Shown: piece after piece, positions 1 to 64,000 of the stretch
Layout: each line of letters begins with the position of its first letter
Numbering within the stretch: position 1 is the first letter of the stretch
Assembly (NCBI RefSeq): GCF_021462825.1
Contig: NZ_JAKEEB010000001.1
Coordinates: forward strand, 310,001-374,000
DNA length: 64,000 bases
DNA from: Streptomyces glomeratus
GTDB lineage: Bacteria > Actinomycetota > Actinomycetes > Streptomycetales > Streptomycetaceae
Direction: 5' to 3'
The notes under the pieces: generated by a model
The model's database searches: none
Told to the model about the DNA's origin: nothing
The model's input: the letters and a program-made list of their open reading frames with translations, nothing else
Made by a program: the position numbers and the translations under genes

Positions 1-35
1 TGAGTCCCGCGCATGGCGCCTGCGAGGATGGAAAC

Positions 36-908
36 GTGACAGTATCGCCCGGAACCCTGGTCCTCGCCGGCACCCCGATCGGGGACATCTCGGACGCGCC
101 GCCCCGGCTCGCCGAGGAGCTGGCCACCGCCGATGTGATCGCCGCCGAGGACACCCGACGGCTGCGCCGCCTCACCCAGGCGCTGGGAGTGCAGCCGGCC
201 GGGCGGGTGGTGTCCTATTTCGAGGGCAACGAGTCCGCCCGTACCCCGGAGCTGGTCGAAGCGCTGGTGGGCGGGGCTCGGGTGCTGCTCGTCACCGACG
301 CGGGGATGCCCTCGGTGTCCGACCCCGGGTATCGGCTGGTCGCCGCCGCCGTGGAGAAGGACGTCCGGGTCACCGCCGTGCCCGGCCCCTCCGCCGTGCT
401 CACCGCGCTCGCGCTGTCCGGGCTGCCCGTGGACCGTTTCTGCTTCGAGGGATTCCTGCCGCGCAAGGCGGGCGAGCGGCTGTCGCGGCTGCGTGACGTG
501 GCCGGCGAGCGCCGCACCCTCGTCTACTTCGAGGCGCCGCACCGGCTCGAGGCCACCCTCGCCGCGATGGCCGAGGCGTTCGGCGCCGAACGCCGGGCCG
601 CCGTCTGCCGTGAGCTCACCAAGACGTACGAGGAGGTCAGGCGCGGTCCGCTGGGTGAGCTGGCGGAGTGGGCCGCCGAGGGCGTCCGGGGCGAGATCAC
701 CGTCGTCGTGGAGGGGGCCGGCGAGCAGGCGGCCGGGGAGCTGGACGCCGCCGAGCTGGTGCGCCGGGTCCGGGTGCGCGAGGAGGCCGGGGAGCGCCGC
801 AAGGAGGCGATCGCGGCGGTGGCCGCGGCGGCGGGCCTGCCGAAGCGTGAGGTCTTCGACGCGGTGGTGGCCGCGAAGAACGCCGACGGGGCGCGGTCCG
901 CCCGGTGA
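36..908 (+). CDS. rsmI: 16S rRNA 2'-O-methyltransferase RsmI
   Basis: Predicted SAM-dependent enzyme that 2'-O-methylates the ribose of C1402 in 16S rRNA in the cytoplasm. The 290-residue product matches the usual family length and has the tetrapyrrole-methylase fold signatures: an N-terminal GTPIGD loop, AEDTRR near residue 40, a VTDAGMPSVSDPG segment and AVPGPSAVLTALALSG. The C-terminal third has the lysine- and arginine-rich helical tail of RsmI. The start is GTG at 36, with an AGGATGG-like ribosome site just upstream; only 35 bases precede it, so the upstream neighbour cannot be seen. It leads a run of translation and cell-envelope genes on the same strand. Confidence 0.95.
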   Translation: MTVSPGTLVLAGTPIGDISDAPPRLAEELATADVIAAEDTRRLRRLTQALGVQPAGRVVSYFEGNESARTPELVEALVGGARVLLVTDAGMPSVSDPGYRLVAAAVEKDVRVTAVPGPSAVLTALALSGLPVDRFCFEGFLPRKAGERLSRLRDVAGERRTLVYFEAPHRLEATLAAMAEAFGAERRAAVCRELTKTYEEVRRGPLGELAEWAAEGVRGEITVVVEGAGEQAAGELDAAELVRRVRVREEAGERRKEAIAAVAAAAGLPKREVFDAVVAAKNADGARSAR

Positions 909-1234
909 GCCGTCGGCGCCCGGGTGCGGCCGAAGGCGGCGGGCCCGGGTGCTCGTACCCCCTCTGAGCAGGGGGCATCTCCCATGAGCGCACGCCCCAT
1001 GGGCGGGCAAAGGGCTGTCGTGGAAGGCAAAGCCGTAACGCCGCCATCCGGGGCACTTGGGCAAGCAACGTCCAAATCGCCTCCAACACTCGACAGGCAC
1101 TGATGCCTTTGCGCTGGTGGAGGCGTCCACTGGGGGCAGGGACGTACCCGTCCCTCGCCCGGCGTGGGGACCCGCGGGATTCAGGGGAAGCCCGCCCCAC
1201 CGGGGCGCTTGTCCAGCGGACAAGAGGAGCTGGC
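909..1234 (+). promoter_or_regulatory. Intergenic region, possible structured leader
   Basis: No convincing gene lies here. The stretch is rich in potential RNA structure ahead of the gene at 1235. An outer stem pairs CGCCTCCA (1078-1085) with TGGAGGCG (1118-1125) and encloses AGGCA-CTGA-TGCCT (1095-1108). Downstream, AGGGACG and CGTCCCT can pair around 1139-1156. A GGCAAA and an AAGGCAAAGCC motif lie near 1006-1033. Whether this is a transcribed leader, a terminator of rsmI or chance GC-rich pairing cannot be decided from one sequence. Confidence 0.35.
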
Positions 1235-1684
1235 ATGAGTGAGATGGCAGGGCGGACCGGCCAGGACGAAGTGGCCGGTGGCCTCACCGGGCAGTACGAC
1301 CGAGGTGCGGCGACCGCCGTCGTCCACGAGTCCTATTCCTTCGCCTGCATGCGATGCGGGCACGGCTGGGAGCAGTCGTACGAGATAGAGCACCACCTCG
1401 ACGGCGACGGCAACGAGTTCGTCATATACGTGGCGGGCGGGCGCGTGGTGCCGTCGCCGCTGCGCCGTCCCGCCTGTGTGAACTGCGACAGCCCTGTGGT
1501 GCGCATCATGCGCCCGGGCCAGGTGTCCTCCGCGCAGAACTCGCTGCACCACCACCGCCCGGTGACGTCGGCCGCCGGGAAGGACCTCGACAAGCCCCGG
1601 ACGGAGCCGGCGAAGCCCAAGGAGCAGCACCACTGGCATCTGTCGGACCTGCTCCACCCGTTTCACCACCGCAACGCGGGATGA
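1235..1684 (+). CDS. Conserved zinc-ribbon protein, function unknown
   Basis: 149-residue soluble protein of unknown function. Its centre has two cysteine pairs, CMRCGHGW and, about 50 residues on, CVNC, the spacing of a zinc ribbon or rubredoxin-like knuckle. The C-terminal tail is rich in histidine, lysine and proline. The ATG at 1235 is chosen because GAGGAG sits 7 bases upstream; an in-frame upstream start at 1103 has no such site. It lies between rsmI and tatD on the same strand and may bind nucleic acid or metal, but nothing here proves a role. Confidence 0.8.
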
Positions 1685-1795
1685 GCCGAACCGCACGGCG
1701 GGACGAGCCGAACCGCAGGGGCGGGACGAGCCGCACCGCACGGCGGGGCGAGCGGGACCGCACGGCGGGGCGAGCGGGACCGCACGGCGGGATCG
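1685..1795. repeat. Five tandem copies of a 22-bp repeat
   Basis: Beginning one base after the stop codon of the zinc-ribbon gene, five head-to-tail imperfect copies of a 22-bp unit run to about 1795. The unit core is ACCGCACGGCGGG followed by AC/GCGAGC. The second copy has one extra base. The array fills most of the gap before tatD. The shared CGCACGGCG core is partly self-complementary, so a transcript could form several small hairpins. Confidence 0.85.
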
Positions 1796-1848
1796 GACCG
1801 GCAGGCGGGCCTTTCCGGGGCGGCATGCCCCTTCCGTAGGATCGGGGC

Positions 1849-2730
1849 ATGCCTTCCCCAGCGTCCGACAAGCACGCGCCGCCGCCGCTTCCCGAGCCCC
1901 TCGGCGTCTCCGTCGCCGACTCGCACACCCACCTCGACATGCAGTCCGGCACCGTCGAGGAGAGCCTCGCCAAGGCGGCGGCGGTCGGCGTGACGACGGT
2001 CGTCCAGGTCGGCTGCGATGTGCAGGGCTCGCGCTGGGCAGCCGAGACGGCCGCGGCGTACGACGCGGTGCACGCGGCGGTGGCCCTGCATCCGAACGAG
2101 GCCCCGCGCATCGTGCACGGAGACCCCGACGGCTGGTCCCGGCAGGGCGCGCGCGAGCCGGGCGGGGACGCCGCCCTGGACGAGGCGCTCGCCGAGATCG
2201 ACCGCCTCGCCGCGCTGCCGCAGGTCAAGGGCGTCGGCGAGACCGGCCTCGACTACTTCCGCACCGGACCCGAGGGCAAGGCCGCCCAGGAGCGGTCCTT
2301 CCGCGCGCACATCGAGATCGCCAAGCGGCACGGCAAGGCGCTGGTCATCCACGACCGCGACGCCCACGCCGATGTGCTGCGCATCCTCAAGGAGGAGGGC
2401 GCGCCCGAGCGGACCGTCTTCCACTGCTACTCGGGCGACGCGGCGATGGCGGAGGTCTGCGCGCGTGCCGGGTACTTCATGTCGTTCGCCGGCAACGTGA
2501 CCTTCAAGAACGCCCAGCCGCTGCGCGACGCGCTCGCCGTGGCCCCCCTGGACCTCGTCCTGGTGGAGACGGACGCGCCCTTCCTGACGCCCGCGCCGTA
2601 CCGCGGACGGCCCAACGCGCCGTATCTCGTCCCGGTCACGGTCCGCGCGATGGCCGCGGTGCGCGGTATCGCGGACGACGAGCTGGCCTCTGCCCTCGCG
2701 GACAACACGGCACGCGCCTTCGGCTACTGA
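1849..2730 (+). CDS. tatD: TatD-family metal-dependent hydrolase
   Basis: 293-residue TIM-barrel amidohydrolase-type enzyme, predicted to be a cytoplasmic metal-dependent DNase. Metal-binding motifs appear in the expected order: DSHTHLD near residue 24, [21 protein letters not shown] and ETDAPFLTP. Length is slightly above the usual 260 because of an N-terminal extension rich in Pro and Ala and an acidic insertion before the GETGLD strand. It is followed by rpfB, rsmA and ispE, the standard actinobacterial order. The ATG at 1849 lies 10 bases after GTAGGATCG. Confidence 0.93.
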
Positions 2731-2880
2731 CTTCGCCGCCCCCGGCGACGGCCTGCCGGGGGTGTGTACGGCCGCCGACCGTGGGCGTGTCGCGACACCG
2801 TGTGACGGCGTTGCTTTGGAGAGTGACGACCAGCCGCTACGTTGGTCGCCCGTTTCGGACCTTCTCTGGAGCGTGTCGTC

Positions 2881-4215
2881 GTGAGCAACCGGCAGTACCC
2901 GCCGTACGGGACGTACGGCCCGAAACCGGAGTACGAGGACCACGAGCCGTACGGCCGGATGTACCAGGACACCTACCGGCCCGCGTACGAGGCGCGGGTC
3001 CAGGCAGCGCGCGCCCGACAGGCCACGGGACCGCTGCTGCACCGGCCGACGGAGGCCGCCCCGCGCACCGGCGGCCGAGCCCCGGCCCGGCACGCGGCGC
3101 GCCGCCGGAAAGGCCGCGCGCGCACCCACTCCGTGCGCCGTCTCCTCCCGCAGGCCCTGGTGGTCGCCTTCCTCGCCGGAGGCACCACCGCGTTCATCGC
3201 CAAGGACAAGGCCATCGAACTGACCGTGGAGGGCAGGCACCGCACTCTGCACACGTTCGCCGACGACGTGGGCGAACTGCTCGCCCGGGAGGGGGTGGGG
3301 GTGGGGGCGCACGATGTCGTCGTGCCCTCGCCCGGCACACCGCTCACCAGCGGCGAAGAGGTCGCGGTGCACTACGGCCGGCCGGTGCGCCTCACCCTCG
3401 ACGGGCACCGGCGGGTGGTGTGGACGACGGCGCGTACGGTGGACGGCGCGCTCGAGCAGCTCGGGGTGCGTGCCGAGGGCGCGTACCTATCGACCTCACG
3501 CTCCCTGCGGATCCATCGCGAAGGGCTCGCGCTGGACGTCCGCACCGAGCGCACCCTGACGGTCATGGCCGACGGGCGGCTGCGCACGCTCCGCACGAAC
3601 GCGGCGACCGTCCGGGAGGCCCTCGAACGGGCCGGGATCACCTTGCGCGGCGAGGACACGACCTCCGTGGCGCCCGGCAGCTTCCCGGTCGACGGGCAGA
3701 CGGTGACCGTGCTGCGGGTGCGGGGCTCCCGGGAGGTCCGCGAGGAGCCCATCCCGTTCCCCGTGCGCCGTACGCAGGACCCGACCCTGTTCCGGGGCAC
3801 CGTGCTCGTGGCCCGCGCCGGGCAGCCGGGCACCCGCCGGGTGACCTACGCCCTGCGCTCCGTCAACGGCGTCCGGCAGCGGCCGCGCCGGGTCCGCGTC
3901 GAGGTGGTGCAGCGGCCCACCACCCAGCTGGTCCGGGTGGGCACCAGGGCGCGCCCGGAGTCGGTGGCGGGCGCGGAGCACCTCGACTGGGAGGGGCTCG
4001 CGTACTGCGAGTCCAGGGGCCGGCCGCGTGCGGTGGACGCGTCCGGCACCTACGGGGGTCTCTACCAGTTCGACCGGCGCACCTGGCGCAGTACCGGCGG
4101 CTCCGGCCGGCCGCAGGACGCCCCGGCGGAGGAGCAGACCTACCGCGCGAAGAAGCTGTATGTGCGCCAGGGGACCAGTCCCTGGCCGCATTGCGGGTCA
4201 CGGCTGTACGGGTGA
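2881..4215 (+). CDS. rpfB: Resuscitation-promoting factor, RpfB-like
   Basis: 444-residue membrane-anchored cell-wall hydrolase thought to cleave peptidoglycan during outgrowth or resuscitation. The order is a Tyr/Pro-rich cytoplasmic N-terminus, a basic stretch and one transmembrane helix (about 88-107), three DUF348-type repeats (about 112-262), a G5 domain, and a C-terminal Rpf transglycosylase-like domain (about 366-444). The catalytic Glu is E377 in [16 protein letters not shown] and two cysteines of the fold are present. GTG at 2881 is preferred over an upstream TTG at 2842. It sits in the conserved tatD-rpfB-rsmA-ispE block. A cyclic-di-AMP riboswitch, common upstream of other rpf genes, was not recognised. 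Confidence 0.92.
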
Positions 4216-4274
4216 GCGGGGCGGGCGGGGCGGCGCGGGCACGGGCGCCCCGCGCCGCCCCGTACCCTTGGTCC

Positions 4275-5201
4275 GTGAACAGCTCCACCCCCGACGCCCT
4301 GCTGGGCCCCGCCGACGTCCGTGAGCTGGCGGCGGCCCTCGGCGTACGCCCCACCAAGCAGCGCGGCCAGAACTTCGTCATCGACGCCAACACCGTGCGG
4401 CGTATCGTGCGCACCGCCGATGTGCGGCCCGACGACGTGGTGGTGGAGGTGGGGCCCGGCCTCGGGTCCCTGACGCTGGCGCTGCTGGAGGTCGCCGAAC
4501 GGGTCACCGCCGTCGAGATCGACGACGTGCTGGCGGGGGCACTGCCCGCGACCATCGCGGCGCGGATGCCCGGGCGCGCCGAGCGGTTCGCGCTGGTGCA
4601 CTCCGACGCCCTGCACGTACGTGAGCTGCCGGGCCCCGCACCCACCGCGCTCGTCGCGAACCTGCCGTACAACGTCGCCGTCCCCGTGCTCCTGCACATG
4701 CTCGGCACGTTCCCGAGCATCCAGCGCACGCTGGTGATGGTGCAGTCCGAGGTCGCGGACCGGCTGGCCGCCACACCCGGCTCCAAGGTGTACGGGGTGC
4801 CGTCCGTGAAGGCCAACTGGTACGCCGACGTCAAGCGCGCCGGGGCCATCGGGCGCAATGTCTTCTGGCCCGCGCCCAACGTGGACAGTGGGCTCGTCTC
4901 GCTGGTCCGGCGGGCCGAGCCGGTCAAGACCACCGCGTCCAGGGCGGAGGTCTTCGCGCTGGTGGACGCGGCGTTCGCGCAGCGGCGCAAGACGCTGCGG
5001 GCGGCTCTCGCCGGATGGGCGGGTTCGGCCGCCGCGGCCGAGGCCGCGCTCGTCGCCGCCGGTATCTCGCCGCAGGCGCGCGGCGAGTCACTGACGATCG
5101 AGGACTTCGCGCGCATCGCCGAGGCCGCGGGACCGCGGGCGGCCCAGCACCGGACGGCCGCTGCGCGGCGGGCCGCATTCCGCACGGAGGAGTCCGAGTA
5201 A
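4275..5201 (+). CDS. rsmA: 16S rRNA dimethyladenosine transferase RsmA (KsgA)
   Basis: 308-residue SAM-dependent methyltransferase predicted to dimethylate the two adjacent adenines near the 3' end of 16S rRNA during 30S maturation. GQNFVID, motif [18 protein letters not shown], the acidic VEIDD of motif II and the catalytic NLPYN are all present. The C-terminal domain has the [13 protein letters not shown] helix typical of KsgA. GTG at 4275 gives the normal family length; the long in-frame extension upstream overlaps rpfB and is not real. Its stop touches the ispE start, so the two are surely co-transcribed. Confidence 0.96.
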
Positions 5202-6098
5202 GTGAGCGTGACGGTACGCGTACCGGCCAAGGTCAACGTCCAGCTCGCGGTGGGCGCCGCCCGCCCCGACGGCTTCCACGACCTGGCCAACGTCTTCCTG
5301 GCGGTCGGCCTGTACGACGAGATCACGGTGACCCCGTCCGCCGGTGGGCCGCGCATCACCTGCTCCGGCCCGGACGCCGGCCAAGTGCCCCTGGACCGTA
5401 CGAACCTGGCGGCCCGCGCGGCGCGCGCGCTCGCCGAGCGGTACGGCCGCACGGCGGATGTGCACCTCCACATCGCCAAGGACATCCCGGTCGCCGGCGG
5501 CATGGCGGGCGGCAGCGCGGACGGCGCCGGGGCGCTGGTGGCGTGCGACGCGCTGTGGGGAACGGGCGCCTCCCGGGAGGAACTCCTCGAGATCTGCGCC
5601 GAGTTGGGCAGCGATGTGCCGTTCAGTCTGGTGGGCGGGGCGGCGCTGGGCACCGGGCGGGGCGAGAAGCTCACGGCGCTGGAGGTCGGCGGGACGTTCC
5701 ACTGGGTGTTCGCGATGGCCGGGCGGGGACTGTCCACGCCGGCGGTCTTCCGGGAGTTCGACCGGCTGAACGAGGGCGTACGGATTCCCGAGCCCGTCGC
5801 CTCGCGGGATCTGCTCGACGCACTGGCGAAGGGGGACGCGGACGCGCTCGCGGCCGCGGTCTCCAACGACCTCCAGCCGGCCGCGCTGTCCCTGTTCCCC
5901 GAGCTGGCGGACACGCTGGCCGCGGGGCGCGCGGCGGGGGCGCTGGCGGGACTGGTGTCGGGGTCGGGACCGACGACGGCGTTCCTCGCGAAGGACGCCT
6001 CCGCCGCGGCACGGATCGCGCGGGCGCTCATGGCGTCGGGCACCTGCCGGTCGGCGCGGGTGGCGTCGTCGCCGGCGCCGGGGGCGACCGTCGTCTGA
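5202..6098 (+). CDS. ispE: 4-diphosphocytidyl-2-C-methyl-D-erythritol kinase
   Basis: 298-residue GHMP-family kinase of the non-mevalonate isoprenoid pathway, phosphorylating CDP-methylerythritol at the 2-hydroxyl with ATP. Motifs seen are the N-terminal PAKVNVQLAVG, the glycine-rich ATP loop PVAGGMAGGSADGAGAL and the C-terminal LVSGSGPTTAFL. The GTG start begins on the base after the rsmA stop codon, so translation is probably coupled and no separate ribosome site is needed. This closes the conserved tatD-rpfB-rsmA-ispE run. Confidence 0.96.
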   Translation: MSVTVRVPAKVNVQLAVGAARPDGFHDLANVFLAVGLYDEITVTPSAGGPRITCSGPDAGQVPLDRTNLAARAARALAERYGRTADVHLHIAKDIPVAGGMAGGSADGAGALVACDALWGTGASREELLEICAELGSDVPFSLVGGAALGTGRGEKLTALEVGGTFHWVFAMAGRGLSTPAVFREFDRLNEGVRIPEPVASRDLLDALAKGDADALAAAVSNDLQPAALSLFPELADTLAAGRAAGALAGLVSGSGPTTAFLAKDASAAARIARALMASGTCRSARVASSPAPGATVV

Positions 6099-6159
6099 GC
6101 CGGCTCGTCCGAGCCGGCCGTAGTGCGCGCTCGTACTCAGACGGCGGTTGAGTACGAGC
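6099..6159 (+). terminator. Inverted repeats after ispE
   Basis: Two inverted repeats follow the ispE stop: GCCGGCTCG/CGAGCCGGC (6099-6118) and an 11-bp perfect repeat GCTCGTACTCA/TGAGTACGAGC (6129-6139 and 6149-6159). There is no T-run, as is common in Streptomyces. They probably end the ispE transcript. The second lies 40 bases before the next start codon, so it could also be an operator. Confidence 0.5.
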
Positions 6160-6199
6160 ACGCTGCCGCGGCACCCGGGCGCCGCGCGACCGTACCGGC

Positions 6200-7528
6200 A
6201 TGAGACCCAGTGATCTCGCCGCCGCCACCCCGGAGTCCCGCGACCGGTTCGTCGATCTGCTGAGGGCCGGCTCGCTCGGCGTCGTCGTGCTCGGGCACTG
6301 GCTGATGGCGGCCGTGTCCATGGACCGCGACGGCCATGTGCAGGTGGGGAACCTGCTCGCCCTCCAGCCCGAACTCCAGCCGCTGACCTGGCTGTTCCAG
6401 GTCATGCCGGTGTTCTTCTACGTGGGCGGCTTCGCCCACGCCCTCTCCTGCCGTTCCGCCCGGCGCCGGACCCCCAAGGCGTACTCGGCCTTCCTGCGCG
6501 CCCGGCTGCGGCGGCTGCTGCGGCCGACGGTCGTGTTCATCGGGGTGTGGGGCGCCGCGGCCCTCGTCCTCCAACTGGCCGGAGCCGGTGGTGGATTGCT
6601 CGACACAGCGCTGCGGCTGGTGGCGCAGCCGCTGTGGTTCGTGGGGATCTATCTCGCGATGGTCGCCTTCACCCCGCCGCTGCTCCGGCTGCACGAACGC
6701 TGGGGGTGGGGCGCGTTCGGCGCGCTCGTCGCCGCCGCCGTGGCCGTCGACGTGCTCCGCTTCGGACTGGGCGTCCCCTACGTCGAGTTCCTGAACTTCG
6801 CCTTCGTCTGGCTCGCCATCCACCAGCTCGGATTCCTGCGCGCGGACGGCAGGATCCGCCGGCCGTACATCCTCGCCGGTGCCGGAGTCACGGGGGCCGT
6901 GCTGCTGGTCGTGTACGGGCCCTATCCGCTGTCCATGGTCGGGATGCCCGGCGAGAAGATCTCCAACATGGCGCCGCCGACCCTCGCGCTGCTGTGCCAC
7001 GGGCTGTGGCTGGTCGGGGCGGTGGAGCTGCTGCGCGTCCCCGTCACACGGTGGCTGCGGCGCCCGCGGGTGTGGCGCGCGGTCGTCACGGCGGGTGGCG
7101 TCTCCATGACCGCCTTCCTGTGGCATCTCACGGCGATGCTCGGCGTCTACGGGGCGCTGCCGGCGGCGGGCGTGCGGCTCCCGGAACCCGGCTCGGGTAC
7201 GTGGTGGCTGCAGGTACCATTGCGGATCACGGCCGCCGCGATGCTCACCGCGGTCCTGGTGGCCCTCTTCCGTACCTTCGAAAAACCCTCGGGCGTACGG
7301 GAGTCCAGTGCGCCGCGCGCCTGGGCGGGACCCGCTGCCGCGCTCGGCGTCACCCTGTCCTTGTTCGGGGTGCTGGGCCTGTCGATGGTCGGCTTCGGGG
7401 GACTCCTCGAAGGCCGTACGGCCCTGCTGATAGCCGTTCACGTGACCGCGCCCGCAGCCGTGACGATGACTCTCGCGGGGTGGCTGCTCGTGGAGCGGGC
7501 GGGGCGGGGGCGGGGTGGGGCCGCGTGA
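6200..7528 (+). CDS. Acyltransferase-3 family membrane protein
   Basis: 442-residue polytopic inner-membrane protein with about ten hydrophobic segments. The start of the family domain is recognisable: RDRFVDLLRAGSLGVVVLGHW, with the charged-residue-then-helix layout of acyltransferase family 3, and VFFYVGGFAHALS in the second helix. Such enzymes O-acetylate or acylate extracytoplasmic sugars or glycans; the substrate cannot be read here. It stands alone on the plus strand after ispE, convergent with the Uma2 gene 15 bases downstream. Confidence 0.85.
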   Translation: MRPSDLAAATPESRDRFVDLLRAGSLGVVVLGHWLMAAVSMDRDGHVQVGNLLALQPELQPLTWLFQVMPVFFYVGGFAHALSCRSARRRTPKAYSAFLRARLRRLLRPTVVFIGVWGAAALVLQLAGAGGGLLDTALRLVAQPLWFVGIYLAMVAFTPPLLRLHERWGWGAFGALVAAAVAVDVLRFGLGVPYVEFLNFAFVWLAIHQLGFLRADGRIRRPYILAGAGVTGAVLLVVYGPYPLSMVGMPGEKISNMAPPTLALLCHGLWLVGAVELLRVPVTRWLRRPRVWRAVVTAGGVSMTAFLWHLTAMLGVYGALPAAGVRLPEPGSGTWWLQVPLRITAAAMLTAVLVALFRTFEKPSGVRESSAPRAWAGPAAALGVTLSLFGVLGLSMVGFGGLLEGRTALLIAVHVTAPAAVTMTLAGWLLVERAGRGRGGAA

Positions 7529-7543
7529 GGGCGGCCCGGGGGC

Positions 7544-8134
7544 TCAGAGGGTGTCGATGGCGGTCAGGTCGATGTCGATGGTGTACGGCTTGTCGACCTT
7601 GATCCGGTCGCGGTGCATGCCCATGTGCACATACGCCTTGGTGAGGTGATCCAGCTCGTACACGTGGACGACGGGCCTGCCGCTCGTCCCGTTCTGCTCG
7701 ACCCGCCAGAAGTTCGGGATCCCCGCCGCGGCGTACTTCTGCGGTTTGGTCGTGCGGTCGCGGGATTCCGAGTCCGGGGACACCACCTCGATGGCCAGGA
7801 GCACGTCCTGTGCCTCATAGCTCGTCTGGTCCGGTCCCTTGACCGCGTCGGCCCGGATCACGCTCACGTCGGGTTCGGGGCCGTTGCGCACATCGAGGAC
7901 GACGGTCATCTCCCGGCTGACCCGAAGTTCGGCGGGCAGGCCGTCGCGCAGGCTGCTGACCAGAAGGTCGACCATGTTGCCGTGGAAGCGGCGCTGCGGA
8001 CTCACGAAGATCAGGCTCCCGTCGATCAACTCGGTGTGCGGCGGGAGATCGGGCAGTGTGAACAGGTCGTCCACGGTGTAACCGTCCATCGGCGGCATCG
8101 GCCAGCGAGACTGCTCGGTGGACTCGGCGGTCAT
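7544..8134 (-). CDS. Uma2-family (DUF820) putative nuclease
   Basis: 196-residue protein with the PD-(D/E)XK-like DUF820/Uma2 layout: HTELIDGSLIFVSP near the N-terminus, then RNGPEPDVSVI, VLLAIEVVSPDSESRDRTTKPQKYAAAGIPNFW and a closing beta-rich segment. The Glu of ELIDG, the Asp of EPDV, and the E..K pair (IEVVSP..KPQKYA) are the expected active-site residues. The ATG at 8134 is preferred because GGAGG lies 5 bases upstream. The family is expanded in Streptomyces and cyanobacteria; its biological role is not established. Confidence 0.85.
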   Translation of the reverse strand: MTAESTEQSRWPMPPMDGYTVDDLFTLPDLPPHTELIDGSLIFVSPQRRFHGNMVDLLVSSLRDGLPAELRVSREMTVVLDVRNGPEPDVSVIRADAVKGPDQTSYEAQDVLLAIEVVSPDSESRDRTTKPQKYAAAGIPNFWRVEQNGTSGRPVVHVYELDHLTKAYVHMGMHRDRIKVDKPYTIDIDLTAIDTL

Positions 8135-8290
8135 GGTTCCTCCCATGGACGGGATCCTGCTGCCTGTCGTCCACGGTAGCCGCCGTTCCCCGATCACGTC
8201 ACCACAAAGAGTGACGAGCCCTCGCGCGCCGTCACCCGCCCCGGAGGCCCTACGCTTGAAGGCTGACCGTCCCCCGTGCGCAGGAGTGAA

Positions 8291-10093
8291 ATGGCCGTCA
8301 ACCTGGTCAATGTCGAGAACATCAGCAAGGTGTACGGCACCCGTGCCCTGCTCGACGGTGTCTCACTCGGCGTGTCCGAAGGGGACCGCATCGGAGTCGT
8401 CGGACGCAACGGCGACGGCAAGACCACCCTGATCCGGATGCTCGCCAAGCTGGAGGAGGCCGACTCCGGCCGTGTCACCCACTCCGGCGGGCTGCACCTC
8501 GGCGTGCTCACCCAGCACGACTCCCTCGACCCCGCCGCCACCGTCCGGCACGAGGTCATCCGGGACATGGCCGACCACGAGTGGGCGGGCAACGCCAAGA
8601 TCCGGGACGTGCTCACGGGACTGTTCGGCGGGCTCGACCTGCCCGGGTTCCCGAAGGGACTCGACACCGTCATCGGCCCCCTGTCCGGTGGTGAGCGGCG
8701 CCGTATCGCGCTCGCCAAGCTGCTCATCGCCGAGCAGGACCTGATCGTTCTCGACGAGCCCACCAACCACCTCGACGTAGAGGGCATCGCCTGGCTCGCG
8801 AACCACCTGCGCGAGCGCCGCTCCGCGCTGGTGTGCGTCACCCACGACCGGTGGTTCCTCGACCAGGTGTGCACCCGGATGTGGGACGTGCAGCGGGGCA
8901 CGGTCCACGAGTACGAGGGCGGCTACTCCGACTATGTCTTCGCCCGTGCCGAGCGCGAGCGCATCGCCGCCTCGGAGGAGGCCAAGCGGCAGAACCTGGT
9001 CAGGAAGGAGCTGGCCTGGCTGCGGCGCGGCGCGCCCGCCAGGACCTCCAAGCCCCGCTTCCGGGTCGAGGCCGCCAACGAGCTGATCAAGGACGTGCCG
9101 CCGCCCCGGGACAGCAGCGAGCTGATGAAGTTCGCCTCCTCCCGGCTCGGGAAAACCGTCTTCGACGTCGAGGACATCACGGTGCAGGCCGGACCGAAGG
9201 TGCTGCTCAAGCACGTCACCTGGCAGCTCGGCCCCGGCGACCGCATCGGCCTGCTCGGGGTGAACGGCGCCGGCAAGACCTCCCTGCTGCGTGCGCTGGC
9301 CGACGCCGCGCGCAGCCAGGGGGAGACGCAGCCCGCCGGCGGCCGGATCGTCGTCGGCAAGACCGTCAAGCTCGCCTACCTGTCGCAGGAGGTCGCCGAA
9401 CTGGACCCGAGCTGGCGCGTGCTGGAGGCCGTGCAGCGGGTGCGGGAGCGGGTCGACCTCGGCAAGGGGCGCGAGATGACCGCGGGGCAGCTGTGCGAGA
9501 CCTTCGGCTTCACCAAGGAGAAGCAGTGGACGCCCGTGGGGGACCTCTCCGGCGGTGAGCGCCGGCGGCTGCAGCTGCTGCGGCTGCTCATGGACGAGCC
9601 GAACGTGCTGTTCCTCGACGAGCCCACCAACGACCTCGACATCGAGACCCTCACCCAGCTCGAGGACCTGCTCGACGGCTGGCCCGGCTCGATGATCGTG
9701 ATCTCCCACGACCGGTTCTTCGTGGAGCGCACGACCGACAAGGTGTACGCCCTCCTCGGCGACTCCACGCTGCGGATGCTGCCGCGCGGCATCGACGAGT
9801 ACCTGGAGCGGCGTCACCGCATGGAGGAAGCCGCCGCGGCCGCCGCTCCGGCGCCCGTGGCCGCGAAGACCTCCGTCTCGGCCGCCGACGCCCGTGCCGC
9901 CAAGAAGGAACTGCAGCGGATCGAGCGGCAGCTGGACAAGATCTCCGAGCGGGAGGCCAAGCTGCACGAGCAGATCGCCGAGCACGCGACGGACTTCGGG
10001 AAGGTGGCCGGTCTGGACGCCGAACTGCGGGCGCTCGCCGGCGAGCGGGAGGAGCTGGAGCTGCGCTGGCTGGAACTCGCCGAGGACGCGTAG
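8291..10093 (+). CDS. ABC-F family ATPase, Uup-like
   Basis: 600-residue soluble protein with two ABC ATPase cassettes and no membrane segments. Cassette 1 has Walker A GRNGDGKTT, signature LSGGERRRIALAKLL and Walker B LIVLDEPTNHLD; cassette 2 has GVNGAGKTS, LSGGERRRLQLLRLL and VLFLDEPTNDLD. The linker between them is charged. The C-terminus ends in a coiled coil (about 530-600), as in Uup. ABC-F proteins act at the ribosome E site or on DNA structures; resistance members also exist, but this looks like the core housekeeping type. AGGAG lies 5 bases before the ATG. Confidence 0.93.
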   Translation: MAVNLVNVENISKVYGTRALLDGVSLGVSEGDRIGVVGRNGDGKTTLIRMLAKLEEADSGRVTHSGGLHLGVLTQHDSLDPAATVRHEVIRDMADHEWAGNAKIRDVLTGLFGGLDLPGFPKGLDTVIGPLSGGERRRIALAKLLIAEQDLIVLDEPTNHLDVEGIAWLANHLRERRSALVCVTHDRWFLDQVCTRMWDVQRGTVHEYEGGYSDYVFARAERERIAASEEAKRQNLVRKELAWLRRGAPARTSKPRFRVEAANELIKDVPPPRDSSELMKFASSRLGKTVFDVEDITVQAGPKVLLKHVTWQLGPGDRIGLLGVNGAGKTSLLRALADAARSQGETQPAGGRIVVGKTVKLAYLSQEVAELDPSWRVLEAVQRVRERVDLGKGREMTAGQLCETFGFTKEKQWTPVGDLSGGERRRLQLLRLLMDEPNVLFLDEPTNDLDIETLTQLEDLLDGWPGSMIVISHDRFFVERTTDKVYALLGDSTLRMLPRGIDEYLERRHRMEEAAAAAAPAPVAAKTSVSAADARAAKKELQRIERQLDKISEREAKLHEQIAEHATDFGKVAGLDAELRALAGEREELELRWLELAEDA

Positions 10094-10422
10094 GCGTTCG
10101 GCGGACGCTGCGCACGCGGCGGCCCTGCGCCGTACACCCCCTCGGGTGCGGCACCGGGGAGCGCGCGGGAGCTCTCGGGCGCTCTCGGTGAGGGCCTCGC
10201 TCCTGTTCAGGGGCGGGGCCCTGCACGTACCCCTCATCAGGCGCGAATAGGCGGGATTTCGGCAATCCGGGGCGCTTCTCACCAGTAGGGGAAGCGCAAC
10301 GTCGAACAAGCGTGTAGCTTCCGGGGGCAGGGAGGGCGGGGGGTGCGCCGGGGGGCCTCTGTCCGTGCGGGCCAGTGGGCATCCATAGTGGGCATCCATG
10401 GGGGGGACTGGGGGGTTGCTCG
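10094..10422 (+). promoter_or_regulatory. Upstream region of the response regulator
   Basis: No gene seen. It contains an inverted repeat GCGCTTC/GAAGCGC (10272-10278 and 10291-10297) and a perfect 13-bp tandem direct repeat AGTGGGCATCCAT (10374-10386 and 10387-10399), ending 23 bases before the next start codon. The direct repeat is well placed to be an operator. No clear -10 or -35 pair can be named. Confidence 0.4.
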
Positions 10423-11133
10423 ATGGGAGTGCGGCTCATGGTGGTCGACGACCACCGACTGCTTGCCGAGGCACTGGCCTCGGCGCTGAAACTGCGGGGG
10501 CACCGGGTGCTCGCCGCGGCGGCACCCGCCGCGGGCGCGGCGGAACTGGTGATCACCAGGGCGCCCGAGGTGTGCCTGCTGGGCACGGCGACACCCGACG
10601 AGCCCGGGGCCTTCGACCCGGTGGTGCGCATCAAGCGGGAGCGTCCTCAGGTGGCGGTGCTGGTCCTCGGGCCGGTGCCGAACCCGCGGGGCATCGCCGC
10701 GGCCTTCGCCGCCGGCGCCTCGGGCTACGTACGCCACGACGAGCGGATCGAGGGCGTCGAGCGGGCGATCATGAAGGCGCGGGCGGGGGAGGCGGCGGTG
10801 GCGCCGCAGCTGTTGCAGGGCGCGTTCAGCGAGCTGCTCAACCCGGCGGCGCAGCCGGACGACGAGGGGCAGCGCCTGCTGCAGATGCTCACCCCGCGCG
10901 AGGTGGAGGTACTGGTGCGGGTCGCGGACGGCGAGGACACCCGGCTGATCGCGGCCGGCATGGGCATAGCCCCCTCCACGGCCCGCACCCATGTGCAGCG
11001 GGTTCTGATGAAACTGGGCGTCGGCTCCCGGCTGGAGGCGGCGGCCCTCGCTGCGCGCACCGGCCTGCTGGACCGCGCGGGCCCACGGCCGCCCGCCGCC
11101 TCACCGCGCACGGGCTCGGGGGCCCCTCAGTAG
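10423..11133 (+). CDS. Atypical LuxR/NarL-type response regulator
   Basis: 236-residue DNA-binding regulator with an N-terminal receiver-like domain (1-125) and a C-terminal LuxR helix-turn-helix (about 155-215: LTPREVEVLVRVADG...STARTHVQRVLMKLGV). The receiver keeps the N-terminal acidic pair VVDDH but has glycine at position 54 (CLLGTATP) where the phosphoacceptor Asp should be, and His at 105 where the conserved Lys should be. It therefore probably works without phosphorylation. No kinase is adjacent. ATG 10423 is the likely start; ATG 10438 would clip the first strand. Confidence 0.88.
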   Translation: MGVRLMVVDDHRLLAEALASALKLRGHRVLAAAAPAAGAAELVITRAPEVCLLGTATPDEPGAFDPVVRIKRERPQVAVLVLGPVPNPRGIAAAFAAGASGYVRHDERIEGVERAIMKARAGEAAVAPQLLQGAFSELLNPAAQPDDEGQRLLQMLTPREVEVLVRVADGEDTRLIAAGMGIAPSTARTHVQRVLMKLGVGSRLEAAALAARTGLLDRAGPRPPAASPRTGSGAPQ

Positions 11134-11166
11134 GGCGAGCCCTTCAGGAGGAGGGAAGAGCGGCGG

Positions 11167-11190
11167 GCCGGGGTCCCGAGGGGCCCCGGC
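11167..11190. terminator. Bidirectional hairpin between convergent genes
   Basis: GCCGGGGTCC pairs with GGGCCCCGGC around a short loop, with one mismatch. It lies midway between the stop of the response regulator (11133) and the stop of the convergent minus-strand gene (11203), so it probably serves both. Confidence 0.55.
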
Positions 11191-11202
11191 CGCCCGTCCG
11201 TG

Positions 11203-11508
11203 TCACTCGGGCTTCTTCTCCGTCAGCGGCGGGGCCGGTGGGGCCGCCGGGCGCAGCAGGAGCCAGAGCAGGAAGAACAGGCCGAGCAGCAGCATGCCCA
11301 GGCCCGTCCACAGGTTGATGTTGACGCCCTGGGCCTTGGCGATCTCGGCGTCGGAGGCCGTGAAGCCCGCGATCATGACGATGATGCCGTAGATCACGAA
11401 CAGGCCGCCGATGATGCGGCGCAGGTCGAAGATGCGGGCTGCGGTCGCGGACTGGGACTCCAGCTCGGTGACTTCGCGCTGGACCTCGTGCTCGGAGTAC
11501 TCGGACAT
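11203..11508 (-). CDS. Small membrane protein beside the symporter
   Basis: 101-residue protein with two predicted transmembrane helices (about 32-50 and 66-86), an acidic, polar N-terminus (SEYSEHEVQREVTELESQ) and a Pro-rich tail. It starts 21 bases after the stop of the sodium/solute symporter, in the same direction, and looks like an accessory subunit or assembly partner for it. No named domain recognised. Confidence 0.8.
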   Translation of the reverse strand: MSEYSEHEVQREVTELESQSATAARIFDLRRIIGGLFVIYGIIVMIAGFTASDAEIAKAQGVNINLWTGLGMLLLGLFFLLWLLLRPAAPPAPPLTEKKPE

Positions 11509-11529
11509 GGTTTCTCCATCCTCCCGCGG

Positions 11530-13230
11530 TCAGATCGAGAACGGGATGTAGCAGGCGGCGGCGAGGACGACCGCACCCCAGCCCAGCAGGGCCGGCTTGC
11601 GGTACCAGGCGTCGTCGCCCGCGGCGGGCGGCTCGGCCATGCCGGGGGACCTGGTGCCGTACACCAGTCCCTGGAGGCTCTCCTCCGGCTTGGGCGCGGT
11701 GAACAGCGACACCGCCACCATGACGACCGCGCCGGCCACGAAACCGGCGATCGCGGAGACGAAGTTGGCGCCCTGGTCGGAGGGAATGCCGATGATGCCG
11801 TTCTTGTAGATGACGAAGTAGTTCACCATCGCGGTCACCGTGCCGGCGAGCAGACCCCAGAAGCCGGACTTCGCGGACGCGCGCTTCCAGAACATGCCGA
11901 CGATGAACACCACGAACATCGGTACGTTGAAGAAGGAGAACAGCGTCTGCAGGTAGCTCATGATGTTCGAGAACGACGACGCCAGGAACGCCGTGCCGAT
12001 CGACGCGAGCACGCCGATCGCCGTGATGAGGCGGCCGAACCGCACGTAGTACAGGTCCTCGCGGTGCTTGACCGCGTACTTCGCCCAGATGTCGTTGGTG
12101 AACACCGTGTTGAAGGACGAGACGTTGGCCGCCATGCCGGCCATGAAGGCGGCGAGCAGTCCGGTCACCGCGATGCCGAGCACGCCGTTGGGCAGCAGCT
12201 CCTGCATCAGGTACGGGATGGCGTCGTTGTACTGGAGGCCGGAGCCGGGGGTGCCGAACTTGGGGACCAGGGCGGCGGCGACCAGACCGGGGATCATCAC
12301 CAGAAACACGATGAAGATCTTCGGGTAGGCGGCGATCAGCGGGGTGCGCTGGGCGGCGGAGAGGTTCTTGGCGGACAGGGCGCGCTGTACCTCGGCGAAG
12401 TTGGTCGTCCAGTAGCCGAAGGACAGGACGAAGCCGAGGCCGAGGACGATCGTGAGCCAGTTCGCGCCCAGCGGGTTGGCGTGGCCGATGCCGGTGCCGC
12501 CCCATGCGGTGACGAAGTCGTGGCCGTGCGTCGCGCCGAGCTTGTCGGTCAGTCCGCCCCAGCCTCCGGCCTTCCTCAGGCCGAGCACGGTGATGGGGAT
12601 GAGGGCCGCGAGGATGACGAAGAACTGCAGCACCTCGTTGTAGATCGCGGACGACAGGCCGCCGAGGGTGATGTAGGCGAGGACGAAGAAGCCGGCGACC
12701 ACGATCGCCACCCACTGGGGCCAGCCGAGCAGTGCCTCGACGACGATCGCGAGCGCGTAGAGGTTCACACCGGCGATGAGGATGGCGGCGAAGGCGAACA
12801 GGACGGAACTGAGCAGATGGGCCGACCTGTCGAAGCGGAGCAGCAGGAACTCGGGGACCGAGCGGACCTTGGAGCCGTAGTAGAAGGGCATCATCACCAG
12901 GCCCAGGAACACCATGGCCGGGATGGCGCCGATCCAGTACCAGTGCACCGTGTAGGCGCCGTACTGGGCGCTGTTGGCGGCCATGCCGAGGATCTCGGTG
13001 GCCGCCAGGTTCGCCGAGATGAACGCCAGGCCGGTGATCCAGGCGGGCAGGGAGCGCCCGGAGAGGAAGAAGTCGAGGCTGGTCTTCACGGAGCGGCGGG
13101 CGGCGAAGCCGATGCCCAGGACGACGGCGAAGTAGATCCCGAGGATCGTGTAGTCGAGGCCGTTGGTCGGCAGCCGTAGACCGGCTGCCAGAACGGTGGG
13201 GCCGACGGCCGGGTATGTGGGGGTCAGCAT
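11530..13230 (-). CDS. Sodium:solute symporter (SSS family), SglT-like
   Basis: 566-residue polytopic transporter with about 14 hydrophobic helices. It has the SSS core signatures: ARRSVKTSLDFFLSGRSLP, FISANLAATEILGMAANS after the second helix (sodium-site region) and TTNFAEVQRALSAKN further on. The sequence type and its position divergent from galTEK suggest sugar uptake, probably galactose or glucose, driven by sodium; substrate is inferred from context only. ATG 13230 is preferred over TTG 13257. Confidence 0.88.
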   Translation of the reverse strand: MLTPTYPAVGPTVLAAGLRLPTNGLDYTILGIYFAVVLGIGFAARRSVKTSLDFFLSGRSLPAWITGLAFISANLAATEILGMAANSAQYGAYTVHWYWIGAIPAMVFLGLVMMPFYYGSKVRSVPEFLLLRFDRSAHLLSSVLFAFAAILIAGVNLYALAIVVEALLGWPQWVAIVVAGFFVLAYITLGGLSSAIYNEVLQFFVILAALIPITVLGLRKAGGWGGLTDKLGATHGHDFVTAWGGTGIGHANPLGANWLTIVLGLGFVLSFGYWTTNFAEVQRALSAKNLSAAQRTPLIAAYPKIFIVFLVMIPGLVAAALVPKFGTPGSGLQYNDAIPYLMQELLPNGVLGIAVTGLLAAFMAGMAANVSSFNTVFTNDIWAKYAVKHREDLYYVRFGRLITAIGVLASIGTAFLASSFSNIMSYLQTLFSFFNVPMFVVFIVGMFWKRASAKSGFWGLLAGTVTAMVNYFVIYKNGIIGIPSDQGANFVSAIAGFVAGAVVMVAVSLFTAPKPEESLQGLVYGTRSPGMAEPPAAGDDAWYRKPALLGWGAVVLAAACYIPFSI

Positions 13231-13431
13231 GATCACTCGCTTCGTTGCGTGAACCAATCAGTGCGGAACCTACGCCTCGGCATTCGATTTCTGAACACTT
13301 CTGATGATGCCCTTTGTTGGATTGTGATGTTGACTGCCGTGGTGGGTCGTGGTTTGTTGTGTTGGGTTATGTTCGAAGGTGCATCCTGAGTGGATGGCGA
13401 GTCCGGCAGTGCAGCAGAAAGGCAAGGCGTC
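13231..13431. promoter_or_regulatory. Divergent gal/symporter promoter region
   Basis: 201 bases between divergent symporter and galT starts, noticeably more AT-rich than the surroundings. TTTGTTG occurs twice (13313-13319 and 13353-13359), exactly 40 bases apart, within a T/G-rich run. In S. lividans the galactose-inducible, glucose-sensitive galP1 promoter with direct-repeat operators lies at this place; the same role here is inferred from position, not from a matched promoter. Confidence 0.55.
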
Positions 13432-14499
13432 GTGAAGAAGACCTCGACCCGGCTGGCCGACGGTCGCGAGCTCATCTACTACGACCTGCACGACGACGCC
13501 GTACGCGACGCGATGGACCGCCGGCCGCTGGAGCGGACCGTCACGACCTCCGAGATCCGCCGCGACCCGCTGCTCGGCGACTCCGTCGCCGTCGCCTCCC
13601 ACCGCCAGGGGCGCACCTACCTGCCGCCCGCCGACGAGTGCCCCCTGTGCCCCTCCCGGGGGGACCGGCTGAGCGAGATCCCGGACTCCTCCTACGACGT
13701 CGTCGTCTTCGAGAACCGCTTCCCCTCGCTCGCCGGCGACTCCGGACGCTGCGAGGTCGTCTGCTTCACCTCCGACCACAACGCCTCCTTCGCCGACCTG
13801 ACCGAACAGCAGGCGCGGCTGGTCCTGGACGCCTGGACCGACCGCACCGCGGAGCTGTCCCACCTGCCCGCCGTCGAGCAGGTCTTCTGCTTCGAGAACC
13901 GCGGCCGCGAGATCGGCGTGACCCTCGGTCACCCGCACGGCCAGATCTACGCATACCCCTTCACCACCCCGCGCACCGCCCTCATGCTGCGTTCGCTCGC
14001 GGCGCACAAGGAGGCAACCGGCGGCGAGAACCTGTTCGACGCCGTGCTGGAGCGCGAGCTGGCCGACGAGCGGGTCGTCCTGCGGGGTGAGCACTGGGCC
14101 GCCTTCGTTCCCTACGCCGCGCACTGGCCGTACGAGGTTCACCTCTATCCTCGGCGCCGCGTCCCCGACCTGCTCGCGCTGGACGAGGCCGCCCGCACAG
14201 AGTTCCCCCAGGTCTATCTGGAACTCTTGAAGCGCTTCGACCGGATCTTCGGCGACCGGGAGGCTCCGACGCCCTACATCGCCGCCTGGCACCAGGCGCC
14301 GTTCGGTGCGAGAAAGGGCGAGGAGGGCGCAGCCGTCAACCGTGACGACTTCGCGCTCCACCTCGAGCTTTTCACCATTCGCCGCACTTCGGGCAAGCTG
14401 AAGTTTCTCGCGGGTTCCGAGTCCGGCATGAACGTGTTCATCAACGACGTGCCGCCGGAAGCCGCGGCCCAGCGACTGCGAGAGGTAGCAAGTTCATGA
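13432..14499 (+). CDS. galT: Galactose-1-phosphate uridylyltransferase
   Basis: 355-residue Leloir-pathway enzyme that swaps UMP from UDP-glucose onto galactose-1-phosphate. It has ECPLCPSRG (metal-binding cysteines), ENRFPSL and the active-site triad [12 protein letters not shown], with the nucleophilic His in HPH. The C-terminal half has [16 protein letters not shown] 13432 gives the family length and is preferred over an earlier in-frame GTG with no support. Its stop overlaps the galE start by 4 bases (ATGA). First gene of galT-galE-galK. Confidence 0.96.
14220..14250 (+). promoter_or_regulatory. Candidate internal promoter (galP2-like)
   Basis: Within galT, about 250 bases upstream of galE, GGAACT (14220-14225) is followed after about 19 bases by ATCTTC. 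The -35-like element resembles those read by the envelope-stress sigma factor SigE. A SigE-dependent galP2 inside the galT end is known in Streptomyces and would give constitutive UDP-galactose supply for the envelope. Assignment is by position and partial match. Confidence 0.3.
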
Positions 14500-15464
14500 G
14501 CGGGAAGTACCTGGTCACCGGTGGCGCGGGCTATGTGGGCAGCGTGGTCGCGCAGCACCTGCTGGAAGCCGGCCACGAGGTCGTCGTCCTCGACAACCTC
14601 TCCACCGGCTTCCGCGAGGGCGTACCGGCGGGCGCTTCCTTCGTCGAGGGCGACATCCGCGACGCCGCCAAGTGGCTGGACCCCTCCTTCGACGCGGTCC
14701 TGCACTTCGCCGCGTTCTCGCAGGTCGGCGAGTCGGTCGTGAAGCCCGAGAAGTACTGGGACAACAACGTCGGCGGCACGATGGCACTGCTCGGCGCGAT
14801 GCGCGAGACGGGCGTGCGCAAGCTCGTCTTCTCCTCCACCGCCGCGACCTACGGCGAGCCGGTCAGCACCCCGATCACCGAGACCGACCCGACCGCGCCG
14901 ACCTCCCCCTACGGCGCCTCCAAGCTCGCCGTCGACCACATGATCAGCGGCGAGGCGGCCGCGCACGGCCTGGGCGCGGTGTCCCTGCGCTACTTCAACG
15001 TCGCGGGCGCCTACGGCAGCTGCGGTGAGCGGCACGACCCGGAGTCCCACCTGATCCCGCTCGTCCTGCAGGTCGCGCAGGGCAGGCGGGAGGCCATCTC
15101 GGTGTTCGGCGACGACTACCCGACGCCGGACGGCACCTGCGTCCGCGACTACATCCACGTCGCGGACCTCGCGGAGGCCCACCTGCTGGCCCTGGACGCC
15201 GCCACCCCCGGCGAGCACCTGATCTGCAACCTCGGCAACGGCAACGGCTTCTCGGTGCGGGAGGTCATCGAGACCGTGCGCCGGGTCACCGGCCACCCGA
15301 TCCCGGAGGTCGTGGCTCCGCGCCGGGGCGGCGACCCGGCGGTCCTGGTCGCCTCCGCGGCCACGGCCCGTGAGCGGCTGGGCTGGAACCCGTCCCGGGC
15401 GGACCTCGCGGGCATCGTCGCGGACGCCTGGCAGTTCGCGCAGAGCATCGCAAGGGGGCAGTAG
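14496..15464 (+). CDS. galE: UDP-glucose 4-epimerase
   Basis: 322-residue extended short-chain dehydrogenase that interconverts UDP-galactose and UDP-glucose with bound NAD. It has the N-terminal dinucleotide motif [11 protein letters not shown], the catalytic Ser/Thr in FSSTAATYG and the YGASK catalytic Tyr-Lys pair. [17 protein letters not shown] and [10 protein letters not shown] are typical of GalE. Start overlaps the galT stop by 4 bases; the stop abuts the galK start. It feeds both galactose catabolism and glycan synthesis. Confidence 0.96.
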
Positions 15465-16607
15465 GTGGGCGTACGCGAGGGGTTCACGCAGCTGTACGGG
15501 ACGGCTCCCGAGGGCGTCTGGGCGGCACCGGGCAGGGTCAACCTGATCGGCGAGTACACGGACTTCAACGAAGGGTTCGTGATGCCGTTCGCCTTGCCGC
15601 ACACGGCAGTCGCCGCGGTCTCCCGCCGCACCGACGGCGTGCTGCGACTGCACTCGGCGGACATCGAGGGCCCGGTCGTCGAACTGCACGTCGACGAGCT
15701 CCGGCCGCGGACGGACACCGGCTGGGCCGCCTACCCGGCGGGTGTCGTCTGGGTGCTGCGCGCGGCGGGCCACCCGGTCACCGGCGCCGACCTCCATCTG
15801 TCCTCCACGGTGCCGACGGGCGCGGGGCTGTCCTCGTCGGCGGCGCTGGAGGTGGTCACCGCCCTCGCGCTCGACGACCTCTACGGGCTCGGCCTGACCC
15901 GCCCCGAGCTGGCGGAGCTCGCCCAGCGCGCCGAGAACGACTTCGTGGGCGTGCCGTGCGGCGTCATGGACCAGATGGCGTCGGCCTGCTCCACACAGGG
16001 CCACGCCCTGCACCTCGACTGCCGTGACCTGTCCCTGCGTCAGATCCCCTTCGACCTCGCCGCCCAGGGCCTCGCGCTGCTCGTCGTCGACACCCGGGTG
16101 AAGCATGCGCTGGGCGACGGGGCGTACGCCGAGCGGCGCGAGGGGTGCGAGGAGGGCGCACGGCAGCTCGGCGTCTCCCATTTGCGGGACATCGCGTACG
16201 AGGACCTTCAGGATGCGCTCACGCGCCTGTCGGACGAGCGGGTGCGCCGCTATGTGCGCCATGTGGTCTCGGACGACCACCGTGTCGACCGGGTCGTCGC
16301 CCTGCTGGACGCGGGCGAGGTCCGGGCGATCGGGCCCCTGCTGACGGAGGGTCATCTCTCTCTGCGGGACGACCTGCGCATCTCCTGCCCGGAGCTGGAC
16401 CTGGTGGTGGACACGGCGAACGCGTCCGGCGCACTGGGTGCCCGGATGACGGGCGGCGGCTTCGGCGGCTCGGCGATCGTCCTGGCGGAGGCCGCCGACG
16501 CGGACACGGTCACGAAGGCGATCGAGGAGGCTTTCGGTGCCGCCGGTTTCACGGCCCCCCGGGTGTTCCCGGCGGTGCCGTCGGCAGGGGCCCGCCGGCT
16601 CGGCTGA
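15465..16607 (+). CDS. galK: Galactokinase
   Basis: 380-residue GHMP kinase that phosphorylates galactose to galactose-1-phosphate. It shows the galactokinase signature GRVNLIGEYTDFNEGFV, the ATP loop PTGAGLSSSAALEV, and ARMTGGGFGGSAIVLAE at the C-terminus. GTG 15465 directly follows the galE stop, so all three gal genes are translationally linked. Its last 59 bases overlap the end of the convergent GNAT gene on the other strand. Confidence 0.96.
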   Translation: MGVREGFTQLYGTAPEGVWAAPGRVNLIGEYTDFNEGFVMPFALPHTAVAAVSRRTDGVLRLHSADIEGPVVELHVDELRPRTDTGWAAYPAGVVWVLRAAGHPVTGADLHLSSTVPTGAGLSSSAALEVVTALALDDLYGLGLTRPELAELAQRAENDFVGVPCGVMDQMASACSTQGHALHLDCRDLSLRQIPFDLAAQGLALLVVDTRVKHALGDGAYAERREGCEEGARQLGVSHLRDIAYEDLQDALTRLSDERVRRYVRHVVSDDHRVDRVVALLDAGEVRAIGPLLTEGHLSLRDDLRISCPELDLVVDTANASGALGARMTGGGFGGSAIVLAEAADADTVTKAIEEAFGAAGFTAPRVFPAVPSAGARRLG

Positions 16608-17034
16608 GCTTCTTGGTCAGCGTGTACTCCGTGATCCCCGGCGGATAGTCGGGGATCACGCACACCACCTCGTAACCCTGCTTCCGGTAGAAATCGGGGG
16701 CCTGGAAGTCCCATGTCTCCAGGCGCGCGGCCAGGCAGCCGCGCTCCTCGCGCGCGACACGCTCCGCCTGAGCGAGCAGACGCGTGCCGAGGCCCGTACC
16801 GCGGTGGCGCTCGTCCACCCACAGATAGGCCACGTGCAGCCAGCTCGCCCAGGTGTAGCCGACCAGTCCGCCCGCCAGATCCCCTGCCGCGTCGAACGCC
16901 CAGACGTGCAGTGGGACTTCGCGCTCCCCCGGTGTCCCACGCAGCGCGCGCAGCACCGGTGAGGCCGCTGTATTCGCCTCCAGCAGCCGAGAGCGGAGCA
17001 GATCGCGCCGCTCCTTGTCGACTTCTGTCTCCAT
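16549..17034 (-). CDS. GNAT-family N-acetyltransferase
   Basis: 161-residue protein with the GNAT core: GYTWASWLHVAYLWVDERHRGTGLGTRLL, where RGTGLG is the acetyl-CoA pyrophosphate loop, followed by ERVAREERGCLAARLETWDFQAPDFYRKQGY. Substrate unknown. The Pro/Gly-rich C-terminal tail is encoded opposite the end of galK, giving a 59-base convergent overlap. Start uncertain: ATG 17034, 17043 and 17055 are in frame and none has a good ribosome site. Confidence 0.8.
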   Translation of the reverse strand: METEVDKERRDLLRSRLLEANTAASPVLRALRGTPGEREVPLHVWAFDAAGDLAGGLVGYTWASWLHVAYLWVDERHRGTGLGTRLLAQAERVAREERGCLAARLETWDFQAPDFYRKQGYEVVCVIPDYPPGITEYTLTKKLSRAGGPLPTAPPGTPGGP

Positions 17035-17304
17035 ACGAAACATGCGGCACACCATAAACGCCCTGGCCAACCAGTTCTGCAAAATTCCTTCCGCTCCGGG
17101 CCGACGGCCCTACCCTGTGAACAGCGCCGGTGGGGGCCGGTGCTGATCAGGGGGCGAAACAGTCGGGTACGACGCTCGGGGTGGGGTAGCTGTTCCAGCA
17201 CGGCGGCGGCCGTGTGGCTGCGGTGCCCCGTCCCAGGCGGAAAACCGGGGAGCATTCCGGGCGCTGTACTCGCGCCGGTCGTCCCCCGAGCAGTGGGGGT
17301 TTCA

Positions 17305-18072
17305 GTGGTGCGCATCCGAGTCCTGGTCGTCGACGACCACCGCATCTTCGCCGAGTCGCTCGCGGCCGCCCTGGCCGCCGAGCCCGATGTCGAGGTGTCC
17401 GCGGCCGGCAGTGGTCCGGCCGCTCTGCGCTGCCTGGACCGCGCGGCCGCGGAGGGCCGCAGGTTCGACGTGATGCTCGTCGACGCGGACCTCGGCGGCA
17501 ACCTTCCGGGCTCGCGTCCGGCGGTCCCCGTCCAGGAGGCCAACGAGGACGGGCTCGTCGACGGCATCTCACTCGTCGCCGGTGTCCGCTCCGGACAGCC
17601 CGGCGTGCGGATCGTCGTGCTCGCCGAGAAGGACGACCCGCGCCGGGCCGCCGTCGCCCTTCAGGCGGGCGCCTCCGGCTGGGTCGCCAAGGACTGTTCG
17701 CTGTCCCGGCTGCTCACCGTCATCCGGGGCGTGCTGCGCGACGAGACGCATCTTCCGCCCGCCCTGCTCACCGGTGTCCTGCGCGAGCTGACCGCGGCCC
17801 GCAAGCACCGCACCGAGAGCGAGCGTCTGGTGGAGTCCCTGACACCCCGGGAGCGCGAAGTACTGCGGTGTATGGTCGCCGGGCTCGGCCGCAAGGCCGT
17901 CGCCGAGCGGCTGTTCCTGTCCCCGCACACCGTCCGCACCCATATGCAGAACGTGCTGGGGAAGCTGGGCGTCCACTCCACCCTCGCCGCCGTCGCCCTC
18001 GCCCGCCGTGCCGGGGTCGGGCCGGTCGACCTAGCCGGGGATGTTGTCGAACGGGGCGGTCAGCTGGCGTAG
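17305..18072 (+). CDS. LuxR/NarL-family response regulator (orphan)
   Basis: 255-residue regulator. Receiver domain with acidic pair VVDDH, phosphoacceptor D60 in MLVDADL and the Lys of GWVAKD, so it can in principle be phosphorylated. The receiver has an unusual insertion of about 20 residues after the phosphoacceptor (GGNLPGSRPAVPVQEANED). C-terminal LuxR helix-turn-helix: LTPREREVLRCMVAGLGRK..HTVRTHMQNVLGKLGV. No kinase gene is adjacent. GTG 17305 follows TGGGGG; GTG 17308 is equally possible. Its last 42 bases overlap the end of convergent tamR. Confidence 0.88.
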   Translation: MVRIRVLVVDDHRIFAESLAAALAAEPDVEVSAAGSGPAALRCLDRAAAEGRRFDVMLVDADLGGNLPGSRPAVPVQEANEDGLVDGISLVAGVRSGQPGVRIVVLAEKDDPRRAAVALQAGASGWVAKDCSLSRLLTVIRGVLRDETHLPPALLTGVLRELTAARKHRTESERLVESLTPREREVLRCMVAGLGRKAVAERLFLSPHTVRTHMQNVLGKLGVHSTLAAVALARRAGVGPVDLAGDVVERGGQLA

Positions 18073-18528
18073 CAGCGCGGCCAGTTCACCGCGCTGGGCC
18101 GAGCTCAGCTCCGACAGGATCGCGCGCTCCTGGTCGAGCAGTCCGGCCAGCGCCTGGTCCGCCCGGTCCCGGCCCTCGTCGGTGAGGCGCACCAGTACGC
18201 CCCGGCGGTCGCTGGGGTCGGGCAGCCGCTCGACCAGGCCCTTCTTCGCCAGGCGGTCGATGCGGTTGGTCATCGTGCCCGAGGTGACCAGTGTCTGGGT
18301 CAGCAGCTGCCCGGGGGAGAGCTGATAGGGGGTGCCGGCCCGGCGGAGCGCGGTGAGAACGTCGAACTCCCAGGGCTCCAGGCTGTGCTCGGAGAATGCC
18401 AGCCGGCGCGCACGGTCCAGGTGCCGGGCCAGCCTGCTCACCCGGCTGAGGACCTCGAGCGGTTCCACGTCGAGGTCCGGGCGCTCCCGGCGCCATGCCG
18501 CGACCAGCCGATCGACCTCGTCCTCCAT
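18031..18528 (-). CDS. tamR: MarR-family regulator, TamR-like
   Basis: 165-residue winged-helix repressor of the MarR family: EPWEFDVLTALRRAG, LLTQTLVTSGTMTNRIDRLAKKGLVERLPDPSDRRGVLVRLTDEG is the recognition helix plus wing. It is divergent from trans-aconitate methyltransferase, the arrangement of S. coelicolor TamR, which responds to trans-aconitate and citrate-type ligands and controls tam and aconitase. That role is transferred from gene order and family. ATG 18528 is chosen; longer in-frame extension would run through the operator region. Confidence 0.85.
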   Translation of the reverse strand: MEDEVDRLVAAWRRERPDLDVEPLEVLSRVSRLARHLDRARRLAFSEHSLEPWEFDVLTALRRAGTPYQLSPGQLLTQTLVTSGTMTNRIDRLAKKGLVERLPDPSDRRGVLVRLTDEGRDRADQALAGLLDQERAILSELSSAQRGELAALLRQLTAPFDNIPG

Positions 18529-18539
18529 GACGATCAGTG

Positions 18540-18605
18540 TAGTGGTTGTGTCGACATGAAGTCTCTTGACATTGAGTCTCTTGACGTCGAGAGAGTCTCG
18601 ATACG
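18540..18605. promoter_or_regulatory. TamR-type operator and divergent promoter
   Basis: Between tamR and tam, TCTCTTGACATTGAG and TCTCTTGACGTCGAGAGAG follow each other. The second is an imperfect palindrome (TCTCTTGA/TCGAGAGA); the repeated half-site is TCTTGAC. The arrangement fits one or two MarR-family dimers covering both promoters, giving autorepression and repression of tam. TTGACA/TTGACG may also serve as -35 elements. Confidence 0.65.
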
Positions 18606-18692
18606 AAGATGACCCTGCGCACGGAGGCGTCGTCAAACGGGGGCGACGCCTCCGGCGCGGACGTCGAGCCGTCGCCACGAGGAGGCCTCGCC

Positions 18693-19538
18693 ATGCCCGC
18701 CGCACCCGCCTGGGACCCCGCTCAGTACCTGCGCCACGCAGATCACCGCGCCCGCCCCTTCGTCGACCTGCTCGCCCGCGTCCCCATGTTGCCCGACAGC
18801 CCGCCCCGCATCGCCGACCTCGGCTGCGGCCCCGGCAACGTCACCGTCCTGCTCGCCGACCGCTGGCCCGCCGCCCACATCACCGGCTACGACAACTCGC
18901 CGGAGATGCTCGACCGGGCCCACACCCACCATGAAGGCCCCACCGCGGACGGGGGTACCTCCCTGTTCGAGCGAAGCCGGGAACTTGGGGGAGGCCGCCT
19001 CGACTTCGCCCACGCCGACGCCCGCACCTGGACGCCCGCGGAGCCGTACGACCTGATCATCAGCAACGCCACCCTGCAATGGGTGCCCGGACACACCGCA
19101 CGCTTCCCCGACTGGGTGGACGCGCTGAAGCCGGGCGGCACCTTCGCCTTCCAGGTGCCCGGAAACTTCGACTCCCCCAGCCACCGCCTGATGAGGGAGC
19201 TCGCCCACTCGGCCCGCTGGAAGGACCGCCTCGCCGGCACCCTGCGCCATGACGACGCCGTGCTCACCCCCGGGGCCTACCTGGAGCAGCTCACCGCCCT
19301 CGGCTGCACCGCCGACGTCTGGGAGACGACGTACCTGCATCTGCTTCAGGGCGAGGACCCGGTCCTGGACTGGGTGAAGGGCACCGGGCTACGGCCGGTC
19401 CTCACCGAGCTGGGCGAGGAGGCGGAGGAGTTCCTCACCGACTACCGCGCCGCGCTGCGGGAGGCGTATCCGGCGACCGGGCATGGCACGGTCTTCCCGT
19501 TCCGCCGTATCTTCGCCGTCGCCACGAAGGGCGCCTGA
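18693..19538 (+). CDS. tam: Trans-aconitate 2-methyltransferase
   Basis: 281-residue class I SAM methyltransferase predicted to esterify trans-aconitate, a toxic inhibitor of aconitase formed from cis-aconitate. AWDPAQYLRHADHRARPFVDLLARV is the Tam-type N-terminus, motif I is IADLGCGPGNVT, and SNATLQWVPGH and FQVPGNFDSPSH follow. ATG 18693 is chosen because GAGGAGG lies 7 bases upstream; an ATG at 18609 lacks one. About 20 residues (87-106 region) are encoded by an inserted palindromic repeat. Divergent from tamR and followed 3 bases later by a VOC gene. Confidence 0.92.
   Translation: MPAAPAWDPAQYLRHADHRARPFVDLLARVPMLPDSPPRIADLGCGPGNVTVLLADRWPAAHITGYDNSPEMLDRAHTHHEGPTADGGTSLFERSRELGGGRLDFAHADARTWTPAEPYDLIISNATLQWVPGHTARFPDWVDALKPGGTFAFQVPGNFDSPSHRLMRELAHSARWKDRLAGTLRHDDAVLTPGAYLEQLTALGCTADVWETTYLHLLQGEDPVLDWVKGTGLRPVLTELGEEAEEFLTDYRAALREAYPATGHGTVFPFRRIFAVATKGA
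18951..18994. repeat. Palindromic element inside tam
   Basis: 44-bp element inside the tam reading frame: starts GGGGGTACCTCCC and ends CTTGGGGGAGG, with CCTCCC..GTTC pairing GAAC..GGGAGG around GAGCGAAGCC. It has the look of the small palindromic repeats dispersed in Streptomyces genomes. It keeps the frame open and adds a polar segment (DGGTSLFERSRELGG). Confidence 0.7.
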
Positions 19539-19541
19539 GCC

Positions 19542-19913
19542 GTGCTGGCCGCCGTCGACCACGTCCAGCTGGCCGCCCCGCCCGGCTCCGAGGACCTGCT
19601 GCGGGCGTACTACGTGGACGTCCTCGGCATGACCGAGATCCCGAAGCCGCCTGTCCTGGCCGCACGCGGCGGCTGCTGGTTCCAGGCCGGGGACGTGCAG
19701 CTGCACCTGGGCATCGAGGAGGATTTCCGGCCCGCGAGGAAGGCGCACCCGGGGCTGCGGGTGAGTGCCATCGCGGCGTACGCCGCCCGGCTCGCCTGGC
19801 GTGGAGCGGCGGTGACCTGGGACGACGACCTGCCGGGGCACCGGCGCTTCTACTCGGAGGATCCGGTGGGGAACCGCTTGGAGTTCCTGGAGCCGGTGGC
19901 TACAGACGCCTGA
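19542..19913 (+). CDS. VOC-family (glyoxalase/bleomycin-resistance fold) protein
   Basis: 123-residue single-domain protein of the vicinal-oxygen-chelate superfamily. It begins VDHVQLAAPPGSEDLLRAYYVDVLGM, the usual first strand with metal-ligand His, and ends FYSEDPVGNRLEFLEP with the Glu ligand. The reaction is not readable. It starts (GTG) 3 bases after the tam stop, so it is co-transcribed with tam and may deal with a related metabolite. Its stop lies 25 bases from the stop of the convergent TetR gene. Confidence 0.87.
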   Translation: MLAAVDHVQLAAPPGSEDLLRAYYVDVLGMTEIPKPPVLAARGGCWFQAGDVQLHLGIEEDFRPARKAHPGLRVSAIAAYAARLAWRGAAVTWDDDLPGHRRFYSEDPVGNRLEFLEPVATDA

Positions 19914-19938
19914 GAGCGTCCAGCGTGATGTCCGCGGC

Positions 19939-20616
19939 TCAGCTCTTGCGATGACCTATCAGCCGAGGCTTCGGCTCCAGACCGTCCAGACCGTGCCACG
20001 CCAGGTTCACCAGATGCGCCGCCACCTCGGCCTTCTTCGGCCGGCGCACATCCAGCCACCACTGGCCCGTCAGCGCTACCATGCCCACCAGTGCCTGCGC
20101 GTACAGCGGGGCCAGCTTCGGGTCGAAGCCTCGGCTCTTGAACTCGCGGCCCAGGATGTCCTCCACCTGGGTGGCGATGTCCGAGATCAGCGAGGCGAAG
20201 GAACCCGTCGACTGCGGGATCGGCGAGTCACGGACCAGGATGCGGAACCCGTCCGTGTACTCCTCGATGTAGTCCAGCAGCGCGAACGCCGCCTGCTCGC
20301 ACAGCTCCCGCGGATGCCCCGCCGTCAGCGAACTCGTCACCATGTCCAGCAGGCGCCGCATCTCGCGGTCCACCACCACCGCGTACAGGCCCTCCTTGCC
20401 GCCGAAGTGCTCGTACACCACCGGCTTGGAGACGCCTGCCTTCGCCGCGATCTCCTCCACCGACGTGCCCTCGAACCCCTTCGCGGCGAACAGTGTGCGA
20501 CCGATCTCCAGCAGCTGCTGGCGGCGCTCCGCCCCGGTCATCCGGGTGCGGCGGGTCCGCCGCGGCTTGTCGGTGCTGGGAGTGCTGGAGGAGTCGGTCG
20601 CCACGTTGTCAATCAT
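19939..20616 (-). CDS. TetR-family regulator of the desaturase operon
   Basis: 225-residue repressor-type protein with a basic N-terminus (PRRTRRTRMTGAERRQQLL), a TetR helix-turn-helix at about 50-72 (GTSVEEIAAKAGVSKPVVYEHFGGKEGLY) and an all-helical ligand domain. Its ATG overlaps the stop of the fatty acid desaturase gene by 4 bases, so it is the second gene of that operon. By analogy with other desaturase regulators it likely senses acyl-CoA or membrane fluidity and controls its own operon through the dyads near 21695-21734. Ligand inferred only. Confidence 0.9.
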   Translation of the reverse strand: MIDNVATDSSSTPSTDKPRRTRRTRMTGAERRQQLLEIGRTLFAAKGFEGTSVEEIAAKAGVSKPVVYEHFGGKEGLYAVVVDREMRRLLDMVTSSLTAGHPRELCEQAAFALLDYIEEYTDGFRILVRDSPIPQSTGSFASLISDIATQVEDILGREFKSRGFDPKLAPLYAQALVGMVALTGQWWLDVRRPKKAEVAAHLVNLAWHGLDGLEPKPRLIGHRKS

Positions 20617-21623
20617 GCCGTGCCGGCGGTCGCCTTCCCGCGCCGGGAGCCGTTCCCGTCGGAGCTGCGGCGGGAATCGATACGCGAGCGTGACGGCCAG
20701 CGCACGTCGTACGCCCAGCCCAGCTGCTCGAACCAGCGGATGATCCGCGCCGAGGAGTCCAGCTGGCCCCGCTCCACCCCGTGCCGCGCCGACGTCGGAT
20801 CCGCGTGGTGCAGGTTGTGCCACGACTCGCCGCACGACAGGACCGCCAGCCACCACACGTTCCCCGACCGGTCCCGCGACTTGAACGGGCGCTTGCCGAC
20901 CGCGTGACAGATGGAGTTGATCGACCAGGTCACATGGTGCAGCAGCGCCACCCGGACTAGGGAACCCCAGAACAACGCCGTGAACGCGCCCCACCAGGAC
21001 ATCGTCACCAGACCGCCGATCAGCGGCGGCAGCAGCAGCGACACCCCCGTCCACAGCACGAACTGGCGGGAGATCGTCCGCAGCACCGGGTCCTTGATCA
21101 GGTCCGGCGCGTACTTGTCCTGCGGCGTCTGCTCCTCGTCGAACATCCAGCCGACGTGAGCCCACCACAGACCCTTCATCAGCGCGGGCACCGTCTCCCC
21201 GTAACGCCACGGAGAGTGAGGATCGCCCTCCGCGTCCGAGAACTTGTGGTGCTTGCGATGATCGGCGACCCAGCGCACCAGCGGCCCCTCCACGGCCATC
21301 GACCCGGCGATCGCCAGAGCGATCTTCAGGGGCCGCTTCGCCTTGAACGAGCCATGGGTGAAGTGGCGGTGGAAACCGATCGTGATGCCATGACAGCCCA
21401 GGTAGTAGAAGAAGACCAGCAGGCCCAGATCGAGCCAGCTCACACCCCATCCCCAGGCCAGCGGCACCGCCGCGACAAGCGCCAGGAAGGGGACGGTGAT
21501 GAACAGCAACAGGGTGATCTGCTCGATCGAGCGCTTCTGCTCGCCACCCAGCGTCGCCGAGGGCAGCGCGGTGTCGTCGTTCGCCTCCGGGGCGTCTTCG
21601 ATCACATCGGAGCTTGTGGTCAT
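20613..21623 (-). CDS. Membrane acyl-CoA / fatty acid desaturase
   Basis: 336-residue integral membrane di-iron enzyme predicted to put a cis double bond into fatty acyl chains. All three histidine boxes are present: HRHFTH (85-90), HRKHH (122-126) and HNLHH (269-273), with about four hydrophobic helices between. The Arg/Ser-rich C-terminal tail (RSRIDSRRSSDGNGSRRGK) is not part of the catalytic domain. ATG 21623. It is followed by its overlapping TetR gene and preceded by inverted repeats. Confidence 0.93.
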   Translation of the reverse strand: MTTSSDVIEDAPEANDDTALPSATLGGEQKRSIEQITLLLFITVPFLALVAAVPLAWGWGVSWLDLGLLVFFYYLGCHGITIGFHRHFTHGSFKAKRPLKIALAIAGSMAVEGPLVRWVADHRKHHKFSDAEGDPHSPWRYGETVPALMKGLWWAHVGWMFDEEQTPQDKYAPDLIKDPVLRTISRQFVLWTGVSLLLPPLIGGLVTMSWWGAFTALFWGSLVRVALLHHVTWSINSICHAVGKRPFKSRDRSGNVWWLAVLSCGESWHNLHHADPTSARHGVERGQLDSSARIIRWFEQLGWAYDVRWPSRSRIDSRRSSDGNGSRRGKATAGTA

Positions 21624-21694
21624 GGGGCGTCCCCTGTGGGGTCGAGGGTTGAGACGGGTGGCCCGGGATACGGACCGAGAGTGCTCCCCGGAAC

Positions 21695-21734
21695 TTACGG
21701 GAGACCTTACGCTTCCGTAACCTACGGCATCGTA
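21695..21734. promoter_or_regulatory. Operator dyads upstream of desaturase-tetR
   Basis: TTACG-CTTC-CGTAA (21707-21720) is a perfect 5-4-5 inverted repeat and TACG-GCAT-CGTA (21723-21734) a second dyad with the same spacing; a lone half-site TTACG lies at 21695-21699. Their place about 75-110 bases before the desaturase start fits a TetR operator covering the promoter. Confidence 0.7.
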
Positions 21735-21931
21735 AGTATGGCAGTGCATCGCCCGGCGGCAAGAGCCCCGGAGCCTGCGCGTCAGCGTGGACACCTATCC
21801 TTGGAGTCGGTCGGACAGCGCGGTCCGCTCTGTTTTCTTCCCGGATGCCCGGCCCGTATGCGGCACCCGCCGCGCGGCACCGCTCCGGGTCCCCTCCCAG
21901 ATGAGCTTCAACACTGCAAGGAGCCGCACCT

Positions 21932-24664
<2,733 letters not shown>

Positions 24665-24676
24665 CACCCCTGCGAA

Positions 24677-24723
24677 CACGGCAGTGCCCCCGAGCCCCGC
24701 ACGGGCCCGGGGGCACTGCCGTG
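24677..24723. terminator. Strong bidirectional terminator after ppc
   Basis: A perfect 16-bp stem, CACGGCAGTGCCCCCG (24677-24692) with CGGGGGCACTGCCGTG (24708-24723) around a 15-base loop, lies between the ppc stop and the stop of the convergent minus-strand gene at 24731. Confidence 0.88.
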
Positions 24724-24730
24724 CCGTACG

Positions 24731-25414
24731 TCAGCCCCGGCCGGCCGCCCTGCGGCGCACCACTAGGTAACCGCCCGCGGCGACCAGCGCCGCCGCGGCC
24801 CCCGCCAGCGCACCCACCGGGGCACTGCTGCCGGTCTCGGCGAGATCGCCGCCACCGCCCTGAGGCGACGGGGACGACGACGCCGCGGCGCCCGCGCCGG
24901 GCGACGCGGAGGACGCCGCGCCGGGCGACGCGTCAGGCGACGGCCCGCCGGACACCGGGGCGGACGGCGCCGCGCTCGCGGACGCGCCGGGGCCCGGCCC
25001 CTTGGCGTCACCGCAGTCCGTCCAGAACACCTTGTGCTTGGCGGCGCCCTTCTCACCGTCGAAGTTCCAGAACAGCTTGTAGTGCCCGTCGGGCAGCGAC
25101 AGGTCCTGGGTACGGCCGTGGCCCCCGGAGTCCAGGGTGAGGACACCGGACTTCACCGTCTCGCCCTTGGTGGCGGCGGTCGGAGCCCAGGCCTCGATGT
25201 GCCAGTCGACCTGCTGGACGCCGTCGAACCCGAAGGCGTCCAGGTAGAACGTGCAGACGTGCGGTTCGTTACGGCGCAGCTCCTCGCCGGTCGAGGCGTC
25301 ATGGATCTTCACCGTGCCGTTGTCGCCCGGCGCCGTCGCATGGGCAAGGGGAGCGGACAGCAGGGCCGCTGAGGCGGCGGCGACGAAAGCGCCGGCGCGC
25401 ATGAGGGTACGCAT
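24731..25414 (-). CDS. Secreted cell-wall protein with LAETG sorting signal
   Basis: 227-residue exported protein. Residues 1-27 are a signal peptide (MRTLMRAG, hydrophobic core, AHA-T cleavage site). A folded domain with two cysteines follows (about 30-135, rich in aromatic residues). Residues 136-189 are a Ser/Pro/Ala/Gly stalk, then the sortase motif LAETG (191-195), a hydrophobic helix and RRRAAGRG. LAxTG is the class E sortase type used in Streptomyces. No sortase gene is in this window. ATG 25414 chosen. Confidence 0.88.
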   Translation of the reverse strand: MRTLMRAGAFVAAASAALLSAPLAHATAPGDNGTVKIHDASTGEELRRNEPHVCTFYLDAFGFDGVQQVDWHIEAWAPTAATKGETVKSGVLTLDSGGHGRTQDLSLPDGHYKLFWNFDGEKGAAKHKVFWTDCGDAKGPGPGASASAAPSAPVSGGPSPDASPGAASSASPGAGAAASSSPSPQGGGGDLAETGSSAPVGALAGAAAALVAAGGYLVVRRRAAGRG

Positions 25415-25550
25415 GGGCAGTCCATCTTCGAGAAAGGTCGACGGAAGATGTGGAGGGGGCGGCTCAGCTTCCGGTCCAGACCGACCACGGGTCAATCACG
25501 AACGCACAACATACAGACCTTCCACAGAAGTGGAATTCGCCCGAACAACC

Positions 25551-26039
25551 TCAGAGCACCACGAAGGCGGCTGTCAGCAGCGCGATCCCCACCCCCGCCA
25601 GCAGCCACGCCGCACGCACCAGCCGCAGCCCGCCCGCCACCACGACCGACGCCAGCAGCAGCGCCCCGCCCAGCGGAATCCACGCATACAGGATCCCCGC
25701 CGGACCCGACCGCACGACGTCGTCCGAATCCGGCTTCACCACCACGGTGTACGTCCGCCCCTGCTGCACCGCGACCGTCTTCGGGATCACAACGCTCGCG
25801 CGCCGCCTCGCCCCGGACGACAGAGGAGTGAACGGACCACTGCACGTGTCCTCCCCGCACCGGGTCACCTCGACCGTGCCCCGCTCACGGCCCTTGGTCA
25901 GCATCACGTACTGCGCGGTGCCCCAGGAACCCCAGACGCCGGCGATCAGGATCAGCGCGGCGACCGTACCCATCGCCGCGAACCGCCCGAAGCGCAGCAC
26001 CGCGACCGAGCCCCGGCTGGAGGAGACGGCAGAAGGCAT
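25551..26039 (-). CDS. Membrane protein of unknown function
   Basis: 162-residue protein: one transmembrane helix near residue 20-45, an extracytoplasmic segment of about 65 residues with a cysteine pair (CGEDTC), then two closely spaced helices at the C-terminus (about 112-160). No named domain recognised. It lies between the LAETG protein and pth on the same strand, with its start 65 bases after the pth stop. Confidence 0.78.
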   Translation of the reverse strand: MPSAVSSSRGSVAVLRFGRFAAMGTVAALILIAGVWGSWGTAQYVMLTKGRERGTVEVTRCGEDTCSGPFTPLSSGARRRASVVIPKTVAVQQGRTYTVVVKPDSDDVVRSGPAGILYAWIPLGGALLLASVVVAGGLRLVRAAWLLAGVGIALLTAAFVVL

Positions 26040-26104
26040 GGCCGCGATCCTTGGCCATGCCCCTGCGCCCGGTCAACTCCGGCCCCGCCCGGCGGCCCGA
26101 CAAG

Positions 26105-26707
26105 TCAGGAGTTGTACGTGCTTTGCGCCCGCTCAAGCCCCTCGATCACCAGACACTCCACCGCGTCCGCCGCACGGTCCACGAAGTAGTCCAGCTCCTT
26201 GCGCTCCGCCGACGAGAAGTCCTTCAGCACGAAATCCGCGACCTGCATACGCCCCGGAGGCCGGCCGATCCCGAACCGCACCCGGTGATAGTCCGCACCC
26301 ATCGCCTTGGTGATCGACTTCAGCCCGTTGTGCCCGTTGTCGCCGCCACCCAGCTTCAGCCGCAGCGTCCCGTAGTCGATGTCCAGCTCGTCGTGCACCG
26401 CCACGATGTTCGCCACCGGCACCTTGTAGAAGTCCCGCAGGGCGTTCACCGGACCACCCGACAGATTCATATACGACATCGGCTTCGCCAGGACCACCCG
26501 ACGGTTCCCCGGACCAGGCGGACCGATCCGCCCCTCCACGACCTGCGCCTGCGCCTTGCCCGCCCGCTTGAACTTCCCCCCGATCCGCTCCGCCAGCAGA
26601 TCGGCCACCATGAACCCGACATTGTGCCGGTTCATCGCGTAACCGGGCCCCGGATTGCCGAGGCCCACAACCAGCCAGGGACCGCCCGCGTCGGTCGTCA
26701 CGTCCAT
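26105..26707 (-). CDS. pth: Peptidyl-tRNA hydrolase
   Basis: 200-residue enzyme that releases peptides from prematurely dropped peptidyl-tRNA so the tRNA can be reused. [24 protein letters not shown] carries the catalytic His; [23 protein letters not shown] and [13 protein letters not shown] are the other family blocks. GGAGAC lies directly before the ATG at 26707. Second gene of the rplY-pth pair, which is usual in actinobacteria. Confidence 0.96.
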
Positions 26708-26724
26708 GTCTCCTTGATACGCGC

Positions 26725-26755
26725 CAGCCGCTGCCCCTCCCGGGAACAGCGGCTG
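26725..26755 (-). terminator. Hairpin between rplY and pth
   Basis: CAGCCGCTG (26725-26733) pairs with CAGCGGCTG (26747-26755), a perfect 9-bp stem with a 13-base loop, in the 69-base gap between rplY and pth. It could end part of the rplY transcript and set the relative level of pth. Confidence 0.5.
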
Positions 26756-26776
26756 ACAAAACGATGACGGTGAGGA

Positions 26777-27370
26777 TCAGGCCTCGGCGGCCTCTTCGCC
26801 CTCGGCCTCGCCCGCCGGCGCCTCCTCGGCCTGCGCGGCCAGGACCTGCAGCACGACCGCGTCCTCGTCGACGGCCAGCGTCACACCGCTCGGCAGAGCG
26901 ACGTCCTTGGCGTGGACCGAGGCACCGGCCGCCAGTCCCTCGACGGAGACCGTGAACGACTCGGGGATGTGCGTGGCCTCGGCCTCGACCGGCAGCGCCG
27001 GCAGCACGTGCTCCAGCAGGTTGCCGCCCGGCGCCAGCTCACCCTCGGCCTGCACCGGCACCTCGACGGTGACCTTCTCGCCGCGCTTCACCAGCTGCAG
27101 GTCGACGTGCTCCAGGAAGCCCTTCAGCGGGTCCCGCTGCACGGCCTTCGGAATCGCCAGTTCGCTGGTCTTGCCGTCGATGTCCAGCGAGATCAGGACG
27201 TTCGGCGTACGCAGCGCCAGCAGCAGGTCGTGACCCGGCAGCGTCAGGTGCAGCGGCTGCGAACCGTGCCCGTAGAGCACACCCGGAACCTTGCTCTCAC
27301 GGCGGATACGACGCGCGGCACCCTTGCCGAACTCGGTGCGCGTCTGGGCGGCGATCTTCACCTCGGACAT
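26777..27370 (-). CDS. rplY: 50S ribosomal protein L25 (Ctc type)
   Basis: 197-residue two-domain L25/Ctc protein that binds 5S rRNA. The N-terminal L25 domain (about 1-90: TRTEFGKGAARRIRRESKVPGVLYGHG) is followed by the longer TL5-like beta domain (about 95-185) and an acidic Ala/Glu tail. ATG 27370 has GAGGAG 8 bases upstream; the earlier GTG at 27376 lies too close to that site. It leads into pth and follows prs. Confidence 0.95.
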   Translation of the reverse strand: MSEVKIAAQTRTEFGKGAARRIRRESKVPGVLYGHGSQPLHLTLPGHDLLLALRTPNVLISLDIDGKTSELAIPKAVQRDPLKGFLEHVDLQLVKRGEKVTVEVPVQAEGELAPGGNLLEHVLPALPVEAEATHIPESFTVSVEGLAAGASVHAKDVALPSGVTLAVDEDAVVLQVLAAQAEEAPAGEAEGEEAAEA

Positions 27371-27471
27371 CTTCACTCCTCGTAGAAATTCAGTGAACGG
27401 ACGTGGTCACCCGGCCACGAACGGCCTGCTACGAAGAGCGCGTCGATTACGGACCGCCGTACGCATGAGTA

Positions 27472-27583
27472 CGGCCTCCCTCGCCGAGCAACTCGAGCAG
27501 TCTACTCGGAGGGGAGGCCGCACCCAAAAGGATCACCAGCCGGACACCGTCACCAGCCGGACACCATCACCGGCCGAGCGGCG
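27472..27583 (-). terminator. Hairpin and tandem repeat in the prs-rplY gap
   Basis: In the 235-base gap after prs, CGGCCTCCC (27472-27480) pairs with GGGAGGCCG (27512-27520), a likely prs terminator. Beside it lie two 17-bp tandem copies of TCACCAGCCGGACACCR (27533-27549, 27550-27566) and a decayed third. No gene is seen in the gap. Confidence 0.5.
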
Positions 27584-27605
27584 TCACCGCTCGTTCGCCG
27601 TCGCA

Positions 27606-28580
27606 TCACTGCTCGTCGAACAGGCTCGTCACCGAGCCGTCCTCGAACACCTCGCGCACCGCACTCGCGATCGTCGGCGCGATGGACAGCACCGTGATCT
27701 TGTCCAGCTCCAGCTCGCCCGGCGTCGGCAGCGTGTTCGTGAACACGAACTCACTCACCTGCGAGTTCTTCAGACGGTCCGCCGCCGGACCGGACAGCAC
27801 ACCGTGCGTGGCCGTCACGATCACGTCCTCCGCGCCATGGGCGAACAGCGCGTCCGCAGCCGCGCAGATCGTGCCACCCGTGTCGATCATGTCGTCGACC
27901 AGAACACAGATCCGGCCCTTCACATCACCGACGACCTCGTGCACCGTCACCTGGTTCGCCACGTCCTTGTCACGCCGCTTGTGCACGATGGCCAGCGGCG
28001 CACCCAGACGGTCGCACCAACGGTCGGCGACCCGCACCCGGCCCGCGTCCGGCGACACCACGGTCAGCTTCGCGCGGTCCACCTTCTGACCCACGTAGTC
28101 CGCCAGCAGCGGCAGCGCGAACAGGTGATCCACCGGCCCGTCGAAGAAACCCTGGATCTGGTCCGTGTGCAGATCCACCGTGAGGATGCGGTCCGCACCC
28201 GCGGTCTTCATCAGGTCCGCGATCAGACGCGCCGAAATCGGTTCACGTCCCCGGTGCTTCTTGTCCTGCCGCGCGTAACCGTAGAAGGGCACAATCACCG
28301 TGATGGAACGGGCCGACGCGCGCTTCAGCGCGTCGATCATGATCAGCTGCTCCATGATCCACTTGTTGATCGGAGCCGTGTGGCTCTGGATCAGGAAGCA
28401 GTCGGCACCACGCGCCGACTCCTGATAGCGGACGTAGATCTCACCGTTCGCGAAGTCGAAGGCCTTCGTCGGGACGACCCCGACACCCAGCTGGTGGGCG
28501 ACCTCCTCGGCAAGCTCGGGGTGGGCGCGGCCGGAGAAGAACATCAACTTCTTCTGGCCGGTCGTCTTGATCCCGGTCAC
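27606..28580 (-). CDS. prs: Ribose-phosphate pyrophosphokinase
   Basis: 324-residue enzyme that makes PRPP from ribose-5-phosphate and ATP for nucleotide, His and Trp synthesis. It shows FANGEIYVRYQES, the DLHTDQIQGFF divalent-metal motif, VVSPDAGRVRVADRW and the PRPP loop CVLVDDMIDTGGT. Start GTG 28580, preceded by GAGGAG. It lies 145 bases downstream of glmU in the same direction; the glmU-prs pairing is widespread in bacteria. Confidence 0.96.
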   Translation of the reverse strand: MTGIKTTGQKKLMFFSGRAHPELAEEVAHQLGVGVVPTKAFDFANGEIYVRYQESARGADCFLIQSHTAPINKWIMEQLIMIDALKRASARSITVIVPFYGYARQDKKHRGREPISARLIADLMKTAGADRILTVDLHTDQIQGFFDGPVDHLFALPLLADYVGQKVDRAKLTVVSPDAGRVRVADRWCDRLGAPLAIVHKRRDKDVANQVTVHEVVGDVKGRICVLVDDMIDTGGTICAAADALFAHGAEDVIVTATHGVLSGPAADRLKNSQVSEFVFTNTLPTPGELELDKITVLSIAPTIASAVREVFEDGSVTSLFDEQ

Positions 28581-28725
28581 GACACTGTCTCCTCAGAGGT
28601 GTTCTCAGCTCGGCGCCAAGGGGTCTCGCAGCCCGCCTCCGCGGAATGCGAGCGGCCGTCTCGGCTGGTAGGGGTGCGCGTGTGCACTTATCACGGTACG
28701 CCGTGTCAGACGCACCTGTTTCCGC

Positions 28726-30171
28726 TCAGTCTTCGCCATCCGGCTCCCGGGAAGCCGCCTCGGCCGCCTTCGCGGCCGCGCTCCCCGGACGCTTGCGAGC
28801 CACCCAACCCTCGATATTCCGCTGCTGACCACGGGCCACGGCCAGCGAACCGGGCGGCACATCCTTCGTGATCACGGACCCTGCCGCGGTGTACGCACCG
28901 TCCCCGACCGTGACAGGAGCCACAAACATGTTGTCCGAACCGGTACGGCAGTGCGACCCCACCGTGGTGTGGTGTTTGTCCTGTCCGTCATAGTTCACGA
29001 ACACGCTCGCCGCGCCGATGTTCGTGTACTCACCGATCGTCGCGTCGCCCACGTACGACAGATGCGGCACCTTCGTGCCCTCGCCGATGGAGGCGTTCTT
29101 GGTCTCCACATACGTACCGACCTTGGACTTGACCCCCAGACGCGTACCGGGCCGGAGATACGCGTACGGGCCCACCGACGCCTGCGGCCCCACGACCGCA
29201 CCGTCGGAGACGCTGTTGTCCACCCGCGCCCCCGCACCCACCCGGGTGTCCTTCAACCGCGAGTTGGGCCCGACCTCGGCCCCCTCGCCGATGTGCGTGG
29301 CCCCGGTCAGCTGAGTCCCCGGCTGCACCACCGCGTCCTGCTCGAAGGTGACCGTCACGTCGACCCACGTGGTCGCCGGGTCGACGATCGTGACCCCGGC
29401 CAGCATCGCCTCGGTCAGCAGCCGGTCGTTGAGGATGCGGCGGGCCTCGGCCAGCTGCACCCGGTTGTTGATGCCGGCGATCTCCCGGTGGTCGCCCGCC
29501 ACGGACGCGCCGACCCGGTGCCCGGCCGACCGCAGGATGCCCAGCACATCCGTCAGGTACTCCTCACCCTGGCTGTTGTCGGTCCTGACCTTCTTCAGGG
29601 CCTCGGCGAGGAGCTGCCCGTCGAAGGCGAACACCCCGGAGTTGATCTCACGGATCGCGCGCTGGGCGTCGGAGGCGTCCTTGTGCTCGACGATGGCGGT
29701 GACGGCACCGGTGCCGTCCCGGACGATACGGCCGTAGCCGGTGGCGTCGGGGACCTCCGCGGTGAGCACCGTGACGGCGTTGCCGTCCTCGTGGTGCGTG
29801 CCGGCCAGGCGGCGGAGCGTTTCACCGGTGAGCAGCGGGGTGTCTCCGCACACGACGACCACGGTTCCGTCGACGGACCCGCCCAGCTCTTCCAGGGCCA
29901 TCCGGACGGCGTGGCCGGTGCCGTTCTGCTCGGCCTGGACGGCCGTGCGGACACCCGGGTCGATCTCGGCGAGATGGGCGCCGACCTTCTCCCGGGCGTG
30001 GCCCACGACGACGACGAGGTTCTCGGGCTTCAACTCGCGCGCGGCGGCGAGCACATGCCCGACGAGGGAACGGCCGCAGATGTCGTGCAGAACCTTGGGT
30101 GTGGCCGACTTCATACGGGTGCCCTCACCCGCTGCGAGAACGACGACGGCGGCCGGGCGGATGGCGCTCAC
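28726..30171 (-). CDS. glmU: Bifunctional GlcNAc-1-P uridylyltransferase / GlcN-1-P acetyltransferase
   Basis: 481-residue enzyme making UDP-GlcNAc for peptidoglycan. The N-terminal half has the nucleotidyltransferase loop LAAGEGTRMKSATPKVLH, GDTPLL and EINSGVFAFD. The C-terminal half is a left-handed beta helix of hexapeptide repeats with LRPGTRLGVKSKVGTYVETKNA, SYVGDATIGEYTNIGA and NYDGQDKHHTTVG. GTG 30171 is preferred: AAGGG lies 7 bases before it and it gives the family length. ATG 30192, in frame, would add 7 residues. Confidence 0.95.
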   Translation of the reverse strand: MSAIRPAAVVVLAAGEGTRMKSATPKVLHDICGRSLVGHVLAAARELKPENLVVVVGHAREKVGAHLAEIDPGVRTAVQAEQNGTGHAVRMALEELGGSVDGTVVVVCGDTPLLTGETLRRLAGTHHEDGNAVTVLTAEVPDATGYGRIVRDGTGAVTAIVEHKDASDAQRAIREINSGVFAFDGQLLAEALKKVRTDNSQGEEYLTDVLGILRSAGHRVGASVAGDHREIAGINNRVQLAEARRILNDRLLTEAMLAGVTIVDPATTWVDVTVTFEQDAVVQPGTQLTGATHIGEGAEVGPNSRLKDTRVGAGARVDNSVSDGAVVGPQASVGPYAYLRPGTRLGVKSKVGTYVETKNASIGEGTKVPHLSYVGDATIGEYTNIGAASVFVNYDGQDKHHTTVGSHCRTGSDNMFVAPVTVGDGAYTAAGSVITKDVPPGSLAVARGQQRNIEGWVARKRPGSAAAKAAEAASREPDGED

Positions 30172-30247
30172 GGGGATGCCCTTCGGCTTCATGGGGTGGG
30201 GTGGACATCCGCAGGATACCGGGGTGTTCCTGGGCGGACATGAGAGC

Positions 30248-30273
30248 GGGCCCTGACGGTGCTGTCAGGGCCC
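30248..30273. terminator. Hairpin between tRNA-Gln and glmU
   Basis: GGGCCCTGAC (30248-30257) pairs perfectly with GTCAGGGCCC (30264-30273) around a 6-base loop. It lies 24 bases past the tRNA 3' end, read on the minus strand, and probably terminates the tRNA transcript ahead of glmU. Confidence 0.8.
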
Positions 30274-30296
30274 GGAATCGAGGTCTTGCGTACCGG

Positions 30297-30367
30297 CTCC
30301 CGGAGAAGGATTCGAACCCTCATTCAACGGACCAAAACCGTTTGTCCTACCCTTAGACGATCCGGGA
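30297..30367 (-). tRNA. tRNA-Gln (anticodon TTG)
   Basis: The 71-base minus-strand sequence folds as a tRNA. Acceptor arms TCCCGGA and TCCGGGA pair over 7 bp with discriminator G; the D arm contains AAGGGTAGGAC. The anticodon stem AACGG/CCGTT holds loop TTTTGGT, with anticodon TTG for Gln codon CAA. The T arm reads GAGGGTTCGAATCCTTC. The 3' CCA is not encoded. Its 5' end lies 11 bases downstream of the stop of the HTH/LAGLIDADG-like gene. Confidence 0.95.
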
Positions 30368-30378
30368 TAATGTGCGCG

Positions 30379-31257
30379 CTATGCCCGATTTGATTGATCA
30401 GCTTCGCGTGCGGACTCCACTATGCCGTACCAGGCGCCCTCGATGCGACGGTACAAGTCGGCACCCCTGAGGACTTTGATGACGAGACACCCGCGATAGG
30501 AATCGCCCACGTTCTTGCGGACGGTCTTGGGGTTGTGCCGCTTGAGGGTGGTCTTATTGAACGAGGAGCGGGTGGCGCCGACCAGGTCGGCCCAGTACTG
30601 CTCCGCGGCCGTGACGTCGGCCGCCTCGTGGATCATGACCGTGTACCGCAGGCGATCGCGCTCCACGCCCAGCAGGTCGAGCCAAGCGAGGAAGACCTGG
30701 ATCATTCCAGGGTCGCTGTTGACGAAGGTGACGTTCTCTCGGCGGGCGTAGGGCTTGTCCTTGCCGCCCTCGGCCCAGTACAGGCTCACGCCCACCAGAA
30801 ACAGTTCGCGAGGCGAAAGCTCGCCGATCGACTGCTTGGCCGCCTCCTTGGTCCGCTGTCGCTCCTCGTCTCGGATGCGCAGCCTCTCCTCCCAGCCGCG
30901 CCGGGCGATTGCTGCAGCCTCCTGGGGGCTGCGCTTCCGCTCGGGTTTCGGGAGATCCCGTACCCACAACGAGATCGAACTTTTCGAGCACCCCAGCTCC
31001 GCCTCGATCCGGTCGTACGTCCAGCCCTGGAGCCGTAGCTCCCGCGCCCTCGCCCGCAGGTCGTCCTTCGCGTTCGGGCGCTTCGTCCAGGCCGGTGGGG
31101 GCTCGCCTTTCACCAGCTGGTTGAGGATGTCGTTGTTGAAGATCTTCAGCTTGTCGCGGATCTGCCGAAGGCTGTAGCCGGCCCGGCGCAGCGCCACCGC
31201 GCGCTCCTTGAGGCCCTCGAAGTCCGCGTACTTGCCTGCCGCGTGTGCCATAGGCAT
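30379..31257 (-). CDS. HTH protein with LAGLIDADG-like C-terminal domain
   Basis: 292-residue soluble protein, function unknown. The N-terminal half holds two helix-turn-helix-like units: ERAVALRRAGYSLRQIRDKL (about 17-36) and ARELRLQGWTYDRIEAELGCSKSSISLWVRDLP (about 70-102). A charged helical linker follows. The C-terminal half has GVSLYWAEGGK, where the family's LAGLIDADG-type helix is expected, FVNSDPGMIQVFLAWLDLLG, and a basic stretch TLKRHNPKTVRKN. This resembles LAGLIDADG-type nuclease or DNA-binding domains. GGAG precedes ATG 31257; ATG 31251 is also possible. It ends 11 bases before tRNA-Gln. Confidence 0.72.
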   Translation of the reverse strand: MPMAHAAGKYADFEGLKERAVALRRAGYSLRQIRDKLKIFNNDILNQLVKGEPPPAWTKRPNAKDDLRARARELRLQGWTYDRIEAELGCSKSSISLWVRDLPKPERKRSPQEAAAIARRGWEERLRIRDEERQRTKEAAKQSIGELSPRELFLVGVSLYWAEGGKDKPYARRENVTFVNSDPGMIQVFLAWLDLLGVERDRLRYTVMIHEAADVTAAEQYWADLVGATRSSFNKTTLKRHNPKTVRKNVGDSYRGCLVIKVLRGADLYRRIEGAWYGIVESAREADQSNRA

Positions 31258-31417
31258 AAGCTCCGGCGGAATCCGGGCTTCCGGGGTCGAACGGTGTGCG
31301 ATTCAGCAGTTCGAGGGATTCCGGACGGTTTCGCTTCTGTTCGATTACGGAGTGTGGTGTGACGCGGCCGTGGAAACTCCCCGGAAAACCCCCGCCGCGC
31401 GCCCGTAGGCTGGTGCC

Positions 31418-32734
31418 ATGACCAGGACGGGGGAAGTCCGCATGGGGGCCGGGGAAGGCCCCTGGTGGTGGGCGCGGTGGCGCAGTGCCGTGCTCGATAT
31501 CTCGCTCGCCGCGCTGTCCGCCGTGGAGTGTGCGGTCGAGGGGATCCAGTTCTCGCGGGACGCCGGCCTGCCCGTCCCCGTGGGGATGGTGTTCGGGCTG
31601 TTCACCGGTGTGACCCTGCTGCTCAGGCGCCGGTGGCCGATCGCCGTCGTGCTGGTGTCCATCGCGATCACGCCCGCTCAGATGGGGTTCCTGATGGGCG
31701 TGGTGGGGCTGTACACCCTGGCCGCCTCGGAGCTGCCCCGGCGGATCACCGCCGCCCTCGCGGGGATGTCGTTCGCCGGGATGTTCATCGTGACGTATGT
31801 GCGGGCTCATCAGGGGTTGGTCCGGGGGGATCTGTCGATCGCCGGGGGGTTCATCCCCTTCCTGTCCGTCACGACGGCGCTGGGCATGACGGCCCCGCCG
31901 GTTCTGCTGGGGCTCTACATCGGTGCCCGGCGGCGGCTGATGGAGAGCCTGCGGGAGCGGGCCGACTCGCTGGAGCGGGAGCTGATGCTGCTCGCGGAGC
32001 GGGCGGAGGAGCGGGCCGAGTGGGCGCGTAACGAGGAGCGGACCCGGATCGCCCGGGAGATGCACGACGTGGTGGCGCACCGGGTGAGTCTCATGGTCGT
32101 GCACGCCGCCGCGCTGCAGGCGGTGGCGCGGAAGGATCCCGAGAAGGCGGTCAGGAACGCCGCGCTGGTGGGGGACATGGGGCGGCAGGCGCTGACCGAG
32201 TTGCGGGAGATGCTCGGGGTGCTGCGGACGGCGGAGGGGGCCGTGGGACGGCCTGCCCGGTCCGCGGTGCCTTTGGCGGCCGTGGGGGCGGCGGCCGCGG
32301 CGGCGTCGCGGGTCGTCGTGGACTCCTCCGAGGGGCCGTGCCTGGCGGAGCTGGAGGAGCTGATCGGGCAGTCGGCCGCGGCCGGGATGGTCGTGAACCT
32401 GTCGGTCGAGGGCGAGGCGCGGTCGTATGCGCGTGAGGTCGAGCAGACCGCGTACCGGGTGGTGCAGGAGGCGCTGACCAACGTGCACAAGCATGCGGCG
32501 GGCGCGAAGACGCATGTACGGCTCGCGCATCGTGCGGCGGAGATCGCGATGCAGGTGGAGAACGAGCCGCCGCCGGAGCCGGGGTCGGCTCGGGAGGCGC
32601 GGCTGCCCAGTGGGGGCAATGGCCTGGTGGGGATGAAGGAGCGGGTCAGCGCGCTGGGCGGGGTGTTCGTGTCGGGGCCGACGGATGCGGGTGGCTTCCG
32701 GGTGTCGGCGGTGATTCCGGCCCAGGCGGCGTAG
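31418..32734 (+). CDS. Sensor histidine kinase (NarL/HisKA_3 type), orphan
   Basis: 438-residue membrane kinase. The N-terminal 170 residues hold about five hydrophobic helices. A coiled-coil linker leads to the HisKA_3 dimerisation helix RTRIAREMHDVVAHRVSLM with phospho-acceptor H216. A HATPase domain with N-box VVQEALTNVHKHA and G-box GGNGLVGMKERV follows. No response regulator gene adjoins it. Both orphan regulators of this window (10423 and 17305) are over 13 kb away. Stimulus unknown. Confidence 0.9.
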   Translation: MTRTGEVRMGAGEGPWWWARWRSAVLDISLAALSAVECAVEGIQFSRDAGLPVPVGMVFGLFTGVTLLLRRRWPIAVVLVSIAITPAQMGFLMGVVGLYTLAASELPRRITAALAGMSFAGMFIVTYVRAHQGLVRGDLSIAGGFIPFLSVTTALGMTAPPVLLGLYIGARRRLMESLRERADSLERELMLLAERAEERAEWARNEERTRIAREMHDVVAHRVSLMVVHAAALQAVARKDPEKAVRNAALVGDMGRQALTELREMLGVLRTAEGAVGRPARSAVPLAAVGAAAAAASRVVVDSSEGPCLAELEELIGQSAAAGMVVNLSVEGEARSYAREVEQTAYRVVQEALTNVHKHAAGAKTHVRLAHRAAEIAMQVENEPPPEPGSAREARLPSGGNGLVGMKERVSALGGVFVSGPTDAGGFRVSAVIPAQAA

Positions 32735-32811
32735 CGAGGGCGCGGGCTCCTACGGCCGGTCGCGGTGCCGGTCGTGCCGGTCGGCGTGGGCCTTCGGCGT
32801 CACCGTCACCG

Positions 32812-33306
32812 TCACCCGGCGGTGAGCCGGACCGGCTCGATGCCCGTCAGCAGGGTGGTGAGGCCGTGGTCGATGTCGGGGCCCAGGTACCAGTCGCCGG
32901 TGTGGTCGAGGGCGTAGACGCGGCCTTCGGTGTCGATGGCGAGCAGGGTGCGGCTGTCGGATTCCTCACCGAGTGGGCAGACGTCGGTGTCGAGGGCGCG
33001 GCCGAGGTCGCCGAGGGTGCGGGCCATGTGGAGGCCGTGCAGGGGGCTCAGGTGGAGGGTGGCGGGGGAGAGCTGGCGGCCGGGGCCCTGTGCGGTGATG
33101 CGGAGGTCGCCGAATTCCGCCCATGCCTCGACGGCCGCGGGGAACACCGTGTGCCGGTGGCCCGCCGGGGAGGTGTGGTCGCGCAGGGTGTCGGCCCAGA
33201 TTTCCGCCTGTCTTATGTTCCAGCGGCCGGGTTGCCAGCCGGCGGCGCGCAGTGCGGCGTCCACGGGGACGGGGAAGCGTGTGCTTGAGGAGCGGTCGGT
33301 GTGCAT
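32812..33306 (-). CDS. SUKH-3-type immunity domain protein
   Basis: 164-residue single-domain protein resembling the SUKH-3 branch of the SMI1/KNR4 superfamily: VDAALRAAGWQPGRW near the N-terminus, AAVEAWAEFGDLRI, PLHGLHMARTLGDLGRALDTDVCPLGEES, then LLAIDTEGRVYALDHTGDWYLGPDIDHGL. SUKH proteins typically neutralise toxins that act on nucleic acids. It lies downstream of the YwqJ-like deaminase on the same strand, the expected place for a cognate immunity gene. ATG 33306 has GAAGGG upstream. Confidence 0.8.
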   Translation of the reverse strand: MHTDRSSSTRFPVPVDAALRAAGWQPGRWNIRQAEIWADTLRDHTSPAGHRHTVFPAAVEAWAEFGDLRITAQGPGRQLSPATLHLSPLHGLHMARTLGDLGRALDTDVCPLGEESDSRTLLAIDTEGRVYALDHTGDWYLGPDIDHGLTTLLTGIEPVRLTAG

Positions 33307-33454
33307 CTGCCCTTCGTTCGTCAGGTGCCGTGGACCGGCGTGCGTGCGCCGTCGTGCGGTGTGTTGTGTGCGGCGGTGGCGTGTGGCGTGCTGTGTGTGA
33401 CGTGGCCTGTCGTGTGTGACTTGTGGTGTGCGGTGGTTCGGGGTCGGGGGGAGG
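33307..33454 (-). other. GT-rich low-complexity spacer
   Basis: The 148-base gap between the deaminase and SUKH-3 genes is rich in GTG/TGT on the plus strand, with CGTGTGTGAC-like units repeated near 33390-33425. No gene or clear terminator is seen. Confidence 0.4.
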
Positions 33455-33955
33455 TCAGCCCTGCGCCGCGGGGTCGACGATGCGTACGCCGAAGTGGTTG
33501 CTGAGTGCGGTGCAGGCGCGGCAGGGCGCGGCGAAGCTGCCATGCAGGGGGTCGCCGTCCTCGCGGATGCGGCGGGCGGTGAGTTTGGCCTGCTTGAGGG
33601 CCTTGCGTGCCTCGCCGTTCGTCATCGGTTTGCGGGAGGCGCGTTTGCTGCGGGCGGCGTCGGCGGCGGTGATGTGGCGGGAGATGAGGATCGCCTCGGC
33701 GCACCGCCCGGTGAAACGGTCGCGCTGGCCGCTGGTGAGGCTGTCGAGGAAGTCCTGGACGAGCGGGTGCAGGGCGGGTGGCTGGTCGCCGCGTGCGGCG
33801 GTGCCGGTGAGGGTGGCGCCGCGGACGGAGAGGGCGGCGGCGACGGTGGGGAGTATGCCGTCGCGGCGGTGACGGAGGGTGGGGACGGGGGCCGACCCGG
33901 TGGCGCTCCAGCCGATGCGTGGGTCGTCCGACGTGTCTGTTTGTGTGGCGTTCAT
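33455..33955 (-). CDS. YwqJ-like putative deaminase
   Basis: 166-residue protein with the cytidine-deaminase-like zinc site of YwqJ-type toxins: C85-A86-E87 in GRCAEAILISRHI and P144-C145-x-x-C148 in APCRACTALSNHFGV. E87 would be the proton shuttle and C85, C145 and C148 the zinc ligands. Family members are predicted nucleic-acid or nucleotide deaminase toxins, usually at the end of secreted proteins; this one is free-standing with no signal peptide. It precedes the SUKH-3 gene and is divergent from the WHH-SUKH gene. ATG 33955 chosen. Confidence 0.72.
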   Translation of the reverse strand: MNATQTDTSDDPRIGWSATGSAPVPTLRHRRDGILPTVAAALSVRGATLTGTAARGDQPPALHPLVQDFLDSLTSGQRDRFTGRCAEAILISRHITAADAARSKRASRKPMTNGEARKALKQAKLTARRIREDGDPLHGSFAAPCRACTALSNHFGVRIVDPAAQG

Positions 33956-34220
33956 GGGTCGTCTTCCCCTCCCTTGCATCCCCCGGGCGGGACACAGACT
34001 GCCAAATGCCGTGGCCGGTGCGGAAGCTGGGGCGCCGCGACACGCCAGGGCTTCGGCTTACGGTCACGTCCGTGTGACGGCTGGTCACGGTACCGGGCGG
34101 GCGGTCGGCCGGGGTGCCACCGGTGGCCCGGTGACCTGTGTCGTCGTACCGCATAGGCTGTCGACGTCCGCCAACGACACCGCCGTACAGGCCAGACAGA
34201 TCGCCGCAGGGGGAACCGTC
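33956..34220. promoter_or_regulatory. Divergent promoter region of the SUKH/deaminase locus
   Basis: 265 bases between divergent starts. An inverted repeat GTCAC-6-GTGAC (34063-34078) is followed by a third GTCAC at 34084-34088. CAGGGGGAA forms the ribosome site for the plus-strand gene. Promoter elements cannot be named with confidence. Confidence 0.4.
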
Positions 34221-35249
34221 ATGACGACAGGTCGGCTCGGGCTGGGGGTACCTCCCGGCCGCCAGGCCGGAGCACCCGCCGCGCCGCCCAACGCGGCGTA
34301 CGCGGGCCAGCTCGTGCACTTTCCGGACCCGGTCCGGGCCGCTCGTCATCCGGGCGGGGTGCGCGTGGACGAGTACGGCTACCCGGACTTCTCGCCCTAC
34401 GCCCGTGCGGCAGCGGAGATCGCGGAGCCGCCGGAGGGTTTCGGTGTGGACGAGTTGCGGCTGACCGACTACGTGTCGGCGAACGCGGCGCTGGCGGCGT
34501 CGGGGCACGAGTTGTGGGACACGGTTCCGGCGGTGGCGACGCCGCACGGCTGGACGTGGCACCACGTCCGCGGGTCGCGTCGGCTGGAGCTGGTTCCGGT
34601 CGAGGTGAAGGCGTTGCTGCGGCACCACGGCGGGATCGCGACGGCGGGTGTCGACCAGGGCAAGCGGGGGACGCGGCCGTTGCAGGAGACGAGGCCGGCG
34701 CACTTCGGGCTGCCGAAGTCCTCGGTCGCGGTGACGGAGCAGCAGGTTCAGGGCGTCGAGGAGGATCTGGGGTACCGGCTGCCGGGTGCGTACCGGTCGT
34801 TCCTGAAGGCTGCGGGTGGCTGTGCGCCGGTGGGCGTGGCGCTGGACGCGGAGTTGGGGCTGCTGGTCGACCAGCCGTTCTTCACGGTGCGGGACGAGGC
34901 GGCGGTCAACGACCTGGTGTATGTGAACAAATGCCTGCGGGACCATCTGACGAAGGACTATCTGGGCGTCGGTTTTGTGCAGGGCGGTCTGCTGGCCGTG
35001 AAGGTGAAGGGTGACCGGGTCGGCTCGGTCTGGTTCTGTGCGTACGACGACGCGCGTGATGTGGATGCGTCGTGGACGCCGGCCGAGCGGGCGGAGCGGC
35101 TGTTGCTGCCGTGTGGGGACGACTTCGACGCGTTCCTGGCCCGGCTCGCGGGCAGTCCGCCGGAGTTGGGGACCGTGGCGAATCTGATGGTGGACGGCGG
35201 GTTCGCGCGTGTGGTGCCGGTGTCGTCGGCGTCCGGGGCAGGGGAGTGA
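34221..35249 (+). CDS. WHH-type nuclease fused to a SUKH (SMI1/KNR4) domain
   Basis: 342-residue soluble protein with two domains. Residues about 25-165 look like a WHH-type HNH/ENDO VII nuclease: YGYPDFSPYARA, then GWTWHHVRGSRRLELVPVEV with W113-H114-H115, and HHGG further on. Residues about 170-290 are a SUKH domain: EEDLGYRLPGAYRSFLKAAGG, GLLVDQPFFTVRDE, VGFVQGGLLAVKVKGDRVGSVWFCAYDDARD. Normally such a nuclease is a toxin and SUKH its separate immunity protein; here both are one chain. No signal peptide or transmembrane helix. ATG 34221 has CAGGGGGAA upstream. The next gene starts 9 bases after its stop. Confidence 0.75.
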   Translation: MTTGRLGLGVPPGRQAGAPAAPPNAAYAGQLVHFPDPVRAARHPGGVRVDEYGYPDFSPYARAAAEIAEPPEGFGVDELRLTDYVSANAALAASGHELWDTVPAVATPHGWTWHHVRGSRRLELVPVEVKALLRHHGGIATAGVDQGKRGTRPLQETRPAHFGLPKSSVAVTEQQVQGVEEDLGYRLPGAYRSFLKAAGGCAPVGVALDAELGLLVDQPFFTVRDEAAVNDLVYVNKCLRDHLTKDYLGVGFVQGGLLAVKVKGDRVGSVWFCAYDDARDVDASWTPAERAERLLLPCGDDFDAFLARLAGSPPELGTVANLMVDGGFARVVPVSSASGAGE

Positions 35250-35258
35250 GTTCGGGCG

Positions 35259-38054
35259 ATGGTGACGTTCGCGCAGGCGCAGGAGCGCGCGGAAGAGTGG
35301 ATCAACGGGGACGTTCCGTCGTATCAGCATCGTGAGGTGCGGGTACGGGAGTTCGGGCTCGGGTTCGTGGTGTGGGCGGAGGACCGGGCCGAGGGGCCGC
35401 GGTCGGACGGGGGCGCGCAGCGGCTCGTCATCGCCCGTGACAGCGGTGAGGCGACGCTGTGGCCGGGGCTGCCGGTGGGTGAGGTGATCCGTCGTTACGA
35501 GGAGGAGTACGGGGTGAGGGAGGCGCCGGCTCGGCAGGCGCCGGCGCCCGCTGCCCGAGGCGATCTGAACCAGACGTCGTTCCTGTTGAGCCCGCCGGAG
35601 TGGCTCCAGGAGGAGGCGGACCGGCGGGGGGCTCCGGATCGGCCGCAGGGTGGCGGGGTGCCGTCCGCGCCGCCGTCCGGGGCGACCGCGGGGGCGCCGG
35701 GCGGCGTCGGCTCTTCTCCGGGCGCGGCTGCCGGGAGTGCGCCGGTTGCGGCTGCCGGGAATGCGCCGGTTGCGGCTGCCGGGAATGCGCCGGTTGCGGC
35801 TGCCGGGAATGCGCCGATCGCGGCTGCCGCCGCCGCTTCCGGGCCCTCGGTGGCTTCCGGCTCCTCGGAAGCCTCGGGGGCTGGTGTCCCGGGGGTCTCG
35901 GGTACGACGTCTGTGCCGGCGTGGCCCGCGGCCGGGGGCGGGGACGAGGTGCGGGACGCGGTGCCCGGCGTGCCCGAGGGGGCGACGCCGTGGGCGGGGA
36001 CCGACACCAACGCCGACGGGGGCGAGGACCGTTCGGTGCCGCTTCCGGCGACCGTGATCGCGCCGCCGCTGAGCGACGCCGACGACGGTACGCCGCCGGG
36101 CGCGTCGGCGCCGGACGCGAAGATCACGCTGCAGGGCGGGCCGGGTGTGCCTCAGGGTGTGCCCGGGCCGGGTGTGCCTCAGGGCGGGCCGGGTGTGCCG
36201 CACGGCGGGCCGGGTGTGCCGCAAGGCGGGCCGGGTGTGCCGCAGGGGCCGCCTCCGCCTCCCGGACCGCCGCCGCCGGGTGGCCCGCAGCCTCCCGGTG
36301 TGCCCCAGGCTCCAGGTGTGCCGCAGATGCCGAACGTGCCGCAGGCTCCAGGTGTGCCGCAGATGCCGAACGTGCCGCAGGCTCCAGGTGTGCCGCAGAT
36401 CCCGAACGTGCCGCAGGCTCCGGACGGTTCGTCCGGGCCGGGTCGGCGGCTCGCGCCGAACGCCGAGGACATCGCCGACGCGGCGACCAGCAAGGCGGCT
36501 CCGCCGCGGGCCGCGCGCGCGGGTGGTGCGCCGCCTCCGCCGGGCGCTCCTGGCGTGCCCGGGGCGCGGCCGGGCGCGACGCCTCAGCCCTCGGCGCCGG
36601 GCGCTCCGGGGGGCGGCTACGTGCCCACGCAGCTCGTCTCGCAGCTCGGCCCGGAGGGCCCCGGTGCCCCGGTGGCCCCGGGCACTCCGCCGCCGGGTGC
36701 GCCGCAGCCGCCTGCCGGTACGCCGGGTGGTGTGCACCACGCGGCCACGATGCTCGCCGGTCCGCCCGTCGGTCCGGGCGTGCCCCCGGGCACTCCGAGC
36801 GCGCCCAACCCTCCGGGCCCGCCGAACCGTCCGGGCGTGCCGGGTGCTCCCTCGGCTCCCGGTGTCCCGGCCGCTTCCGGGATCCCGGCTGCCCCCGGCG
36901 CTCCGGGTGCCCCTGGTGTCCCGGCTGCCCCCGGTGCCGTGCACCACGCCGAGACCGTGCTGGCCGGACCGCCTGTGGGAGGTCCGGGGGTGCCCCCGCC
37001 GCCCGGTGTTCCGGGTGCGGCGCCTGCCGATCCGGGGCCGGTGCCCGGGCAGCAGCCGTCGTACGGTTATCCGCAGAGTGTGCCGACGGTCGGCCCCGGC
37101 TATCAGGCCGTGCTGCGTTACCGCGCTCCGGACGGCTCCGAGCAGCAGCTGATCCGGCGTTCGGCGCCGGGCACCCCGCACCCGGAGTGGCAGATCTTCC
37201 ACGAGCTGCGCGGCCTGAACGTTCCGCCGGACCAGGTGCTCGAGCTGCACACGGAGCTGGAGTCGTGCGAGCTGCCGGGTGCCTACTGCGCGCGGATGAT
37301 CCGGGAGAACTGGCCGCAGGCCCGGATCGCCAGCATCGCCCCGTACGGGACCGACCATGCCTCGCGTCAGCAGGGTATGCAGCAACTGCTCGCTCATCAG
37401 GGTGAGTTGCACCAGGTCGCGGATGGCCCTGCGCGCCCGGGTCCGGTGCGTGCGCCACTGCCGCCGGTGCAGCCCGCGCCGCCGATCCCGCCGGAGGGCA
37501 TCGCGCAGGAGATGGCCGCCGCCTTCGGGCCGGGGGTCTTCCGGTTCGAGCAGGCCGCGGTCTCCCGGCAGGGCGTGCCGCCGATCGTGGCGCAGCTTCT
37601 GGTGGTGGCGGGGCTGCCGGTCGACATGGGTCCGTTCTTCTGGGCGCAGGCCCAGCCGGGCCGTCCGGTGCCGACGCTGGCCGAACTGGCGCAGGAGCGC
37701 GGGCTGCAGCCGGCCGCGGACGCGGGCTCGTACCTCGTCCTCGGCAGCGACTTCGGCAAGGCGATCTGTGTGCAGTACGGCACGGCGAACATCGTCGCGG
37801 TTCCCGTGGAGGCCGGGCCCGGCGGTGTTTCCGCACCGCCGCAGTACGTGAACACGGGGCTGCCCGAGTTCGTGCGCTGTCTGGCGCTGCTCGGCCGGAT
37901 GTGGCGGCTGAGGTACGGGCTCAACCAGGAGCAGGCGGGCCGCTGGACCGTCGACTTCCAGGCGCAGCTGGCCTCCCTCGATCCGGCGGCGCTCGGTTCG
38001 CCGGACAGCTGGTGGTCGGTGCTGCTCGAGCAGATGTGGGACGGTCTGCTGTGA
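35259..38054 (+). CDS. Imm35-like / Pro-rich / XOO_2897-like deaminase / SUKH-4 fusion
   Basis: 931-residue soluble multidomain protein. Residues 1-90 resemble the Imm35/YrhB immunity domain (AQERAEEWIN, VREFGLGFVVWAED, RLVIARDSGEATLWPG). Residues about 95-605 are a Pro/Gly/Ala-rich repeat linker. Residues about 610-700 resemble an XOO_2897-type deaminase: RAPDGSEQQLIRR, FHELRGLN, then H664-T-E666 and C670-x6-C677 as zinc site. Residues about 745-931 resemble SUKH-4 (PPIVAQLLVVAGLPVDMGPFF, YLVLGSDFGKAICV, GLPEFVRCLALLGRMWRLR). It is co-directional with the WHH-SUKH gene and likely in its operon. Confidence 0.7.
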   Translation: MVTFAQAQERAEEWINGDVPSYQHREVRVREFGLGFVVWAEDRAEGPRSDGGAQRLVIARDSGEATLWPGLPVGEVIRRYEEEYGVREAPARQAPAPAARGDLNQTSFLLSPPEWLQEEADRRGAPDRPQGGGVPSAPPSGATAGAPGGVGSSPGAAAGSAPVAAAGNAPVAAAGNAPVAAAGNAPIAAAAAASGPSVASGSSEASGAGVPGVSGTTSVPAWPAAGGGDEVRDAVPGVPEGATPWAGTDTNADGGEDRSVPLPATVIAPPLSDADDGTPPGASAPDAKITLQGGPGVPQGVPGPGVPQGGPGVPHGGPGVPQGGPGVPQGPPPPPGPPPPGGPQPPGVPQAPGVPQMPNVPQAPGVPQMPNVPQAPGVPQIPNVPQAPDGSSGPGRRLAPNAEDIADAATSKAAPPRAARAGGAPPPPGAPGVPGARPGATPQPSAPGAPGGGYVPTQLVSQLGPEGPGAPVAPGTPPPGAPQPPAGTPGGVHHAATMLAGPPVGPGVPPGTPSAPNPPGPPNRPGVPGAPSAPGVPAASGIPAAPGAPGAPGVPAAPGAVHHAETVLAGPPVGGPGVPPPPGVPGAAPADPGPVPGQQPSYGYPQSVPTVGPGYQAVLRYRAPDGSEQQLIRRSAPGTPHPEWQIFHELRGLNVPPDQVLELHTELESCELPGAYCARMIRENWPQARIASIAPYGTDHASRQQGMQQLLAHQGELHQVADGPARPGPVRAPLPPVQPAPPIPPEGIAQEMAAAFGPGVFRFEQAAVSRQGVPPIVAQLLVVAGLPVDMGPFFWAQAQPGRPVPTLAELAQERGLQPAADAGSYLVLGSDFGKAICVQYGTANIVAVPVEAGPGGVSAPPQYVNTGLPEFVRCLALLGRMWRLRYGLNQEQAGRWTVDFQAQLASLDPAALGSPDSWWSVLLEQMWDGLL
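35724..35819 (+). repeat. Four tandem 24-bp repeats in the linker coding region
   Basis: Four copies of a 24-bp unit starting GCGGCTGCCGGGAATGCG encode repeated AAAGNAPV octapeptides. Copies 2 and 3 are identical; 1 and 4 differ by a few bases. Near-identity at DNA level points to recent expansion or strand slippage. Confidence 0.9.
36170..36413 (+). repeat. PGVPQ-type tandem repeats in the linker coding region
   Basis: Several 21-bp units (GGCGGGCCGGGTGTGCCGCA-like, about 36170-36245) encode GGPGVPQ heptapeptides. Three near-identical 36-bp units (36306-36341, 36342-36377, 36378-36413) encode QAPGVPQMPNVP. The collagen-like glycine-proline pattern predicts an extended or polyproline-helical linker. 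Confidence 0.88.
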
Positions 38055-38077
38055 CAATCCACCGCTGACGCTCCGTC

Positions 38078-38128
38078 AAGGGCCGGGCCCGGTCGCCGTA
38101 CTCCTTCGTGCGACCGGGTCCGGCCCTT
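38078..38128 (+). terminator. Rho-independent terminator of the SUKH/deaminase operon
   Basis: AAGGGCCGGGCCCGGTCG (38078-38095) pairs with CGACCGGGTCCGGCCCTT (38111-38128), an almost perfect 18-bp stem followed by TTCTGTT. It starts 24 bases after the stop of the large fusion gene. Confidence 0.9.
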
Positions 38129-38418
38129 TTCTGTTCCCCCTTTCGGGCCGGTTCGGGGTTCGCCTCGGGTTCGCCTCTGCTTCCGTTCGTGTGTCCGTGT
38201 GCACGTGGAGCGGTTGTTGTGCCGTGTGCGCGCCGTGGTGTGCGACGGCGTGCGGGGCCTGCGGTGCGACCGCGCGCGCGATACCCCGCGTGCACCTCGT
38301 GACCCATCCCTGTCCATTGCTTATGCGCGGAGTGTCGTGTTATGAACACTTCCGTCTGATCCATAAGGATGTGCGCGAATCGTCGCTTCCTGTGGGTCAG
38401 GTGGAGAGGGGTTCCACG
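38129..38418 (+). promoter_or_regulatory. Upstream region of the coiled-coil gene
   Basis: 290 bases with no credible gene. The first part is GT/GC-rich; 38320-38395 is locally AT-rich (TTATGAACACTTCCGTCTGATCC) and is the likely promoter zone. GAGAGGGG ahead of ATG 38419 is the ribosome site. Confidence 0.4.
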
Positions 38419-39315
38419 ATGAGCAGCGCATCGGGGTCGCCGCACGGCTTTGTGTCCGTGCGGCGCGGCTACCGTCCCGACCAGGCCGACGCGTATACCG
38501 CGGCCCTCTCGCGGGAACGTGACGGCGCCTGGGAGCGCGCCGCCCGGCTGACCGTGCTGGCCAAGGACATGGAGGCCCAACTGGCGCGGCTGCACGAGAC
38601 GGTGGCGCAGCTGCCCCCGCAGACCTATGAGGCCCTCGGTGACGGGGCCCGTCGGGTGTTCGGCCTGGCGCAGGAGGAGGCCCAGGCCGTACGCGAGGGT
38701 GCCCGGCGGGACGCGGCGCGGCTGGTCGCGGAGGCGGAGGAGGAGGGGCGGCGGGTGCGGGAGGCCGCGCAGGCGTACGCCGACGAGGTGCGGGGGGAGG
38801 CCGAGGAGCGGATCCGTACCCGGCTGCTGGCGGCCCGTGCCGAGGCCGACGACGTACGGGTCACGGCGCGGCGCGAGGTCAAGGAGGGGCGCGCGGAGGC
38901 GCTCGCCGCGTTGCGGGAGGTGCGTCAGCGTACCGAGGCCCTGCTCGTCGAGCAGGAGCGGGAGCAGGCCGAGCTGTGGGAGGCCGAGGAGCGCGCGGAG
39001 GCCGAGCGGCTGGCGCAGATGGAGGCGTCGGAGGCGGAGCGGGTGGCGCAGGCGGAGGCCGCTTTGGCGGAGGCGGAACGGGCGCTCGCCGAGGCCGGGG
39101 AGTCGGCGCGGCGGGTGCAGCGGGACGCCCAGGCACGTGCCGCGGAGCTGGTCGCCGAGGCGCGGCTGCGGGAGGACCGGATCGCGCGGGAGACGGAGAG
39201 GGTGCTGCGGGAGCACGGCGAGGCGTGGGACCGTGTGCAGGCCCAGATGGACCATGTGCGCAACAGCCTCGCCATGCTGACGGGCCGGGCTCCCGCGGAG
39301 CGGGAGGCCCCTTGA
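38419..39315 (+). CDS. Long coiled-coil protein, DivIVA/FilP-like
   Basis: 298-residue protein, of a group often labelled cellulose-binding in Streptomyces annotations. The N-terminus GFVSVRRGYRPDQADAYTAALSRERDGAWERA resembles the DivIVA membrane-binding start (xVRRGYRPDQVDAY). From about residue 40 to 285 it is nearly continuous Ala/Glu/Arg-rich heptad coiled coil with no membrane segment or signal peptide. Streptomyces relatives (DivIVA, Scy, FilP) organise tip growth and cytoskeleton; a similar structural role is inferred. ATG 38419. Confidence 0.82.
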   Translation: MSSASGSPHGFVSVRRGYRPDQADAYTAALSRERDGAWERAARLTVLAKDMEAQLARLHETVAQLPPQTYEALGDGARRVFGLAQEEAQAVREGARRDAARLVAEAEEEGRRVREAAQAYADEVRGEAEERIRTRLLAARAEADDVRVTARREVKEGRAEALAALREVRQRTEALLVEQEREQAELWEAEERAEAERLAQMEASEAERVAQAEAALAEAERALAEAGESARRVQRDAQARAAELVAEARLREDRIARETERVLREHGEAWDRVQAQMDHVRNSLAMLTGRAPAEREAP

Positions 39316-39360
39316 GGGCCCGCGAGGACCCTGCGGGGGCCGTCTCGCCCGCTCGGTGAT

Positions 39361-41037
39361 CTACCCGTTTCTGCGGACCGCCCCCGCCAGGATCCACCCC
39401 TCCACCGCCTCGTACTGCCGGCGCTGCTCGGCGGCCTGGTGGCGGCCGGAGGCGATCGTGCCCAGCCAGCCGTAGGCGAAGCCCAGTGGGATGGAGACCA
39501 GGCCGGTGGTGGTGAACGGGAACCAGTTGAAGTCGGCTTCGGGGAAGGCCGAGGCGGGTGAGCCTGACACCAGGTTGGTGCCGGTCATCAGGACGAGGAC
39601 CGTCAGCGTGCCGCCGATCAGCGTGCACAGCAGTCCGCTCCGGGTGTAGCGGCGCCAGAAGAGGCCGTACACGAGGGCCGGTGCGATCGCGGACGCGCCG
39701 ATACAGAAGGAGAGCGTCACCAGCGGCTGGAGGCTGCGGTGCTGGACGAGGGTGGCGAGCAGGATCGCCGAGACGCCGACCACCAGCGCGGACACACGTG
39801 CCAGGGCCATCTCGCGGCGCGGCGGCATCTCCTGCACCCGGGCGGCGAACACGTCGTGCGCCAGGGAGTTGGCGCAGGCGAGGATCATCCCGGCGACGGA
39901 GGCCAGCAGGGTCAGGAAGACCGCCGTGGCGACCGCGGTGAACAGCACCGTCCCCGCGGTGGACACGGTCGGCCCGAAAGCGGCCCGGGTGCCCAGCAGA
40001 TAGGCGGTGTTGCCCTGGGGGTCGGCCGACGCGATGGTCTTGCGCCCGATCAGAGCGGTCGCGCCGAATCCGACCACGGTGATGACCGGCACGAACAGGG
40101 CCACCGAGGGCACCGCCCAGGACAGTGAGCGGCGCACCTGCCGGGCGCTGTTCGCCGTGTACATCCGCATGGTGATGTGCGGCAGGCAGGCGCCGCCGAG
40201 CACCACCGTCAGCTCCGAGGTGATCATGTCGAGGCGGGGGGCCGGTCCGTCCGCGAACTCCAGGCCCGAGTGCAGGAAGGCGCTGCCGACACCGCTGTTG
40301 CCGGCGGCGGCCGTGAGCAGCGCGCCCGGGTCCCAGTCGAAGCGGCGCAGGACCAGTGCGGCGACGGCGAAGCCGGTGCCGAGCAGCATCACGATCTTCA
40401 TGATCTGGATGAGGGCGGTGCCCTTCATACCGCCGATGGCCGCGTAACTGATCATCAGGGCGCCGAGGCCGATGATGCAGCCGGTCTTCAGGGAGTCGCC
40501 GGAGAACCCGAGGAGGAACGCCAGCAGGTCGCCGGTGCCGGCGAGTTGGACGAGCATCATCGGCAGCAGCGCGGCGAGGGTCACCCCGCAGGCGGCCATG
40601 CGCACCGCCCGCCCGGGCATACGGCGCGCCAGCACATCGCCCATGGTGAACCGGCCCGCGTTGCGCAGGGGTTCGGCCAGCAGGAACATCAGCAGCATCA
40701 GCGACAGCGCCGTGCTCAGCGCGAGGACGACGCCGTCGTAGCCGGTGAGCGCGATGATCCCGCTGGTGCCGAGCACGGTCGCGGCGGAGATGTAGTCCCC
40801 GGCGATGGCGAGGCCGTTGCGCATCGGGGACAGGGAGTTGTAGCCGGTGTAGAACTCGTCGAGGTCGTCGCGATCGGGTCCGGTCATCACGCACAGCAGG
40901 AGCGTGATCGTGGCGACGGTGGTGAACGCGACCAGCGACATGGCCTGCGCCGAACTGCTGAACCCGGTGAATCCGCCGGCCGGGTGCACACCGCTCGCCG
41001 TGCTCATCGTGCCGAGTGCGCTCGAGGCGGTCATCAT
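39361..41037 (-). CDS. Sodium:solute symporter, ActP-like
   Basis: 558-residue transporter with about 13 hydrophobic helices, of the cation/acetate branch of the SSS family: DDLDEFYTGYNSLSPMRNGLAIAGDYISAATVLGTSGIIAL is the diagnostic N-terminal block. GGACLPHITMRMYTANSARQVRRSLSWA and the ILACANSLAHDVF helix are also typical. Probable substrates are short-chain carboxylates such as acetate or pyruvate. Start ATG 41037 overlaps the DUF485 stop by 4 bases, as in actP-yjcH-type pairs. Confidence 0.9.
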   Translation of the reverse strand: MMTASSALGTMSTASGVHPAGGFTGFSSSAQAMSLVAFTTVATITLLLCVMTGPDRDDLDEFYTGYNSLSPMRNGLAIAGDYISAATVLGTSGIIALTGYDGVVLALSTALSLMLLMFLLAEPLRNAGRFTMGDVLARRMPGRAVRMAACGVTLAALLPMMLVQLAGTGDLLAFLLGFSGDSLKTGCIIGLGALMISYAAIGGMKGTALIQIMKIVMLLGTGFAVAALVLRRFDWDPGALLTAAAGNSGVGSAFLHSGLEFADGPAPRLDMITSELTVVLGGACLPHITMRMYTANSARQVRRSLSWAVPSVALFVPVITVVGFGATALIGRKTIASADPQGNTAYLLGTRAAFGPTVSTAGTVLFTAVATAVFLTLLASVAGMILACANSLAHDVFAARVQEMPPRREMALARVSALVVGVSAILLATLVQHRSLQPLVTLSFCIGASAIAPALVYGLFWRRYTRSGLLCTLIGGTLTVLVLMTGTNLVSGSPASAFPEADFNWFPFTTTGLVSIPLGFAYGWLGTIASGRHQAAEQRRQYEAVEGWILAGAVRRNG

Positions 41038-41474
41038 AGGGACCCCTGCCTGGCGTCCAGGCTCGCCTGCCTGCGGATCCGGTCGGCGATCGGGTCGACG
41101 GTGTGGCGGGCGGTGTACTCGTAGACGCCGATCGCCAGGCAGGCGACGGGGACCTGGAGCAGGCCCAGCAGCAGGCCCGTGGTCAGACCGCCCGAGACTT
41201 CGGTGGTCATGAAGGACGGCGCGAACGCGGACAGGATCAGGAACAGCGTGAAGTAGCCCAGCGCGGTGAGCGTGGCCACACGGCGCTGCCAGCGGTAGGC
41301 GGTGCGCAGCACCCGCAGATCGCTGTGGTGCCCGAGCGGCGGGTGGCTCGGTGGCCGCCGCCGGACCTGCTCGACGGGCGGCGGCTGCCAGGGATAGGTC
41401 GGATACGAGGGTGGCACGTGGTACGGAGGGGAGTGCTCGGGCGACGCGTACGGCGACCGGAATGCGTCGGACAT
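41034..41474 (-). CDS. DUF485-type membrane partner of the symporter
   Basis: 146-residue protein: a Pro/Tyr-rich cytoplasmic N-terminus (about 1-50), then two transmembrane helices and VYEYTARHTVDPIADRIRRQ at the end, the DUF485 layout found next to ActP-type symporters. Probably an accessory subunit. AAGGAG lies 6 bases before ATG 41474. First gene of the two-gene operon. Confidence 0.87.
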   Translation of the reverse strand: MSDAFRSPYASPEHSPPYHVPPSYPTYPWQPPPVEQVRRRPPSHPPLGHHSDLRVLRTAYRWQRRVATLTALGYFTLFLILSAFAPSFMTTEVSGGLTTGLLLGLLQVPVACLAIGVYEYTARHTVDPIADRIRRQASLDARQGSL

Positions 41475-41601
41475 TCCGTTTCTCCTTGCAGGCTCGGGTC
41501 CGTGGCGGCGGACCGCAGGGAGCGGTGGGCGGCGACGCACGCTACTCGCGGCGATCGGGGCTGTGCGGGGTTTTCACCAAACTGGGCGGTCGGTATCCGC
41601 T

Positions 41602-41673
41602 TACTTCACCGACTACTTCACCGACTACTTCACCGACTACTGCACCGACTACGTCATCGACTACTTCCTCGAG
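41602..41673. repeat. Six tandem 12-bp repeats
   Basis: Six contiguous copies of TACTTCACCGAC, the first three identical and the last three diverged (TACTGCACCGAC, TACGTCATCGAC, TACTTCCTCGAG). They lie in the 298-base gap between the MFS exporter stop and the DUF485 start. Confidence 0.9.
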
Positions 41674-41697
41674 TGCTGCTTTTCCCGGCTCTCTCCT

Positions 41698-41745
41698 CGG
41701 CTGCTTCAACGGCTGACGCAACGGCTGCTTCATCGGCTGCTTCAA
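41698..41745. repeat. Four tandem 12-bp repeats, second array
   Basis: Four copies of CGGCTGCTTCAA (the second reads CGGCTGACGCAA, the third ends in T), 24 bases after the first 12-bp array but with a different unit. A minus-strand frame of 67 codons (41542-41745, TTG start) crosses both arrays, encoding KQPL/KQPM and VVGE repeats. It has no good ribosome site and mixed third-position GC, so I do not call it a gene. Confidence 0.85.
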
Positions 41746-41772
41746 CGGCCCGTGCCGTCACCCGTGTGCACT

Positions 41773-43278
41773 TCAGTCCCGGGCGTCCCGGGTCAGCACC
41801 GGGAAACGTCGCGGGGCCACGAACAGCAGCACCAGGAACGCCAGGCCCGCCGCGCACGACGCGCCCAGGTACACCGCGTGGACCGCGTCCGCGATCGCCC
41901 GGCGCGTCGCCTCCGGGGCGGTGCCCGAGCCCAGGCCCCGGGTGACCGAGTCCAGATCGCCCGCGCCTCCCAGACGTGCGGCGAGTACGCCGTTGGCGAT
42001 CGCGCCGAACACCGAGGCCCCCACGGTCTGGCCGGTCTGACGGCAGAAGAGGACCGAAGCGGTCGTCGTGCCGCGCTCCGCCCAGCCCACCGTCGACTGG
42101 ACACCGACGATCAGCGGAAGCTGGAAGAGGCCGAGCGCACCGCCCAGCAGGAGCATCAGCAGGGTGGGCTGCCAGGCCTCGCCCGGATACGGCAGGAAGG
42201 GGAAGACCAGCAGGAGCAGCGCCGCCGTGCCGATCCCGAGCATCGCCGTGTCGCGGAAGCCGATGCGGCGGTACACGTGCTGGCTCAGCGCCGCGGACAC
42301 CGGCCAGCTCACCGTCCACACGGACAGCACGAATCCGGCCGTGAGCGGGGCCAGTCCGAGCACCGCCTGCGCGTATGTCGGCAGGAAGACCGTGGGCGCC
42401 ACCATCAGCAAGCCCAGCGCGCCGAGCGCCAGATTGACCGCGGCGATCGTACGGCGCCGCCACACCCACCCGGGGATGATGGGCTCCGCCGCGCGGCGCT
42501 CGACCGCGACCACCACCGCGACCAGGGCGAGTCCCGTGCCGAACAGCGCCAGGGAGGGCTGGGACAGCCAGGGCCAGGCCACGCCGCCCTGCACCAGCGC
42601 CGTCAGCAGCACGCCCCCGCAGGCGAACACCGTGAGCGCGCCCGCCCAGTCGACACGGGGCCGGGTGCGCGCCTCGCGATGGGGTTCGTGCAGATGGCGG
42701 ACGATGAGCCAGAGCGCGAGCGCCCCGATCGGCAGGTTGACGAGGAAGATCCACCGCCAGTCCGCATAGGCGGCGAGGACCCCGCCGAGCGCCGGACCCG
42801 CGATCGCGGACACCGCCCACACCGTGGACAGCTTGGCCTGGATCTTCGGGCGTTCCTCGAGCGGGTACAGGTCGGCGGCGAGTGTCTGGACCGTGCCCTG
42901 GAGCGCGCCGCCGCCCAGGCCCTGCACGATGCGGAAGGCGATCAGCGCTCCCATGTTCCAGGCGAGCGCGCACAACAGCGAGCCGAGCAGGAAGACGCAG
43001 GCGCCCGCGATCAGCACCGGCTTGCGGCCGAAGGTGTCGGAGAGCTTGCCGTAGACGGGCAGTGTCACCGTCACGGCCAGCAGATACCCCGAGAACAGCC
43101 AGGAGAAGACGGAGAAGCCGCCGAGGTCGGCGACGATCTGCGGCACGGCGGTGGCCACGATCGTGGAGTCGAGCGCGGCGAGCGCCATCGCCAGCATCAG
43201 CGCGGCTACCGCGGCACCACGCCGGTCGGTTCCGGTGCGCCGTGCGGTGTCGCGTAGAGCGGGTTTCGTACGGTCCAC
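41773..43278 (-). CDS. MFS drug exporter, DHA2 (14-TM) family
   Basis: 501-residue proton-driven exporter with 14 predicted helices. MALAALDSTIVATAVPQIVADLGG is the DHA2 helix-1 motif, GKLSDTFGRKPVLIAG is MFS motif A, and the LSTVWAVSAIAGPALGGVL segment matches antiporter motif C of EmrB/QacA types. Substrate unknown. GTG 43278 is preferred because GGGAGGGG lies 6 bases upstream. Transcribed away from the ABC transporter operon. Confidence 0.9.
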   Translation of the reverse strand: MDRTKPALRDTARRTGTDRRGAAVAALMLAMALAALDSTIVATAVPQIVADLGGFSVFSWLFSGYLLAVTVTLPVYGKLSDTFGRKPVLIAGACVFLLGSLLCALAWNMGALIAFRIVQGLGGGALQGTVQTLAADLYPLEERPKIQAKLSTVWAVSAIAGPALGGVLAAYADWRWIFLVNLPIGALALWLIVRHLHEPHREARTRPRVDWAGALTVFACGGVLLTALVQGGVAWPWLSQPSLALFGTGLALVAVVVAVERRAAEPIIPGWVWRRRTIAAVNLALGALGLLMVAPTVFLPTYAQAVLGLAPLTAGFVLSVWTVSWPVSAALSQHVYRRIGFRDTAMLGIGTAALLLLVFPFLPYPGEAWQPTLLMLLLGGALGLFQLPLIVGVQSTVGWAERGTTTASVLFCRQTGQTVGASVFGAIANGVLAARLGGAGDLDSVTRGLGSGTAPEATRRAIADAVHAVYLGASCAAGLAFLVLLFVAPRRFPVLTRDARD

Positions 43279-43756
43279 CGGTTTCCCCTCCCCAGGGCCT
43301 GTTGTCCGCCGCACGCAAGCTTCCCACTTGACCCTGACGCCGGGGGAGGGCGGAAGCTCGGTCCGCCGGAGGGTGGAGCCGACCCTGACGAGGGGTCCAC
43401 CCGTCGGTGGAGAGCCCCTAGGGGTACCTCCGCACTAGGGCTCGGGGAGGGTTCGTCCCGGCGGAGGAGGAGCGGGCGGCGGAGCGTCCTTAATCTGGCT
43501 TTACGGCGCTGGGGCCGGCACGCACGGGGGTCGTGCCGGCCGCAGCGGAGGGGGTGGGGTTTTCCCCAGTGGAAGACGGGGCCGGGCACCAGCGCGGACC
43601 GGGCCCCTCCGCCACCAGACTGATCGACGTCGCCGGTCATTCCTTCAGCCACGGGGCGCGGTTGCGCGCGTCTCGTGGCATGTGACCTGGCGCGGCACCG
43701 CGCGTCTCACTCGCAATGGCGCGCGTCTTATTCGCAATGGAAAGAGGAGATCTGTC
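43279..43756. promoter_or_regulatory. Divergent region with palindrome and direct repeats
   Basis: 478 bases between the MFS and ABC transporter starts, with no credible gene. CCCCTAGGGG (43415-43424) is a perfect 10-bp palindrome next to GTACCTCCGCACTAGGG. GCGCGTCTCACTCGCAATGG (43700-43719) and GCGCGTCTTATTCGCAATGG (43721-43740) are 20-bp direct repeats, two bases different, on a 21-bp period, ending 16 bases before the ABC ATPase start. The direct repeats look like a regulator site; being two helical turns apart, they lie on one DNA face. Confidence 0.6.
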
Positions 43757-44545
43757 ATGACATCGGCCGTGACCATTCCCAGGCACGGGGGCACTGGAGG
43801 GCGTACGGCCGTTGCCGCGCGAGCGCGACAGGTCGTCAAGGCGTACGGGGCCGGGGAGACCCGGGTCGTCGCCCTCGACCACGTAGACGTGGACATCGCC
43901 CGCGGTCAGTTCACCGCGATCATGGGCCCCTCCGGGTCCGGCAAGTCCACGCTGATGCACTGCCTCGCCGGCCTGGACACCGTGACGAGCGGTCAGATCC
44001 TCCTCGACGAGACCGAGATCACCGGCCTGAAGGACAAGAAGCTCACCCAGCTGCGCCGGGACCGGATCGGCTTCATCTTCCAGGCGTTCAACCTGCTGCC
44101 GACGCTGAACGCGCTGGAGAACATCACACTGCCCATGGACATAGCGGGCCGCAAGCCCGACCGTGCCTGGCTGGAGCGGGTGGTGGAGACCGTCGGCCTG
44201 GCGGGCCGCCTCAAGCACCGGCCCGCCCAGCTCTCCGGCGGTCAGCAGCAGCGCGTCGCCGTGGCCCGTGCCCTGGCCGCGCGCCCGGAGATCATCTTCG
44301 GTGACGAGCCCACCGGGAACCTCGACTCCCGGGCCGGCGCCGAGGTGCTCGGCTTCCTGCGCCGCTCGGTCGACGAACTGGGCCAGACCATCGTCATGGT
44401 CACCCACGACCCGGTCGCCGCGTCCTACGCGGACCGTGTGCTGTATCTCGCAGACGGCCGGATCGTGGACGAGATGCACCAGCCGACCGCGGATCAGGTC
44501 CTGGACCGCATGAAGGACTTCGACGCCCGGGGGCGCACGTCATGA
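43757..44545 (+). CDS. ABC transporter ATP-binding protein, MacB/LolD type
   Basis: 262-residue ATPase with Walker A GPSGSGKST, Q-loop FIFQAFNLLPTL, signature LSGGQQQRVAVARALA, Walker B IIFGDEPTGNLD and switch His MVTHD. NLLPTLNALENI and the short cassette mark the LolD/MacB group that powers FtsX-like permeases. AGAGGAGAT precedes ATG 43757. An earlier in-frame start would run through the upstream direct repeats. Its stop overlaps the permease start by 4 bases. Confidence 0.94.
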   Translation: MTSAVTIPRHGGTGGRTAVAARARQVVKAYGAGETRVVALDHVDVDIARGQFTAIMGPSGSGKSTLMHCLAGLDTVTSGQILLDETEITGLKDKKLTQLRRDRIGFIFQAFNLLPTLNALENITLPMDIAGRKPDRAWLERVVETVGLAGRLKHRPAQLSGGQQQRVAVARALAARPEIIFGDEPTGNLDSRAGAEVLGFLRRSVDELGQTIVMVTHDPVAASYADRVLYLADGRIVDEMHQPTADQVLDRMKDFDARGRTS

Positions 44546-47121
44546 CCGTGCTGAAGACGTCGATGCGCAACTTCTTCGCGCACAAGGGACGCATGGCCCT
44601 GTCGGCCGTCGCGGTCCTGCTGTCGGTGGCGTTCGTGTGCGGCACGCTCGTGTTCACCGACACGATGAACACGACGTTCGACAAACTGTTCACGGCGACC
44701 GCGTCCGATGTCACGGTCAGCGCGAAGGACGCCTCGGACACCGGCGAGACCCGCTCGGGCAACGGCAGGCCGCCCACCATGCCCGCCTCCGTGCTCGGTG
44801 AGGTGCGCGGGACCGACGGGGTGAAGTCGGCGGAGGGCACGGTCTTCTCCACCTCGGTGACCGTCGTCGACGCGGAAAAGCGGAACCTGTCGCCCAAGAG
44901 CGGTGCGCCGACCATCGTCGGCAGCTGGAACGTCAACGACGCCCGCACCAAGAAGATCACCTCCGGCACGGCGCCGCACGGCTTCGGGCAGGTCATGGTC
45001 GACGCGGACACCGCCGACCAGCACCACCTGCGGCTCGGCGACGAGATCGGCGTGATCAGCGCGGTCGGTACGCACACCGCGAAGATCTCGGGCATCGCCG
45101 CGTTCACCGTCACCAACCCCGGCGCCGCGGTCTTCTACCTGGACACGAGGACCGCCCAGCAGACCCTCGTCGGGAAGACGGGCGTCTACACGAACGTCAA
45201 TGTCACCGCCGCCTCCGGTGTCAGCGACGCCCGGCTGAAGCGGAACGTGGCGGCCCGGCTCGGCGGCGCGTACAAGGTGCAGACCGCCAAGGAGGTCGCC
45301 GACGCCAACCAGAAGAGCATCGGCAGCTTCCTGAACGTGATGAAGTACGCGATGCTCGGCTTCGCCGGGATCGCCTTCCTCGTCGGCATCTTCCTGATCA
45401 TCAACACTTTCTCCATGCTGGTCGCCCAGCGCACGCGTGAGATCGGGCTGATGCGGGCCATCGGCTCCTCACGCCGGCAGGTCAACCGCTCGGTGCTGGT
45501 CGAGGCTCTACTGCTCGGCGTGTTCGGCTCGGTGCTCGGCGTCGGCGCCGGCGTCGGCATCGCGATCGGTCTGATGAAGCTCATGGGATCGATGGGCATG
45601 AATCTGTCGACCGACGACCTGACGGTCGCCTGGACGACTCCGGTGCTCGGTCTCGTGCTGGGTGTCGTGGTCACGGTCCTGGCCGCGTACCTGCCCGCCC
45701 GGCGTGCCGGGAAGGTCTCCCCGATGGCCGCGCTGCGCGACGCGGGCGCCCCCGTGGACGCGAAGGCCGGCCGGCTGCGGGCCGCGCTCGGACTGGTCCT
45801 CACCGGCGCCGGCGGCTGTGCCCTGTACGCGGCCGCCGCGGACGACCGGGCCAAGGACGGCTCGCTGTGGCTCGGGCTCGGCGTGGTCCTCTCGCTCATC
45901 GGCTTCGTCGTCGTCGGCCCGCTGCTCGCGGGCGGGGTGGTGCGGGCGCTCGGCGCGGTCGTTCTGCGGATCTTCGGCCCGGTCGGACGCATGGCCGAGC
46001 GCAACGCGCTGCGCAATCCCCGCCGCACCGGGGCGACGGGCGCCGCGCTGATGATCGGTCTCGCACTGGTGGCCTGCCTGTCCGTGGTCGGCTCCTCGAT
46101 GGTCGCCTCCGCGACGGAGCAGCTCGACAAGACGGTCGGCACGGACTTCATCGTGCAGTCGGACAGCGGCCAGCTGATCACTCCCCAGGCGGTGCGGGCG
46201 GTGAAGTCGACGCCGGGCCTGAAGCGGGTCACCGAGTACAAGGTGCTGGACGTGTCGCTGACCACGCCCGACGGCCGCACCACCACGAAGGAGACCGTCA
46301 ACGCCGCCGACCCGACATACGCGCAGGATCTGCGCACCAAGACGGTCGCCGGCAACCTCGCGGACGCCTACCGGCCCGACTCGATGTCCGTCTTCGAGGG
46401 CTTCGCCAAGAAGCACGGCATCCGGGTCGGCTCGAAGGTCACGGTCGCCTTCCGGGACGGCAGGACGGCCCGGCTCACGGTCCGTGCGATCACCAGCGAC
46501 GACGCGGTGATCGACAAGGGCGCGATGTATGTGTCGATCGCGACGGTGGCGAGGTACGTCCCGTCCGACAGGATGCCGCTCGACGTGCTGGTCTTCGCCT
46601 CGGCCGGGGACGGGCAGCAGCGCGCCGCGTACACGGCGCTGAAGTCGGCGCTGCACGACTATCCGCAGTACACGGTCCGTGACCAGACCGACTACAAGAA
46701 GGCGCTGAAGGACCAGATAGGCCGGCTGCTGAACATGATCTACGGCCTGCTGGCCCTGGCGATCATCGTGGCGGTGCTGGGTGTGGTGAACACGCTGGCC
46801 CTGTCGGTGGTGGAGCGCACACGGGAGATCGGCCTGATGCGCGCGATCGGCCTCTCACGCCGTCAGCTGCGCCGGATGATCCGGCTGGAGTCGGTGGTGA
46901 TCGCCCTCTTCGGCGCCCTGCTGGGTCTGGGCCTGGGCATGGGCTGGGGCGCGACCGCCCAGAAGCTCCTCGCCCTGCAAGGCCTGAACGTCCTGCAGAT
47001 CCCGTGGTCCACGATCATCGCGGTGTTCGTCGGCTCGGCGTTCGTGGGCCTGCTCGCCGCCTTGGTTCCGGCGTTCCGGGCGGGCCGGATGAACGTACTG
47101 AACGCGATCGCCACGGAGTAG
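44542..47121 (+). CDS. ABC transporter permease, FtsX/MacB family
   Basis: 859-residue membrane protein with two FtsX-type halves. One helix near residue 20-40 leads into a large periplasm-facing MacB domain, then three helices (about 265-395) with QRTREIGLMRAIGSSRRQV. A second N-proximal helix pair and external domain follow, then helices with ERTREIGLMRAIGLSRRQLRRMIRLE and a C-terminal helix. Such transporters are mechanotransmitters for antimicrobial-peptide defence, lipoprotein or envelope handling. No kinase or regulator gene is nearby. Confidence 0.92.
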   Translation: MTVLKTSMRNFFAHKGRMALSAVAVLLSVAFVCGTLVFTDTMNTTFDKLFTATASDVTVSAKDASDTGETRSGNGRPPTMPASVLGEVRGTDGVKSAEGTVFSTSVTVVDAEKRNLSPKSGAPTIVGSWNVNDARTKKITSGTAPHGFGQVMVDADTADQHHLRLGDEIGVISAVGTHTAKISGIAAFTVTNPGAAVFYLDTRTAQQTLVGKTGVYTNVNVTAASGVSDARLKRNVAARLGGAYKVQTAKEVADANQKSIGSFLNVMKYAMLGFAGIAFLVGIFLIINTFSMLVAQRTREIGLMRAIGSSRRQVNRSVLVEALLLGVFGSVLGVGAGVGIAIGLMKLMGSMGMNLSTDDLTVAWTTPVLGLVLGVVVTVLAAYLPARRAGKVSPMAALRDAGAPVDAKAGRLRAALGLVLTGAGGCALYAAAADDRAKDGSLWLGLGVVLSLIGFVVVGPLLAGGVVRALGAVVLRIFGPVGRMAERNALRNPRRTGATGAALMIGLALVACLSVVGSSMVASATEQLDKTVGTDFIVQSDSGQLITPQAVRAVKSTPGLKRVTEYKVLDVSLTTPDGRTTTKETVNAADPTYAQDLRTKTVAGNLADAYRPDSMSVFEGFAKKHGIRVGSKVTVAFRDGRTARLTVRAITSDDAVIDKGAMYVSIATVARYVPSDRMPLDVLVFASAGDGQQRAAYTALKSALHDYPQYTVRDQTDYKKALKDQIGRLLNMIYGLLALAIIVAVLGVVNTLALSVVERTREIGLMRAIGLSRRQLRRMIRLESVVIALFGALLGLGLGMGWGATAQKLLALQGLNVLQIPWSTIIAVFVGSAFVGLLAALVPAFRAGRMNVLNAIATE

Positions 47122-47394
47122 CCCGGGGCAACGGGGGCACGGGCGCACGGGCTGGCCCGGTGCCGGGGGCGGCGGCTCTCCGGCACCGGGCTTCGCCGTG
47201 CCCTGTCCCACCGCGTGTGCCCGCGTTCCCGCGCTCTGCTCCCGCGCCTTGCCCGCCGCCTTCGATCCTTCCGGGGAGGCGTTGTCCACAGCCCCGGCGT
47301 CGGCGAACCCGGCGTCGTAGGCTGGACATCCCCGGCCCCCGAAAACCTCGTGGCCGGGTGTTCGTGTTGCCCACCCGGGACGGGATACCCCCTC

Positions 47395-50300
47395 ATGAGC
47401 CTGCACGGTCTGCTCGACGCCGTCGTCAAGGACGCCGCACTCGCGGAAGCGGTCAAGGCCGCGACCGACGGCAACCGGATGTACGTCGACCTGGTCGGCC
47501 CCCCTGCGGCTCGGCCCTTCGCCGTGGCCGCGCTCGCCCGGGACGCGGGCAGGCCCGTCCTCGCCGTGACCGCGACGGGACGCGAGGCCGAAGACCTCGC
47601 CGCCGCGCTGCGCTCCATGCTGCCGCCGGACGGCGTCGTGGAGTACCCGTCGTGGGAGACCCTCCCGCACGAGCGGCTCAGCCCGCGCAGCGACACCGTG
47701 GGCCGGCGTCTCGCCGTCCTCAGACGCCTCGCCCACCCGAGCGTGGACGACCCGGAGACCGGCCCGGTCTCCGTCGTCGTCGCCCCTGTCCGCTCCGTGC
47801 TCCAGCCCCAGGTCAAGGGCCTGGGCGACCTGGAGCCGGTCGCCCTGCGCAGCGGACAGCAGGCCGATCTGAACGAGGTGGTGGACGCCCTGGCGGCGGC
47901 CGCGTACTCCCGGGTGGAGCTGGTCGAGAAGCGCGGCGAGTTCGCCGTGCGCGGCGGCATCCTGGATGTCTTCCCGCCCACCGAGGAACACCCGCTGCGT
48001 ATCGAGTTCTGGGGCGACGACGTCGAGGAGATCCGTTACTTCAAGGTCGCCGACCAGCGCTCCCTGGAGGTCGCCGAGCACGGCCTGTGGGCACCTCCCT
48101 GCCGTGAGCTGCTGCTCACGGAGGACGTGCGCGCACGGGCCGCCGCGCTCGCCGAGCAGCACCCCGAGCTGGGCGAGCTGCTCGGCAAGATCGCCGAGGG
48201 CATCGCCGTGGAGGGCATGGAGTCCCTCGCCCCCGTCCTGGTCGACGACATGGAGCTGCTGCTCGATGTGCTGCCCCAGGGCGCCATGGCCGTCGTGTGC
48301 GACCCGGAGCGGGTGCGGACGCGGGCCGGGGACCTGGTGGCGACCAGTCAGGAGTTCCTCCAGGCGTCCTGGGCGGCCACGGCGGGCGGCGGCGAGGCGC
48401 CGATCGACGTCGGCGCGGCCTCCCTGTGGTCCCTCGCGGACGTCCGGGAGCGCGCCCGTGAGCTGGGCATGCTGTGGTGGTCGGTGTCGCCGTTCGCGGC
48501 GGGCGCCGACGACCTGGACACTCTCGACGGGGACACCCTCAAGCTCGGTATGCACGCCCCGGAGACCTACCGCGGTGACACCGCGAAGGCGCTCGCCGAC
48601 ACCAAGGGCTGGCTCGCCGACGGCTGGCGCGCGGTGTTCGTGACGGAGGGCCACGGCCCGGCGTCCCGCACGGTCGAGGTGCTGGGCAACGAGGGCATCG
48701 CGGCCCGCCTGGACGCCGACCTCGCGGCGCTGTCCCCGTCGGTGGTGCACGTGGCGTGCGGCTCGATCGAGTACGGCTTCGTGGATCCGGCCCTCAAGCT
48801 CGCCGTCCTCACGGAGACCGACCTCTCCGGCCAGAGGACGGCCGGACGCGACGGCGCGCGGATGCCGGCCCGCCGCCGCAAGACGATCGACCCGCTGACC
48901 CTGGAGCCCGGCGACTACATCGTCCACGAGCAGCACGGCGTGGGCCGCTACATCGAGATGGTGCAGCGCACGGTCCAGGGCGCGACCCGCGAGTACCTGG
49001 TGGTGGAGTACGCCCCGGCCAAGCGCGGCCAGCCCGGTGACCGGCTCTACATCCCGACCGACCAGCTGGAGCAGATCACCAAGTACGTCGGCGGCGAGGC
49101 CCCCACCCTGCACCGCCTGGGCGGCGCCGACTGGACCAAGACGAAGGCGCGGGCGAAGAAGGCGGTCAAGGAGATCGCCGCGGACCTGATCAAGCTGTAC
49201 AGCGCGCGGATGGCGGCGCCCGGCCATGCCTTCGGCGCGGACACGCCGTGGCAGCGGGAGCTGGAGGACGCCTTCCCGTACGCGGAGACGCCCGACCAGC
49301 TGACCACGATCGCCGAGGTCAAGGAGGACATGGAGAAGTCGGTTCCGATGGACCGTCTGATCTGCGGCGACGTGGGCTACGGCAAGACGGAGATCGCGGT
49401 CCGGGCCGCCTTCAAGGCGGTGCAGGACGGCAAGCAGGTCGCGGTCCTCGTGCCCACCACGCTGCTGGTGCAGCAGCACTTCGGCACGTTCTCCGAGCGC
49501 TACTCGCAGTTTCCGGTGCAGGTGAAGGCGCTGTCCCGCTTCCAGACGGACACGCAGGCGAAGGCGGTTCTGGAGGGCCTGCGCGAGGGCTCGGTGGACA
49601 TCGTGATCGGCACGCACCGGCTGTTCTCGTCGGAGACGAAGTTCAAGGACCTGGGCCTCGTCATCGTCGACGAGGAGCAGCGCTTCGGTGTCGAGCACAA
49701 GGAGCAGCTGAAGAAGCTGCGCGCGAACGTCGACGTGCTGACCATGTCCGCGACCCCGATCCCCAGGACGCTGGAGATGGCGGTGACGGGCATCCGTGAG
49801 ATGTCCACGATCACGACCCCGCCGGAGGAGCGCCACCCGGTGCTCACGTTCGTCGGGCCGTACGAGGAGAAGCAGATCGGCGCCGCCATCCGCCGCGAAC
49901 TGCTGCGTGAGGGCCAGGTCTTCTACATCCACAACCGGGTGGAGTCGATCGACCGGGCCGCGGCGCGGCTGCGCGAGATCGTGCCGGAGGCGCGCATCGC
50001 CACCGCCCACGGCCAGATGTCGGAGCAGACGCTGGAGCAGGTGGTCGTCGACTTCTGGGAGAAGAAGTACGACGTCCTGGTCTCCACCACGATCGTCGAG
50101 TCGGGCATCGACATCTCCAACGCCAACACCCTGATCGTGGAGCGCGGCGACAACTTCGGTCTGTCGCAGCTGCACCAGCTCCGCGGCCGTGTCGGCCGGG
50201 GCCGCGAACGGGGCTACGCCTACTTCCTGTACCCGCCGGAGAAGCCGCTGACGGAGACGGCCCACGAGCGTCTGGCGACCATCGCCCAGCACACGGAGAT

Positions 50301-50937
50301 GGGCGCGGGCATGTATGTGGCGATGAAGGACCTCGAGATCCGCGGCGCGGGCAACCTGCTCGGCGGCGAGCAGTCGGGCCATATCGCGGGCGTCGGCTTC
50401 GACCTGTACGTGCGGATGGTCGGCGAGGCGGTCGCGGACTACCGCGCGTCCCTGGAGGGCGGTGTGCAGGAGGAGCCGCCGCTCGAGGTCAAGGTCGAGC
50501 TGCCGGTCGACGCGCACGTCCCGCACGACTACGCGCCCGGCGAGCGGCTGCGTCTCCAGGCCTACCGCGCGATCGCCTCCGTGAACTCGGAGGAGGACAT
50601 CAAGTCCGTGCGCGAGGAACTGGTCGACCGCTACGGCAAGCTTCCCGAGCCGGTCGAGAACCTCCTTCTGGTGGCGGGCCTGCGCATGCTCGCCCGCGCG
50701 TGCGGCGTCGGCGAGATCGTTCTGCAGGGCAACAACATCCGCTTCGCTCCGGTGGAGTTGAGGGAGTCCCAGGAACTTCGACTCAAGCGCCTGTACCCGG
50801 GGAGCGTCGTCAAGCCGGCGCTGCACCAGGTCCTGGTGCCCCGCCCCAAGACCGCGAAGGTCGGCGGGAAGCCGCTGGTCGGACGGGAACTGCTGGGCTG
50901 GGTCGGGGAGTTCCTGACGTCGATCCTGGGGTCGTAG
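47395..50937 (+). CDS. mfd: Transcription-repair coupling factor Mfd
   Basis: 1180-residue ATP-driven DNA translocase that removes RNA polymerase stalled at lesions and recruits UvrA. UvrB-like N-terminal region (VEYPSWETLPHERLSP, RGGILDVFPPTEEHPLRIEFWGDDVEEI), RNA polymerase-interacting domain (LEPGDYIVHEQHGVGRY), RecG-like helicase with Walker A GDVGYGKTEIA and VDEEQRFGV, and TRCF domain at the end. The usual family length is about 1150-1190. ATG 47395 is the likely start; the 270 bases before it hold no gene. Confidence 0.96.
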   Translation: MSLHGLLDAVVKDAALAEAVKAATDGNRMYVDLVGPPAARPFAVAALARDAGRPVLAVTATGREAEDLAAALRSMLPPDGVVEYPSWETLPHERLSPRSDTVGRRLAVLRRLAHPSVDDPETGPVSVVVAPVRSVLQPQVKGLGDLEPVALRSGQQADLNEVVDALAAAAYSRVELVEKRGEFAVRGGILDVFPPTEEHPLRIEFWGDDVEEIRYFKVADQRSLEVAEHGLWAPPCRELLLTEDVRARAAALAEQHPELGELLGKIAEGIAVEGMESLAPVLVDDMELLLDVLPQGAMAVVCDPERVRTRAGDLVATSQEFLQASWAATAGGGEAPIDVGAASLWSLADVRERARELGMLWWSVSPFAAGADDLDTLDGDTLKLGMHAPETYRGDTAKALADTKGWLADGWRAVFVTEGHGPASRTVEVLGNEGIAARLDADLAALSPSVVHVACGSIEYGFVDPALKLAVLTETDLSGQRTAGRDGARMPARRRKTIDPLTLEPGDYIVHEQHGVGRYIEMVQRTVQGATREYLVVEYAPAKRGQPGDRLYIPTDQLEQITKYVGGEAPTLHRLGGADWTKTKARAKKAVKEIAADLIKLYSARMAAPGHAFGADTPWQRELEDAFPYAETPDQLTTIAEVKEDMEKSVPMDRLICGDVGYGKTEIAVRAAFKAVQDGKQVAVLVPTTLLVQQHFGTFSERYSQFPVQVKALSRFQTDTQAKAVLEGLREGSVDIVIGTHRLFSSETKFKDLGLVIVDEEQRFGVEHKEQLKKLRANVDVLTMSATPIPRTLEMAVTGIREMSTITTPPEERHPVLTFVGPYEEKQIGAAIRRELLREGQVFYIHNRVESIDRAAARLREIVPEARIATAHGQMSEQTLEQVVVDFWEKKYDVLVSTTIVESGIDISNANTLIVERGDNFGLSQLHQLRGRVGRGRERGYAYFLYPPEKPLTETAHERLATIAQHTEMGAGMYVAMKDLEIRGAGNLLGGEQSGHIAGVGFDLYVRMVGEAVADYRASLEGGVQEEPPLEVKVELPVDAHVPHDYAPGERLRLQAYRAIASVNSEEDIKSVREELVDRYGKLPEPVENLLLVAGLRMLARACGVGEIVLQGNNIRFAPVELRESQELRLKRLYPGSVVKPALHQVLVPRPKTAKVGGKPLVGRELLGWVGEFLTSILGS

Positions 50938-51105
50938 GGCAGGGGCCCGATCCGGCTCACCACCGGTCACACGCCCGGCGTGCATCGGTTGCCGTGGGGC
51001 AGTCGTAGGAGCGTGACGTACCGGCGGCTACCGTGAGACGGGGCAGGCCGCGCCCATGGTGCGGGACTGTCCGGACGAGCGGTGTGGGCAAGGGGAGGGC
51101 TTCGC

Positions 51106-51870
51106 GTGCTGCATATGAGGGGTGGGGTCGTCGCCGCCGCCCTGGTCGTGGTCACGGTGACCGGCTGTCAGGGGGCCGATGTGCCCGCGGGCGGCTCGCC
51201 CTCCGGCTCCTCGGCGCCGGCCGCCGGTGACGGGCGTGCCGTCAGCCCGTTGGACAACCCGGACGGCACCAAGCCCGGACTGGCGGCCATCACGTCGGAC
51301 GCCGACCGCGCGAAGGCGCGGGCGCTGATCGGGAAGGTGGCGACCAAGGGACGCGGCCCGAAGACGGGCTATGACCGGGACGAGTTCGGGTACGCGTGGA
51401 TGGACTCGGCCCCGGGCGGCATCCCGTTCTCCCACAACGGGTGCGACTCGCGGAACGATCTCCTCAAACGCGATGGGCAGAACGTCCGGTTCCGGTCCGG
51501 TTCGGACTGTGTCGTGGTCTCCATGACGCTGCACGACCCGTACACCGCGAAGACGATCGACTGGACCAAGTCCCGTGCCGCCACGGTCCAGATCGACCAT
51601 GTCATGCCGTTGTCCTACGACTGGCAGATGGGCGCCTCCCGCTGGACGAAGGGCAAGCGGGAGGACATCGCCAACGATCCGCTCAACCTGATCCCGGTGG
51701 ACGGACCGACCAACGGGGCCAAGGGGGACTCCGGCCCGGCGGCCTGGCTGCCCCCGGACAAGCGGATCCGCTGCTCCTACGCCGTCCGATTCGCCCAGGT
51801 GTCACTGAAGTACGAGCTTCCCGTGACGGCGTCCGACAAGCGGATGATGCTGGAGCAGTGCGGCGGCTGA
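51106..51870 (+). CDS. Lipoprotein HNH (DUF1524-type) nuclease
   Basis: 254-residue exported protein: signal peptide with lipobox VTGC (Cys21), a Ser/Gly/Pro linker, then a DUF1524/HNH nuclease-like domain. D164-H165 in QIDHVMPLSYDWQMG, N of NDPLNL and the following NGAKGDSGPAAWLPP form the HNH pattern. It would act outside the membrane, perhaps on extracellular DNA. GTG 51106 follows AGGGGAGGG by 6 bases; ATG 51115 is too far from it. It lies after mfd and convergent with the next lipoprotein gene. Confidence 0.88.
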   Translation: MLHMRGGVVAAALVVVTVTGCQGADVPAGGSPSGSSAPAAGDGRAVSPLDNPDGTKPGLAAITSDADRAKARALIGKVATKGRGPKTGYDRDEFGYAWMDSAPGGIPFSHNGCDSRNDLLKRDGQNVRFRSGSDCVVVSMTLHDPYTAKTIDWTKSRAATVQIDHVMPLSYDWQMGASRWTKGKREDIANDPLNLIPVDGPTNGAKGDSGPAAWLPPDKRIRCSYAVRFAQVSLKYELPVTASDKRMMLEQCGG

Positions 51871-51903
51871 ACCGCTCGTCCGAGGGCCCGTCGCCGGTGC
51901 GGG

Positions 51904-52653
51904 TCAGCCGCCCAGCTTGTCCAGGTCCAGGACCTTGCCCTTGGGCGCGTCGGCCGGGACCCGCTGCTCGAAGTCGGTGAAGATGATCGAGCCGGGATCC
52001 TTCTTGGAGGTGCTGGTGACCTTCAGGAGGTACGGCTTGCCCTGTGTGGCGACGTAGAGCGTGTAACGGTCCTTGCCGTCCTTCTCGTGCAGGACGATGG
52101 CCGGGGTGCCGTCGACCGTGGTCGTCGCGCCCCGCTTCGCGTCGGAGTTCCCCTCCTCGGCTCCGCCCAGTACCGAGTCCAGGTCGCAGAAGCCGGCGAT
52201 GTCCTTGGCGTCCTTCCCCTTCGCCGACATCTTGGTCCACTTGCCGGCCATCATGGCCACGACCGCGTCGGTGTCCGACTTGGAGTCGCCCTTGCCCTGC
52301 GCACGCAGGAACGCCTCGTCGTACTTCATGTAGACGGTGCCGCCGGTCTTGATCAGGTCGGCCTTGCCCTGCCCGCCCATGCTCATGGTGCCGGCGCAGT
52401 CGCCCTTCTTGTTCAGGGCCATGTCGATCCGGATGGTGCCGTTGCTCTCGTCGTCGGGGATGTCGCCCTTCATGCGCAGCGAGGTCGCGCCGGTGGTGGC
52501 CTTCATCGACCGGTCGGCGATCTCGCCGCCGGTGAGTCCGGCGAACGGCTCCTTGGGCTTGGCGTCCGCCGAGTTCTGGCCGGGCAGGCAGCCGGTGAGT
52601 CCCGCGGTGGCCGCGGCGGCGAGGCAGAGAGCGGCAAGTGCGGTGCGACGCAT
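51904..52653 (-). CDS. LppX/LprG-like lipoprotein
   Basis: 249-residue lipoprotein with signal peptide and lipobox LTGC (Cys22). The mature part is rich in beta strands and small residues (GATSLRMKGDIPDDESNGTIRIDMALNKKGDCAGTMS, GTVYMKYDEAFLRAQ, ADAPKGKVLDLDKLGG), the shallow half-barrel layout of mycobacterial LppX/LprG lipid carriers. Two Cys in the mature domain may pair. Function in Streptomyces is not established. AAGGA lies 7 bases before ATG 52653. Confidence 0.82.
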   Translation of the reverse strand: MRRTALAALCLAAAATAGLTGCLPGQNSADAKPKEPFAGLTGGEIADRSMKATTGATSLRMKGDIPDDESNGTIRIDMALNKKGDCAGTMSMGGQGKADLIKTGGTVYMKYDEAFLRAQGKGDSKSDTDAVVAMMAGKWTKMSAKGKDAKDIAGFCDLDSVLGGAEEGNSDAKRGATTTVDGTPAIVLHEKDGKDRYTLYVATQGKPYLLKVTSTSKKDPGSIIFTDFEQRVPADAPKGKVLDLDKLGG

Positions 52654-52727
52654 GGGAGTTCCTTGAGGTGAGGTGACGTGCGGAGATGACGTGCGGTGAG
52701 ATGACGTGGGGTGAGGAGGAGGGCGGG

Positions 52728-52934
52728 TCAGGGGGTCGCGTTCGCCCGGGGCGTCCGCGGCGCGCTGCCGTCGCCGCCCGTGGCTCCCGGGTGCTGCCCG
52801 GCGGACATGGACGGCGTCCCGCCGTGGCGTTCCCGTGCCGCCCCGCCGGCCGCTCGGTCCGCGTTGGCCGAGACCGTGCCGATGACGACGAGGCCGACGA
52901 CGGCCCCGAGCGTGAGCCTGCCCATCATGGCCAC
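52728..52934 (-). CDS. Small secreted peptide, unknown
   Basis: 68-residue predicted exported peptide: hydrophobic segment MGRLTLGAVVGLVVIGTVSANA with an AxA-type cleavage site, then a polar Gly/Ala/Arg-rich tail. GTG 52934 has GGGAGG 8 bases upstream. No domain recognised. It lies 74 bases upstream of the LppX-like lipoprotein gene and in the same direction. Confidence 0.5.
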   Translation of the reverse strand: MAMMGRLTLGAVVGLVVIGTVSANADRAAGGAARERHGGTPSMSAGQHPGATGGDGSAPRTPRANATP

Positions 52935-53128
52935 GGCTGTTCCCTCCCCTGGTCGAGGCGCTCGCCGTTACGGCGAAGTCGCTCGTTCGAAAGTCAATAA
53001 AGCAGAGGCTGTGAACCGAGTCAACAAGAGGGCGGCGAACGCATCGGTACACGCGCGTGAAGGGGTGGATCTTGCGCATCTCGGTATGCTCTGTGCCACA
53101 GGCCGACAGGGCAGAGGGGAGCCGGGCG

Positions 53129-55153
53129 GTGCAGGACAACGGGACAGAGGTGACCGCCGCCGGAATCGCCCGGCTCGCGGGGGTCGGCCGCGCCGCCGTC
53201 AGCAACTGGCGCCGTCGCCATACCGACTTCCCCAAGCCGGTGGGGGGGACGGAGACCAGCCCCTCCTTCGCGCTCACCGAGGTCGAGGACTGGCTGCGCC
53301 GGCAGGGCAAGCTCGCCGAGGTGCCCCTGCGGGAGCGAGTGTGGCAGCAGATCGCCGGCCACCCGGAGGGACCCGTCACGGCCCTCGTCCACGCGGGCTG
53401 CGTCCTCGTGCTCGTCCACGACCGGCTCACCGTCTGGCAGGAGGCGAGCGGGGGCTCCGACGCCCGCCTGGCCGAGCTGCTGCCCACCGCCCTGGAGCAG
53501 GTGCTCACTCCCCGCCTCGGCGTGCTCCGGGGGGCCGCCGTGCCCTTCCCGACGCCGACGGAGCTGCTCCCGTCGGTCCCGCTGCTGCGCGGTGCCGCGG
53601 ACCTCGCCGAGGAACTGGGCCCACGGCAGGCGTACGAGTTCCTGCTCGGCCGGCACCTCGACGCAAATCCGCGCCAGTACACGCTGACCCCGGCCGACCT
53701 GGCCGCACTGATGGCCGACCTCGCGGGGCCCGCCCGCAGCGTCCTCGACCCGGCCTGCGGCACCGGCGCCCTGCTGCGTGCCCTCGCCGCCGCGCCCGGC
53801 CAGGAGCTGCACGGCCAGGACAGCGACCCCGGGCTCGCCGCGCTCACCGGCCTGCGCCTCGCGCTGCACACGAAGGGCGTCGTCCGCACGGCCGCGGGCG
53901 ACAGCCTCAGGGCCGACGCGTTCGACGCCCTCAGGGCGGACGCCGTGCTGTGCCATCCGCCGTTCAACGAGCGCAACTGGGGCCACGACGAACTCGCCTA
54001 CGATCCCCGCTGGGAGTACGGCTTCCCGGCCCGGACGGAGTCCGAACTCGCCTGGGTGCAGCATGCGCTGGCCCGCCTGAAGGACGGCGGCACCGCCGTG
54101 CTGCTGATGCCGCCGGCCGCCGCCTCCCGGCGCTCGGGCCGCCGCATCCGCGCAGATCTGCTGCGCCGCGGCGCCCTGCGCGCCGTGATCGCCCTGCCGG
54201 TGGGCGCGGCACCCCCGTACAACATCCCACTGCACCTGTGGGTGCTGCGGCGCCCCGAGAAGGCGCCCGGGCAGCCCGAGTTGCTGCTCACGGACGCCGG
54301 CGCGTCCGTGCCTGAGGGCCGTGGCGGCCCGGACTGGGCGGCCGTGCGCGACGCCGTTCTCGGTGCCTGGCGCCTGTTCGCCCGGACCGGCACCGCGCCG
54401 GAGGTGCCGGGGGTGAGCCGCTCCGTACCGGTCATCGAACTCCTCGACGACGACGTGGACCTGGCCCCCGCCCGCCATCTCCCGCCGCCCGCGGTCGGCG
54501 GCGGGGCACAGGAGCTCACGGCCCTGCGCGCACGCCTCGACGAGACCCTCCGGCTCACCGTCGACCTCAACCCGTCCGCGCACGACACCGCCGACCAGCC
54601 CCGCTGGCCGCTCACCACCGTCGGCGAACTCGCCCGGAGCGGCGACCTGGTGATGCGTACCGGCGGAAACGGCCCCCACACGCGCGTGCTCACCGACCAC
54701 GACGTGCTCGCCGGCACCGCACCCTCCGGAACCCTGCCCGGGACCGGGGAGGAACCGGTCCTCGTCGCGGAGGGCGATGTGGTCGTGCCCGTTCTCGGCG
54801 GCGGCGCCGTCGCGCGCGTGATCGACGCGGCGACCGCGGGCGCCGCGCTGGGACGCAATCTGACCCTGCTGCGCCCGGACCCGGCGGCGCTCGACCCCTG
54901 GTTCCTCGCCGGCTTCCTGCGCGGCACCGCCAACAACCGCCAGGCCAGCAGCTATGCCTCCACCGCGACCCGGCTCGACGTACGCCGTCTCCAGCTGCCC
55001 CGGCTCCCGCTGGACCGGCAACGCCGCTACGGTGAGCGCTTCCGGGCGCTGGCCGGGTTCGAGGACGCCCTGCGCCTCGCCGGCCGCCTCGGCGAACAAC
55101 TCGTCCGCGGTCTGTACGACGGACTGACGGACGGCACGGTCGCACCGGACTGA
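53129..55153 (+). CDS. N6-adenine methylase-like protein with HTH and HsdS-like part
   Basis: 674-residue protein: an N-terminal winged-helix or AlpA-like DNA-binding segment (AAGIARLAGVGRAAVSNWRRR..FPKPVGG), a helical linker, an N6-adenine methyltransferase core with motif I VLDPACGTGALL (from 205), and a C-terminal part (about 470-674) resembling a type I specificity half-domain (PLTTVGELA...SSYASTATRLDVRRLQLPRLPL). The catalytic motif IV, usually NPPF/Y, reads H276-P-P-F, so methylation is doubtful. No restriction subunit is nearby. GTG 53129 has GGGGAG upstream. Confidence 0.82.
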   Translation: MQDNGTEVTAAGIARLAGVGRAAVSNWRRRHTDFPKPVGGTETSPSFALTEVEDWLRRQGKLAEVPLRERVWQQIAGHPEGPVTALVHAGCVLVLVHDRLTVWQEASGGSDARLAELLPTALEQVLTPRLGVLRGAAVPFPTPTELLPSVPLLRGAADLAEELGPRQAYEFLLGRHLDANPRQYTLTPADLAALMADLAGPARSVLDPACGTGALLRALAAAPGQELHGQDSDPGLAALTGLRLALHTKGVVRTAAGDSLRADAFDALRADAVLCHPPFNERNWGHDELAYDPRWEYGFPARTESELAWVQHALARLKDGGTAVLLMPPAAASRRSGRRIRADLLRRGALRAVIALPVGAAPPYNIPLHLWVLRRPEKAPGQPELLLTDAGASVPEGRGGPDWAAVRDAVLGAWRLFARTGTAPEVPGVSRSVPVIELLDDDVDLAPARHLPPPAVGGGAQELTALRARLDETLRLTVDLNPSAHDTADQPRWPLTTVGELARSGDLVMRTGGNGPHTRVLTDHDVLAGTAPSGTLPGTGEEPVLVAEGDVVVPVLGGGAVARVIDAATAGAALGRNLTLLRPDPAALDPWFLAGFLRGTANNRQASSYASTATRLDVRRLQLPRLPLDRQRRYGERFRALAGFEDALRLAGRLGEQLVRGLYDGLTDGTVAPD

Positions 55154-55271
55154 CGGCACCGGGCCGGTACGACTACGGTTCCACACAACCGGAAACCGTC
55201 TGTCGGGGTCGGGCTATACGCTCGGACCTCGACACTCGTACGTCCGTCCTCATCCGGTCCCGGGAGCAGTC

Positions 55272-55823
55272 ATGTACGGCCACGGCGCGGCGCCGCCCAC
55301 CCGCAGTTCGGGCACGGTCATCACCCTGCGGGTGCTGTTTCCCATTGCCGGCTTCCTGAGCTGCGGACTCCTCGCGTGCCTCCCGCTGTTCCGGGTCGCG
55401 CTGCTGCGGGGCAGAGGGGTGGACTGGCTGCTGGCCTGGGTCAGCATGCCCGTGTCCATCGGGTGCCTCGCGGTCGTCGGCTCCGTCCCCGAAGGCGACC
55501 ACCGGAGCGACATCGCGCTCGCCACCGTGCTCCTCCTCGGCGCCGTCAGCGGGGCGTACTTCGTGGTGTTCGACATACGTCACCACCGCGCCCTGCCGCC
55601 CACCGGCCCGACGCCCCCGGGACCCCCCGCCTATGCGCCACCGGGCTACGCCTACCCCGCAGTCCAGCCCTACACCCCGCCGGCGCAGACCCCGCCACCC
55701 CCGTACACACCGGCGCCGCCGCCCCGGCAACCACAGCGCCCCGCGCCCGCCCGCATCGACCAGGTCCGGGCCGAACTCGACGAGCTGAGCGACTACCTGC
55801 GCAGACACGAGGACGGCAGATGA
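55272..55823 (+). CDS. Membrane protein coupled to the Ser/Thr kinase
   Basis: 183-residue protein with three to four transmembrane helices in the first 105 residues, a Pro/Tyr-rich cytoplasmic segment (about 110-155) and a short helical tail (IDQVRAELDELSDYLRRHEDGR). Its stop overlaps the start of the kinase gene by 4 bases, so the two are co-translated; it may anchor or regulate the kinase. No named domain. Confidence 0.82.
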   Translation: MYGHGAAPPTRSSGTVITLRVLFPIAGFLSCGLLACLPLFRVALLRGRGVDWLLAWVSMPVSIGCLAVVGSVPEGDHRSDIALATVLLLGAVSGAYFVVFDIRHHRALPPTGPTPPGPPAYAPPGYAYPAVQPYTPPAQTPPPPYTPAPPPRQPQRPAPARIDQVRAELDELSDYLRRHEDGR

Positions 55824-57343
55824 GCGCGACGACCGGACGCATCGTCGCGGACCGCTACGAGTTGTCCACGCTCATCGGCCAGGGCGGCATGGGCCAGGTC
55901 TGGACGGCGTACGACCAGCGCCTGGACAGGCGTGTGGCCGTCAAACTGCTGCGGCCGGACAAGGTCGCGGGCCAGGAGGCCGACGAACTGCGCCGCCGGT
56001 TCCTGCGCGAGTGCCGTGTCACCGCGCAGGTCGACCACCCCGGTCTGGTCACCGTCCACGACGCGGGCAGCGAGGGCGAGGATCTGTACCTCGTGATGCA
56101 GTACGTCGACGGGGCCGACCTCGCCGACCATCTCGCCGAGCACGACCCGTACCCCTGGCCGTGGGTGGTGGCCGTCGCCGCGCAACTGTGCGCCGTGCTG
56201 TCCGCCGTGCACGCGGTGCCGATCGTCCACCGCGATCTGAAGCCGCGGAATGTCATGGTCAAACAGGACGGCACGGTCACCGTCCTCGACCTCGGTGTGG
56301 CATCCGTGATGGACACGGACACGACCCGTCTCACCCACACCGGCTCCCCGATCGGCTCACCCGCCTACATGGCGCCCGAGCAGGCGATGGGCGGCGCGGT
56401 CGGCCCGTACACCGATCTCTACGCGCTCGGCGTGCTCATGCACGAGCTCCTCAGCGGTGACGTGCCGTTCGCGGGCTCGACCGCGCTCGGCGTGCTGCAC
56501 CGCCACCTCTACGAGCCCCCGCTGCCGGTGCGCCGACTGCGCCCCGAAGTGCCCGAGGCCCTGGAGGCGCTCGTGCTGCGTCTGCTCGCCAAGGACCCGC
56601 AGCACCGCCCGGCCTCGGCGCAGGAGACCTACGAGCAGTTGCTCCCGCTCCTCCCCGCACGTGGCATGCCCTCGGGAGCCCCTCTCGACCCCACGCGCCC
56701 CTTTCTGCGCCCGCATGCCCCGTGGCCGGACCGGGCGCGGACTCCGGCGCCCCAGCCGCAGGCCGCGCCGGCGGTCGAGAAACCCGATGTCGCGGGCGCC
56801 GTGGACGAGGTCAAACGCCTGCTCGGCGAGGGCCGCATCACCCAGGCGGTGGACATCCTCGGCGCGATCCTCCCGGCCGCGGCCGCCCGGCACGGCGAGC
56901 ACTCGACAGTCGTCCGCACCCTGCGCAAGCAGTACGCGGCGACCCTCATGGACGACGGCCAGTACCGGCGCGCGCTGCCCGAACTGCGCCGCCTGGCCGA
57001 CGAACGCGCGACCGAGGCGGGCCAGGCCGACCCCCAGGCACTGCGCTTCCGCTACGAGGTCGCACAGTGCCTGGAGCAGCTCGGCGAACCGGCGGCCGCG
57101 CTCGCCGAGTACCGGGCGCTGCTGCCGTACTACGAGAACCAGTACGTCGCGGGCGACCCGGAACTCGCCCATGACGTCCGCCGCCGCATCGGGCACCTGC
57201 TGCTTGCCCTCGGCGATCGCGCCGCCGCCCACGACACCCTCGTACGGCTTCTGCACGACGTCGACCGCCTGCGGGGCCCCGGCCATCCGCTGGCCGTGGA
57301 CATCCGGCGGACCCTCCAGTGGCTGGGGCAGGTCCGCGGCTGA
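55820..57343 (+). CDS. Serine/threonine protein kinase with TPR tail
   Basis: 507-residue soluble Hanks-type kinase. Kinase domain 13-275: GQGGMGQVW glycine loop, catalytic K42 in VAVKLLRP, HRDLKPRN with catalytic D139, DLG in place of DFG, GSPAYMAPEQ activation segment. A Pro-rich linker follows, then about 170 residues of TPR-like helices (ARHGEHSTVVRTLRKQYA, LRFRYEVAQCLEQLGEPAAAL). No transmembrane helix and no PASTA domain, so it is not a PknB-type wall sensor. Coupled to the membrane protein gene upstream. Confidence 0.92.
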   Translation: MSATTGRIVADRYELSTLIGQGGMGQVWTAYDQRLDRRVAVKLLRPDKVAGQEADELRRRFLRECRVTAQVDHPGLVTVHDAGSEGEDLYLVMQYVDGADLADHLAEHDPYPWPWVVAVAAQLCAVLSAVHAVPIVHRDLKPRNVMVKQDGTVTVLDLGVASVMDTDTTRLTHTGSPIGSPAYMAPEQAMGGAVGPYTDLYALGVLMHELLSGDVPFAGSTALGVLHRHLYEPPLPVRRLRPEVPEALEALVLRLLAKDPQHRPASAQETYEQLLPLLPARGMPSGAPLDPTRPFLRPHAPWPDRARTPAPQPQAAPAVEKPDVAGAVDEVKRLLGEGRITQAVDILGAILPAAAARHGEHSTVVRTLRKQYAATLMDDGQYRRALPELRRLADERATEAGQADPQALRFRYEVAQCLEQLGEPAAALAEYRALLPYYENQYVAGDPELAHDVRRRIGHLLLALGDRAAAHDTLVRLLHDVDRLRGPGHPLAVDIRRTLQWLGQVRG

Positions 57344-57357
57344 GGCGGCCGCGGCCC

Positions 57358-57801
57358 TCAGCGCGTGACCGGCAGCGCCGACACGAACCGCGGCCCGTCC
57401 CCGCGGTGCTGGACCGGGAAAGTCACCTTGAGGCCCTTCTCCTGGCCGGCCATCGACAGGTGGGTGACGTACTGAAGGCCCAGGAACGCCTTCCTCGAGC
57501 CGCCCGCGGAGATGTAGGGGCGCGGCAGGTTGAGCAGGAGCTTGCCGGGCTTGCCGCCGCGGTTGCCGTCGAAGAAGAGCACGCGCTGGTCGGTCAGGAC
57601 CAGGTACATCGGGCGGGGCGTGACCGTGGCCATCACCGTGCCCGCGCTGAGCACGCCGACCACGGCCGCGGTGAGCGCCTGCCTGCGCACGGAGACCGAG
57701 CCGACGCCCGCGAGGGTCGTCATCTGTATCTCCTCGCCCTGGAGCAGCAAGGGGGCGGCGGCTTCCCGAAGCTGCCTGGCGCGGCGGGCGTTGAGGGCCA
57801 T
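57358..57801 (-). CDS. Hypothetical protein, possible PH-like fold
   Basis: 147-residue protein without a signal peptide. One hydrophobic stretch (about 40-60, QALTAAVVGVLSAGTVMATV) precedes PMYLVLTDQRVLFFDGNRGGKPGKLL, which resembles the core of bacterial PH-like (bPH) domains. AGGAG lies before ATG 57801. It ends 15 bases from the convergent kinase gene. Confidence 0.72.
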   Translation of the reverse strand: MALNARRARQLREAAAPLLLQGEEIQMTTLAGVGSVSVRRQALTAAVVGVLSAGTVMATVTPRPMYLVLTDQRVLFFDGNRGGKPGKLLLNLPRPYISAGGSRKAFLGLQYVTHLSMAGQEKGLKVTFPVQHRGDGPRFVSALPVTR

Positions 57802-58073
57802 GAGGACTCCTGGAGGTGAGAGGAGACGTGGGGCCGCGCGGGCTGCCGGGGCGCGTACGAGGGCGCTGGGCGGGACATCGGTGAACGGTGCCGACGAGAG
57901 CGGCGCGCGGATCACGACACGTGATCGAGACGGCGGGACGGTAGGGAGGGATGGTTAACGACAGGTGAACGAATACTAGGCGGGCGGTCAAGGTGCGGTT
58001 GTGATCGCCCCTGCCCAAGCGCGGTTTCCCCCGGCGGGCCATGCGGTCGGGTGCCTCGCCTAGGATCCGCCGC

Positions 58074-59030
58074 ATGTCCCACGCTTCCGCCTCCTCGCCG
58101 CCGCCTCCCGACTTCGAGATCGCCTCGGCCTTCCCCGAGGTCACCTGGCTGCGTCAGGCCGCCACCGCGCGGGACTGGGTGTCCATACGGCAGTACCTCG
58201 ACGGGCTGCCGCGGGAGACGAACCGCGGCTTCGCCGTCGGGGTGCTCGCCGAGGTGGACGGAGTGGAGGGGTGGATGCGCGAGATCCTCGCCGCCGCCCC
58301 CGACGACGTGCTCGCCCTCACCGTCCTCGGCAGCCGCGAGGTGCGCATCGGCTGGGAGATCCGGACCGCGGCGCCCGCCAAACAGGTCAGCCGGGAGCAG
58401 TTCGCGGGACTGCACGCGCACCTGCGGCAGGCCGAGCAACTGCTGATCCGGGCCACCGCGCTCGATCCGTCGTCCGACGCGGCCTGGGCCGAGCGCCTCA
58501 CCACGGCCATGGGGCTGCAACTCGGGCAGAACGAGGCGCGGCGCCGCTACGACCGGCTGGCCGCACACCACCCGCACCACTTCAGTGCGCAGGGCCGGCT
58601 GCTCCAGCAGCTCTGCCCCAAGTGGGGCGGCAGCTGGGAGGCGGCCCACGCCTTTGCCCGGGAGTGTCTGCTGGGCGCTCCCGAAGGCGCTCTGAGCGGC
58701 GGACTGGTGGCCGAGGTGCACATGGAGCACTGGCTCGCCCTGCGCGGCCGCGAGCGCGAGGAGTATCTGCGCCAGGGCCATGTGCGGGCCGAACTCGTCG
58801 AGGCCGCCGAGCGGTCCGCGCTCCACCCCGGCTTCCGGCGCGACTACGGCTGGGTCGTCGTCCAGGGCTATTTCGCCGCGTTGTTCTCCCTCACGGGAGA
58901 CCTGGCACGGGCCGCCGCCTGCTTCCGCGCGCTCGGCAACCTCGCCTCCCAGTACCCGTGGGCCGACCTGGGCGGCGACGCCGCCGCGGCCTACGTCAAA
59001 CACCGCGACGCCGCCCTCGCCCGAGGATGA
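58074..59030 (+). CDS. TPR-like (DUF4034-type) protein
   Basis: 318-residue soluble all-helical protein, function unknown. WLRQAATARDWVSIRQYLDGLP and repeated helix pairs, including HLRQAEQLLIRATALDPSSDAAWAERL, HFSAQGRLLQQLCPKWGGSWEAAHAFARE and SLTGDLARAAACFRALG, are TPR-like. LCPKWGGSWE is the most distinctive block. Its stop overlaps the ATG of the M16-like peptidase gene by 4 bases, so the two probably act together. Confidence 0.78.
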   Translation: MSHASASSPPPPDFEIASAFPEVTWLRQAATARDWVSIRQYLDGLPRETNRGFAVGVLAEVDGVEGWMREILAAAPDDVLALTVLGSREVRIGWEIRTAAPAKQVSREQFAGLHAHLRQAEQLLIRATALDPSSDAAWAERLTTAMGLQLGQNEARRRYDRLAAHHPHHFSAQGRLLQQLCPKWGGSWEAAHAFARECLLGAPEGALSGGLVAEVHMEHWLALRGREREEYLRQGHVRAELVEAAERSALHPGFRRDYGWVVVQGYFAALFSLTGDLARAAACFRALGNLASQYPWADLGGDAAAAYVKHRDAALARG

Positions 59031-60808
59031 CCCGCCATGACGAACACGCCGAACAGAGGCCGAAGATGAACCCCCAGGCCGCCATCCACCCCACCGAGGT
59101 CGACGGCATACCCACCCTCTTCGCGTACGCCACGGGACCCGTGCGCGCCGGACTCGTCTTCCGCGTCGGGGTCGCCGACGAGACGCTCGGCCGGGCCGGG
59201 ATCACCCACCTCGTCGAGCACCTCGCCCTGCACCGCCAGGGCCTGGCCGACTACCACTTCAACGGCGCGACCAAGGCCGCCTTCACCCACTTCCACGTGG
59301 AGGGAGCCGAGCACGAGGTCGTCGCCTACCTCCAGGGTGTCTGCGCCTCCCTGACCGACCTGCCCATGGAGCGCCTGGAGACCGAGAAGGAGATCCTGCG
59401 TACCGAGGAGTCCCGGCGCGACGTCGGCCCGCTTCCGCTCTGGCGCTACGGGGCCCAGGGATACGGCCTGGTCAGCTATCCGGAGTGGGGCGTCAGGAAC
59501 CTCGGTCCGGACGACGTACGGGCGTGGGCGGCCACCTGGTTCACCCGGGGCAACGCCGTGCTGTGGGTCGCCGGGGAACGCCTGCCGGCCGGGCTGTCCC
59601 TCAGGCTGCCCGCCGGCGCGCGCCACCCCATGCCCGCCGTCACCTCCGCGCTGCCCGGCGGCCCCGCCTACTTCTCCGACGGCACGGGCGGCGTCCTGCT
59701 GGACGCCGTCGTCACGGACACCACCGCCGCCCGGCTGTACACGGGCGTCCTGGAGCGCGAACTCTCCCGTGCACTGCGCCAGGAGGGCGGCTACTCCTAC
59801 ACGGCGGCCACCGACTACGCCTCCCGCCGCGACGGCTTTGCCCTGGTGACCGCCTTCGCGGACGCCCTGCCCGCCAAGCAGGACGCGGTGCTCGGCGGCT
59901 TCGTCGACGTCCTCGCCGGGCTTCAGGTGGGCCGGATCGGCCAGGCCGACCTGGAGGCGGTGCGCACCCGGGCCGACGGGGGGCTGACCGCGCCGGACGC
60001 GGCCGTGCGGCGGCTGCCCGGGGCGGCGGAGGACCTGCTCGCCGGCCGGCCGGTGCGCGGCCTCGACGAGCTCAGGTCAGAGCTGTGGGCCGTGACGCCG
60101 GGACATCTGCACGCGGTGGCCCTGGAGGCGGCCGGGACGGCCCTGATGCAGGTGCCCTCGGGACACACGGCGGACTGGGCCGGGTACACGGCGGCCCCCA
60201 CCGGCTCGTCGTACACGGTGGCCGGGCGCCGGTTCCCCTCGGTGCGCGGTGACGGGACGGCGCTCGTCGTGGGTGACGACGGCATCAGCGTGACGGCCCG
60301 GGAGAAGAACGGGACGGAGAGTGCGGCGACCGTGCTCTACCGTGCCTGCGCCGCGATGCTGAGCTGGCCAGACGGCGGCCGCCGGCTCGTCGGCACCGAC
60401 GGTCTGGTCATCGAGGTGGAGCCGGGGCTGTACGGCGTGGACGCGCACACGATGGCGGCCCTCGACGCGGCCGTACCGCACCACGCGGTGGTGTGGCTGC
60501 CGCCCCGGCAGCAGCGGCCGGCACCGCGGGCGGCCGCGGCGCCCGGCGGAGAGGCCGAGACCGGCGCCGGGACGTCCGCCCGGCCCGCCCCCGCCCGGCG
60601 CACCGGGCGGCAGACGGCCGCGGTGGTCGTCTTCGGCATCCTCGGTGGCTTCTTCGCCTTCCTCGCCCTGCTGTTCACGGTGTTCGGCGCCGGCGATCCG
60701 GAGACCAGCACCGGCGAGTGGGCGGCCATCGCGGGCTTCCTGTGGGGCGTCGCCGCCCTGCTGGCCTGGCCCGCCGTACGGATCCTGCGGCGCACCCGGC
60801 GAGTCTGA
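59027..60808 (+). CDS. Membrane-anchored M16-like zinc peptidase
   Basis: 593-residue protein. The N-terminal M16B-like domain has the inverted zinc motif H61-L-V-E64-H65 (GITHLVEHLALH) and a distal Glu in METEKEILRTEESRR, so it could be active. A second, degenerate M16-like half follows (SALPGG... EGGYSYTAATDYASRRDGF). The C-terminus has a Pro/Ala linker and two transmembrane helices (about 540-585). ATG 59027 overlaps the TPR gene stop; ATG 59066 with AGAGG upstream is an alternative start. Confidence 0.83.
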   Translation: MTRHDEHAEQRPKMNPQAAIHPTEVDGIPTLFAYATGPVRAGLVFRVGVADETLGRAGITHLVEHLALHRQGLADYHFNGATKAAFTHFHVEGAEHEVVAYLQGVCASLTDLPMERLETEKEILRTEESRRDVGPLPLWRYGAQGYGLVSYPEWGVRNLGPDDVRAWAATWFTRGNAVLWVAGERLPAGLSLRLPAGARHPMPAVTSALPGGPAYFSDGTGGVLLDAVVTDTTAARLYTGVLERELSRALRQEGGYSYTAATDYASRRDGFALVTAFADALPAKQDAVLGGFVDVLAGLQVGRIGQADLEAVRTRADGGLTAPDAAVRRLPGAAEDLLAGRPVRGLDELRSELWAVTPGHLHAVALEAAGTALMQVPSGHTADWAGYTAAPTGSSYTVAGRRFPSVRGDGTALVVGDDGISVTAREKNGTESAATVLYRACAAMLSWPDGGRRLVGTDGLVIEVEPGLYGVDAHTMAALDAAVPHHAVVWLPPRQQRPAPRAAAAPGGEAETGAGTSARPAPARRTGRQTAAVVVFGILGGFFAFLALLFTVFGAGDPETSTGEWAAIAGFLWGVAALLAWPAVRILRRTRRV

Positions 60809-60830
60809 CGCGCACCCGGCGAGTCTGACG
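60791..60830 (+). repeat. 20-bp duplication across the peptidase stop
   Basis: CGCACCCGGCGAGTCTGACG occurs twice in tandem (60791-60810 and 60811-60830), followed by a decayed third copy. The first copy contains the stop codon of the M16-like gene. Confidence 0.85.
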
Positions 60831-61129
60831 CCACCCGGCGGATTTGGCGCACTTTGGCCGCCCGGCGAACCCTGCCGGGCCTGGCGCACACCCGGCATAT
60901 GCCGCGGAACTCCGGCCGGCCGGCGCGCGGGGGCTCGGCGGTCCGTGCGGAAGGGGCCGCCCCGGGTGCCGAAGCTCCGTGCGCAGGTGTAGGTTTCAGC
61001 CATCCCCGGACCTCCGTGCGCCATGCCGCCACGGACAGGGCGACGCCGGACAGGCGCCGCCACCGGGGCTTGGGAACTCTCTTCCGGCGCACGCCCGCGC
61101 GTGCCGCCTGTCGTGAATCAGGGGTGGGG

Positions 61130-61957
61130 ATGGCCGGGCATCGGCAGTCCAGGAAGTTCAGGTACATCTCGTGGGCGGTGGCCGGTGCCGCCGTGGTCGC
61201 GGGCGCCGGGATCGCGGCGCAGACCTCCATGGCCGCGACGACCTGGCCGGCGCAGAAGACGTTCACGGGACGCGCCTTCGACACCTGCACCGCGCCGTCG
61301 CTGTCCGCGATGAAGGCCTGGCACGACGGCTTCTACGGTGCCGCCGCCGTGTACGTGGGCGGCAAGAACCGCGGCTGCAGCCAGCCGAACCTGACCGCCT
61401 CCTGGGTGAAGTCGGTCAGCTCCGTCGGCTGGAAGCTGATCCCGATCTACGTCGGCGCCCAGCCGCCCTGCCAGACCAGCTCCAACCCCGAGAAGCTCAC
61501 CGCCGCCACCGCCGCCTCGCTCGGGACGAGCGACGCCTCGGACGCGGTGGCCAAGGCGTCGGCGCTCGGCATCAAGGCCGGCAGCCCGATCTACCTCGAC
61601 ATGGAGCCGTACGACACCACCAACACGTCGTGCAACGACGCCGTGCTGACGTATGTGCGCGCCTTCGACAAGCAGCTGCGCGTCAAGACGTACCGCGCCG
61701 GCTTCTACGGCTTCACCAGCTCCAGCGCCAAGGCCATCGCCACCGCGAAGGACAAGACCGACCTGCCGGGCAACCTCTGGTACGCCCTGTGGGACAAGAA
61801 CTACACCACCACCGCGGACTGGCCGTGGGGCTCGACCCAGTACACCAACCACAGCCGTGGCCACCAGTACATGGTCAACAGCAAGGAGACCCGCGGCGGT
61901 TACACGCTCACCGTGGACCGCGACGCATGGGACGCACCGGTCGCCATCACCGGCTGA
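61130..61957 (+). CDS. Secreted DUF1906 (glycoside-hydrolase-like) protein
   Basis: 275-residue exported protein with an N-terminal basic region, hydrophobic core and SMAA cleavage site (Tat- or Sec-type), then a single DUF1906 domain as in the Tat substrate Rv2525c: TFTGRAFDTCTAPSLSAMKAWHDG, WKLIPIYVGAQPPCQ, GSPIYLDMEPYD, GFYGFTSSSAKAIA and a C-terminal DRDAWD. The TIM-barrel fold suggests action on a cell-wall or secreted glycan. ATG 61130 chosen; GTG 61124 is close by. Confidence 0.9.
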   Translation: MAGHRQSRKFRYISWAVAGAAVVAGAGIAAQTSMAATTWPAQKTFTGRAFDTCTAPSLSAMKAWHDGFYGAAAVYVGGKNRGCSQPNLTASWVKSVSSVGWKLIPIYVGAQPPCQTSSNPEKLTAATAASLGTSDASDAVAKASALGIKAGSPIYLDMEPYDTTNTSCNDAVLTYVRAFDKQLRVKTYRAGFYGFTSSSAKAIATAKDKTDLPGNLWYALWDKNYTTTADWPWGSTQYTNHSRGHQYMVNSKETRGGYTLTVDRDAWDAPVAITG

Positions 61958-62096
61958 CGAGCGGCGTGGGCGCGCGACGGTGCCCGAAGTCCCGGTGAAT
62001 CGTTGGTCGTACGGGTTGGCCAGAGCTGGGCCACTGCCTACCATCGATCTCCGCAAGACCTTGTGCACCGTCGCACAATCTCCTCGGGAGGCCACC

Positions 62097-62750
62097 TTGC
62101 ACCGCCGTCGCACCGTGATCGTCGTCAGTGCCGCCCTCGTCGCGGCCCCTGTCCTCACCGCGTGCGGTGGCACCGAGCACCCGGGTACCGCCGCCGTGGT
62201 CGGAGGGGACCGGATCACGGTCGCCCAGCTCGAGGGCCGGGTGAAGGAGGTGCGCACGGCCCAGCGCGCCGCCATCCCGGACGACAGCCAGTACCAGCAG
62301 ACGATCGCCCGGACCAGCAGTCTCACCCGCGACACGCTCCGCGGCATGGTCCTCGACCGGGTCCTGGACCGCGCGGCCGCGGACGCGGGCGTGTCCGTCA
62401 CCCGCCGGGACGTCGGCCGGCTGCGGGCCGGCCTCGAGCAGCAGGCGGGCGGCGCGACGGCGCTGAAGTCGGTGTGGCTGGACCAGTACGGGGTGGCTCC
62501 CCGGCGCATCGACGACAACCTCCGCACGGAGGTCGAGGCGCAGAAGCTGGCCGCCGCGCTCGGCGCCGACATGACCACGGCCGACGGCAAGGCCGTGTTC
62601 TGGAAGGCGATGGCGCGGGCGTCCGAGGAACTGAACATCGACCTCAACCCGCGCTACGGCAGCTGGGACGTGCAGAAGAGCAGCCGGGTGGACACGAGGA
62701 CACCCTGGGTCAAGGAGGTCACGGCGGCCGGGGAACGGCAGGCGGCGTAG
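62097..62750 (+). CDS. SurA-like N-terminal domain lipoprotein
   Basis: 217-residue lipoprotein, signal peptide with lipobox LTAC (Cys23). The mature part resembles the SurA chaperone helical domain (AAVVGGDRITVAQLEGRVKEVR, RGMVLDRVLDRAAADAGVSVTRRDVG). No parvulin domain follows, so it is chaperone-like rather than an isomerase. TTG 62097 is chosen because GGGAGG lies 5 bases upstream. It precedes mazG, a pairing seen across Streptomyces. Confidence 0.85.
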   Translation: MHRRRTVIVVSAALVAAPVLTACGGTEHPGTAAVVGGDRITVAQLEGRVKEVRTAQRAAIPDDSQYQQTIARTSSLTRDTLRGMVLDRVLDRAAADAGVSVTRRDVGRLRAGLEQQAGGATALKSVWLDQYGVAPRRIDDNLRTEVEAQKLAAALGADMTTADGKAVFWKAMARASEELNIDLNPRYGSWDVQKSSRVDTRTPWVKEVTAAGERQAA

Positions 62751-62838
62751 CGGGGACGCGGCGCCGGCGCTCGGAGGACCGTCCACCGGCCTGTGGAAAA
62801 CTTCGGGGCGCGTGGGCGCCGTGGGTTACGTTCGAAGG

Positions 62839-63915
62839 GTGAACGCAACCAGCTTCGAAGGCGCCTCCCACCAGGGCCGGGACGCGGCGACATCCGCCAC
62901 CGGCCGGGTCGTCCTGCTCACCACCAGCCACCGGGTCGCGCCCGGCCTGCTGTCCTGGCCCGCGTGGCAGGCGCTGCGCGACGCCGACCGGGTCCTGTGC
63001 GCGGACGGCGCGCACCCGCAGCTGCCATATCTGCGCGAGGCGGGCATCACCGTCGAGGAGGGCGCCCCGACCGCGCAGCAGCTGGTCGACGCCTGCGCCG
63101 GCGGCCGCACGGTGGTGGTCGTCGCGACCGGCGAGGGCGAGCCGCGCCTCACCGACGGCCTGGCCCGCCTGGCGGGCTCGGGACGGACGCGGATGCCGGA
63201 GCTGGAGCTGCTCCCCGCGTCGTACGACCTTCCGGGCTCCCGCCTCCTCGACCTGGTGCAGGTCATGGACCGTATCCGGGCCGAGTGCCCCTGGTCCTCG
63301 CTCCAGACCCACCAGGGCCTCGCCAAGTACGGCATCGAGGAGGCGTACGAGCTGGTCGAGGCGATCGAGGCGGGCGACCGGGAGGAGCTGCGCGAGGAGC
63401 TGGGCGACGTCCTGCTCCAGGTCGTCTTCCATGCCCGGATAGCCGAGGAGGACCCGCAGGCGCCCTTCTCCATCGACGACGTGGCGGGCGGCATCGTCGC
63501 CAAGCTGATCCACCGCCACCCGCACGTCTTCGGCGACGCGACCGCGACGACGCCGGAGGAGGTCAAGGAGCACTGGCTGCGCACCAAGGCGATCGAGAAG
63601 CAGCGCACGTCGGTGACGGAGGGCGTCCCCCTGGGGCAGCCGGGCCTGGCCCTCGCGGCGAAGCTGTCGTCCCGTGTGCGCTCGGCCGGCCTGGAGGTGC
63701 CGCTGCCGCAGGGCGAGGGCATCGGCTACGAACTGCTGGCGCTCGCCGCGCAGGCGGAAGCGGAGGGGGTGGACCCGGAGGCGGCCCTGAGAGCCGCCGC
63801 CCGCGCCTACCGCGACGCCGTACGGGCCGCCGAGGGGCTGGGCCCGGCGAGCGGGGAGCCCGGGCCGGACGCCGAGGGGCTCGGGACCCATGCCGAGGGG
63901 CTAGGGACGGACTGA
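62839..63915 (+). CDS. mazG: Nucleoside triphosphate pyrophosphohydrolase MazG
   Basis: 358-residue house-cleaning enzyme that hydrolyses non-canonical nucleoside triphosphates to monophosphates and pyrophosphate. Residues about 20-110 are a degenerate tetrapyrrole-methylase-like domain; MazG core from about 150: KYGIEEAYELVEAIEAGD with acidic metal ligands, and EELGDVLLQVVFHARIAEE. The C-terminus is tailed by DAEGLGT/HAEGLGT repeats. Start uncertain: GTG 62839 gives good homology but has AAGG too close; GTG 62812 and 62821 are in-frame options. Confidence 0.92.
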   Translation: MNATSFEGASHQGRDAATSATGRVVLLTTSHRVAPGLLSWPAWQALRDADRVLCADGAHPQLPYLREAGITVEEGAPTAQQLVDACAGGRTVVVVATGEGEPRLTDGLARLAGSGRTRMPELELLPASYDLPGSRLLDLVQVMDRIRAECPWSSLQTHQGLAKYGIEEAYELVEAIEAGDREELREELGDVLLQVVFHARIAEEDPQAPFSIDDVAGGIVAKLIHRHPHVFGDATATTPEEVKEHWLRTKAIEKQRTSVTEGVPLGQPGLALAAKLSSRVRSAGLEVPLPQGEGIGYELLALAAQAEAEGVDPEAALRAAARAYRDAVRAAEGLGPASGEPGPDAEGLGTHAEGLGTD

Positions 63916-64000
63916 GGCAGGCCCTCCGGGCCCTGACGGGGCGGGTCGGAGCGGGCGTGGATACCGTCGAGGAGTGACCGACCAGCACCCGCCCGCCTGC

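What the first reader, a model, noticed from the sequence alone, without database searches (positions are those of the whole stretch)
35259..38054. 931-residue Imm35-linker-deaminase-SUKH-4 protein with expanding proline-glycine repeats
Two immunity-type domains flank a deaminase-like domain, separated by some 500 residues of Pro/Gly repeats. The DNA repeats (24, 21 and 36 bp) are nearly identical, so the linker is probably length-variable between strains, like phase-variable or adhesin linkers.
Basis: partly seen in the sequence, partly recalled or inferred. Interest (0 to 1): 0.65.

Follow-up and report, generated by a model that had tools for sequence, protein, structure and literature searches.

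The report
Conserved Streptomyces self-immune deaminase, motif-bearing linker
Nearly every Streptomyces carries this protein, which joins a toxin-type base-changing enzyme to its own likely inhibitor and carries a long floppy linker whose length varies but which keeps a fixed set of short threonine motifs; its job is unknown.

Summary
The 931-residue ORF is real: XOO_2897-type deaminase (PF14440, residues 612-713, E 4.5e-35) and SUKH-4 (PF14435, 749-925, E 4.8e-46). "Imm35" fails every test made. Linker length does vary: 428-675 residues in 70 close orthologues, 315-581 in 32 others. The 24/21/36-bp units are multiples of three, so their slippage keeps frame; phase variation is unsupported.

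Two things were missed. First, the gene is core to its family: matches (E<=1e-20) in 225 of 227 Streptomyces, 3 of 3 other genera of the family, 0 of 15 other genomes of the order, with conserved toxin-immunity neighbours. The putative zinc/catalytic tetrad is invariant in 121 of 121 orthologues; 7 of 7 short-linker paralogues examined lost three of its four residues. Second, the linker keeps ordered islands, mostly T-x-[L/F] motifs (5.86 per linker against 0.87 in shuffles), within fast-changing spacers.

Best reading: an intracellular, self-inhibited nucleic-acid deaminase on a multivalent docking scaffold. Substrate, trigger and partner are unknown.

The parts
35259..38054 (+). whole gene, 931 aa: N-domain, linker, XOO_2897-type deaminase, SUKH-4
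35259..35522 (+). N-terminal domain (residues 1-88), no known family; AF2 alpha-4beta-alpha, pLDDT 78 for residues 1-95
35523..37091 (+). disordered-type P/G/A-rich linker (residues 89-611) with islands and spacers
35559..35642 (+). island 1 (residues 101-128, DLNQTSFLL core; T106)
   Evidence: DLNQTSFLL in 71 of 71 linkers; island in 71/71 and 32/32
35724..35829 (+). 24-bp tandem array
35979..36074 (+). island 2 (residues 241-272, GATPWAGTDTN...PATVIAPPLS; T265)
   Evidence: 71/71 and 32/32
36114..36137 (+). altered remnant of island 3 (residues 286-293, DAKITLQG), running into the 21-bp array; placed by eye from the sequences
   Evidence: island 3 in 58/71 and 31/32
36131..36247 (+). 21-bp tandem array
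36300..36421 (+). 36-bp tandem array
36459..36515 (+). island 4 (residues 401-419, DIADAATSKA core)
   Evidence: 68/71 and 21/32
36612..36668 (+). island 5 (residues 452-470, GGYVPTQLVS core; T457)
   Evidence: 69/71 and 26/32
36729..36782 (+). island 6 (HHAATMLAGPP; T497)
   Evidence: 67/71 and 31/32; pattern found only at this gene in 21 genomes
36936..36989 (+). island 7 (HHAETVLAGPP; T566)
   Evidence: 69/71 and 30/32
37092..37397 (+). XOO_2897-like deaminase (612-713) with H641, E643, C670, C677
37503..38033 (+). SUKH-4 domain (749-925)
34221..35249 (+). WHH-nuclease-SUKH-1 fusion ending 9 bases before the main gene (start codon inferred)
   Evidence: PF14414, PF09346
33455..33979 (-). 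YwqJ-type deaminase, divergent
   Evidence: PF14431
32812..33543 (-). SUKH-3 protein (ORF as listed; true start uncertain)
   Evidence: PF14433

Best explanation
A resident, intracellular nucleic-acid (or nucleotide) deaminase of polymorphic-toxin origin, held in check by its own C-terminal SUKH-4 domain in the same chain, and tethered through a long disordered linker to partners that recognise its ordered T-x-[L/F] islands. Shown: domain order; invariant putative tetrad; near-universal presence in the sampled Streptomycetaceae with conserved neighbours; islands kept while spacers turn over; short-linker paralogues that lost the tetrad. Inferred: that SUKH-4 inhibits the deaminase in cis; that the substrate is nucleic acid; that the islands are docking (possibly phospho-threonine) sites whose occupancy places or releases the enzyme; that WHH-SUKH-1 and YwqJ/SUKH-3 next door are parallel effectors of one stress, anti-phage or developmental response.
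For: Profiles. Tetrad in 121 of 121 orthologues, lost in 7 of 7 short-linker paralogues. Deaminase the least variable part measured: mean identity 96%, dN/dS 0.071 against 0.127 SUKH-4 and 0.446 SUKH-3. Core distribution. Neighbours in the 80 loci: WHH-SUKH1 70, YwqJ 67, SUKH-3 67; the misses are loci cut by contig ends plus L066. Active-site residues of the WHH and YwqJ neighbours kept. T-x-[LF] 5.86 against 0.87 in shuffles, above all 100 shuffles in 95 of 103 linkers, reversed pattern not enriched.
Against: No activity, inhibition or partner shown. AF2 of deaminase+SUKH-4 is poor (pLDDT 48), so no interface. No PADLOC hit for the main gene or its SUKH/toxin neighbours. The identity and dN/dS sets were chosen by similarity of this very region, which lowers its values. 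Paralogues that lost the tetrad keep SUKH-4, so SUKH-4 has some use without an active deaminase. Islands 4 and 5 are weaker in the divergent set (21/32, 26/32), and a more distant genus keeps only island 1.
Confidence: 0.42

Rival explanations
1. A housekeeping deaminase (RNA, nucleotide or small-molecule) that uses SUKH as a structural or regulatory module, with no toxicity and no conflict role.
For: Core distribution and strong constraint; tetrad invariant.
Against: Its neighbours are further toxin-type nuclease/deaminase-SUKH pairs, and XOO_2897 deaminases are listed as toxins countered by SUKH (PMC3482391, passage).
Confidence: 0.28
2. An exported polymorphic toxin that carries its immunity domain.
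For: Domain families are those of polymorphic toxins.
Against: No trafficking domain recognised by Pfam; the toxin part is the most conserved, not variable.
Confidence: 0.1
3. A polyimmunity or scaffold protein in which the deaminase is only a binding module.
For: Paralogues keep the architecture after losing the tetrad.
Against: Tetrad invariant in 121 of 121 orthologues.
Confidence: 0.12
4. A phase-variable or adhesin-type linker.
For: Tandem arrays and fast spacer turnover. In 8 of 40 second-set genes N-domain and deaminase lie in different frames.
Against: Main units are multiples of three. In 4 of those 8 (L106, L129, L130, L132) the islands need more than one frame change, which looks like assembly error; the second set was partly picked for short frames. 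70 of 80 first-set loci are in frame, 9 are cut by contig ends, 1 lacks the N-domain. No export domain recognised.
Confidence: 0.05

Closest known systems
XOO_2897-like toxin deaminases with SUKH immunity (Zhang et al. 2012, PMC3482391; passages seen)
   Same: Same deaminase and SUKH families; that association is listed there.
   Different: Here fused in one chain with an N-domain and a motif linker, core to a bacterial family, toxin part least variable, no recognised trafficking domain.
Short-linker paralogues in the same genus (G000:C34 and L195-L200)
   Same: N-domain, deaminase-type domain and SUKH-4 in the same order.
   Different: About 18-29 residues between N-domain and deaminase, and H, C, C of the tetrad replaced.
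Imm35 (PF15567)
   Same: Small alpha+beta domain by prediction.
   Different: No profile match and 2.9% in profile-profile comparison.
Phospho-threonine/FHA docking sites of actinobacterial Ser/Thr kinase substrates (recalled, not tested)
   Same: Repeated Thr-centred hydrophobic motifs in a disordered chain.
   Different: Preference is at +2 (L/F); hydrophobic at +3 is only weakly enriched (3.54 against 2.48); no FHA or Ser/Thr kinase domain appeared among the neighbours scanned; phosphorylation untested.

Membership tests
XOO_2897-like deaminase (PF14440) | profile match above cut-off | tested here: met
   120.2 bits, cut-off 27
XOO_2897-like deaminase (PF14440) | HxE and C...C residues as in ordinary homologues (L201, L202: HPE, C-x6-C) | tested here: met
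   121 of 121 orthologues; homologues
XOO_2897-like deaminase (PF14440) | deaminase fold | tested here: inconclusive
   model pLDDT 48; top Foldseek rows are APOBEC-type deaminases but none at E<=0.001
XOO_2897-like deaminase (PF14440) | deaminase activity | not testable with these tools
   needs assay
SUKH-4 (PF14435) | profile match above cut-off | tested here: met
   157.5 bits, cut-off 25.5
SUKH-4 (PF14435) | neutralises the linked toxin domain | not testable with these tools
   inferred only
Imm35 (PF15567) | profile match of the N-domain | tested here: not met
Polymorphic toxin | variable C-terminal toxin part | tested here: not met
   deaminase is the most conserved part measured
Polymorphic toxin | N-terminal trafficking domain or export signal | tested here: inconclusive
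   Pfam finds none; the N-domain is of unknown family and no signal-peptide program was run
Phase-variable repeat locus | repeat units whose slippage changes frame | tested here: not met
   24, 21 and 36 bp
FHA/phospho-threonine scaffold | Thr motifs with hydrophobic +3, phosphorylated | tested here: inconclusive
   +2 L/F strongly, +3 weakly enriched; phosphorylation not testable

The most novel reading that the evidence does not exclude
Streptomycetaceae carry a family-wide, self-inhibited base editor on a multivalent disordered scaffold: a polymorphic-toxin deaminase turned into a controlled cellular tool (editing its own RNA or DNA, or killing the cell in phage infection or development), switched by occupancy of its T-x-[L/F] motifs.
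Probability: 0.15. Interest if true: 0.85.

Novelty: new variant of a known kind. Interest (0 to 1): 0.55.

Why it matters
Toxin deaminases are usually variable weapons and a source of base editors (recalled). A family-core copy with an intact putative active site and a built-in likely inhibitor suggests a domesticated editor with a physiological role in the main antibiotic-producing genus, and the motif islands give a concrete handle for finding its partner. Of the tags SCO3115-SCO3120, which I take to cover the S. coelicolor locus (recalled, not checked), the held library names only SCO3119 (3 papers): in the two Streptomyces papers whose passages I saw it is a histidine kinase, listed as an orphan in one.

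Tried and rejected
Imm35 for the N-domain: rejected. N-domain fold: AF2 pLDDT 78; Foldseek gave nothing at E<=0.001; VIA best Z 5.6 (YebF), with a T6SS immunity protein at Z 4.2, in the range the tool calls common; left unassigned. PDB sequence searches: nothing at E below 0.2. Deaminase/SUKH-4 interface by AF2: pLDDT 48, unusable. PADLOC: 0 hits for 6 of 7 proteins scanned, and a weak capH hit (E 0.0085) for the HTH gene at 30379-31257. NCBIfam gave only a low-complexity-type match for the main protein, far under its cut-off (18.7 bits against 1700). Plasmid tblastn: 4 records with distant deaminase matches, none covering 80% of the query; N-domain 5 weak matches at E 0.2-0.7. Codon-position test on islands: change mostly at third positions, but all motifs except DLNQTSFLL were picked by amino-acid pattern, so it is partly circular and not relied on. 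Spacer distances involving islands 3 and 4 include misplacements (negative values) and are not used.

Literature searches of the held library: XOO_2897+deaminase 3 papers; SUKH-4+Streptomyces 0; SUKH+deaminase+immunity+fused 55, 20 listed, many unrelated; toxin-immunity+deaminase+Streptomyces+polymorphic toxin 6; SCO3115 to SCO3120, 3 (one is about a virus); FHA domain+phosphothreonine+Streptomyces 8, 7 listed; KNR4+Streptomyces 5; SUKH+Streptomyces whole word 5. No listed title names this protein; papers outside the library were not searched. I saw passages only of PMC3482391, PMC9739842 and PMC13170358; the rest as listings with abstract starts.

Full report
OBSERVATION. The ORF at 35259-38054 (+) is 931 aa. 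Pfam gives XOO_2897-deam at 612-713 (E 4.5e-35) and SUKH-4 at 749-925 (E 4.8e-46). TRF finds 24-, 21- and 36-bp arrays. The N-terminal 'Imm35' label fails every test made: no Pfam family at E<=10, no Imm35 hit for any of 36 orthologous domains, no PF15567 match at E<=0.001 in the own genome although the same search rang in 10 of 41 genomes, hhalign probability 2.9% against 9 Imm35 members. AF2 models the domain as alpha-4beta-alpha (pLDDT 78). Its profile rings in 58 of 61 Streptomyces; besides the orthologue it finds six second copies at E 7.7e-16 to 1.5e-14, all of which I examined and found to be short-linker deaminase-SUKH-4 paralogues, and three marginal hits (E 1.7e-5 to 7.8e-4) not examined.

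SURROUNDINGS. The stop of a WHH-nuclease-SUKH-1 fusion lies 9 bases before the main start. Divergently lie a YwqJ-type deaminase and a SUKH-3 gene. Downstream is a gene with a DivIVA match just under the Pfam cut-off (24.9 against 28 bits); upstream is a histidine kinase. In the 80 loci, tblastn finds WHH-SUKH1 in 70, YwqJ, SUKH-3 and the kinase in 67 each, the DivIVA-like gene in 80. The 10 loci without WHH-SUKH1 are the nine whose contig ends inside the main gene plus L066, which has no recognisable upstream part; three more (L018, L068, L076) are too short upstream for the rest. The gap from WHH-SUKH1 stop to main start is 6-10 bases in 69 of 70 loci and -53 by my measure in one. WHH motif W, H, H and the H, H of LRHHGG are kept in 71 of 71 (the following G in 70), and YwqJ C-A-E and P-C..C in 68 of 68, window included.

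DISTRIBUTION. Query: deaminase+SUKH-4. 189 of 199 Streptomyces match at E<=1e-3; by my reading of the rows 183 have E<1e-100. Order sample, E<=1e-20: 225 of 227 Streptomyces, 3 of 3 genomes of other genera of the family, 0 of 15 other genomes of the order. Phylum sample, E<=1e-10: 12 of 396, all Streptomyces. Some misses are assembly gaps: G030 lacks the C-terminal match but has the N-domain 1.2 kb from a contig end. G010 keeps WHH-SUKH1 and part of the N-domain but no deaminase or SUKH-4 within the 8 kb fetched, so a real truncation or loss seems to occur. Vertical descent is inferred from prevalence and synteny; no tree was built.

CONSERVATION. In the window plus the 80 best loci (kept for similarity of the C-terminal part, so biased in its favour) mean pairwise identity is 96% for the deaminase stretch and 92% for SUKH-4 (81 sequences each) and 88% for the N-terminal 110 residues (71). 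Median dN/dS: deaminase 0.071, N-domain 0.104, SUKH-4 0.127, WHH-SUKH1 0.148, symporter 0.213, kinase 0.236, YwqJ 0.328, SUKH-3 0.446, DivIVA-like 0.462. H641, E643, C670 and C677 are kept in 121 of 121 (window, 80 loci, 40 further genomes). Two ordinary homologues (L201, L202) show the same HPE and C-x6-C pattern, which with the helix starts in the weak AF2 model is my basis for the assignment. The own paralogue (G000:C34, 446 aa) and six others (L195-L200) have the same three domains with about 18-29 residues between N-domain and deaminase, and P, S or A, and T in place of H, C and C, the E being kept. So the short form looks catalytically dead and the long form intact. Beside the own paralogue is a protein with an AAA_16 match under the cut-off.

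LINKER. Length 428-675 aa in 70 first-set orthologues and 315-581 in the 32 in-frame genes of a second set of 40 that I chose for divergence and partly for short frames. All 20 listed pairs with over 95.5% identity of the last 963 bp differ in length, for example by 45 residues at 98.1%; one gap (L002/L004) holds a visible tandem duplication. The window's units GNAPV, QAPGVPQMPN and GGPGVPQ occur in none of the other 102 linkers. Yet short islands persist: DLNQTSFLL in 71 of 71. Scoring more than 5 above the best of 40 shuffles of the same linker (first set of 71; second set of 32): island 1 71, 32; island 2 71, 32; island 3 58, 31; island 4 68, 21; island 5 69, 26; island 6 67, 31; island 7 69, 30; the islands 1-5 detected are in order in 71 and 32. 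The consensus came from the same 71, and islands 6 and 7 resemble each other, so the second set is the fairer test. The common element is T-x-[LF]: 5.86 per linker against 0.87 in shuffles, above all 100 shuffles in 95 of 103; the reversed pattern is not enriched (1.03 against 1.35) and T-x-x-hydrophobic only weakly (3.54 against 2.48, 0 of 103 above all shuffles). A DNA pattern for HHAxT[MV]LA hits 16 places in 21 genomes (9 of 13 Streptomyces, 0 of 8 others; backward control 0); by coordinates all 16 fall in this gene. An orthologue of a sister genus (L209) keeps islands 1, 3, 5, 6 and the end of 2 recognisably; a more distant one (L210) only island 1. In the window, island 3 is altered where the 21-bp array begins.

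FRAME. 70 of 80 first-set loci are in frame, 9 are cut by contig ends and L066 has no N-domain. In 8 of 40 second-set genes N-domain and deaminase lie in different frames; in 4 of these (L106, L129, L130, L132) the islands need more than one frame change. That looks like assembly error in GC-rich repeats, but true frameshifts are not excluded. The named units are multiples of three, so changes in their copy number keep frame.

MECHANISM AND COMPARISON. XOO_2897 deaminases with SUKH immunity are a known association (PMC3482391, passages). Unusual here: one chain, core to a family, toxin part the least variable, and a motif scaffold in front of it. I favour a self-inhibited intracellular deaminase with docking motifs (0.42); a housekeeping deaminase is the main rival (0.28). 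The AF2 model of deaminase plus SUKH-4 is too poor for any interface claim; its top Foldseek rows are APOBEC-type deaminases and an SMI1/KNR4 structure is at rank 16, all with E above 0.05.

Noticed in passing
31418-32734: Histidine kinase (HisKA_3) conserved beside the locus (67 of 80 loci) with no response regulator recognised in the neighbouring genes scanned; probably the orphan kinase SCO3119 of S. coelicolor (inferred).
   Followed up: partly
38191-39315: DivIVA-like coiled-coil gene right after the locus, present in 80 of 80 loci but the fastest-changing of those measured (dN/dS 0.462).
   Followed up: partly
G000:C34:40588-41910 (L082, L194): Paralogue with N-domain, tetrad-less deaminase and SUKH-4, next to a protein with an AAA_16 match under the cut-off; a possible pseudoenzyme system.
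   Followed up: partly
L211 (G010): WHH-SUKH1 and part of the N-domain kept, deaminase and SUKH-4 not found within 8 kb: a possible natural loss.
   Followed up: no
L106, L119, L124, L127, L128, L129, L130, L132: Copies with N-domain and deaminase in different frames; several need more than one frame change, likely assembly errors.
   Followed up: partly
about 41563-41720: Spurious-looking ORFs here read as short repeats (YFTDYFTDYFTDY), pointing to a small tandem repeat between the DUF485 gene and the MFS gene.
   Followed up: no
30379-31257: HTH protein beside tRNA-Gln (30295-30367) with a weak capH-like PADLOC match (E 0.0085).
   Followed up: no
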